From Deltaproteobacteria bacterium (GTDB taxonomy: Bacteria > Desulfobacterota > Desulfomonilia > Desulfomonilales > Desulfomonilaceae), in NCBI GenBank assembly GCA_016875095.1, contig VGSG01000040.1, forward strand, positions 1 through 36,530: a stretch of DNA of 36,530 nucleotides, written 5' to 3'. The stretch's first letter is position 1; each line of letters begins with the position of its first letter. Positions 1 to 36,530 of this stretch are shown in pieces. The notes under the pieces were generated by a model. The model worked only from the letters and a program-made list of their open reading frames with translations. It did not search any database and was not told where the DNA came from. The translations under genes were made by a program, and so were the position numbers.

Positions 1-274
1 TATCGGGCCCTCCCCCAAAGGGCAGGTCGTGGCCCTGCGGACACAACATTCTCACTTAGCTTTCAGCAGGGCCTCGACAGAGGCGGAATCCCCGTTCAGT
101 CAATTGTCTTTGCATCCATGTTCAAACGAATTGCCCCAACTGCGCCTCAATATCATCCGCTGCGTTTTGATTTTTCAAACGCCTGCCCCAAATCGAAATC
201 GGTAGCGCACAGCCGCTTGTTTCACCGGGACCGTGTCTGACCATAGCGGACCCGGGTCTCGCTGTAATTGCGAA
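1..274. other. window edge, no gene recognised
   Basis: No credible coding region, RNA gene or clear terminator was seen in these 274 bases. They lie downstream of the minus-strand PstS-like gene, so any PstCAB partners on the minus strand would lie further left, outside the window. Confidence 0.4.
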
Positions 275-1156
275 TCACCTAGCCTCTTGCGCCACCCGCT
301 GAGGATCCTTGACCTTCGTTTGGCAGAATTCTACGAACTCCTTTACATGCTTGGACGCTCTTCCGCGATCGTAGCATAAGCCCAAGGCTCTCATAATAGG
401 ATACGATCCGTCCCTCAGGGTCTCTTCCGAGAGAGGCACCGCCGGGGATGAGTCACTCTTCTTGATTGCAAGAATCTTGACCTTTCCCGCTGCGCTCATT
501 TCGAAAGCCAGACTGGTTCGGCAGAATCCGATGGCTCCTTTTTTTGCGGAAACCCATAGGGGAACCCTGGGCGGCAATGATTCAAAATAGGGCTTCTCAG
601 TGAAAGGTTTCTTGAAAATGGTGTTTGACAGGAACGACGCCATGCCCCCCCCCGGTGAAGTCGTAATCACCTGGATGGGTTCATCCGATCCCTCTACGTC
701 GCGCCAGTTGGTGTAATCTCCATGAAATATCTTTGCCAACTGCGGTATGGACAACGCGTCCACAGGGTTCGCGGGATTCGTCACGATAGCCACGGCATCG
801 TTCGTTAGGAATTCCTCAGATACAGCGATTCCCTTGATGCGAGCCGCGTCAAGTTCGTCCCGGGTGAGCGACCGAGCGGTCATACAGACGTCAGTCCGTT
901 TCTCGATCAACGCGTCGAAGCCCTTTCCATGGGTAGAGCCTTGCACGATAACCCTTACGCCCGGTTGCTTTGCTTCAAACTCCTCGACCAACGGCTGAAG
1001 AAGATTTGCGACGGTTGTTGCGCCGGACACCAGGACCGTCTTGCCGTCGGTTGACTGCGCTTGCGCTACGGAAACGATCGTAAGGCGGTTTGATGGAAGC
1101 CCCAAGGCCAAAAGGGCCGGCATCATATACACCAATAACCACACTGTCCTTCTCAT
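275..1156 (-). CDS. PstS-like periplasmic phosphate/oxyanion-binding protein
   Basis: This 293-residue protein belongs to the PBP-like family (PF12849) of substrate-binding proteins, which bind phosphate or a similar oxyanion in the periplasm for an ABC importer. A signal peptide covers about residues 1-34, with likely cleavage after AQA. The mature protein opens with the family pattern VSGATTV, and a glycine-rich TSPGGGM loop near residue 167 resembles an anion-binding loop. The start is supported by GGGGAGG eight bases upstream. No permease or ATPase gene is visible next to it. Orphan PstS-like proteins of this short type sometimes serve signalling rather than transport, so the ligand is uncertain. 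The upstream neighbour is a sensor-regulator on the same strand, 373 bases away. Confidence 0.8.
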   Translation of the reverse strand: MRRTVWLLVYMMPALLALGLPSNRLTIVSVAQAQSTDGKTVLVSGATTVANLLQPLVEEFEAKQPGVRVIVQGSTHGKGFDALIEKRTDVCMTARSLTRDELDAARIKGIAVSEEFLTNDAVAIVTNPANPVDALSIPQLAKIFHGDYTNWRDVEGSDEPIQVITTSPGGGMASFLSNTIFKKPFTEKPYFESLPPRVPLWVSAKKGAIGFCRTSLAFEMSAAGKVKILAIKKSDSSPAVPLSEETLRDGSYPIMRALGLCYDRGRASKHVKEFVEFCQTKVKDPQRVAQEAR

Positions 1157-1239
1157 AGGTTCATCCTCCCCTTCTCGCTAAGACTTGCTGATTGCAGCCC
1201 GAGGTGAATTACCGGCACGTAAGACCCGCTCCGCAAAAT

Positions 1240-1255
1240 GCCACCGCAAGGTGGC
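1240..1255 (-). terminator. weak hairpin between the sensor-regulator and pstS-like genes
   Basis: GCCACC and GGTGGC arms enclose a four-base loop, and on the minus strand they are followed by ATTTTG. The hairpin lies about 275 bases after the stop of the sigma-54 regulator and 84 bases before the PstS-like start. It could end the upstream transcript, but the stem is short and there is no real T tract. Otherwise the 1157-1529 gap holds nothing I recognise. Confidence 0.2.
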
Positions 1256-1529
1256 GATTTGGAGCATGCTCGGCGGTCGATTTCTTAGCAACCATCGTGC
1301 CAAGATGCGTGGCGAAATCGGCGGAAGGGGAAATGACTTCTAAAATAGCGGGGTTACCGGCAGGTGAAGGGTGTGGGACCAGGGAAACGAGCTTGCAACG
1401 AAAGAGCGCCACACGGGTCAGATTGACCCAGGAGTTTATCGCCTAGGGTAAGTTCATGTGTAATGTTCGTAGGTTGTGCGTGTGGGCCACTTAGACCCAG
1501 GGCGCCGTGCTCGTTTCTTATTAGTCTGA

Positions 1530-4388
1530 CTAATCGAGCCCAAGGGTTTGCATCTGCCGTTTCAAAGCATCGCGGGTTATTCTTAACAAATGTGCGGCGC
1601 CGGTCTTCTTCCCGTTCGACTGCTTCAGGGCTTCGCTTATCAAGGACCGCTTCAAATCAGACGCCAAATCATTGAGCGATTTCGCGGGCGGGAACGTGGC
1701 CACCCAGCGCCAATGGCTTTCGTAGTGACTCTCAGTCCCCGGCAAATCCAAGCGAAGGACGCTTCCCCGGGAAAGCATTAGGGATCTTTCGAGGACGTTC
1801 CGCAGTTCTCTCACGTTGCCGGGCCAGTGGTAATTGGCGAGCGCCCTCAGCGCGGAAGCGGGCAACATGGGGACTTTGTCGAGCTGAATGTCCGACACCA
1901 ATGCGGCCAGTATCTCTTCCGCGAGCGCAGGGATGTCATCTCTCCTTTCCCTGAGTGGCGGAACGGCGATGGACAACACGCTGAGCCTGAAAAAGAGATC
2001 TAATCGAAACTTTTCCGTCGCGACCTCTTTCTCTAACGATCTATTCGTTGCCGCGATGAGGCGAGCATTAACCGTGACACTCTTTTCTCCCCCCACTCGA
2101 GTGAACTGTCGAGTGTCAAGGAAAGTGAGGAGCTTGGCTTGCAGCGTGAGAGGAAGCTCTCCCACTTCATTGAGCAGAAGTGTTCCTCCTTCGGCCAGTT
2201 CCAAAAGGCCTCTCTTTCGGCGGACCGTGCCACTAAACGCGCCTCTTTCGTGGCCAAATAGTTCGGATTCCGCTAGCTCCTGGGGCACTGCTGCGCAGTT
2301 GATCGCAAAGAAAGGGCCGTTGGCGCGCCCGGAATGATCATGGATGTATCGGGCGAGGTAATCCTTGCCACAGCCGCTCTCACCTGTGAGGAGCACGATG
2401 CTGTCGGTTATTCCTGCCATGCGCGCCTTTTCCAGAGTTCGGCGCATGGCAATAGAGGGATAGGGGTCGGCATCCGAGCGTTGGGCAGGCGTTCGCAGGG
2501 CTCTCCGATCGGTGATGTCCCGAGCGATTCCGTACAGTCCGATTATGCTTCCGGCGCCGTCTTGCAAAGGCATTTTGATTTCGTGAAACGTGATGTGAAC
2601 TCCCCCTATTAATCGCGTCCGCTCCTCGTCTACGGATTGCCCCAGCAACACGCGCGATCCGACCTCTCTCGTGTAGCGTCCTTCTGCTTCGCCGAAAAGG
2701 GTCTCATCAGTTTGTCCGATAAGTTCCGAAGCCGGTCTGTTCAGAAGGCCTTCCATTGCAGGATTCACATGGGTGTACCTCAGCTCCAGGTTCTGCACGA
2801 ACACGCAGTCCTCCGCAGTTTGAAATATGGCGCGGAAGCGAGCTTCCGACTCCCTCAGTTGCTCGTTGACGCGCGCCAATTCAGACGTCCGTTCGAGCAC
2901 TCGCTCTTCGAGCTCGTCGCGAGCCATCCGCAGCGCATCCTCCGCTTTCTTGCGATCCGTTACGTCCCTGGCAATGGCCTGGAAACCGATGACTGCGTCG
3001 TTATCCGTAAGCAATTGCACATTCTGCCCCAGCCAGACTACTTCACCCCGTTTCGAGAGGACACGATACTCATGGTACGTTTCCCGAATCTTCTTCACAA
3101 ATTGTATCCCGTAGAACCGTTCCATTTCTTGCCTGTCTTCCGGGTGAACGAAGTCAAGATAGCGCCTCCCCACCACTTCCTCATGCGAGTATCCCGTCGT
3201 TCTTAAGGCGGCGGAGTTTATGAAGGTAAAGACCCCGCGGACGTCGGTTCTGTAAACGATGTCGTTGGCATGGTCCACGAGTAATCGATATCGCTCTTCG
3301 CTTTCCATAAGAGCTTGCTCCGCTTGCTTGCGGGCCGTGATGTCACGGGCGACATGGACGGATCCCAGGGGTCGCCCCTCCGGACCACATAAGGGGGAGA
3401 CGCTTACCTGACAAACCTTGTCCACGCGCTCCTCGAAAACTTCGGCGACATGCTCCTTGCCGTCCGCGAGTAACAAGGAGTGGGGGCAAGTCGGAATGGG
3501 CTCTCCCTCACCATGGATCAGGTGGTAACACTTCTGGCCGACTATCTGTTCCGAAGGAATCTCCAACAAGTTCGCGGCTGCCTTATTTGCTCGAACTATT
3601 GTGTGCTCGCTATCAAGAATCAGTATAAGATCGGGCACCGTGTTGAAAGTCTTCTCCCAGTCATCTCGAGCAGCCCGCAAAGTCATTTCGTCCAGGAACC
3701 GCCCCCTCCTTAAATTCCTCACATGGGCCGAGCTAATAATGCCCACCAAATTGGCCGCAATCTGAGAGAAGAAAAAAAGAAACCGCTCCTGATGAGGGGT
3801 TCCTGACTTGTGCCAAAAAAAAACGCCCGCGGCGCCGAAAAAGAGAGCGAGCGCCGGCAGGGCTCGCGTGCCCAACGCGCCGGGTAAGAACCAATAGAAG
3901 CAAAAGGTGAGCAGCCACTCCACGGTAATCGATGTATACCAGGGAGGCCGAGTAGTGTTCACGTAGACGGTCAGAAAGACACCGAGAAGCGCGATTGCCA
4001 GGGCAGCCCGGTCACAATGAATCGGTCTTGTCAATTTCCCCGACAAGGAAATGAAGCCCACGATGGAGGCTACGAAAAGTAACCTCAGAATCAGCAGCCA
4101 CTGGAACTGTCCGCTCGTCCCCCAGAAGAGGTAATCGTTGTAAGCAAACGCGGCGAAGCCGAGCGCCCATAGAATGAAACACAGCGAGACCAGGCGCTTG
4201 TCCGCGGCAAGAAAGGACTGACGATACTGTTCTTCTCGGTCGCCAAGTGTCGGTTCAATGTAGGAAAGAGTTTTCGAGATCAGCTTCCCCCAGGTCAAAA
4301 TCGGCCTCCTCAGATAGAGCCGCGTTTTGCGCTCTTTGAACTCATGGCGAAATAACCATTGTGCGGAATTCTTCGGCGGTCTTGCCAT
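1530..4388 (-). CDS. membrane-bound multi-PAS sensor / sigma-54 activator with altered GAFTGA loop and Walker B
   Basis: This 952-residue protein joins a sensor and a sigma-54 enhancer-binding protein in one chain. Residues 1-230 carry several hydrophobic helices. Three PAS domains follow (about 243-355, 365-485, 520-640), with a coiled coil between the second and third. Then come an AAA+ domain (about 650-880) and a Fis-type HTH at the C-terminus. Walker A (GESGCGKD) and the arginine-rich FRLDLFFRL segment are intact. The sigma-54-contacting loop reads GAFSGT (716-721) instead of GAFTGA, and Walker B reads LLLNE, with Asn740 in place of the Mg-coordinating Asp. Both changes are clear in the DNA. 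The protein may therefore have weak or absent ATPase activity, or a changed sigma-54 contact. The upstream ribosome-binding site is poor. The trigger is unknown. Confidence 0.85.
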   Translation of the reverse strand: MARPPKNSAQWLFRHEFKERKTRLYLRRPILTWGKLISKTLSYIEPTLGDREEQYRQSFLAADKRLVSLCFILWALGFAAFAYNDYLFWGTSGQFQWLLILRLLFVASIVGFISLSGKLTRPIHCDRAALAIALLGVFLTVYVNTTRPPWYTSITVEWLLTFCFYWFLPGALGTRALPALALFFGAAGVFFWHKSGTPHQERFLFFFSQIAANLVGIISSAHVRNLRRGRFLDEMTLRAARDDWEKTFNTVPDLILILDSEHTIVRANKAAANLLEIPSEQIVGQKCYHLIHGEGEPIPTCPHSLLLADGKEHVAEVFEERVDKVCQVSVSPLCGPEGRPLGSVHVARDITARKQAEQALMESEERYRLLVDHANDIVYRTDVRGVFTFINSAALRTTGYSHEEVVGRRYLDFVHPEDRQEMERFYGIQFVKKIRETYHEYRVLSKRGEVVWLGQNVQLLTDNDAVIGFQAIARDVTDRKKAEDALRMARDELEERVLERTSELARVNEQLRESEARFRAIFQTAEDCVFVQNLELRYTHVNPAMEGLLNRPASELIGQTDETLFGEAEGRYTREVGSRVLLGQSVDEERTRLIGGVHITFHEIKMPLQDGAGSIIGLYGIARDITDRRALRTPAQRSDADPYPSIAMRRTLEKARMAGITDSIVLLTGESGCGKDYLARYIHDHSGRANGPFFAINCAAVPQELAESELFGHERGAFSGTVRRKRGLLELAEGGTLLLNEVGELPLTLQAKLLTFLDTRQFTRVGGEKSVTVNARLIAATNRSLEKEVATEKFRLDLFFRLSVLSIAVPPLRERRDDIPALAEEILAALVSDIQLDKVPMLPASALRALANYHWPGNVRELRNVLERSLMLSRGSVLRLDLPGTESHYESHWRWVATFPPAKSLNDLASDLKRSLISEALKQSNGKKTGAAHLLRITRDALKRQMQTLGLD

Positions 4389-4802
4389 TGCCGGCAGGGG
4401 TCAACAACAAGGCGTGGGATAGCCCCCCTGAATGAGAAAAGGTTGCCCTTTCTGCTCTTACGAAACCCCACAGACACAAACCGTTATCAAGTCTAGGAAA
4501 AAGCCTTCTTTATAAGGTTTCCAACCGTACCACACCGATCACCCGCTATCAATCCAAAAGTTGACGGCGGCTCCTTGTCCGAACACGGCGTAGCGCCGTC
4601 GAGCCCCAACAAACTCGGAAGCCGCATAATCATACCGCTACCGAGCGTGACACAAGATTTTCCCCTGGGTGACGTATCGTAAATGGGACATTGCTTTTGG
4701 CAAACGGTATAACCGGGTGGCGCAGCAAAGGTTTGTTCAACCGGAAACGGCGCCTATTCTTTTCGTAGAGATATAATGACTTGGTCATGCGGAGGACCGG
4801 CA
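4389..4802. other. intergenic region between divergent genes, with a candidate -10 box
   Basis: No gene was recognised in these 414 bases. A compact hairpin (ACGGCG, three-base loop, CGCCGT) sits at 4585-4599. A perfect TATAAT occurs at 4772-4777, placed to start a short leader just before the GGAGG at 4791-4795 of the next gene. The matching -35 region is poor, so the promoter is only a candidate. Confidence 0.3.
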
Positions 4803-5138
4803 ATGGCTGCAAGAGGTTGGCCGAGAATTAAGGAGATTTTGGATGGCGCCCTGGAAGACTGGGAAAAGGCAAACGGCCGCAGGCCGGCCATAGAAGTGAG
4901 CCATGAGGGCGCGCTTCGGTGGGAAACAAAAGAACAGCTCGCTCAGAGTCGGCCGTTCGACTTGCAACTGATCGAGCCGGACAAGGTCGGCGCAGGAAGG
5001 GCGGAAGAAACCAACCTGATCAAGATCCTCAGGAGAAATGTGGGCGGCTTCCGCCGTATGCCTTCCCGAGGACCGTACCTCTCCGATGATGAGATTAAGG
5101 AAATCGCGGACTGGATAGACGCAGGTATGCCGGATTGA
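4803..5138 (+). CDS. small protein resembling the C-terminal part of planctomycete-type cytochrome c domains, without heme motif
   Basis: A protein of 111 residues starts at the ATG at 4803, chosen because GGAGG lies seven bases upstream; an upstream ATG at 4776 has no such site. The second half (ETNLIKILRRNVGG, then RMPSRGPYLSDDEI, then ADWIDAGMPD) follows the pattern at the end of cytochrome c domains in planctomycete-type proteins, where a 'MP.gGp.Ls..E...i..WIdaGap' tail provides the Met side of heme binding. The CxxCH heme site is absent, so this is either a heme-less relative or an unrelated protein with a similar helix. There is no signal peptide. Function is unknown. Confidence 0.6.
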   Translation: MAARGWPRIKEILDGALEDWEKANGRRPAIEVSHEGALRWETKEQLAQSRPFDLQLIEPDKVGAGRAEETNLIKILRRNVGGFRRMPSRGPYLSDDEIKEIADWIDAGMPD

Positions 5139-5177
5139 CGTGAAGGGGCCGGCGTAGAGTGATTTAGGCGCCGGGCG

Positions 5178-5849
5178 CTAAGGGCCGCTTTCGGGCATTC
5201 GGCCGGACATTGCTTCATTCATGCGTGAACGCTCTTCGAGGTCTTTGATAAGAGCCTCGTATGTCACCCCAAGCTCCTCCGCCTCCTTCAGGCAGCGCAA
5301 CTTCTGGAATCGGTACGTCAACAGGTATCCCGGGATGGCGGTAATCACTGATACAAGAACGGCCGCGACCGACCATCGGATGAGGATATCTTCGCCAAGG
5401 GCCAGGAACGCGGGCAAGGATTCCCAAAAGTATCCTGCCGACAGGAGCGGCTTCATGGCCTGTTGGAACGCGTCGGAACTCAGAATCGACTCGTACCCCA
5501 GGATGAGCGATCCCAGGCGATAGTACCCGTAGTACATGGGGATAATGGTGAATGGATTGCTCACCCACGTAAAGACAAAGGCAAGGACCACGTTGAAGCG
5601 GATAATTGCGCGCAACGCGCCAAGAGCGATCATTTGGGCTCCCGCGGGAACGCCGAACCCCACCACCATCCCGACGGCCGCAGCCCGCGCATCGAACCAA
5701 GGCGGATTCCGGGACTGAATCAAGGGCTCCACAAAATACTTGCTCAGAGCCCTCCGCCACCAGTTGCGGCGTTCATCGCCCGGGACCCGCGGTCGCGCGG
5801 AAGAGTCGTCTTTCGCTCCCTTATCGCTCTCTTTCTCGGCTGTTGGCAT
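5178..5849 (-). CDS. DUF2062 domain membrane protein
   Basis: This 223-residue integral membrane protein matches the DUF2062 family (PF09835). The signature is the stretch NPFTIIPMYYGYYRLG at about residues 112-127, preceded by a glycine/alanine-rich hydrophobic segment (VGMVVGFGVPAGAQM). About three or four membrane segments are visible, with a charged N-terminus and a charged, probably helical C-terminal tail. Members are small inner-membrane proteins of unknown biochemical role, sometimes next to envelope or glycosyltransferase genes. GAGGTG sits eight bases before the ATG. It is convergent with the upstream small gene and divergent from the thymidylate synthase gene. Confidence 0.8.
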   Translation of the reverse strand: MPTAEKESDKGAKDDSSARPRVPGDERRNWWRRALSKYFVEPLIQSRNPPWFDARAAAVGMVVGFGVPAGAQMIALGALRAIIRFNVVLAFVFTWVSNPFTIIPMYYGYYRLGSLILGYESILSSDAFQQAMKPLLSAGYFWESLPAFLALGEDILIRWSVAAVLVSVITAIPGYLLTYRFQKLRCLKEAEELGVTYEALIKDLEERSRMNEAMSGRMPESGP

Positions 5850-5985
5850 GGGAGGGTCACCTCACGAACATTCTGATATCACCGCGGATTCACGGGTTCA
5901 AGGGCGTTCGGCAAAAGATTTGACAGGCAGTCCTTATTATGATCGATTGGCGTCGCCTTAATGGGCATCCTTTTTGGAGTTACCA

Positions 5986-6705
5986 ATGAAACCCATACTC
6001 ATTGACGCGACAACCATTCCTGACGCGTGGTTCCAGTGTTTATACACACTCATCGACGAATCCAGAAGACCCGACGGAGCGGCCCGCCGCTACACTGTGG
6101 ACACAGGATCGAATCCGGGAGCTGATCGAATCGAATTCGACGTCGTCATGGTCCATATACGGCAACCAGGCGCTCGTCCGCTTCTGCCGCAGATCCCCGA
6201 ACATCTCAACCTCCCTCCGGTCGCGGACGAAAAATACCTCGCAGACTACATGCCGTACCTCTTGTCCCCTCAGAAGGCGGAAAACGAGCACTACACGTAC
6301 GGAGAACGCCTCCAGGTGGCTTGGCAGTACGTGATCGACTACTACAAGAAGCACGGGCCCCGAACCAATCGCATGTGTATGGAGGTGGGCCGGCCGGAAG
6401 ACATTTTCTTTTACGATCATGGAGAGGGCTCGAGCCCGTGTCTCCGGCTTGTGGATACTCGGATCATGGACAACAAGCTCCACTGGATTGTCTATTTTCG
6501 CTCCTGGAACCTCTGGTCGGGATTTCCCGTGAACCTGGCGGGCCTCCAACAGGCAAAAGAGATTATGGCCATGGAGATCGGGGTCGAGGACGGGGAGATC
6601 GTGGCAATCTCCAAGGGCCTGAATATTCGAGATTATAACATTGAAGTGGCCCTGATGAGATTGCAAAAAGACACGGGGTTGGCTCTGGGGGCAAGACGAG
6701 AGTAG
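5986..6705 (+). CDS. thyA: thymidylate synthase, methanogen/archaeal type
   Basis: A 239-residue ThyA-fold protein that should methylate dUMP to dTMP. The start is the ATG at 5986, with GGAG six bases upstream. The catalytic cysteine is Cys152 in SPCLR. The family patterns YTYGERL (about 104-110), YFRSWNLWSGFPVNLAG (170-186, with FRSW and the conserved Asn183) and EIGVEDGEIVA are present. The sequence fits the methanogen-type subfamily, which is shorter than E. coli ThyA and diverges from it; archaeal members may use modified folates. Alternatives within the superfamily are hydroxymethylases such as the dCMP enzyme. It stands alone between two minus-strand genes, and no folate genes lie nearby. 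Confidence 0.85.
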   Translation: MKPILIDATTIPDAWFQCLYTLIDESRRPDGAARRYTVDTGSNPGADRIEFDVVMVHIRQPGARPLLPQIPEHLNLPPVADEKYLADYMPYLLSPQKAENEHYTYGERLQVAWQYVIDYYKKHGPRTNRMCMEVGRPEDIFFYDHGEGSSPCLRLVDTRIMDNKLHWIVYFRSWNLWSGFPVNLAGLQQAKEIMAMEIGVEDGEIVAISKGLNIRDYNIEVALMRLQKDTGLALGARRE

Positions 6706-6836
6706 AAGCCGATCCAAATCCGGCAAACTTTTGGGATAGTTGCTGAAGAGACCCTTTTCTAGGGGCTCAATTCATTGCGGCCGAAAAAAGGCGTGACCGC
6801 GCGCTTCCGGTTCGGCCGACCGGTGAGCCGCTCTCT

Positions 6837-7379
6837 TTATCTGCCCCATTGAAGCGTCTTGCCCTTTGGTTCAGCAGGCTTCACGTCCACCTGGCCCCAG
6901 GGCATTTTCTTGGTGTCGGGCTTGGGAGGCAGGTCGTCTACCGGCTGAGTCTGCGTCTGCTGCTGTGGCTGGTCGGTGACGGCAGGAGGAGTGTCAACAC
7001 TCCTGCCCCGCGTTGCGCCTGCGCCTCTCCCTGAAACCGAAGGCTGGCGAGTTGTGGTGGAACGGGGCTGCTCAAGGGTGGTTGAGCGCCGAGGCGGGGG
7101 CGTTACCGTGGTCGGACTAGGGACAGCCGCCGGCGTTGGGCTCAACTCCGGAAACTCCGAGGGCTCGTCTATCTCAGGGAGTTCGCGGGAATCATAGATT
7201 TCTTGTGTATAGAGTTTGTCCGGATCCAGGGGCTCCCCGATCTTCAGCTTCGTATCCTTGTCGGTGATGGTGTCATCCACCGTGGCTTCACCATCCCAAT
7301 AAACCTCCTGCGCATACACCGCAGCGACGGAAAAGACCATTACCAGTATGCACACACCAGCCAAAAGAACCCTTTTCAT
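6837..7379 (-). CDS. secreted Pro/Thr-rich protein of unknown function
   Basis: A 180-residue protein with a clear signal peptide (about residues 1-23, ending VYAQ). The mature part starts acidic (EVYWDGEATVDD), then becomes rich in Pro, Thr, Ser and Arg (about 75-130), and ends with KTLQWGR. A similar MPWGQV segment occurs a little earlier, so a short W-G motif appears twice. No known domain was recognised; low complexity suggests a disordered periplasmic or surface linker protein. AGGAG lies seven bases before the ATG. The protein has its own likely promoter at 7448-7477. Confidence 0.65.
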   Translation of the reverse strand: MKRVLLAGVCILVMVFSVAAVYAQEVYWDGEATVDDTITDKDTKLKIGEPLDPDKLYTQEIYDSRELPEIDEPSEFPELSPTPAAVPSPTTVTPPPRRSTTLEQPRSTTTRQPSVSGRGAGATRGRSVDTPPAVTDQPQQQTQTQPVDDLPPKPDTKKMPWGQVDVKPAEPKGKTLQWGR

Positions 7380-7447
7380 GGCTTGCTCCTCTTGTTCACT
7401 AAGCTCCCCAGTGGACCCTTCCTCCGTTCATACGACCGATTTGTTTA

Positions 7448-7477
7448 ATTTTATCAGAACTAACGGAAATTAGCCAA
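7448..7477 (-). promoter_or_regulatory. candidate sigma-70 promoter for the secreted Pro/Thr-rich gene
   Basis: On the minus strand TTGGCT (7477-7472) is followed after 18 bases by TAAAAT (7453-7448). The -10 box is preceded by TGA, an extended -10 form. The site lies in a short AT-rich island in otherwise GC-rich DNA and would give a leader of about 60 bases. Confidence 0.4.
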
Positions 7478-7514
7478 TATTTTCATAGCAATTTAAGTCA
7501 GAGCAACACCACCC

Positions 7515-8165
7515 CTATTCCTCGAAGGTTTTGATATATCCTCCCTCAGCAGGCTCCTCTCTCCACGCGCCGCCTCTGAGGCTGGGGTCTTCCTTCATCT
7601 TCTCATACCGGTCCGCTTCCTCCTGGCACCGGACGCAAAGGCGCGCAGCGGGGAATAGGCGGAGCCGCTGCTCGGGAATCGGCTCGCCACAGTCTTCGCA
7701 CATACCGTAGTCACCGTGCTTCAGTCGTTCCAACGCGTCTTCGATCTCCTGTATCTGCTTGTGCTGCCGCATGGAGATCCTGGCATCCAGTTCCCGTGAG
7801 ATCTCATCGGTAGCCAAGTCGATTTCGTCTCCCTTTTCGATCGCGTCGATGCTCCGACCCACCTTGATAGTGCTGAGCAATTCCAACAGAACCTGCCTGG
7901 GGTTGAACGCGCCGTGAACCGTCGAGGCCGTGGCGCGGGGGGGGGTCGCCTCAGCCCTCTTTGCCTCACTTAGGTGCGGTTGAACCGGGCTCTTGAGAAC
8001 TTCCGGCTCTTGTCTTGACTGGGACAAGAGTTCAGGGTCAGCGATCCGATACAAATTCTTCCCGTCAATCACTTTTCGCTCGATCTGGCCTTTCTTTACC
8101 TTGCCTCGGATACTGTTGGGGACAACACCCAACGCGTCCGCTATTTCTTCACGGGTCATCCACAT
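7515..8165 (-). CDS. DksA/TraR-type zinc-finger regulator with N-terminal helix-turn-helix
   Basis: A 216-residue protein from the ATG at 8165, chosen because AGGAG lies nine bases upstream; an ATG at 8183 would add six residues. The C-terminal half is DksA-like. It has a helical region with the coiled-coil-tip motif DxxDxA (DEIDLA, about 113-118) and then a C4 zinc finger with Cys156, Cys159, Cys177 and Cys180 (YGMCEDCGEPI...LCVRCQ). DksA-family proteins bind RNA polymerase in its secondary channel; the conserved tip suggests this one can too. The first 45 residues look like an added helix-turn-helix (MTREEIADALGVVPNSIRGK), joined by a Pro/Ala-rich linker. The protein may combine DNA binding with polymerase binding. 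It is transcribed divergently from the ArsR operon. Confidence 0.85.
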   Translation of the reverse strand: MWMTREEIADALGVVPNSIRGKVKKGQIERKVIDGKNLYRIADPELLSQSRQEPEVLKSPVQPHLSEAKRAEATPPRATASTVHGAFNPRQVLLELLSTIKVGRSIDAIEKGDEIDLATDEISRELDARISMRQHKQIQEIEDALERLKHGDYGMCEDCGEPIPEQRLRLFPAARLCVRCQEEADRYEKMKEDPSLRGGAWREEPAEGGYIKTFEE

Positions 8166-8252
8166 GATTTCACGCTCCTTCATCTGGGCTCGTCTCGCTC
8201 AAATAATCATCGGAGCCGCCGATGGCAATATCGGCCCGACCGCGGAGCGGGC

Positions 8253-8281
8253 ATTTTAGACACGCTCCTGCCCGCTGTCAA
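8253..8281 (-). promoter_or_regulatory. candidate promoter of the DksA-like gene
   Basis: On the minus strand TTGACA (8281-8276) and TAAAAT (8258-8253) are separated by exactly 17 bases, close to the sigma-70 consensus. Its -35 box faces the -35 box of the ArsR promoter 18 bases away. The two form an 8-base inverted repeat (TGTCAAGA / TCTTGACA). Confidence 0.6.
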
Positions 8282-8299
8282 GATCTTTTTCCGCGTGTC

Positions 8300-8329
8300 T
8301 TGACAAGGGTGGAGAATCGATATTAATAT
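8300..8329 (+). promoter_or_regulatory. candidate promoter of the ArsR/selenoprotein operon
   Basis: A perfect TTGACA at 8300-8305 is followed after 18 bases by TAATAT at 8324-8329, or after 17 bases by TTAATA. The -10 box lies inside the 34-base palindrome, so a repressor bound there would block polymerase directly. Confidence 0.6.
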
Positions 8330-8354
8330 ATCAATAGCTATTGATATATTAATA
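8321..8354. promoter_or_regulatory. 34-bp perfect palindrome, probable ArsR operator
   Basis: The half site TATTAATATATCAATAG is followed immediately by its exact reverse complement. The palindrome covers the -10 region of the operon and lies 37 bases before the ArsR start codon. The core ATCAATAG/CTATTGAT resembles the interrupted dyads bound by ArsR/SmtB dimers. It is AT-only except for four bases. Autorepression by the ArsR gene next to it is the simplest reading. Confidence 0.7.
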
Positions 8355-8391
8355 CAAAAGGGCTGAAAGCGGCCGCCTAGCGGAAAATTTC

Positions 8392-8727
8392 ATGCGCCAC
8401 AGGCAGGCAAACCATACAGAGGAACTAGACCGGAACCTCCCCGCGGTGGCTTTTGTGAGCAAATGCCTCTCGGATGAAAACCGCCTGCGGATTCTCCTGT
8501 CGCTGTGTAACGGCAGGAAGACCGTCTCCTCGGTCGTGGATGAGATGAATCTCTCCCAACCACTGGTGTCCCATCACCTCAAGGAGTTGCGACGCGCGCT
8601 CCTGGTGAAAGTTGAACGCAGAGGGTTGTTCGTGTACTACGAGCTGGTTGACGAGAGAATCGTGGACATTGTTCGTCGGTTGGCAAGGCTGGCAGGTGAT
8701 CTTTTGTCACAAAGGACTTCCTTTTAG
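8392..8727 (+). CDS. ArsR/SmtB-family winged-helix repressor
   Basis: A 111-residue protein with the ArsR fold: an N-terminal helix, the recognition region MNLSQPLVSHHLKELRRA (about 55-72) and the wing VERRGLFVYYELVDE. ArsR proteins are dimers that leave DNA when a metal, metalloid or redox signal reaches their cysteines or histidines. Only two cysteines occur (KCLSDENRL and LSLCNGRK, about residues 24 and 39), and the classic ELCVCD metal motif is absent (VSSVVDEM stands at that place). The inducer is therefore not arsenic-type by sequence and may be a thiol, persulfide or selenium signal; this is inference. It is the first gene of the operon. Confidence 0.88.
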   Translation: MRHRQANHTEELDRNLPAVAFVSKCLSDENRLRILLSLCNGRKTVSSVVDEMNLSQPLVSHHLKELRRALLVKVERRGLFVYYELVDERIVDIVRRLARLAGDLLSQRTSF

Positions 8728-8752
8728 CCGCGCAAGAGCGGAGGAGGATCTG

Positions 8753-9208
8753 ATGAATAAAGGCCCCATTCAAAAGGCTGTGGAATCCATGGATCCAATG
8801 GAAGCGGCAAGCGAGCTGACGGAAGTCGCGAGGGAACTCTTTTTCGTGCTTGGCGAGGAAGCCCTACGTGATTTCCTGGCGCGACTCATCGGTGGTGAAG
8901 AAGGTGACAAGACCATCGGCCTGGTTCACCTGTGACTGGCTACCTGTGTGGACGAAGGTGTCGATCCACGGGCCATGTGTCGAAGTCTGGTGGAAAAAAT
9001 CAGTCAGTCCGAGCAATTGAGATCGGTCGCGGACCCTGAGTTACTCGTGCTCTTCGAGGACTGGCTGGAGGAGTTGGAGAGCGAAGCCCTTCGTGTGGCC
9101 GAGCGCAGCGGGGCTATCACGGAGCGGAAATTGGCCGGAGAATTGGGCCTGACTGAATCAGGCGCGTTGTTCCTTATTAAGAAGCTCAAAAGAGATGGAA
9201 AGATATGA
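8753..9208 (+). CDS. probable selenoprotein with C-terminal winged-helix domain (in-frame UGA = Sec61)
   Basis: Read through one UGA at 8933-8935, this gene encodes 151 residues; without recoding it gives 60 residues plus a second frame that has no ribosome-binding site. AGGAGG precedes the ATG at 8753. Both halves are in the same frame, separated only by that codon. The first half is helical and acidic. The UGA sits in HL-U-LATC, giving a UxxxC pair (Sec61, Cys65). The C-terminal part (about 105-151) looks like a winged helix: SGAITERKLAGELGLTESGA, then IKKLKRDG. A hairpin with an AGGU loop follows the UGA by 20 bases. I do not recognise the family. A redox-sensing regulator or ArsR partner is plausible. 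The alternative is two separate small genes. Confidence 0.65.
8948..8969 (+). promoter_or_regulatory. SECIS-like hairpin after UGA 8933
   Basis: GTGGACGA pairs with TCG-A-TCCAC: eight base pairs with one bulged A, and a five-base loop AGGTG at 8956-8960. The loop begins 20 bases after the UGA. The AGGU loop start matches that of the E. coli fdhF SECIS (AGGUCU), and bacterial SECIS models ask for a G in the first two loop positions 16-37 bases from the UGA. Confidence 0.65.
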
Positions 9209-9289
9209 CGGCAGAGAGTCCTCAACGTTTGCTCGCGAGGCCTATTTGCTACGGGCTTGCGTGGACACTAGGAGAATGACTTCTTCGTA

Positions 9290-11044
9290 ATGGAGAGGGA
9301 AGTGAAATTGAGAATACAGGCGAAGACGCTTATTCTGCCCATTATTGTCACCGCGCTGACGCTGGGATTTCTCTGGTTCACAAGTGAGGCGGACACCGAG
9401 CGCGAACCCACTTGGGAGGACGTGGTTGCACAGGCTGCACGAGGCGGATACAAACTCATCAACACGGAAGAGCTGGAGGGGCTGTATCGGAAGGATCCCG
9501 GGGAAATGCTGCTGGTGGACACACGGCAGGAGTGGGAATTCGCGATGGGGCACATCAAGGGCGCAATCAATTTCCCCATGGATCCGACGTGGCGCGCGAG
9601 ATGGTTGAAAAAAAGCGACCTGGAAAAGGCGCTCGGCGCGGACAAGGACCGACCTATCGTGTTTTACTGAGCCGGTCTCACGTGAGTCCGTAGCGACTCC
9701 GCCGCCCGTGTGGCGGTCAATTTAGGTTATCGCAACGTTTATCGTGATCCTCAAGGCTTCCCGCAATGGGCCGCCGCCGGGCTGCCCGTAGAGTCAGTTT
9801 CTTCGGATCGTGCGCGAGCCGCAGGGCAGAGCGCCGGCCCGGGCCCTCTTCAGGGCTGGCCTCTTCTTTGGGCGCTCCTGGGCGTCTTTATGGGAGGCCT
9901 GGCGCTCAATCTCACACCGTGCGTTTACCCTCTCATTCCGATCACTGTTTCTTATTTCGGAGGCAGAACCGGCCAGAGCCGCGCCGCGCTTGCTGTTCAC
10001 GGCGGGCTGTACGTTGTGGGGCTGGGAATGACGAACTCCGCTCTGGGTGTCGCTGCCGCGCTGACGGGAAGTTTTATGGGAGCCGCTCTCCAGAGCCCCG
10101 CCGTTCTTGTTGGTGTCGCGGTGGCGCTCCTATTCTTTGCGGCAAGCCTTTTCGGGCTTTGGGAGCTTCGTTTACCCAGCGCGCTTATGTCCGTGGCCTC
10201 CAGGTCTTACACAGGGTATTTTGGCGCCTTATTCATGGGGCTCACGCTAGGGATAGTGGCCGCCCCTTGTGTGGGTCCTTTTGTTCTTGGCTTGCTGACC
10301 TGGGTCGCAAGTCTGGGAAATCCCTGGCTGGGGTTTGTGATTTTTTTCACCCTGAGCCTCGGCTTGGGCTTGCCGCTCTTCTTCCTAGGCGTGCTTTCCG
10401 GAAGCTTGGAGAACCTGCCCCGTTCCGGCGAGTGGATGCTCTGGGTGCGCAAAGTAATGGGTTGGGCGCTGGTGGGGATGGCCGCGTACTTCGTGCGGCC
10501 CATATTGCCCGAGGGCGCCGGTGTTTTCTTACTCGCGGGCGTGGCTTTGGCCGCGGGAATTCATGTGGGGTGGATCGATCAAACCACGGCTGCTTTCAGG
10601 GCCTTCGGTTTCTTCAAGAACCTGGCGGGAACCGCTGGAACAGTGGTCGGCGCGTTCCTGATCGGCTCATGGCTCATGGCAGCTCCGGGCGTCTCCTGGC
10701 AACAGTATTCGGATGAACTGCTGGAGAAGGCCCGGGCCCAGGGCAAGTCGGTGGTCATGGATTTCTCCGCAAGTTGGTGCACGCCGTGCCGTGAGCTGGA
10801 CGAGATAACGTTTCGCAACCCCGAAGTGGCCAGGGCCGCGGCTGGCGATTTTGTCATGATCAAGGTGGATGTGACAGGGCAATCGGATACCAAGACCCGC
10901 GAGCTCATTTCACGCTACTCTGTGAAAGGTGTTCCCACAGTGGTTTTTCTGGATGATCGAGGTGAAGAACGGCAGAGTTTGCGGCTCGTGGACTACGCGC
11001 CGCCGGACCAAGTCCTGGCCAGGATGGCCCAGCTCAGGAAATGA
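9290..11044 (+). CDS. rhodanese-DsbD-thioredoxin fusion, probable selenoprotein with two Sec (Sec127, Sec132)
   Basis: Read through UGA codons at 9668 and 9683, this is one 584-residue protein. Residues 1-31 hold an N-terminal membrane anchor. A rhodanese domain follows (about 50-165: VDTRQEWEFAMGHIKGAINFP). Its active site reads VFY-U-AGLT-U-VRSDSAA, where relatives have CGGxTC. The frame continues without break through LGYRNVYRDPQGFPQW into a DsbD membrane domain with its two cysteine segments (NLTPCVYPLIP and VAAPCVGPFV), and ends in a thioredoxin domain with WCTPC. Rhodanese moves sulfane sulfur; DsbD passes electrons from the cytoplasm across the inner membrane. Conventional calling would give a truncated rhodanese plus a DsbD starting at 9710, which lacks a ribosome-binding site. 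A GTG at 9302 is an alternative start. Confidence 0.8.
9684..9699 (+). promoter_or_regulatory. SECIS-like hairpin for UGA 9668
   Basis: GAGTC (9684-9688) pairs with GACTC (9695-9699) around the loop CGTAGC. The loop starts 18 bases after the first UGA and has G in its second position. The stem contains part of the second UGA. With only five pairs, this is the weakest of the four hairpins. Confidence 0.4.
9699..9716 (+). promoter_or_regulatory. SECIS-like hairpin for UGA 9683
   Basis: CCGCC (9699-9703) pairs with GGCGG (9712-9716) around an eight-base loop beginning with G. The loop starts 18 bases after the second UGA, the same spacing as for the first UGA. The two hairpins share base 9699, so they would form one after the other as the ribosome advances. 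Confidence 0.45.
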
Positions 11045-11088
11045 GCCGTCATGCCGGCATGAGTTCAAAAAGACGAGGAGGAGTAAGG

Positions 11089-11403
11089 ATGCTCAAAGTA
11101 AGGTTTTTCTTGAATGAACCCAATGGCAAACCCTGACGGCATTTTAAGGAGATAGCGCCCAGGTTGGGCGCGGACTATGCCGTGGAAATCGAGATGACTT
11201 CCCAGCCCAAGGCTGAATATGAATCCGAGGAGTGGGCCGACCAGGATCTTCCCTGCGCGCCCGCGGTCATGATCGGGGATGATGTTGTTGTGGAAGGATC
11301 GGACATCAGTGAGGAGAAACTTGTGGGAGCGCTTCGGGAGCGTCTGGGAATGCCCCCGTTGGAGCCTGAGAAGAAAGGGATCTTAGGGCGACTCTTCACG
11401 TGA
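11089..11403 (+). CDS. small thioredoxin-fold selenoprotein (in-frame UGA = Sec16)
   Basis: Read through the UGA at 11134-11136, this encodes 104 residues from the ATG at 11089, which has a GGAGGAG-type ribosome-binding site just upstream. The UGA lies in NEPNGKP-U-RHFKEIAP, after a first beta strand (MLKVRFFL), where a thioredoxin-like fold carries its redox residue. A later LPCAPAVMIGDDVVVEG segment resembles the cis-Pro strand of thioredoxins. Without recoding, only a 79-residue frame from TTG 11164 remains, lacking the first strand and active site. It follows the rhodanese-DsbD gene by 44 bases, so it may accept or donate electrons there. It may belong to the thioredoxin-like (seleno)proteins named SaoT, but I cannot confirm that. 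Confidence 0.75.
11155..11171 (+). promoter_or_regulatory. SECIS-like hairpin after UGA 11134
   Basis: GCGCCC (11155-11160) and GGGCGC (11166-11171) form a perfect six-pair GC stem with loop AGGTT. The loop starts 24 bases after the UGA. It shares the AGGU loop start with the hairpin at 8948 and with E. coli fdhF. Confidence 0.7.
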
Positions 11404-11495
11404 AGCACAAACCCGCACACTCAAAAATCAGTTGAAATCGAGGCCGCATCGGACTAAGTCTTCCCGCCATGAAACCCATGATTCGGGAGGATACC

Positions 11496-12050
11496 ATGCG
11501 CCTCATCCACACCTTTTCTCTCGCGCTGTTGTCGATCGCAATCGCGATCCCGTCTGCGGCCTGGCAAACGCAGACACAGCAACCCCAACCGACTGCGCAG
11601 CACGGGGGGCCGGCTCCTTCTTTGCCTGCGCAGCCGCCTTATCAGGGTTATTCCGGTGGCAACCAGCCTGCTCCGGGTTACAGTCAAGCCGGACCTTACG
11701 GCGAGGCCGCGCCGCACAATAGTCCCCAGGTTGGGCAAGGCGCTTACCCCAACTATCCGTATCCGCGGCATCACAATCCTTACTATGACGAACTCAATCC
11801 TCGGATAGCCATATCAAACGCCCTGGAGTGGTTGATCGCGCTCCCCTCCAATTTCATGGATCGGGTGTCCAATTTTATAGATGGGCAGTTGTTCCCGGAA
11901 GCTCCGGCCACATCGGGAGGAGCCGGAGATGCTTCGGCGCCGGCTTTTCAGCCTCCCCCAGGTTATGATTCGTCGGCTCCTTTGCCCCCGGCCAAGCCGT
12001 ATCCGAGTGGGCCGCCGCAGTTCTCGCCGTTTCAGGGCCCGCGCAGATAA
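11496..12050 (+). CDS. secreted Pro/Tyr/Gly-rich protein of unknown function
   Basis: A 184-residue protein from the ATG at 11496, chosen for GGGAGG five bases upstream; an ATG at 11469 has no site. A signal peptide covers about residues 1-22 (MRLIHTFSLALLSIAIAIPSAA). The mature protein is rich in Pro, Gln, Tyr and Gly, with no cysteine. A short ordered-looking segment in the middle (ALEWLIALPSNFMDRVSNFIDG) may be an amphipathic helix. No domain was recognised. It lies 92 bases after the thioredoxin-fold selenoprotein and could be the last gene of that operon, but nothing ties it functionally to it. Confidence 0.65.
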   Translation: MRLIHTFSLALLSIAIAIPSAAWQTQTQQPQPTAQHGGPAPSLPAQPPYQGYSGGNQPAPGYSQAGPYGEAAPHNSPQVGQGAYPNYPYPRHHNPYYDELNPRIAISNALEWLIALPSNFMDRVSNFIDGQLFPEAPATSGGAGDASAPAFQPPPGYDSSAPLPPAKPYPSGPPQFSPFQGPRR

Positions 12051-12087
12051 CCGGCCGCGATCTTTCGCCACTGCGGTGTGGAGCGGA

Positions 12088-12108
12088 TGCCGACCGTTTT
12101 GGTCGGCG
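12088..12108 (+). other. stable hairpin after the Pro-rich gene
   Basis: GCCGACC and GGTCGGC form a perfect seven-pair stem with loop GTTTT, 38 bases after the stop codon. There is no T tract, so an intrinsic terminator is possible but not typical. Confidence 0.35.
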
Positions 12109-12239
12109 CAGGTCCCGAGGCGGGTCAAGGCTCTCGCAGGTCATGATAAACTAATAGGGGAAAGGCATTCTCCCGGTTCTGTTCCGATTCGCCGATGCGG
12201 GCGAACATGAGACTTGGGTTCTCCTTCGGGCGCGACACG

Positions 12240-12878
12240 ATGAGAGACTATTCAGCCGCTCGAAAACTGATGGTGAAGCGGCAGCTTGAGGCGCGAGGTA
12301 TAAGGGACCCTCGGGTGTTGGCGGCTATGGAGGAGATCCCTCGGCATGTCTTTGTGGATTATTCCCTTGCGGATGAGGCGTACGACGACAATCCACTTCC
12401 AATCGGCGAAGGTCAGACCATCAGCCAGCCGTACATGGTCGCGGTGATGACAGAGCTGCTGGAGCTCCAACCGCATGATAGGGTCTTGGAGATAGGGACC
12501 GGGTCAGGATATCAAGCTGCGGTGCTCAGCAGGTTGTGCGCGTGGGTATATACGGTGGAGCGCCTGGAAAGACTCTTGCAAAAGGCTCGCAAGGCCCTGG
12601 ATGAGTGCGGGTGCTGGAACGTCAGCTTTCTCGTGGGCGACGGAACGCAGGGATGGGCGGCCGAAGCGCCTTTTGACGGTATTATCGTCACAGCCGGCGC
12701 GCCGGTGATCCCGGAAGCGCTCGTGGAACAACTCCAACTAGGAGGACGCTTGGTGATACCGGTGGGGGATCGCTTTTCACAGACGCTCAAACGGGTGACG
12801 AAGACTCGCGATGGCGCAAAGGTCGAAAGCCATACCGGTTGCCGGTTCGTTGACCTCATCGGCAAGTTCGGCTGGTGA
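12240..12878 (+). CDS. pcm: protein-L-isoaspartate O-methyltransferase
   Basis: A 212-residue enzyme that methylates isoaspartyl residues in damaged proteins with S-adenosylmethionine, in the cytosol. The family opening ([20 protein letters not shown]), the substrate loop ([19 protein letters not shown]) and the SAM-binding motif [15 protein letters not shown] (about 83-97) are complete. The start at 12240 fits the family length; an ATG at 12195 would add 15 residues, and neither has a strong ribosome-binding site. A LytM/NlpD-like lipoprotein gene follows, recalling the pcm-nlpD order of E. coli, although no rpoS follows here. Confidence 0.9.
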
Positions 12879-12998
12879 TAAGACACCGAAAGGAATCGCA
12901 AAGTTCTTTTGAAGAAGAAAGCCCCCTTCCTTCCCGCTGCTTGCCGGATACGTTACAAAGGCCCAGAGGTGTGGGCTCTTTCCGGATCGAGATTCCCC

Positions 12999-13589
12999 GT
13001 GCCAAAACCCGCGCGCAAAACCGCTTTGCCAAAAATAGTTCCAGCCCTCTTGCTTGCCGCGTTGCTTACCTTCGCCACAGGCTGCCTGAGCCGTGAGGGC
13101 GGAAGAGATCTGAGAGGAGGCGTCGGTTCCTTTGAGGGGTCTGCAGCGGGACGGTCGTTCGCCGGGTCAGGGCGCGCGCCGGCGCCCCACGTCGCGGCCG
13201 CCTCCCAGCGTCCCGAGAAGTTGACCTGGCCCGTCCGCGGCCGTATTGTCTCCCGATTCGGCGCACAGAGCCGCGCCGAGCAAAACGGCATCGTCATCTC
13301 CGTGGACAACCCAACGGTTGTGAGAGCCGCGGCAGAGGGCCGGGTCGGGCACGTGGGATCCATAAAAGGTTATGGTAACGTGGCGCTTATCGAACATGCG
13401 GACCGGCTCGTGACAGTGTATGCTCACCTTAACGGCGCGGACGTCGAGAAAGGCGCGACGGTGCGAAGAGGCCAGGCCATCGGGACCGTGGGGAATCCGG
13501 GTCGAGCCGATTCCGCCGGCCTCTACTTTGAGGTGCGGTTCCGATCGAAACCCATCGATCCGTTGCTTTTACTTGAAAAGGCGGGCTGA
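12999..13589 (+). CDS. LytM/M23-domain lipoprotein with degenerate active site (NlpD/EnvC-like)
   Basis: A protein of 196 residues from GTG 12999. I chose this start because it gives a clean lipoprotein signal (positive N-terminus, hydrophobic core, ATGC lipobox with Cys29). A TTG at 12909 would add 30 residues. The C-terminal 115 residues form an M23 (LytM) fold: TWPVRGRIVSRFGAQS, then KGYGNVALIEHADRLVTVYAHLN, then KGATVRRGQAIGTVGNPG. The zinc ligands are largely lost. The usual HxGIDI is QNGIVI and the usual PHLHFE is AGLYFE; one histidine before the YAHL segment remains. Such degenerate LytM domains (E. coli EnvC, NlpD) activate cell-separation amidases instead of cutting peptidoglycan. 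This role, and an outer-membrane location, are inferred. Confidence 0.82.
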   Translation: MPKPARKTALPKIVPALLLAALLTFATGCLSREGGRDLRGGVGSFEGSAAGRSFAGSGRAPAPHVAAASQRPEKLTWPVRGRIVSRFGAQSRAEQNGIVISVDNPTVVRAAAEGRVGHVGSIKGYGNVALIEHADRLVTVYAHLNGADVEKGATVRRGQAIGTVGNPGRADSAGLYFEVRFRSKPIDPLLLLEKAG

Positions 13590-13693
13590 TCGGCCCTATG
13601 ACTGGTACGGCATGTCTTGTCACATCGCGAGGCGCCGCGTTCCTATAGGAGATATCGGCATGAGGTTCCTTTGGTTGGGTCTACGGGTGGGGT

Positions 13694-13800
13694 GATTTGA
13701 AGGGAGACGTGTCTCCCCTCTCAATGATTGCGCAACGAGGTGCGTCAAATCTCCGAGGCGAAACCCCGGAGTGTTCGCGAAAGCCGAGAGCTTTCATGAC
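13694..13800 (+). repeat. structured intergenic repeat, copy A
   Basis: About 107 bases resemble, in reverse orientation, the stretch at 32704-32818. The copy holds three hairpins in series: GGGAGAC/GTCTCCC at 13702-13717, CTCCG/CGGAG at 13751-13771 and GAAAGC/GCTTTC at 13779-13795. Shared blocks between copies include the GGGAGAC-GTCTCCCCTC core, ATTGCGCAACGA, CTCCGAGGCGAA and CTTTCATGA. It is probably a small dispersed repeat or structured RNA, located before the PyrD-like gene. Confidence 0.65.
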
Positions 13801-13832
13801 GCGTTGTAGTTTTTATTACTATGGGAGTCGCC

Positions 13833-15512
13833 ATGAGCGCATTTTCCCGGACAGCCCTTGGACGCCTTGAAACAACGGCTCTGGCGCGTCTGGGGATCGG
13901 ATCACCCTTTACGATCCCATCAGGGATTGTTACTACGACTCCTACGGTGCTTGCGCGCATCGCTCGGGACGTTTCCGATATCGGATTTCTCACGACTAAA
14001 ACCATCAGTCTTGAACCCCGCGCAGGCTACCGAGAGCCCGTTCTGCACGAGTACTTTCCAGGGTGCTTCGTCAATGCGGTCGGCTTGGCCAATCCAGGGG
14101 CACGAGCCTTTCTTGACGCTATGCGCCCTCTTCTGCCGTTGTCGAACCGCAAGCCGCTCGTTGTCTCCATCATGGGCGCGAGTCCGGAACAGTTCCTGAA
14201 ATGCGCGCGGATCCTGGAGCCTATCGCGGACGTGTTCGAGCTGAACCTTTCCTGTCCGCACGTCAAGGGCGCGGGTCAGGTGATAGGTTCGGACCCTCAA
14301 GCGGTACAGACGATTATTCGGCTTTTGAAAGAAGCGGTAGCTAAGCCGATCGTCGCGAAACTCTCGCCAAATCTTGGGGATATCCCCGGGATGGCGCGGC
14401 TGTGCCGCGATGCCGGCGCAGATGCGCTAACCCTCATCAACACTGTGGGGCCCGGCATCGCCACCGATGATGACGGAAATCCGATCCTCAGCAATGTGAC
14501 CGGGGGTCTGTCAGGCGCAGGGGTCTTGCCCTTGGGCATTAGGGCAGTGCGAGAGGCGGCCGCTGCCGTGGACATCCCAATCATCGCGTGCGGAGGTATC
14601 TCCACTGCCAAAGACCTGGTGGCGTACCTGAACGCGGGCGCCGCGCTCTTCGGCATAGGGTCCGCGCTTGCGGGGATGGACACCAAAAAGATCGCGAAAT
14701 ACTTTTCTAGGCTTATGGCCGACCTGGACGGTAACGCGGAGACCGCGGAGATTTCCAAGGTAGCTTCAAAGCGTATGTCCACTACTTATGCGCGCGCGAA
14801 GGTCCTGGAAAACAGGCCAATGGGCGATTCCATGTTCCGGCTTCGCCTGGAAAAGGGACCGGAATGCCGACCAGGTCAGTTTTTCTTCCTGAGACTGCCG
14901 GAAGTTGGTGAGAAGCCTTTTTCACCTGCACAAGCGAATCCCCCTGTCTACCTGGTGCGGGAGGTCGGCCCGTTCACCCGAGCGCTCAAAGGGCTTTCAC
15001 GCGGAGATCGGCTGTACATGAGAGGCCCGTACGGCAAGGGCTTCCCCGATCTGCGGCGGTCAAAAGGACGACTCGTGCTCGTGGGCGGAGGCACAGGCGT
15101 TGCGCCCATCATGATGGCGGCCTCCAAATGGCGCGAATCGGTAGTGAAGTCTTTTGCGGGCTTTGCCAAGCCCGTAGACGAGTGGTTCCGGAGGCGCCTC
15201 TTGGAGACGCTTCCCCAGTGCCGCATTGTTGTGGACCGAGAGGACGAGCCAGGCGAGGTGGTCAGGGCCCTCGCGGAAGACACGCGTGCCTATCCTGAAG
15301 TGTATAGAGGCAGCTCGGTTTTTCTCTGCGGACCCACCGCCATGATGGACGCCGCGGTGAGCGTCCTGCGCGATGTCGTGCCATCTCGGCGCATCCATCT
15401 CGGGCGCGAAGACATCATGCGCTGCGGCATCGGCATCTGTGGTAGCTGCGGCGCTCAATCAGGACTGCGCTCATGCGTAGACGGCCCTGTGATGCCTGCA
15501 ACCTCAGACTAA
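13833..15512 (+). CDS. dihydroorotate dehydrogenase fused to a PyrK-like FAD/2Fe-2S subunit
   Basis: A 559-residue fusion from the ATG at 13833, with GGGAG five bases upstream. Residues 1-305 form a class 1 dihydroorotate dehydrogenase barrel: FELNLSCPHVKG with the class 1 catalytic Cys, TLINTVGPG, and the FMN phosphate site ACGGISTAKD...GIGSAL. Residues 320-559 resemble PyrK: an FAD region (GQFFFLRLP), an NAD-type GGGTGVAPI loop, FLCGPTAMM, and a 2Fe-2S cluster with CGIGICGSC and a last Cys in SGLRSC. In type 1B enzymes these are separate PyrD and PyrK chains that pass electrons from orotate synthesis to NAD. Here they are one polypeptide. The dihydropyrimidine dehydrogenase family shares the barrel and is the main alternative. 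No pyrimidine genes adjoin it. Confidence 0.85.
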   Translation: MSAFSRTALGRLETTALARLGIGSPFTIPSGIVTTTPTVLARIARDVSDIGFLTTKTISLEPRAGYREPVLHEYFPGCFVNAVGLANPGARAFLDAMRPLLPLSNRKPLVVSIMGASPEQFLKCARILEPIADVFELNLSCPHVKGAGQVIGSDPQAVQTIIRLLKEAVAKPIVAKLSPNLGDIPGMARLCRDAGADALTLINTVGPGIATDDDGNPILSNVTGGLSGAGVLPLGIRAVREAAAAVDIPIIACGGISTAKDLVAYLNAGAALFGIGSALAGMDTKKIAKYFSRLMADLDGNAETAEISKVASKRMSTTYARAKVLENRPMGDSMFRLRLEKGPECRPGQFFFLRLPEVGEKPFSPAQANPPVYLVREVGPFTRALKGLSRGDRLYMRGPYGKGFPDLRRSKGRLVLVGGGTGVAPIMMAASKWRESVVKSFAGFAKPVDEWFRRRLLETLPQCRIVVDREDEPGEVVRALAEDTRAYPEVYRGSSVFLCGPTAMMDAAVSVLRDVVPSRRIHLGREDIMRCGIGICGSCGAQSGLRSCVDGPVMPATSD

Positions 15513-15591
15513 GCATGTTTCGGAATGGAATTTACACAAGCCTCGAGGTCACCCTTGCAATCTGCGTCTCCATCGACAAGGAAGGCGCCGC

Positions 15592-15886
15592 GTGACCGGT
15601 GACGAAATCCTTAAGAAACTGGAAGAGAACCAAAAAAATCATTTGTGGCCGTGGAGTGCGCCGCCTCGGTATATTCGGCTCATTTGCCCGGGGCGAACAG
15701 AAGGGCGCTAGTGACATGGACGTCCTGTGGAGTTTGAAAAAAAGACTTTCTAACAACTACATGGACCTGAAGTTCTTTCTCGAGGACTTGTTCGGATGTC
15801 GCGTTGATCTGGTGATCTCGGACGCGGTCAAATCGAGATTACGAAAAGCGATCTTCGAAGAGACGGTCTATGCCAAGGGATTATAA
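15592..15886 (+). pseudogene. mntA: MntA-type nucleotidyltransferase antitoxin, frameshifted in an A7 tract
   Basis: The catalytic core is intact: LGIFGSFARGEQKGASDMDV holds the GSx10DxD nucleotidyltransferase motif, and the C-terminal half (LFGCRVDLVISDAVKSRLRKAI) follows MntA. The natural N-terminus (GTG 15592, TGDEILKKLEENQK) is in another frame. The two frames meet at seven A's (15632-15638); removing one A restores one open protein with IICGRGVRRLG after the junction. In the alternate frame GTG 15599 opens a 95-residue protein. MntA proteins transfer AMP to the HepT toxin to neutralise it. Slippage on the A tract could restore some full protein. Otherwise the gene is broken, and its HepT partner is also damaged. 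Confidence 0.7.
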
Positions 15887-15950
15887 GGTATTCGTTGAAC
15901 TTCAGATCAAGCGAATCCTCCCGGAGCAAGTAGGAGAAACAATTCGGAAA
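15870..15950 (+). pseudogene. hepT: HepT toxin remnant with large internal deletion
   Basis: The ATG at 15870 overlaps the mntA end by 17 bases, the usual arrangement of this pair. It opens with MPRDYKVFVE, the normal HepT (DUF86) start, but jumps at once to LQIKRILPEQ, which resembles the last helix of HepT. About 80-90 central residues, including the RNase motif RxxxxH, are missing. The open frame then runs into the end of the neighbouring minus-strand gene. Confidence 0.65.
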
Positions 15951-15961
15951 TCGTCACGCGG

Positions 15962-17740
15962 TCAGTGGTTGTTAAGGCCGAATTTGTGCAGTTTGTTGAG
16001 GAGTCCTTGGCGCGACAGGCCCAAGCGTTTGGCGGCCAGGCTCCTGTTTCCGCTGCAGCTCTGAAGAGCGTCCACGATCATCTTTTTTTCCAAATCGTCC
16101 ACCGCATGTTTGAGCGTGCCGGGATTACCCGTGGGGATTTCTTCGACGATCTGTTCCAATGAACCCGGTATTCGGGAAGATAGGCTGCGCACGGAGATGG
16201 TCCCGCCCGGGGGTGTGAGCACTACAGCCCGTTCGATTTCGTTTTCCAGCTCACGGATGTTGCCCGGCCAGGGGTACCTCATGAGCAGTTTGAGCGCGGC
16301 CGGGTCCATAGCTCGAATATCTTTGTCGGCTTGTTGCGCGTACTTGTCGAGGAAATGCTTCACAAGGATAGGAATGTCGTCCGCGCGCTCGCGCAAAGGC
16401 GGGATCACGATGGGAAAGACATGTATCCTATAGAAAAGGTCCTCACGGAATTTCCCTTGGGCGGTAAGTTTCACGAGATCCTGATTGGTGGCCGCGATCA
16501 GTCGCACATCCACGTGCTGGGCAACGTTGTCGCCCACGGGTCTGACCTCTCCCATCTGGATGGCGCGGAGAAGCTTCACCTGCATCGCGGGCGGCGTAGC
16601 CTCGATTTCGTCGAGGAAGAGGGTTCCTCCGTGAGCGGACCGGAACACTCCTTCGTGGTCCCTCGTGGCGCCCGTGAATGCCCCACGTTTGTGGCCGAAA
16701 AGCTCGCTTTCTATGAGTTCCGAAGGGACGGCCGCGCAGTTGAGTGTGATCATGGGCCCTGCGGCTCGACCACTCAACGCGTGGATGGCGCGCGCCACCA
16801 GCTCTTTGCCCGTGCCCGATTCGCCTTGGATCAGCACGGTTGTGTCTGTCGGAGCGACTCTACGGGTGAGGGAGTGAATCTCCTCAATGGCCTGACTCGC
16901 GCCCACGATTTCATCGAGAGGGCTTCCCTTCCTGAGCGATTCGTCGAGTTCAGCCACGGGAGTTTCGGGTCGGGGCCGGCCCTCTAGAGACCGGTCGAGT
17001 TCCAGGACGTTCTCAAGTGAGCGAGCTGCTTGAGACGCGAGAATCTCCAAGATTTCGAGATCAGTGGGAGTAAAGAACCCCGCACGTTTGTTGAGCACCT
17101 GGAACACGCCCATGATCTGGCCCTTCGCGTGTCGAAGCGGAACACACAATAAACTTGTGGTCCTGAACCCTGTCCGCGCGTCCACATCTCTGTTGAAGCG
17201 TGGATCTTCATAGGGTTCTGCGATGTTGAGGGATTTCCCGTGGGTGAAGACCCAGCCCGCCACGCCGGAATCCCATGGGATCCGGATCTGATCGAACGTC
17301 AGCCCAACCCCGAGGTGAGAGTAGAGTTCCCTCCTATCGAAGTCGGCCAAGAATATGGTGGCCCGTTCAGCGTTCATAACCGAAGGCGCTTCTCGGATGA
17401 GAAGCTCCATGAGCGAACTCACGCTCTTCTTCGTCGACATAAGGATGGCCGTCTTAAACAGCAGCGAGATTCGTTCCAGGTAAGAACCCAGGGGCAGCAA
17501 GGCCTGCTGGGGGACTTCTTTTCGGCTGTCCGTGTCGACCGCCTCTTTGAGAAACGTAATATCCATCAGGATGGTGATCGCCTGAACCAGCTCGTCAACG
17601 GAGATCTTTCCGTTGGAGATAAGGATTTCGTGGGGAGACTTGCCTGCGTCTCGGGATTGCCGAACAGCAGCGGAGTAATCGGCTTTGGTTATGCGACCGG
17701 CTTCCAATAGAAGGCGTCCTATGGAATGGCTATCAAACAC
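15962..17740 (-). CDS. GAF-domain sigma-54-dependent transcriptional activator
   Basis: A 592-residue NtrC-family enhancer-binding protein. An N-terminal segment (1-85) resembles the first part of type II secretion ATPase N domains (GRLLLEAGRITKADY, then ILISNGKISVDEL). A GAF domain follows (about 105-255). The AAA+ domain (about 280-515) is fully canonical: GESGTGKE, GAFTGA, GGTLFLDEIE, AATNQDL, FREDLFYRI. A Fis HTH ends the protein (RSLAAKRLGLSRQGLLNKLHKF). It should activate sigma-54 promoters in response to a small molecule bound by GAF. The start is GTG 17740 with GGAG seven bases upstream. It overlaps the end of the PPDK-like gene by eight bases, so the two are translationally coupled. 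Confidence 0.92.
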   Translation of the reverse strand: MFDSHSIGRLLLEAGRITKADYSAAVRQSRDAGKSPHEILISNGKISVDELVQAITILMDITFLKEAVDTDSRKEVPQQALLPLGSYLERISLLFKTAILMSTKKSVSSLMELLIREAPSVMNAERATIFLADFDRRELYSHLGVGLTFDQIRIPWDSGVAGWVFTHGKSLNIAEPYEDPRFNRDVDARTGFRTTSLLCVPLRHAKGQIMGVFQVLNKRAGFFTPTDLEILEILASQAARSLENVLELDRSLEGRPRPETPVAELDESLRKGSPLDEIVGASQAIEEIHSLTRRVAPTDTTVLIQGESGTGKELVARAIHALSGRAAGPMITLNCAAVPSELIESELFGHKRGAFTGATRDHEGVFRSAHGGTLFLDEIEATPPAMQVKLLRAIQMGEVRPVGDNVAQHVDVRLIAATNQDLVKLTAQGKFREDLFYRIHVFPIVIPPLRERADDIPILVKHFLDKYAQQADKDIRAMDPAALKLLMRYPWPGNIRELENEIERAVVLTPPGGTISVRSLSSRIPGSLEQIVEEIPTGNPGTLKHAVDDLEKKMIVDALQSCSGNRSLAAKRLGLSRQGLLNKLHKFGLNNH

Positions 17741-20700
17741 TTCGGGACTCCTTACCTCGACCGTAGAGTGCGACCTCGCCGGTCTGGCCGTGGATGATCA
17801 CCTTACTCCCCACAACCAGGGTGAGGTCGCCAAACCGCACGGATTCCGGCTTACCTGAAAATTTTTCGATTTGGCGCACCTGTCCCACGTAGACCTTACG
17901 CAGGGATTTGGCCACATCCGCCGCGTGGGCCCCTCTGCCGCCCAGCCGACTGACGAGCGCGGTTGACACGGGGAGAGAGAAGACTTCTTCCATGATCTCC
18001 TCGGGGATTGGATCGTTGACCACGAAGATGAACCCGTCCAGTTTTTCGCCCTCGGGCAGTTGGTCGTTCATGGCGTCAACAATGGACTGCGCCTTATTGA
18101 TGTGACGGAAGGGCGCTATTTGGGTCCTGTCCGTAACCAGAAGGCCTCGAAAGATCTTTCCCGAAACCCCGGTTCCCTGCGCGATTACCTGATACCCCGA
18201 ATCGCGCAGACTGGGCAGGCGTTCGCGTCGTTCGCGGTTCTTGCGGATTTGGAGAATGTGAGCCTTACCTCTCTCTATGGTGTACTCCACATTGATATGC
18301 ATATGAAGCCGCTCCGCGACCTTCCGGAGCAGGGGCGACAACTGGTCCCAGCAGCTCGGCATCAACGACGCGAGAGTCTCTTCTTGCTTCCACATGTCGT
18401 ACACGGGAATGGTGTTCACCTTGCCGTCCACCACGTCCGTGCCCTGATCGCGACGCGAGAAAACACCGGTCAGTTCAAGCGAAAAGGGATTGTACGAGAC
18501 CACGCCGGTTCCGCTGGTCTCAAAATCCACGTTGCCGTACACCATCGCTTGAATGATGACCGGGGTGCGCCAGTTCCCATGTATATCCGCGGCCTGTCGA
18601 AACTTGCGCGCGGCTTGCCCGTCATATGAGTGCAACACCTCACGCGCGCACAGAACCAGAATATCAATGAATTGCCCCGAGTCGATCAATTCTATCGCTT
18701 GCGGAGCAAGTTCGCCCAGACGGGTCTTGTAGTCGAACGCGAGTTGTTTCATCTGGTCGAAATTCATCTCAGCCTTACGCATAACTCGCCAGCGCATCTT
18801 GCGTTCATCGATAATGTCCTGGAACTCCTCTCTTTCGACCCCGTACACGGATTGACCAAACTCTTGCAGGAAACGACGGTAACAATCGTACGCGAACCAG
18901 GGGTCAACCTGCTCGGCCAAGGTAGCTGCAATCTCGTCGTTGATCCCCACGTTGGTTATGGTGAGCATCATGCCGGGCATACTCAGCCGGGAGCCTGAAC
19001 GGACGGAAAAAAGAGCAGGGTTGGCAGGATCGCCGAAAGATCTGCCGCACAGCTTCTCCAATCTCCGGACCGATTCGTTCAGTCCTGCTCGAAAATCCGG
19101 GTCTGTTGTTACCGACTCGCCTTGAGGCAGCGGCAGGTCCGCTGTTATGACGAAGTAGGGTGGAGTCACCTCTGCGAATCTGAGTAGCGCAGCTTTCAGG
19201 CCGATGGCACAGGGCGAAATATCGCCTTGATCGGGGAAATAGAACGGAACCTTGGGCCCGGAAGTATCAGGCAACGGGGCAACGGGCCTACCCGATTCGG
19301 CCAATCGCTGATTCAGAAAGAGCTCCACCTTGTCCACAAAGGTCTCCAGGACTCGCAGGTTCCCATCACGAGCCTGGAGGTCCGATATGTAAAGAGTTTT
19401 GAGGTAGTTCCTGAAGAAGTCGGAATCCGGAATTTCCTTGAGGGTGGTCAGGTTCTTAAGCTTGCGCGGGAGACGATCCATTGGGCACGCTGTAACGAAG
19501 TTGTCAAACGGCGCCTCGAACCACTGCCGATAGAACGCGTAGATATCGTCCAGCTCCCTCTTGACAACCTTGAGGAGGTCTCTCACCTTGTCGAAGGTCA
19601 TCCCCAGGGGACCGGCCTGCGCGAGGTCTCTCCCGGCCTGCAAGAGGTAGTAGCTCGAATGCCCGTTCACCGCCAGTCCGCGCACGAGGCTATCGAGAAA
19701 GCTAAGCGCGGCGGGCAGGTTCCCTACGGTGACTTCCGCAAAACGGGTATTGCTGATCGTGGAAGCAATGGTCTCCTGGAGCGACTCGAGGGTGAGATCC
19801 TTGTTGAAGGCTTCAAAGCGCTCTTCAATGTACGTGGCCTTCTGCGCGTACGCGTGACCCGCTTTCTTGGCTCGGAGAATTATGGGGGCGCCGGGGTGGT
19901 CCCGGTTGATGCGCTCCATTTCCCTCACGTAGTCTTCCGTCCCTTCGGTGAGAGTCACCGCCGCGGGCATAGGCTCCTTGATATCCGGTGTGAGGTACGT
20001 CTCCTTGATGTGTGCCCGCTCGTTTACGATCCGGTCGAATCTGACCAAGTCCTGTTCGATGTTGGTTCCGGAAGGGTCCTGCCTCGTGATGAAGTATTTG
20101 GAGTGAAGACCTTTGAGCAGATCCAACACGTCGAGCACCACTCTGCGGGAGAATTCGGGCCATTTTTCGTTTTCTCGGTACCTGGCGGTGTCGACTCGAA
20201 TTAGTCCCGCGAATCCGTTCTTCTCCTCCGCTGAGAGATTGTAATCCTCGAAAATGCCACGGCACAGATCACGGATGCCCTCCGCCTCTTGAGGGGAGCA
20301 CCACTGGTCCATTCCAAGGTAAGGCGCGCACTCGCGCGGCATCCACTCCGAGATGGCCTCGGGTTCGCCTGTGGCCAGGTACTTGAGGATCCCCTGCGTG
20401 AAATAGAAGTTTTCCACGCTCCCTCGCCAATGGATGTCACCTCTGAGCTTTCCCAAGAAATTGCCGATCGGCCGCACTCCGCGATTGGCCAGTTCCTTGG
20501 CCAGACCGGCTGCGGTGAGCCTCAGCGCGTCCAACGGCCCGATGTCTTTGAAAGAATATGGAATGGCCTTGATGAGGGTTCGGATCAAGAAATGCGTCAC
20601 CGACGCATTGGCCCTCAACAGAGACGAAATCCAATACTGAATGAGGTCCTCGTCACACAGCCGAGCTCCCCCGAACTCCATCTGGATGATGAGATAAGGG

Positions 20701-22364
20701 ATGAGCCGATGCATGACGCGGGGGTTGGAAGCTATGATCGCCATGAGGCTCTTGATGTGCTGTACATGGGCTTGACTGGCTGCGGCGTCTTCGGCCAAAA
20801 CTAGGGGCTCGCCCGTATCGTCGTCTTCTACGGTGTAGCGTCTTTCTTGGGGTTGAATGAGCGGCCTTGATACGAGTTGATCGATAAGCTCCTCGGCCAT
20901 GAGGAAGTACCGATGCCGGCCCAAAGTGGCTCCAAGAGATTCCACAGCCTTGAGACAAGAGACCACCCGAGGCGCCTCTTGAGAGGAATAAGCCGAGTCC
21001 AGAAAGAGCGTGGAAAACAGGTTGACCAGATCCCGTGACGCCCGTTTGCGCGTCTTCTCAAGGCGCAACACGATTCTGCACAGGCCGTCGACGAGGACCT
21101 GTTTGATTTCCGGTTTCTCAATATTGAGGATCTGAACAACCAGGATCTTGGCGAATGCAATCTGGACCTGTGAAGGGACTGTTTCAACCATGTCCTGGAA
21201 AGCGCTCAGGATGCTTCGCCATTCCTCATCTAAGCTCTTCACAAAAGCAAGACTTGTGCGGAGTTCTTGGGAATCGACTCCTAGGGTTCCCTTCACGATA
21301 GCTTCCAGATTCAAGCGGCGGCGCTCGATTTCTCCCGGCCCTCGGCCGCTGATCGGTTGCAGGATTGCTTTCTCGAACCTGTCACGGCCTGGGAAGTCTG
21401 CCACGGCTGCTTCGCGACGCAGGTCATCTGCTAGGTCTGACGGAATGGCCGCAAGGGTGGATAAGGTCGTTATGAGCGCCTGGGCCATCAATTTGTCAAG
21501 GCACGGATCGATCCGCGCCTTGATCTCATCCGACCGCTTTTTCAGGGCGGCTCGTATACCGGCGATCTCCAGGATGCGTCGTTCCAAAGGATTCACCGGA
21601 TAAATCAAGACCTGCCGGAGAAGAAACCCGAGCGACCGGTCCACAAAAGGCATATAATGCGGAAGCGCTTCTTCTGAAGCCGACTTAAAGATACTCTCTA
21701 CCACGCGGGCCAGCGCGTATTCCGCTTCGAGCCGCGCATCCCGGTCAAAAGGCTGACAAATCGCTGCAAAGAGGTATGAAACGACGATCTCCATCACGTC
21801 GGCGAGCCGACCGCGCAGGGCCTCATCATCGCGCTCCAGCGCATACCGGGAGAGAGTTCGAACCAGGTCGAGCCAATTGGGGATTTCGTAGAGCACTGGG
21901 ACCAAATTCTCAGCAATGGCCTGGCGACGACCTTCAAGGGAGCTGAGGCAGATAAGAACGTCGAGCCGTTCACGGGGGAATTTGGGAAAGACGGTCACAC
22001 GGGAATCGGATTGGCGAAGGTCGACAAGATAGACCGAAGCTTCTTCTCCAGTCCGATCCAAGACCATGAGCACCGTATTGAGAGCTTCCACTTCGAGAAC
22101 GGTGCGGTCGTCGAAGGCAATCTTGGAACGGTCCAGAACTGCGGCCATTCCCGAAATCTGATAAGGATTCAGCGGTTCCTTTTGGCTGATCTGCCATATG
22201 AGCTGTCGTGAGTCCACTTCGCAGCCCCGCTGTCCACTTTCTTTACACTCCAAGATTAATGGATTGCCGTACGGACCGCAAGAGAAAGCCACTACGCCGA
22301 CTTGGGCAAAACAGGCCCTCGGATGGTCATTACTAAGATTGCAATGCATTGGGATCTCTGACAC
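17733..22364 (-). CDS. large PPDK-like PEP/pyruvate-binding protein with unknown N-terminal region
   Basis: A 1543-residue protein. About 1050 N-terminal residues are mostly helical and match nothing I know. Residues about 1060-1400 resemble the ATP-grasp part of pyruvate phosphate dikinase, with SVRSGSRLSMPGMMLTITNV (about 1120-1140) and a VDFETSGTGVVSYNP segment. A phosphohistidine domain follows with SRLGGRGAHAADVAKS, where the histidine (about 1480) aligns with the swivelling His of PPDK (GGxTSHAA). The PEP-binding TIM barrel of true PPDK is absent. It may phosphorylate another substrate or protein, like other PEP-synthase relatives (rifampin phosphotransferase, water dikinase). The start appears to be GTG 22364; an ATG five codons in is an alternative. 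It is coupled to a sigma-54 activator downstream. Confidence 0.82.
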   Translation of the reverse strand: MSEIPMHCNLSNDHPRACFAQVGVVAFSCGPYGNPLILECKESGQRGCEVDSRQLIWQISQKEPLNPYQISGMAAVLDRSKIAFDDRTVLEVEALNTVLMVLDRTGEEASVYLVDLRQSDSRVTVFPKFPRERLDVLICLSSLEGRRQAIAENLVPVLYEIPNWLDLVRTLSRYALERDDEALRGRLADVMEIVVSYLFAAICQPFDRDARLEAEYALARVVESIFKSASEEALPHYMPFVDRSLGFLLRQVLIYPVNPLERRILEIAGIRAALKKRSDEIKARIDPCLDKLMAQALITTLSTLAAIPSDLADDLRREAAVADFPGRDRFEKAILQPISGRGPGEIERRRLNLEAIVKGTLGVDSQELRTSLAFVKSLDEEWRSILSAFQDMVETVPSQVQIAFAKILVVQILNIEKPEIKQVLVDGLCRIVLRLEKTRKRASRDLVNLFSTLFLDSAYSSQEAPRVVSCLKAVESLGATLGRHRYFLMAEELIDQLVSRPLIQPQERRYTVEDDDTGEPLVLAEDAAASQAHVQHIKSLMAIIASNPRVMHRLIPYLIIQMEFGGARLCDEDLIQYWISSLLRANASVTHFLIRTLIKAIPYSFKDIGPLDALRLTAAGLAKELANRGVRPIGNFLGKLRGDIHWRGSVENFYFTQGILKYLATGEPEAISEWMPRECAPYLGMDQWCSPQEAEGIRDLCRGIFEDYNLSAEEKNGFAGLIRVDTARYRENEKWPEFSRRVVLDVLDLLKGLHSKYFITRQDPSGTNIEQDLVRFDRIVNERAHIKETYLTPDIKEPMPAAVTLTEGTEDYVREMERINRDHPGAPIILRAKKAGHAYAQKATYIEERFEAFNKDLTLESLQETIASTISNTRFAEVTVGNLPAALSFLDSLVRGLAVNGHSSYYLLQAGRDLAQAGPLGMTFDKVRDLLKVVKRELDDIYAFYRQWFEAPFDNFVTACPMDRLPRKLKNLTTLKEIPDSDFFRNYLKTLYISDLQARDGNLRVLETFVDKVELFLNQRLAESGRPVAPLPDTSGPKVPFYFPDQGDISPCAIGLKAALLRFAEVTPPYFVITADLPLPQGESVTTDPDFRAGLNESVRRLEKLCGRSFGDPANPALFSVRSGSRLSMPGMMLTITNVGINDEIAATLAEQVDPWFAYDCYRRFLQEFGQSVYGVEREEFQDIIDERKMRWRVMRKAEMNFDQMKQLAFDYKTRLGELAPQAIELIDSGQFIDILVLCAREVLHSYDGQAARKFRQAADIHGNWRTPVIIQAMVYGNVDFETSGTGVVSYNPFSLELTGVFSRRDQGTDVVDGKVNTIPVYDMWKQEETLASLMPSCWDQLSPLLRKVAERLHMHINVEYTIERGKAHILQIRKNRERRERLPSLRDSGYQVIAQGTGVSGKIFRGLLVTDRTQIAPFRHINKAQSIVDAMNDQLPEGEKLDGFIFVVNDPIPEEIMEEVFSLPVSTALVSRLGGRGAHAADVAKSLRKVYVGQVRQIEKFSGKPESVRFGDLTLVVGSKVIIHGQTGEVALYGRGKESRSV

Positions 22365-22425
22365 AATCCGCCCGGGCCGCGATCAAGAGAGAACGGGAAA
22401 GCCCGGCGGGAGTCGAAAAAGAAAA

Positions 22426-22725
22426 GTGTACATTCGACTGGAAGGTAGCAAGCACATGTTGGTTCGAACGGTCCGGGGCTCGGACGGTTCGCCTGAGGAG
22501 CTGATACTGGCGGACCTGGGTCAAGACCCGGAACTCAACCTCTTCCCGGCCGCGGAGATAGGGAGACGCAAGAACCCGGAACTCTGGCAAGCTATCAGGG
22601 ACTTCGATTTATTGCAGGCTCTGGAGAATTTCAAGAGGAGGCTCGGACACTCCAAACCGGCGCTCGTCACGTTCGACGGTAAGCGAAAAACCACCAACAA
22701 TGGAAAGGGCGACGGAACCTATTGA
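22426..22725 (+). CDS. small protein of unknown function
   Basis: A 99-residue protein from GTG 22426. The opening VYIRLEGSKHMLVRTVRGS, followed by EELILADLGQDPELNLFP, resembles the short N-terminal 'xxRxxxxKxxxylVesyR...r.L..LG' domains found alone or before transposase-like proteins. The rest is charged and helical and ends in a lysine-rich tail. GGGAG lies 13 bases before the GTG; an ATG at 22456 with GGAAGG ten bases upstream is an alternative. It is divergent from the PPDK-like gene and 64 bases before the AsmA-like gene. No function is assigned. Confidence 0.55.
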   Translation: MYIRLEGSKHMLVRTVRGSDGSPEELILADLGQDPELNLFPAAEIGRRKNPELWQAIRDFDLLQALENFKRRLGHSKPALVTFDGKRKTTNNGKGDGTY

Positions 22726-22789
22726 GCGCGATCCCGGACTCAAGGAGTCCGAATCCGTCAAATTTACGGATCGCCCGACGGAATAGTAT

Positions 22790-25700
22790 ATGAGACTTGT
22801 CTTCCGGATCTCATTGATAGGAATTGTCGTGGCGGTCCTCATCCTCACCGGTGTGGCCGCGCTGGTCTTCCTTGCGCCGCAGACCGAGCTGATCCGCGCA
22901 AAGGTCGAGGAGGAGCTTGAGCGAGCAACCGGCCGAAAGGTTCTCTTGGGACCGGTGAAAGTTTCCGCCGCGCTCCCCGCGCTGATAAGCGTCACGGTGG
23001 GCGGAGTCACTGTTCAGTCGTCGGAGGGGCAACCTCTATTTTCAGCGGACAAAGTAGTCATGAGGCCGCGGCTCCTGTCGCTCTTTCGGAGAGAGTTTGC
23101 GATTGATTCGGCTTCAGTTGAGCGATTCGCGATCACTTTGACCGGGTCCCCGAGAGACCTCGCGCCTACGGCTCCGGGAACCTCGCCCTCACCTCTTCGT
23201 GTTTCGGAAGGGATCAAAGAAGGGCGGCCCGAAACGGTTGCGCAGCCACAGACATCTGTCGCGGCTCCGGAGGGTCTTTCGGTTCAGCGGGTTACGGGTC
23301 AGGCGCGCGGGCCCATTCTGACTATCAAGAGTCTCACATTTTCCGAAGGCAGCTTCCGGGTAGCTCACGACACTGGATCGGATCCGAACAAGTCCGAAAT
23401 CCTCTTTCGCGGCATTAACGCCGCGCTGAAGCAGGATGCGGCGGATCAGCCGATCAGGATCGAGTGTGGATTCTATTTGGGGCCTGACGCGGCAATGAAA
23501 GAGCCCGCGAAGCTCAGCGGACGGATCACGGCCGCGGCCGATTATTCCCGTGCGGAGCAAGGGGAGTTCCGCCTCGTCACAGAATCGCTGAGCATCTCGA
23601 ATCTCAAACCCTATCTGCCTGCTTGGGCTGACAAACTAGTCGCGTTCAAACAGGTCAAGATCGATGTCGGTTTGGACGTAAACAAATCCCAGCGCGACCT
23701 GATGGCGTTTCGTGCGGAACTTGCGCCGACGGTAGGGGTGGCGGGAGGGGTGTCTGTCCACGGAACTCTGCAAGCCAAGCCCAAGTTCACGGGAATTGAG
23801 AACCTGCGCTGGAAAGTCCAGATCAGGCCGATGCCGTTCAAAGAGCTGGCCGAGATTTTGCCCGTTGATATCCCCCTGGATCGGAGATCGGGTGACCTCA
23901 AAGGCTCCTTAGAGGGACTATGGAACGGGCCCGAAGTCTGGCGCCTTACGGGATCTCTGGATCTTGAGAATGGAGCGCCTACGGGTAAATTCGCGGCGAT
24001 TGGCAAGCCCTTGCACGCGCGTTCCGTGTTCACGCTGGAACCGGAGCTTCTGGAGATAAAGCGCGCCGAAATCTCCCGCGACCAACGGCTCGCGGCCATA
24101 AAAGGAAAGGTGAATAGGCCGTTTTCCGACGAACGATCTTTCGATCTGGAGACGAGCGCGTCTCTCGATCAGAGCTGGCTCCAGGGATTGGGAGTTCAGT
24201 TCCCTGAGGACTTCCGAATCCTGAAAACCATACCTGTGCATGGCAAAGTCATCGGCGGAGCCGATCGCTTGCAACTGGACCTGACCGGCGATCTGACCCC
24301 CTCGGAGATCTTGTGGACGTATCTGAGAAAGGAGCCGGGGCAAAAAGGCGTCCTCGGCGTGAAAGGCGCCATTACTCCGGCGAATGGGATGGAGCGGAGA
24401 ACCTCTCAGTTCCAGGGACAGGCTCGCCTGGAAATCACTCACCCTGCGGTGAGGCCGGCTCCTCATGCGCCGTGGCTGCCCTTGTCGCGCGTTCAAGCGG
24501 AATCGGGCATCTCTGTCCAGGGGAGCAGAATTGATTTCAAGGACCTTCGGGTCGGCCTCAGGGATGAGAAAGACGCGCGGGACACGCTCGTGGTCCGAGG
24601 CAATTTGACAGGGGTTGGTTCAAGTGGACCGAAAATGAGTCTTCGGGCCACCGCGCTGATCGGCGGTCGAGCTCTGACGTTACTGAGCGGCTACTTGGGT
24701 CGGGATTCCAAAGTGGAAGGTCACACGACCCTGGAAGCCGCGCTCGATGGGACCGTTGGGCAAATCTCATGGCGTCTTGATGCTCCGCTGGGAAATCTGG
24801 ACCTTCGGCACAAGGACAGCTTTAGGAAGCCCGCGGGGGTTGCCGGGAAACTCTCGGCTTCAGGCCGATTGGCTCAGAAGAAGGTGACCCTGGACGACGG
24901 CTTGGTAACCTTGCCGGGCGCCCGAATGAGCGGCCAAGGCGAGCTGGTGGACGCTCAGGGCGGCTTCGGAAACCTTTCGCTCCGTCTTGAGGAGACCGAT
25001 ATCAATAGCGTGCTACGTTACATCCCGGCAGCCGGGTATGGGCTCAGCGGGCCCATAAAGGCCAACTTGATTCTGAAACCATCGGCGGGAGGCGTTTTGC
25101 CGAATGGGTCGATTCAACTCCTCGGGGTATCTTACCGTCCTCCCAAGGCCTCATGGCGTGTAGAAGGGATAAACGGCCCCATCGAAGTCCGTGGAGATTC
25201 GCTGGTGTCGCCGCAAATCAACGGTCATGCCCAGGGGCTCCTGGAGAGCGCTTTTACGGTCAAGGGTGACCTACACAAAGTTGCGTCTCTGGACACTTTG
25301 CATGGCGCGCTCTCGTTAAGCATGGGTGAGGGCAAGATCAAGCTAGGGAAAGCCGGCTTATTACTTGACCAAGTGAGACTCCTTGCGGGAACGGCTCTCG
25401 ATCCTGCGCAGGCAGGTCGAACGGAGGAAGGACTTGTTTACAAGTCCCTGACCGGCGATTTCCAGTTCAAAGGAGGCAAAGCCACCACGGAAAACCTGAC
25501 GCTCAAAGGGCCAAACCTGGGCATGGGAGTCATTGGCGGCGTCGGTCTGTCCGCGCTGAATTTCAATCTGCTGGTCGGCGTGCATACGATGCTCCTTCCA
25601 TCCGATGCCCTGGGACAGATTCCCGGAGCAAAAGATCTTATGAAGAAACACGAAGGCTTGCTGAAAATCACGGGGCTGGACAAGGAACTCAAACGTTTCG

Positions 25701-25876
25701 GGATCTCAGTTCCCGGCAAAGAAGGACAACCGGACGCTTCGGAAGCGCCGGTGAAAGCGCCGATAACCGCGATTTTCAGAATTCAAGGGCCTCCCGGTGA
25801 TTCCAAGGTTATTCCAGTCCTGGAGGCCGCGCTGGACAAGCAGACTGCCGCCCGTCTGAAGACTCTCATGCATTAA
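22790..25876 (+). CDS. AsmA-family envelope protein
   Basis: A 1028-residue protein with one N-terminal membrane anchor (about residues 6-29) and a long periplasmic region of beta-rich repeats. The first 120 residues follow the AsmA pattern: LERATGRKVLLGPVKVS..., then a short 'VTVGGVTVQSSEGQPLFSADKV' type strand set. The end (about 780-960) resembles the AsmA_2 C-terminal domain with LKGPNLGMGVIGGVGLSALNFNL. These proteins are AsmA/TamB/YhdP-like repeating-beta-groove proteins thought to carry phospholipids between membranes or to aid outer-membrane assembly. Acidic and positive segments alternate, as usual in this family. There is no obvious partner nearby. Which subfamily it belongs to cannot be settled by eye. 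Confidence 0.85.
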   Translation: MRLVFRISLIGIVVAVLILTGVAALVFLAPQTELIRAKVEEELERATGRKVLLGPVKVSAALPALISVTVGGVTVQSSEGQPLFSADKVVMRPRLLSLFRREFAIDSASVERFAITLTGSPRDLAPTAPGTSPSPLRVSEGIKEGRPETVAQPQTSVAAPEGLSVQRVTGQARGPILTIKSLTFSEGSFRVAHDTGSDPNKSEILFRGINAALKQDAADQPIRIECGFYLGPDAAMKEPAKLSGRITAAADYSRAEQGEFRLVTESLSISNLKPYLPAWADKLVAFKQVKIDVGLDVNKSQRDLMAFRAELAPTVGVAGGVSVHGTLQAKPKFTGIENLRWKVQIRPMPFKELAEILPVDIPLDRRSGDLKGSLEGLWNGPEVWRLTGSLDLENGAPTGKFAAIGKPLHARSVFTLEPELLEIKRAEISRDQRLAAIKGKVNRPFSDERSFDLETSASLDQSWLQGLGVQFPEDFRILKTIPVHGKVIGGADRLQLDLTGDLTPSEILWTYLRKEPGQKGVLGVKGAITPANGMERRTSQFQGQARLEITHPAVRPAPHAPWLPLSRVQAESGISVQGSRIDFKDLRVGLRDEKDARDTLVVRGNLTGVGSSGPKMSLRATALIGGRALTLLSGYLGRDSKVEGHTTLEAALDGTVGQISWRLDAPLGNLDLRHKDSFRKPAGVAGKLSASGRLAQKKVTLDDGLVTLPGARMSGQGELVDAQGGFGNLSLRLEETDINSVLRYIPAAGYGLSGPIKANLILKPSAGGVLPNGSIQLLGVSYRPPKASWRVEGINGPIEVRGDSLVSPQINGHAQGLLESAFTVKGDLHKVASLDTLHGALSLSMGEGKIKLGKAGLLLDQVRLLAGTALDPAQAGRTEEGLVYKSLTGDFQFKGGKATTENLTLKGPNLGMGVIGGVGLSALNFNLLVGVHTMLLPSDALGQIPGAKDLMKKHEGLLKITGLDKELKRFGISVPGKEGQPDASEAPVKAPITAIFRIQGPPGDSKVIPVLEAALDKQTAARLKTLMH

Positions 25877-25946
25877 TCAAATAGAACTCAACGTAGTGAC
25901 ATGCGCAGGCGTCAAGACGGGTTAGAGCCCTGTTCGAGATCGACGG

Positions 25947-27308
25947 TCATTCGTTCAGGGGTCTTCCGTAGTCGTCTTCGAATCTCTCTATGTCGTCTTC
26001 GCCAAAGTATTCACCAGTCTGGACCTCGATGAACACTACCGGCTCGCTTCCCGGATTGGCAAGACGGTGCCTAACCCCAAGCGGGATCTCGATGGTATCT
26101 CCCGGATTGAGGCGAACCTCTTCAGTATTCTTCGTTACGATTGGTGAACCGCTGATAACGGTCCAGCGTTCGGACCTCCTCCGATGAAGTTGCAAACTGA
26201 TCCTTCTATCAGGAAGCACCACAATCCGTTTCACCTTGTGGTCCGGCTTGTCGGATAAGACCTCGTAATGTCCCCATGGCCGCGTCTCTTCACGGCTCGT
26301 CTGTTCGCCAATCCGAGCATAAAGCTGATAGTAGTCCAGCGCCATCCGATCCACGGAAAAGCGTTCTTCTGCAACTCGCCGACACTCCTCACGCGACAGG
26401 TCGCCAATGCGGTCCACCGCGGCCTCGGCCTCGGACACATCCTTCACCAGGAATCCGTTCCGTCCGTGAGCGATGAGCTCCGGCATTGCCCCGCGGGGAA
26501 AAGTTATGACGGGCGTGCCGCATGCATTGGCTTCGGCGGCGGAAAAGCTGAAGGGCTCATCGAAGCTGATCGGGTGTAGCAGGGCGATGGCCTTGCCAAG
26601 CAACTCAACCCTTTCGTGAGGTCCAGGCGCGCCCACATACTTGACCCCAGGGCTATCGAGAAAAGGCTCCACCTGGGTCTGGAAGTAAACCTCGTCCTCA
26701 CTAAGGCCCGCGATTATCAGTGTCTTGCCTGCGCGTTGTGCGATCTCGACAGCCTCCCGGGCGCCTGTCTCACGTCGGATAGGTCCGAGGAAGAGGAGGA
26801 GATCCTCGCAAATCTCCTGAAAGGTAAATGCTTCCACCATGATGCCGGGATGGATGGTGGCCGCGTACGTGAGTTCGGGCAAGCGAGCCGCGTTACTGAC
26901 GGACACGTAAAACGATCTGTGGTTGTACTTCCGGTAAACCGGGAGGCCTGTCTCCACAGGCCATTCATGGATAGTGGTGAGAACCGGCGTTTCGACCATG
27001 CCCGAATAGGTGAGCGGAACGGATCCGAGGCAATTGTGAATCAAATCGAAGTCGAGGGCTTGCTCAAAAAGTTCGCTTACATAAAGAGATTCCCGGGCTG
27101 CGGGATCAAGACCCTGGTCGTCCTCGTAAGGGCGGGGGATCACAACGTGAAGATCGGCGCTTATCTGCGAACCTGCGCTTCCAAAAAGAGTGACCTCGAC
27201 CCCGCGACGAACCAGCCCCTGAACCAGCAAGGAAACCGTCTGCTGCCACGGGCTTTCACGTAGCGGAGAGGTTTGCCGCCCGATCGGCGCAAGGATCGCA
27301 ATCCGCAT
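25947..27308 (-). CDS. GT4-like glycosyltransferase fused to a phosphomannose-isomerase-type cupin
   Basis: A 453-residue fusion. Residues 1-335 are a GT-B glycosyltransferase of family 4 type: MRIAILAPIG opening, HEWPVETGLPVYRKYNH, and the donor-site ExxxxxxxE pattern in FDEPFSFSAAEANACGTPVI (about 247-266), then GAMPELIAHGRNGFLV. Residues about 340-453 form a cupin matching the type II phosphomannose isomerase domain: HRRRSERWTVISG, NPGDTIEIPLGVRHRLANPG, and EVQTGEYFGEDDIERFEDDYG. That cupin normally sits at the end of mannose-1-phosphate guanylyltransferase; here the next gene encodes the guanylyltransferase without it. AGGAG lies ten bases before the ATG. The protein may link mannose-6-phosphate formation to transfer of a GDP-mannose-derived sugar. 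Confidence 0.85.
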   Translation of the reverse strand: MRIAILAPIGRQTSPLRESPWQQTVSLLVQGLVRRGVEVTLFGSAGSQISADLHVVIPRPYEDDQGLDPAARESLYVSELFEQALDFDLIHNCLGSVPLTYSGMVETPVLTTIHEWPVETGLPVYRKYNHRSFYVSVSNAARLPELTYAATIHPGIMVEAFTFQEICEDLLLFLGPIRRETGAREAVEIAQRAGKTLIIAGLSEDEVYFQTQVEPFLDSPGVKYVGAPGPHERVELLGKAIALLHPISFDEPFSFSAAEANACGTPVITFPRGAMPELIAHGRNGFLVKDVSEAEAAVDRIGDLSREECRRVAEERFSVDRMALDYYQLYARIGEQTSREETRPWGHYEVLSDKPDHKVKRIVVLPDRRISLQLHRRRSERWTVISGSPIVTKNTEEVRLNPGDTIEIPLGVRHRLANPGSEPVVFIEVQTGEYFGEDDIERFEDDYGRPLNE

Positions 27309-27387
27309 GTCCCGCTCTCTCCTTCATGCCTAATATTGGGGCCTTCCCGGTCATTCTTCGAAAAGCTCACCGATTTTGAAATCACCT

Positions 27388-28461
27388 CTAAAGCAGATCT
27401 TCGTATCCCTGCTCCGCGAGGACCTCCTGCAGGCGCTTCACATCTTGAGCCCGGTCCTTATGACAGACCATCAACGCGTCCGGTGTATCTACCACAATGA
27501 GATCTTCCACTCCGATAAGAGTCGCCAACCGGTGATTGGAAGAGACTACACAGTTTCTGCTGTCAAGAAAGAGAGTTTGCCCACGCGTGACGTTGCCGGT
27601 CTTATCCGCGGGCCAGAGTTCAACTACGGCAGCCCAGCTTCCCACATCGTTCCAGTCTACATCGATAGGAATACACACTACGTTGTCCGCCCTCTCCATG
27701 ATTCCGTAGTCAATGGAAATCGATTCAAGGCTCTGGTAGACGCCACGCAGAGCATCCGCCTCCTCAATGGTGTTGAGAGCCGATGCGATTGACTTCATCG
27801 CGGCGCCCAGGCGCGGCAGTCGCCTGTCGATGGCACGGATAATGTCCGACGCCTTCCACATGAACATGCCGCTGTTCCAGAGGTAATTCCCTGAAGCAAG
27901 ATATAGGCGGGCGGTTTCAAGATCAGGTTTCTCCACAAACGCGTCAACCTTGTGTACTTTGTCAGGCCCCACGCTGAACGCGACCTTCCCGATCCTAATA
28001 TATCCGTAACCGGTTTCGGGCCGGTTCGGGACCACACCGAAGGTGAGAAGATAGTCTCCTCTAGAGACTGCGTCGGCCCCGTGGCGCAGCGCATCCAGAA
28101 ACGCCTCTTCCTTCCCTATGGTGTGATCCGCGGGGAGCACGGCCATCACCGCGTCGGGATCTGCTTTTCGAAGCTTATACGCGGCCAAAGCTACGCACGG
28201 CGCAGTGTTGCGACTCCACGGCTCCGCAACAATCATTTCGGGGTTCAACTCGGGGAGTTCATTGCGTATCTCGTCGGCATGAGAGGCGCCGGAGATCACC
28301 ATAATCCGGCCGACGGGAATTTCCGTCGCAATCCGTTCCACCGTCAAACGGATCATGCTCTTTGGCCCGGCAATATTGAGGAACTGCTTCGGCCGACTCT
28401 TGCGGCTCTCCGGCCAAAAGCGGGTTCCGCTACCGCCGGCCATGATAAGCGCGTAGATCAT
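27388..28461 (-). CDS. manC: mannose-1-phosphate guanylyltransferase (without C-terminal cupin)
   Basis: A 357-residue nucleotidyltransferase that makes GDP-mannose from mannose-1-phosphate and GTP. The opening IMAGGSGTRFWPESRKSRPKQF is the signature motif; EPWSRNTAPCVALAA, FGVVPNRPETGYGYI, and FVEKPD...WNSGMF follow the family in order. The length matches the single-domain form; the isomerase cupin of bifunctional AlgA/XanB-type enzymes is missing and is found on the neighbouring glycosyltransferase. GAGGTG precedes the start. It lies 79 bases upstream of the glycosyltransferase on the same strand, so the two probably form an operon feeding a mannose- or fucose-containing glycan. Confidence 0.93.
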   Translation of the reverse strand: MIYALIMAGGSGTRFWPESRKSRPKQFLNIAGPKSMIRLTVERIATEIPVGRIMVISGASHADEIRNELPELNPEMIVAEPWSRNTAPCVALAAYKLRKADPDAVMAVLPADHTIGKEEAFLDALRHGADAVSRGDYLLTFGVVPNRPETGYGYIRIGKVAFSVGPDKVHKVDAFVEKPDLETARLYLASGNYLWNSGMFMWKASDIIRAIDRRLPRLGAAMKSIASALNTIEEADALRGVYQSLESISIDYGIMERADNVVCIPIDVDWNDVGSWAAVVELWPADKTGNVTRGQTLFLDSRNCVVSSNHRLATLIGVEDLIVVDTPDALMVCHKDRAQDVKRLQEVLAEQGYEDLL

Positions 28462-28643
28462 CTCTCAGCCACCTCGGATGCTACTAGGGCAGCGGGCGCC
28501 TTGCGCCTAACACTCAGTCGAGTTATACCAATATTGACGGTAAAATTGCCACAACGAACCGAAACTCCTTGGGAGCATTTGTCTACACGGAGCGTTACTT
28601 CCGTAAGGAATTACTTCCATGACTACCTGGACGAGGTGTTCAA

Positions 28644-28997
28644 TTGCCGATCTATGAGTACCAGGCAGTGGATCCGGCCCGATCCTGCGATGAATGCTGC
28701 CGGGCATTTGAAGCGTTTCAGCGTGTCTGCGACGAACCCTTAGCCAAATGCCCGCGTTGCGGCAATCCAGTCAAGAAGCTCATTTCATGGTGCCGAGCCG
28801 CGGTGATGGAGACATCGGACGAGGAATCGCGTGTAACTTCGTCGATCCGCGAATACGAGAGCCAAGGAATGTGGAGCCACGCGGCGGAGCTCGCGGACAA
28901 GCATTCGGAGAAGACCAAAGACCCGAGTCTCAAGACACGGGCTCTGGACAATTACAAGAAGGCCGGCTATGACGTGGACTCTCTCATTAAGGAATAG
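28644..28997 (+). CDS. FmdB-type zinc-ribbon protein
   Basis: A 117-residue protein from TTG 28644, with GAGGTG five bases upstream. MPIYEY at the start and the CDEC...KCPRCG zinc ribbon (Cys15, Cys18, Cys36, Cys39) mark the FmdB family of putative regulatory zinc-ribbon proteins. Seven extra residues (AVDPARS) separate the MPIYEY opening from the first cysteine pair, unlike short FmdB proteins. The C-terminal half is charged and helical (SHAAELADKHSEKTKD, DNYKKAGYDVDSLIKE) and may form a small helical domain. A damaged copy of this tail lies at 32926-33042, before ktrB. Confidence 0.8.
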   Translation: MPIYEYQAVDPARSCDECCRAFEAFQRVCDEPLAKCPRCGNPVKKLISWCRAAVMETSDEESRVTSSIREYESQGMWSHAAELADKHSEKTKDPSLKTRALDNYKKAGYDVDSLIKE

Positions 28998-29136
28998 ACG
29001 CGGCCCGCAAAACCATTATACTCTGGCGGGGGCTGCGCGCCCGGCTTTCTGGTGGAAGCCGATAGACGGCTGGAGGGGCAATCCATCGGAGCTGTAATCT
29101 GACGTTTCTCTCGCTCGACGGTGACTCATCGGGAAG

Positions 29137-29208
29137 AGGAGCTTCTTCCTCAAGGGAATTGCCTTTGTTCCAATTCTCAGCTCTCCACAAGCCGCGCCGG
29201 CGCCCTGA
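29137..29208 (+). pseudogene. 5-prime remnant of a ktrB-like gene
   Basis: Translated from 29137, the stretch reads RSFFLKGIAFVPILSSPQA and then a stop. The intact gene at 33098 reads MSFLRSEIAFARILSSPQA. Bases agree over about 65 positions; the start codon is AGG. It lies downstream of the complete FmdB-type gene, in the position ktrB holds after the FmdB remnant at 32926. Confidence 0.65.
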
Positions 29209-29270
29209 GCGCCGGGCGCAATTGTAGAGTTTCATTTGAATATGTAGGAAGGGCGAGAGGCTCTCAGACG

Positions 29271-30716
29271 CTATCGTCTCCAAAAGCTGGGGGTTAGAAG
29301 GACAAAGACAGTGTACAACTCAAGTCTACCCACGAGCATATCGAAGATAAGGACCCATTTGACAGGCTCGGACATCCATTCATACGTGTCCGTTGCCCCG
29401 ACCCTGTTGAGTCCCGGGCCCACGTTGGACAGGTTTGCCGTGACCGCTCCAACTGCGGTTATAACGTCTATCTGCATGGCGATGAGCGCCAGTACCGAAG
29501 CGGACCACACACCGACAAACAGACCGATGAAAGCGAGTATGCCGCTGACTATGGGACCCGGGATCACCTTGCGGTCGACCTTGAGAGAGATTACCGCTCG
29601 CGGATGAGAGAGCAGTCGGAGTTCCCGAAAAACGGCCTTCGTTAAGACAATCAGCCTCATGCATTTTATCCCGCCCCCGGTGCTCCCGGCGCAACCGCCC
29701 ATGAACATCAGACAGAGCAGCAGCCATTGGCAAACCCAAGGCCACTTTTCCCAGTCGTTGGTCACGAAGCCGGTGGTCGTCATAATCGAGGCCACCTGGA
29801 ATGCGGACCCTATGAAAGCTTCGGACAGGTTCGCGTAAATCTCACCATACACATTCCACGCTATGAACAGACTGCATACGACAAAAAGAAGCAGATACGT
29901 GCGACATTCCGTCGTGTTCCAATATACTCCCGGTTTCCCGGTCGCGGCTTCATAATGGAGAGTGAAGTTCAAACCGGCCAGGAGCATGAAGACGATGATG
30001 ATGCAATATATAACGGGACTGTTGTAATGGCCTACCGAAAGGTTCTTAGTGGAGAAGCCTCCGGTAGCTAGAGTCGCAAACGTGTGGCAGATCGAGTCGA
30101 ACAGATCCATTCCGGCCAGCCACAAAAGAAGAGTCTGAAGCACGGTGAGGAAGAGATACACTTTCCAGAGCGTCTTGGCCGTGGCAGCAACGGTCGGTCT
30201 GAGTCTGTCAACTGTGGGCGAAGGGATCTCGGCCTTGAGCATCGCCATGCCGCCGACTCCCAGAATGGGCAGGATCGCGACGGACAGCACTATGATCCCC
30301 ATGCCGCCGAGCCAATGCGTGAGGCTTCGCCAGAAGAGTAAGGAACGTGGCAAACTTTCCACGTCCGCCATTACGCTCGACCCAGTGGTGGTAAAGCCCG
30401 AAACCGATTCAAAGACCGCATCGACAAATGATGGCGCCACGCCGCAAATATAGTACGGCATCCCTCCGAGGAGCCCGGCAAGGACCCATCCCAAGGTTAC
30501 TACAACGAAACCGTCTTTGACGCTGTACTCCGCCCCCGCTTTCCAGAAACCGAGCGCCGCAAGGCTTCCCAGGATCGCGCAAGCGGCTGAGATAAGGAGT
30601 AATTCGTCGTGCGCCTGATCCCCAAAATGGAGCGACCACGGGATTGACGTGGACATGCAGAGACCCAAGACTGCCAGGATCGCGCCAAGCGCTGCGGTTA
30701 TAAGTCGTGGATGCAT
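29271..30716 (-). CDS. trkH: Trk-type potassium uptake channel subunit TrkH
   Basis: A 481-residue inner-membrane protein of the SKT family, the ion-conducting part of the TrkAH potassium uptake system. Its four filter-loop regions are recognisable (SGFTTTGSSVM near 108, LATGGFSTKN, IMTTTGFVTND and ANLSNVGPGLN), and the conserved MGGCAGSTGGGIK segment follows the third. About ten hydrophobic helices are visible, and the length equals the E. coli protein (483). Its start codon shares one base with the stop of the upstream trkA gene, so the two are translationally coupled. Convergent to it lies the FmdB-type gene with its ktrB remnant. Confidence 0.92.
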   Translation of the reverse strand: MHPRLITAALGAILAVLGLCMSTSIPWSLHFGDQAHDELLLISAACAILGSLAALGFWKAGAEYSVKDGFVVVTLGWVLAGLLGGMPYYICGVAPSFVDAVFESVSGFTTTGSSVMADVESLPRSLLFWRSLTHWLGGMGIIVLSVAILPILGVGGMAMLKAEIPSPTVDRLRPTVAATAKTLWKVYLFLTVLQTLLLWLAGMDLFDSICHTFATLATGGFSTKNLSVGHYNSPVIYCIIIVFMLLAGLNFTLHYEAATGKPGVYWNTTECRTYLLLFVVCSLFIAWNVYGEIYANLSEAFIGSAFQVASIMTTTGFVTNDWEKWPWVCQWLLLCLMFMGGCAGSTGGGIKCMRLIVLTKAVFRELRLLSHPRAVISLKVDRKVIPGPIVSGILAFIGLFVGVWSASVLALIAMQIDVITAVGAVTANLSNVGPGLNRVGATDTYEWMSEPVKWVLIFDMLVGRLELYTVFVLLTPSFWRR

Positions 30717-32083
30717 CAGAAGAAACTCAAACCTACCGTGACAAGTTTCTCGATACCGGGGATGGCTTCCGTTTTCGCAAAGAAGACAGCTCGGTCTCCG
30801 ATCTCTATTCGGGTGTCTCCATCAGGAATAATGAAGTCTCCCGCTCGCTCGACTCCCCCCAGAATGGCGCCTGGAGGAAATTTCAGCTTTCTCAAGGGCT
30901 TCTTAACCAATCGGGATGTTTCCATCGCCTCGAATTCGAGCGCTTCCACCTCCTCACCGGGGAGCATGGACACCGAAATTACTTTCCCCCTTCGGATGTA
31001 CTGAAGGATCCTCGAAGCGGCCGTCAGTCGCGGATTGATCACCATATCAATACCGACGGCGTTGAGCAAACGGTGGTAGTCGGCCTTGTTCGTCAAAGCC
31101 GCCACCCGTGCCGCCCCGACTCGCTTCGCGAGGAGGGCTACGAGCGCATTTTGTTCGTCATGTTCCGTCACGGCCAAGAACACGTCCGCTTCAGCCACTC
31201 CTTCGCCTCGGAGAAACGGTTCATCCAGGGTCTCGGAGTTGAGCACAAGCGTGTGATCGAGAACCGCGGCTACAGCCTCGCACCGCGCCGGGTCGGCTTC
31301 TATCAGTGTGATCTGAGAGTAACCCCTTCTTTCCAGTTCTTGGGCAATCCTGAGACCTACCGTGGAGCCGCCGACAATGAAGAATTTCTTTGGCTTTGTC
31401 GCGAGGACGCCAAAGATCTCCAGGGCCGTTGGGAGGGATTCAACTTGAGTCATGAGATAAATGGCGTCATTGGCCTGAAGGACGTCGCTCCCCCTCGGTA
31501 TCAAGACCTCCGATTCCCTTAGAATTGCTGGAATAAAGAGTCTATGGCTCGGATACTGCTCTCGAAGGCTTATCAAGGTTTTGCCGACGAGGGGCGAGTC
31601 ATGATGAAGGCGAATCCCCACCAATTTCACTCTTCCTTCAGCAAAATCAATAACATCAGTTGCCCCCGGGATCTCCAGAGCGCTCATCAGCCTCTTGACG
31701 GCTTCCGCTTCCGGACTTATGACGAGGTCTACTCCCAAGTGCTTTTCATCTAGTATTTCAGGCAGATCGAAGTAGTCTTCATGCCTGAGCCTGGCGACTT
31801 TTTTCATGTGGCCGTTCAGCTTACCTCCCACAAAGCAGGCCACGAGATTGACCTCGTCAGAGTCCGTGACTGCAACGAAGATGCCGGCCCCTTCAATGCC
31901 CGATTGTCGAAGCACGGTGGGCGAAGATCCCCTGCCGACAATGGCATGAACGTCGAGCGTTTCCTCGACGAGGGAGATTCTCTCCTCGTAACGATCGACG
32001 ACCACGACCTCTTGTTTCTCGTAAGACAAACGTCGAGCTAAATGATACCCAGTCTCTCCAGCCCCGACAATGATTATGCGCAT
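30716..32083 (-). CDS. trkA: Trk potassium uptake regulator TrkA
   Basis: A 455-residue peripheral membrane protein that gates TrkH in response to nucleotides. It has the full double architecture: an RCK_N Rossmann domain from residue 1 (IIVGAGETGYHLARRL, then an acidic D at the second strand), RCK_C, a second RCK_N at about 230 (FIVGGSTVGLRIAQEL), and a second RCK_C. The length matches E. coli TrkA (458). ATG 32083 is preceded by little ribosome-binding signal. The stop TGA overlaps the ATG of trkH by one base, making a trkA-trkH operon. Confidence 0.92.
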   Translation of the reverse strand: MRIIIVGAGETGYHLARRLSYEKQEVVVVDRYEERISLVEETLDVHAIVGRGSSPTVLRQSGIEGAGIFVAVTDSDEVNLVACFVGGKLNGHMKKVARLRHEDYFDLPEILDEKHLGVDLVISPEAEAVKRLMSALEIPGATDVIDFAEGRVKLVGIRLHHDSPLVGKTLISLREQYPSHRLFIPAILRESEVLIPRGSDVLQANDAIYLMTQVESLPTALEIFGVLATKPKKFFIVGGSTVGLRIAQELERRGYSQITLIEADPARCEAVAAVLDHTLVLNSETLDEPFLRGEGVAEADVFLAVTEHDEQNALVALLAKRVGAARVAALTNKADYHRLLNAVGIDMVINPRLTAASRILQYIRRGKVISVSMLPGEEVEALEFEAMETSRLVKKPLRKLKFPPGAILGGVERAGDFIIPDGDTRIEIGDRAVFFAKTEAIPGIEKLVTVGLSFF

Positions 32084-32703
32084 GCTCGCCCTCTAACACG
32101 GACAACCTGAACTAATGCCTGTGGATAGCCCGACTCTGTGACGCAACACCCTTGACCGGCCCGACGTGCCGACTGTGAAGATCTGTCCTCGATTTTGCGC
32201 CTGTCTTGTCACTTGAGGAGGTGGAACATGGGGCCTTCCCCGGCACGTGGGCTTTGACTGAAAGAAGATCTCTACACCTTGCCGTATGCCCCGCCTGGCG
32301 TGAGGTTGTTTCACGCCGGAGAAGACGTGTATCTTTACCGGATTATGCCGCGGTCTTGCCGGTTCCGGGGTGTTCCCCTCGAGAACGGGTCTCGGCGATC
32401 CGCCCTTGCCGCCTGCGAGGACCCGCGATGGCCCCTCAAAGCCAATAGGACTGCGATACCGTCGTCATGTTGATGGAAAAGCCCTTTTCCCCTGATTCCA
32501 AGCGTACCTCTCCCTCCGCCAGGCTGTCAACCGGTTTTCCCACCGCTCTCGTCATCCGAAAACAGCGCGGAAATGTCGAGCCGAGTAGACGCCGAAGTGA
32601 CATCGACTTGCCGGCTGCAACCGTTATCTGAGACTTTCACCCCGTCCTTTATTAGTCGCTTGATCAGTCGTGCCAACTGCCAAAGCTGGAGAGCTACAAC
32701 GAA
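32084..32703. other. non-coding gap between divergent potassium-uptake loci
   Basis: No convincing gene was found. A strong ribosome-binding site (AGGAGG at 32216-32221) precedes ATG 32228, but only nine codons follow before a TGA; beyond it the same frame stays open to 32473 without recognisable homology. A strong hairpin (GGCGTGA/TCACGCC, 32297-32317) and a short one (GGAAAA/TTTTCC, 32475-32490) are present. This could be a leader region or decayed sequence. Confidence 0.35.
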
Positions 32704-32818
32704 TCATGAAAGTCCCGGGCTTCGGCGAGCGCTCCGTGGCTTCGCCTCGGAGGCCGGCAGCAAGAGCGCATCGTTGCGCAATAATTTGGAGGGGAGACTC
32801 GTCTCCCCTCCAAACTAC
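32704..32818 (-). repeat. structured intergenic repeat, copy B
   Basis: Inverted copy of the element at 13694-13800. Its main hairpin is stronger: 13-base arms (TTGGAGGGGAGAC and its complement) around two bases at 32786-32813. The minus strand shares ATTGCGCAACGA, CTCCGAGGCGAA and CTTTCATGA with copy A, with differences in between. Confidence 0.65.
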
Positions 32819-32925
32819 TCCATACGCAAATCCCAACAGGGGTGCTTCATGGCGACTATTTTCATAGGATTGCCGGTGTCGCCGAATCCATTCGTGAATA
32901 GAAAAGCCGGGGAAAGCGGCTCCTA

Positions 32926-33042
32926 GCGGCGGAATTCGCGGACAAACGCTCGGAGAAAACCGAAGACGAGATCCTTAAGACCCGATCCCTGGACAATTAC
33001 AAGAAAGCCGGGTATGACGTGAACTCCTTCATCAAGGATTAG
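32926..33042 (+). pseudogene. 3-prime remnant of an FmdB-type gene
   Basis: In frame 1 from 32926 the bases encode AAEFADKRSEKTED, then SLDNYKKAGYDVNSFIKD and TAG. The intact gene at 28644-28997 ends AAELADKHSEKTKD... ALDNYKKAGYDVDSLIKE. The zinc ribbon and start are absent. It lies 55 bases before ktrB. Confidence 0.75.
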
Positions 33043-33097
33043 ACGGCCCTGTAATGGAGACAGAGCCTGTGCGTCACATGGGTGAGCGATTCTGAAA

Positions 33098-34471
33098 ATG
33101 AGCTTCTTGCGCAGCGAAATTGCCTTCGCTCGAATTCTCAGCTCTCCGCAGGCCACGCTGGCGCTGAGTTTTGCGGGGATTATACTGGTAGGGGCTGTCT
33201 TGCTTCGACTCCCGTGGTCCCATGAGCCGGGCAAGGTGGGCTTTGTGGATGCGCTCTTCACCGCTACCTCCGCGGTGTGCGTGACGGGCCTCGCAGTGGT
33301 GGACACGGGCAAGGATTATACCCTTGCGGGTCAGGGGATCATCCTCCTCCTGATACAGGCCGGAGGCCTGGGGATCATGACCTTTGCCGCGCTGTTCTAC
33401 GAGATTCTCGGACGAAGGATGACTCTGAAATCCAAGGCGCTGGTGAGCGACACGTTTTTTCAGCGCGACATCGGCGCGGAATTCCGAAGCACATTCCGAA
33501 CCATTCTCACTATTACCTTTTGCGTTGAAGGCGCCGGGGCGCTCTCTCTCTTTGTTCTGCTCCCCGCGGGGCAAGATTGGGGCTACGCCGTCTGGTGGTC
33601 TGTGTTTCATTCTGTTTCAGCCTTTTGCAACGCGGGGTTTTCCATAAATACCGATAATCTTATGGTCGTAAAGGGAAGTTGGGGCGTGCTTCTTGTCGTC
33701 ATGACCCTGATCGTCTTCGGAGGTCTGGGCTATCTGGTGCTTCACGAGCTTTGGGTTCACGTCTCAATGAAAGACCGCAAGGATCGACCGTTCCAAGCTA
33801 GGCGATTCTCGCTGCACGCGCAGGTGGCGCTGGCGGTCTCAGGATTGCTCATCGTGGGCGGGAGCGCAGCGCTGTTGGTGTTCGGACTCACCCCTGAGGA
33901 GACCTCCTGGGACGACCGACTCGTACATTCGCTCTTCCAGTCAATTACGGCTCGCACAGCAGGTTTTAACACCGTGGATATCGGAAGGTTGCCTTCGGCC
34001 TCACTGCTGGTCCTCATCGGGCTTATGTTTATTGGGGGATCTCCCGCATCCTGCGCCGGTGGAGTAAAGACCACAACGTTGGCCATTTGGTTGGCGCGGC
34101 TGCGAGCAAGCGTGCGGGGGGAGAGAGAGGTTCGGCTCCTGGATCGTCGCCTGAGTTTTGAGCTGGTCAATCGCGCGGATCTCCTTTTCGGACTCGCGGT
34201 TTTCTGGAACGTCCTCGGCGTCTTCTTGCTGCTTTGGACGCAGTCTCACCTGCCGGTAGGCGCGAGAGAGCTGGCTTTCGAACAGATCTCCGCGTTCGGC
34301 ACAGTGGGACTTTCCACCGGAGTGACGCCAAACCTTTCGACATTCGGAAAGCTTTGGATCATCGCGACTATGTTCGTGGGAAGACTCGGTCCGTTGACCG
34401 TGGCTCTATGGGTCTTTCCTCCGACGATGGCGCACGTGCGGTATCCGAATGGAACGGTGATGATCGGATGA
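33098..34471 (+). CDS. ktrB: Ktr-type potassium uptake channel subunit KtrB
   Basis: A 457-residue inner-membrane SKT-family protein. The first selectivity segment TSAVCVTGLAVVDTG (about 64-78) and the later SAFCNAGFS, TARTAGFNTVD and FGTVGLSTGVT segments are the four filter loops, and FIGGSPASCAGGVKTTT follows the third. The family is KtrB rather than TrkH, judged by the SAVCVTGL form and the single-Rossmann partner. Its last base overlaps the next gene (ATGA at 34468-34471), so the two are coupled. The ribosome-binding site is weak. It is preceded by an FmdB-type remnant. Confidence 0.9.
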   Translation: MSFLRSEIAFARILSSPQATLALSFAGIILVGAVLLRLPWSHEPGKVGFVDALFTATSAVCVTGLAVVDTGKDYTLAGQGIILLLIQAGGLGIMTFAALFYEILGRRMTLKSKALVSDTFFQRDIGAEFRSTFRTILTITFCVEGAGALSLFVLLPAGQDWGYAVWWSVFHSVSAFCNAGFSINTDNLMVVKGSWGVLLVVMTLIVFGGLGYLVLHELWVHVSMKDRKDRPFQARRFSLHAQVALAVSGLLIVGGSAALLVFGLTPEETSWDDRLVHSLFQSITARTAGFNTVDIGRLPSASLLVLIGLMFIGGSPASCAGGVKTTTLAIWLARLRASVRGEREVRLLDRRLSFELVNRADLLFGLAVFWNVLGVFLLLWTQSHLPVGARELAFEQISAFGTVGLSTGVTPNLSTFGKLWIIATMFVGRLGPLTVALWVFPPTMAHVRYPNGTVMIG

Positions 34472-35133
34472 AAATAGATAGGAAAGTCATCTGTGTCGTC
34501 GGGCTGGGCCAGTTTGGCAGCGAACTCGCGCAAGCCTTGGCCAAAGACTGCGAGGTGCTCTGCCTCGACAGTAGCGAAGACCGTGTGAACTCCATTTCAG
34601 ACAAGGTTCAGCGGGCGCTCATCGTGGACGCCCGGGACTTCAACACCATGCGCGCCCTGGTGACTCCGGATTTCGATGAGGCGGTAGTGAGCCTTGGTGA
34701 AAGTGTGGAAGCCAGCATCTTGTGTACCCTGCACCTCAAGAGAATCGGCCTGAAAAGCATCCGGGCCAAAGCCACGAGCGAAGACCACGCGCATATTCTC
34801 AAAGCCGTGGGCGCAACGGACGTGATCTTTCCCGAACGAGAGACTGCACGCAGAATCGCGGCGCAGGTTCTCAATCCGAACCTACTGGATTTTGTGCCCC
34901 TTGCAGAAGACTTTGAGGTCATGGAGATCGCTCCCCCCGCTTCGTTTCACGGTCGCTCCTTGCTGGAGTTGAGACTCAGGGAGCGTTTCGAGGTCTTTGC
35001 CATCGGGATCAAAGAGGTCGTGCCGGAACGATTCGTTTTCCTGCCCGGGCCGAACTTCGTGCTCAAGCCGAGCGACATCATGGTGATGATCGGCCGAGAA
35101 AAGGACCTTCTACGCCTTCAACGCGAACCGTGA
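34468..35133 (+). CDS. ktrA: Ktr potassium uptake regulator KtrA (RCK domain)
   Basis: A 221-residue cytosolic RCK protein from ATG 34468, the start fixed by the ATGA overlap with ktrB. An RCK_N Rossmann domain (VICVVGLGQFGSELAQAL, residues 7-24) and an RCK_C domain from about 135 (FEVMEIAPPASFHGRSLLEL...) make the single-unit form that assembles into an octameric ring under KtrB. Ligand-dependent gating by ATP/ADP or cyclic di-AMP is known for the family; which applies here is not visible. Confidence 0.92.
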   Translation: MKIDRKVICVVGLGQFGSELAQALAKDCEVLCLDSSEDRVNSISDKVQRALIVDARDFNTMRALVTPDFDEAVVSLGESVEASILCTLHLKRIGLKSIRAKATSEDHAHILKAVGATDVIFPERETARRIAAQVLNPNLLDFVPLAEDFEVMEIAPPASFHGRSLLELRLRERFEVFAIGIKEVVPERFVFLPGPNFVLKPSDIMVMIGREKDLLRLQREP

Positions 35134-35420
35134 CGCATCCTCATTGGCCGGAGGCAGTCGGCCCGCCGTACTGACGGGTCCATGCTCGGCCCTCAAACCC
35201 GGAAATCCTTTCGTTCACTCTTTCGGATGTGCTAAGCTGCCCTAATCTCTAACGGGAAGGCGTGCCGTGGGTTCACGCGAGATATTTATGTAAGGTTTTG
35301 CGAGCGCCGTGGGACGGCGGGTGGGTCACTCGACGCCGCGGCGCGTGCGGAAAAGGCGTGGCGCCTGTTAGGCCTGCTTGCTTATCACCCAAAGCAACCA
35401 TTCTCATAAAGGTAGCAGGA

Positions 35421-36422
35421 GTGTCCGATAAGATCTTCGGGGAAACTCAGGTGAGGCGGATCGGCGCCATACTCTTTCTGTTTGCGCTTTTGCAGGCTGC
35501 TGTTTCGGGCGCATGGGCGCAGGAACTGAAAAAAGTCGTGATGCTCCCACAGTGGCTTCCCCAGGCCCAGTTTGCCGGCTATATGCTCGCGGTGGAGAAA
35601 GGTTTCTACCGTGAAGCGGGACTTGACGTGGATTTGTTGCGGGGCGGACCGGATAAGCCACCCTTTCATGTTCTCGAAACCGGCGGCGCCACCTTCTGCA
35701 CCGATTGGCTGTCCAACGCCATCCAGAAGAGGGCTGCCGGGCTCCGAGTGGTGAACGTGGGCCAGATCATCCAGCGTTCAGCCCTCCTCCTGGTGGCAAA
35801 GAAGAAGAGCGGTATTCTGCGTCCCGAGGACCTGAACGGCAAGAAGGTCGGCGTATGGGCAGGTCAGTTCTACTTGCAGCCTGTGTCGTTCTTTCGCAAG
35901 TATGGGCTCAACGTGAATGTGGTCCCGTGTTATTCGTCGATGGGCCTTTTTCTCAAAGGCGGCGTGGATGCCAATACAGCCATGTGGTACAACGAGTACC
36001 ACACGCTTCTGAACAGCGGCCTTGATGCCGACGAACTTACCGCTTTCTTCTTCGCGGACCTGGGCCTGAACTTCCCCGAGGACGGAATCTACTGCACGCA
36101 GGATACCTTTGAGTCGGACCCGACGATGTGCGCGGCCTTTCTCCAAGCTTCGCTCAAAGGCTGGCTCTACGCGTTTGAGCACAAAGAGGAGGCAGTTCGG
36201 ATCGTCATGAAATACGCGGACGCCGCCAATACCGGAACCAACAAGGCGCATCAACAGTGGATGCTTGATCGGATGCAGGACCTGATTCTACCGGGTGACA
36301 GCAGAGCGGAGATGGGCAAGCTCAAACCAGGGGATTATGCAGCGGTGGGCGAGGCCCTTCTCTCGTACAAGTTGATCAACGGCCTTCCTCCATTCGATGA
36401 GTTTTACCGAGGTCCAAAATGA
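35421..36422 (+). CDS. NMT1/THI5-like ABC-type substrate-binding protein
   Basis: A 333-residue periplasmic binding protein from GTG 35421; GTG 35451 is an alternative start with a similar weak ribosome-binding site. A signal peptide ends at about residue 37 (VSGAWAQ). The mature part begins KKVVMLPQWLPQAQFAGYMLAVEKGFY, the NMT1/THI5-like pattern shared by thiamine-precursor, nitrate and taurine binding proteins. GGPDKPPFHVLETGGATF and the later YCTQDTFESDP segments fit the family. No ABC permease follows; instead a membrane protein starts four bases before its stop, suggesting a sensory role. In some bacteria such proteins are paired with a sensor kinase or phosphatase. Confidence 0.82.
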   Translation: MSDKIFGETQVRRIGAILFLFALLQAAVSGAWAQELKKVVMLPQWLPQAQFAGYMLAVEKGFYREAGLDVDLLRGGPDKPPFHVLETGGATFCTDWLSNAIQKRAAGLRVVNVGQIIQRSALLLVAKKKSGILRPEDLNGKKVGVWAGQFYLQPVSFFRKYGLNVNVVPCYSSMGLFLKGGVDANTAMWYNEYHTLLNSGLDADELTAFFFADLGLNFPEDGIYCTQDTFESDPTMCAAFLQASLKGWLYAFEHKEEAVRIVMKYADAANTGTNKAHQQWMLDRMQDLILPGDSRAEMGKLKPGDYAAVGEALLSYKLINGLPPFDEFYRGPK

Positions 36423-36530
36423 CCCTAAAGCCGCGCAGCAGCATCGCTTTCAAGATGATGCTCCTGGTCTTGGGTGGGACATCGGTGGTTTTCGGGATCG
36501 TCCTGCTTTATAGTTATTACTCTTCCCGGA
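36419..36530 (+). CDS. membrane protein, 5-prime part only (cut by window end)
   Basis: ATG 36419 overlaps the stop of the binding-protein gene (ATGA). Only 37 codons are in the window. The visible residues are a short basic N-terminus (MTLKPRSSIAFKMM) and the first membrane helix (LLVLGGTSVVFGIVLLYSYY). This start is typical of sensor proteins such as histidine kinases, HAMP receptors or SpoIIE-type phosphatases, but the class cannot be told from what is seen. Confidence 0.7.
   Translation, partial: MTLKPRSSIAFKMMLLVLGGTSVVFGIVLLYSYYSSR

Follow-up and report, generated by a model that had tools for sequence, protein, structure and literature searches.

What is made by a gene whose frame meets two UGA codons within fifteen bases of each other, in the middle of a rhodanese domain, and then runs on undisturbed into a DsbD-like membrane protein? 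The gene lies in a 36,530-nt stretch of a Deltaproteobacteria bacterium (GCA_016875095.1, contig VGSG01000040.1), here called the window. A sequence-only reading of it proposed a single fusion protein with two selenocysteines, and the analysis below leads us to much the same answer. On the evidence of sequence and its comparison, the product of 9290-11044 is, with a probability of about 0.93, TsoB, a double-selenocysteine protein coupled to DsbD. Translation with TGA read as U confirms that all 584 codons are open, that U127 and U132 (the UGAs at 9668 and 9683) are the only internal stops, and that the true stop is the last TGA, at 11042. The proposed run from rhodanese through DsbD to thioredoxin is borne out as well: Pfam places Rhodanese, DsbD_TM and Thioredoxin_7 within this one frame. 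The parts of the gene are these:

9290..11044, + strand: tsoB, rhodanese/DsbD/thioredoxin double selenoprotein, starting at ATG 9290 or GTG 9302 (NF045694, Pfam)
9320..9385, + strand: N-terminal membrane helix or signal anchor, residues 11-32 (predicted helix, hydrophobic sequence)
9494..9775, + strand: rhodanese domain, residues 69-162 (PF00581, 57 bits; PDB matches 6mxv, 2hhg, 1qxn)
9668..9670, + strand: UGA codon of Sec127, at the canonical rhodanese nucleophile position
9683..9685, + strand: UGA codon of Sec132, at the second, proposed resolving, position
9869..10507, + strand: DsbD_TM transmembrane domain, residues 194-406, with Cys211 and Cys327 (PF02683, 138 bits)
10697..10954, + strand: C-terminal thioredoxin domain (DsbD gamma-like; Thioredoxin_7, residues 470-555), with Cys497-x-x-Cys500 (PF13899, 59 bits)

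The real start may be GTG 9302 instead of ATG 9290, since a GGAGAGG run stands just 5' of the GTG and many homologues start near residue 10-12. An AlphaFold model of the protein is of moderate quality (pLDDT 73, pTM 0.47); its top match among solved structures is DsbDgamma, and several rhodaneses match too, including Sud of Wolinella (1qxn). An Rfam scan of 8000-12200 returned chance matches only.

The sequence-only reading took such an enzyme to be undescribed, and in this it was mistaken. Against the NCBIfam model NF045694, ‘rhodanese/DsbD fusion-like selenoprotein TsoB’, the protein scores 933.2 bits over residues 13-582 (cut-off 805); its selenocysteine codons, 127 and 132, form the motif UxxxxU, and tsoA and tsoC adjoin it. 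TsoB, with this motif and two selenocysteines, appears in a 2026 review that cites Haft & Tolstoy 2025 (mSystems) for it, and Tso is described there as a three-selenoprotein operon (PMC13188914). The tsoABC operon, with tsoB as its middle gene, occurs in sulfate-reducing bacteria and their relatives. Judged by sequence, the TsoB of the window is an ordinary member of the family described in 2025: it is 53–67% identical to other members and shares with them the architecture, UxxxxU, both selenocysteines and the operon, with no distinguishing feature. The deep-Sep paper mentions neither rhodanese nor TsoB. The new part is apparently the comparative evidence, set out below, that each UGA has a hairpin of its own, although Haft & Tolstoy 2025 may already report it; for a family already described, the value of the present analysis lies in confirmation, in evidence at the level of RNA and in a concrete mechanism to test.

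Several better-known proteins resemble TsoB in part. DsbD (NF001419) has in common with it the DsbD_TM domain with both membrane cysteines and the C-terminal CxxC thioredoxin domain, but in TsoB the alpha domain is swapped for the double-selenocysteine rhodanese, and against the full-length DsbD family TsoB scores 227.7 bits, under the cut-off of 330. Other rhodanese selenoproteins, forms 1-4, have a single selenocysteine, in the motifs UxxS, UxxG and CxU (PMC13188914). One such family, NF041203 (CxU), likewise carries its selenocysteine in the rhodanese domain, but it has one only, in another motif, and TsoB scores 34.6 bits against it (cut-off 115). The polysulfide-sulfur transferase Sud of Wolinella (PDB 1qxn) matches TsoB in its rhodanese fold; it is not known to have a selenocysteine or a membrane electron relay.

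That the two UGAs are not there by chance, as the sequence-only reading argued, is upheld by the homologues. Of the 57 homologous tsoB loci (52 distinct sites), whose records are nearly all titled Desulfobacterota, every one has TGA at both sites and none has cysteine or any other sense codon there; the proteins are 53–67% identical to this one, and the frame is conserved either side of the UGAs. Between and after them, in GxxUVRSDSAARVAVxLGY, conservation is among the highest in TsoB, and Sec127, Sec132, C211, C327, C497 and C500 are invariant (44/44 homologues). The nearest cysteine counterparts are stand-alone rhodaneses of Desulfobacterota (L089-L093 and L064:9055-9483), ~40% identical and without the DsbD or thioredoxin part. 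Because these read YCGFVKCTRS, with cysteine where TsoB has selenocysteine, both selenocysteines would replace cysteines at equal spacing. To this extent the UGAs do fall at a CxxxxC pair, as had been claimed; only residue 127, however, aligns with the conserved cysteine of solved rhodaneses, residue 132 lying in an active-site loop two residues longer than usual. The domain is a rhodanese both by fold (PF00581, 57 bits) and by the canonical cysteine position of residue 127. The sel genes on which the case depends, selA, selB, selD and that for tRNA-Sec (selC), are all present in the host genome, and we infer that both tsoB UGAs are read as selenocysteine. The host selD (G000:C7:103502-104416) itself has one in-frame TGA, and SelD is probably a selenoprotein, too. 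That both selenocysteines occupy one active site at all 57 TsoB loci, with no cysteine form found, suggests a chemistry that is hard for cysteine.

What might that chemistry be? TsoB would be an inner-membrane protein in which the rhodanese domain replaces DsbD alpha on the periplasmic side; we place it there because the N-terminal helix is preceded by basic residues (the positive-inside rule) and because the topology of DsbD is known. Sec127 would be the nucleophile, attacking the sulfane sulfur of a polysulfide, a persulfide or thiosulfate, or else some similar substrate, and Sec132 would resolve the Sec127 adduct to form a diselenide. The C-terminal CxxC, C497/C500, would then reduce the Sec127-Sec132 diselenide with electrons passed from cytoplasmic thioredoxin by way of C211/C327. 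TsoB would act, in other words, as a reductase or detoxifying enzyme and not simply as a sulfurtransferase; TsoA and TsoC would be its partners. We offer this sulfane-reductase chemistry tentatively, at rather less than even odds. Somewhat less probable, to our minds, is a rhodanese part that serves as a thiol- or selenol-disulfide oxidoreductase on protein partners, a true replacement of DsbD alpha, and does not handle sulfane sulfur at all. It has in its favor that the rhodanese domain occupies the place of DsbD alpha and that the cysteines of the DsbD relay are invariant; the retention of both the rhodanese fold and the rhodanese cysteine position speaks against it, as do, indirectly, the ArsR-rhodanese regulators that adjoin tsoB in several relatives.

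Turning from the protein to the message, a bacterial SECIS was taken to be a stem-loop that has a G at loop position 1 or 2, is spaced 16-37 nt from the UGA (the range is that of PMC13188914) and folds with an energy of -7.5 kcal/mol or lower. Two candidates follow the UGAs of tsoB:

9684..9699, + strand: hairpin A, candidate SECIS of UGA1, conserved in 50 sequences; its 5' strand starts within UGA2, taking in the G and the A
9701..9717, + strand: hairpin B, with loop CGUGU (G at position 2), a candidate SECIS for UGA2; two of its pairs show compensatory synonymous changes

Both agree with the rule in loop and spacing. The six-base loop of hairpin A, CGUAGC, has G at position 2 and lies 18 nt from UGA1, and the loop of hairpin B lies 21 nt from UGA2 and 36 nt from UGA1; the sequence-only reading, which put a hairpin 18 bases after each UGA, was thus right for the first and not for the second. 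Hairpin B folds with -9.5 kcal/mol; hairpin A alone reaches -4.8, short of -7.5, and the UGA1 segment of the window, folded by itself, prefers a competing fold.

Comparison across 50 sequences adds a good deal to this. RNAalifold returned the two hairpins unprompted. In the alignment, 54 columns counted from UGA1, hairpin A takes up columns 17-32 and hairpin B columns 34-50, and 99.3% of the cells of the two together are paired, against 94.2% in shuffled alignments and 23-60% in slid controls; cells in which both partners changed number 32, against 8.2 in shuffles (0/500 shuffles). In hairpin B, pair 36-48 is GC in 25 sequences, AU in 15 and CG in 7, and pair 39-45 is CG in 39 and UA in 10. 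Each of these four columns is the third base of an alanine or valine codon, so the protein sequence does not dictate this covariation. Helix A behaves differently: its pairs hardly vary, being formed in 99.2% of cells, and in the 50-sequence alignment such changes as it shows are wobbles, not compensatory double changes, among codons that are otherwise conserved. Of 200 conserved degenerate tsoB codons, the two with the lowest synonymous variability are Val133 (GTC in 41/43) and Asp136 (GAC in 43/44), and the third base of each pairs within helix A.

Since the last two bases of UGA2 are the first two of the 5' strand of helix A, hairpin A must be melted while UGA2 is being read, and hairpin B is then the sole remaining hairpin. 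Each UGA would accordingly have its own hairpin to aid it, a division of labor that the comparative RNA evidence supports. A more economical arrangement, in which hairpin B serves both UGAs and hairpin A is dispensable, would be helped by the weakness of hairpin A alone and by the 36 nt that separate UGA1 from the loop of B, inside the range of 16-37 nt. We consider it unlikely, roughly a one-in-four affair, for it leaves unexplained both the near-complete pairing of helix A and the exceptional constancy of its third-base positions. Joined to the chemistry above, one hairpin per UGA gives our full picture: a rhodanese that has become a di-selenol reductase in the periplasm, acting on sulfane sulfur or a related substrate, fed by the DsbD relay and made with the help of two successive SECIS elements, hairpin A, overlapping UGA2, for UGA1, and then hairpin B for UGA2 once A is melted. 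As a whole it is possible, and we would not yet give it an even chance. The paired hairpins are, in any event, a natural test of how a ribosome reads two UGAs 15 bases apart. In one tsoB, from a groundwater MAG (L062:6304-6369), both UGAs and the 5' part of hairpin A are kept, but an in-frame deletion that starts just past the Asp codon has taken away hairpin B together with a large part of the rest of the rhodanese domain; this is a broken gene or an assembly error, or else a natural test of hairpin B.

The same conservation bears on whether there is one gene here or two. UGA1 could terminate a short protein, with a separate DsbD-like protein translated from GTG 9710; a frame of 444 aa, 9710-11044, does start there, and relatives have stand-alone DsbD-like proteins without a rhodanese (L067-L077). 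Rhodanese homology crosses both UGAs unbroken, however, the residues between and after them are highly conserved, neither a sense codon nor a different stop takes their place in any homologue, and conserved hairpins lie 3' of them, all of which makes two genes very improbable. A pseudogene or sequencing error can be practically dismissed, since the same two TGAs recur, in an intact frame, in 52 distinct sequences at 53–67% identity from many assemblies. We rejected both of these readings on the ground that the homologues keep the two TGAs and the frame.

The sequence-only reading was sound on the double-selenocysteine fusion itself, but it overlooked the selenoprotein genes on either side:

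8392..8727, + strand: ArsR-family (HTH_5) regulator, 5' of the operon (Pfam PF01022, 50 bits)
8753..9208, + strand: tsoA, LULAxC-motif selenoprotein (LULATC), Sec codon TGA 8933-8935 (NF045695, 192.8 bits, cut-off 170)
8949..8968, + strand: conserved hairpin 3' of the tsoA UGA, its loop, AGGUG, 20 nt from that UGA (RNAalifold, 24 sequences)
11089..11403, + strand: tsoC, NEPxGxxU-motif selenoprotein (NEPNGKPU), Sec codon TGA 11134-11136 (NF045708, 130.7 bits, cut-off 45)
11156..11170, + strand: conserved hairpin 3' of the tsoC UGA, its loop, AGG, 25 nt from that UGA (RNAalifold, 40 sequences)

The UGAs of tsoA and tsoC are both kept in relatives, and GGAGGAGG precedes the ATG of tsoA at 8753. 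Inspection of TsoA and TsoC revealed no evident signal peptide, and the two may be cytoplasmic. A similar ArsR regulator, or an ArsR-rhodanese fusion, stands ahead of the tso genes in many relatives, and such regulators, some of them joined to a rhodanese, would fit an operon that responds to sulfur or metalloids. The fusion, with CRGPYC (CxxxxC), lies directly 5' of tsoB in L039, L043, L045-L048, L051 and L060, with no TsoA match between the two; its C-x4-C spacing is that of the enzyme motif.

Full-length TsoB turned up, in the genome scan, under record titles of Desulfobacterota or deltaproteobacteria, with the exception of one titled uncultured proteobacterium. Among the 60 genomes of the relatives search, nine, the host's own among them, have a full-length TsoB over the cut-off, and a tenth, G011, has TsoA, TsoC and a fragment of TsoB. 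All nine positives also have dsrA, used here as the marker of sulfate reduction, which 27 of the 60 have overall, a comparison confounded by kinship since most of the positives belong to one family whose every member has dsrA.

The surroundings of the operon vary. Six loci (L025, L032, L035, L038, L044 and L062) have a second TsoC-like selenoprotein, DPCGLTU or EPCGLTU, between tsoB and tsoC. A membrane protein of the VTT/TVP38 family often lies 3' of tsoC (in >12 relatives, e.g. L066:10121-11296), and the L066 copy is joined to a domain of the low-molecular-weight phosphatase type, a family with arsenate reductases among its members. Farther along the window, at 13821-15512, a single frame of 563 aa resembles, by eye, a fusion of dihydroorotate dehydrogenase with a PyrK-like FAD/iron-sulfur reductase.
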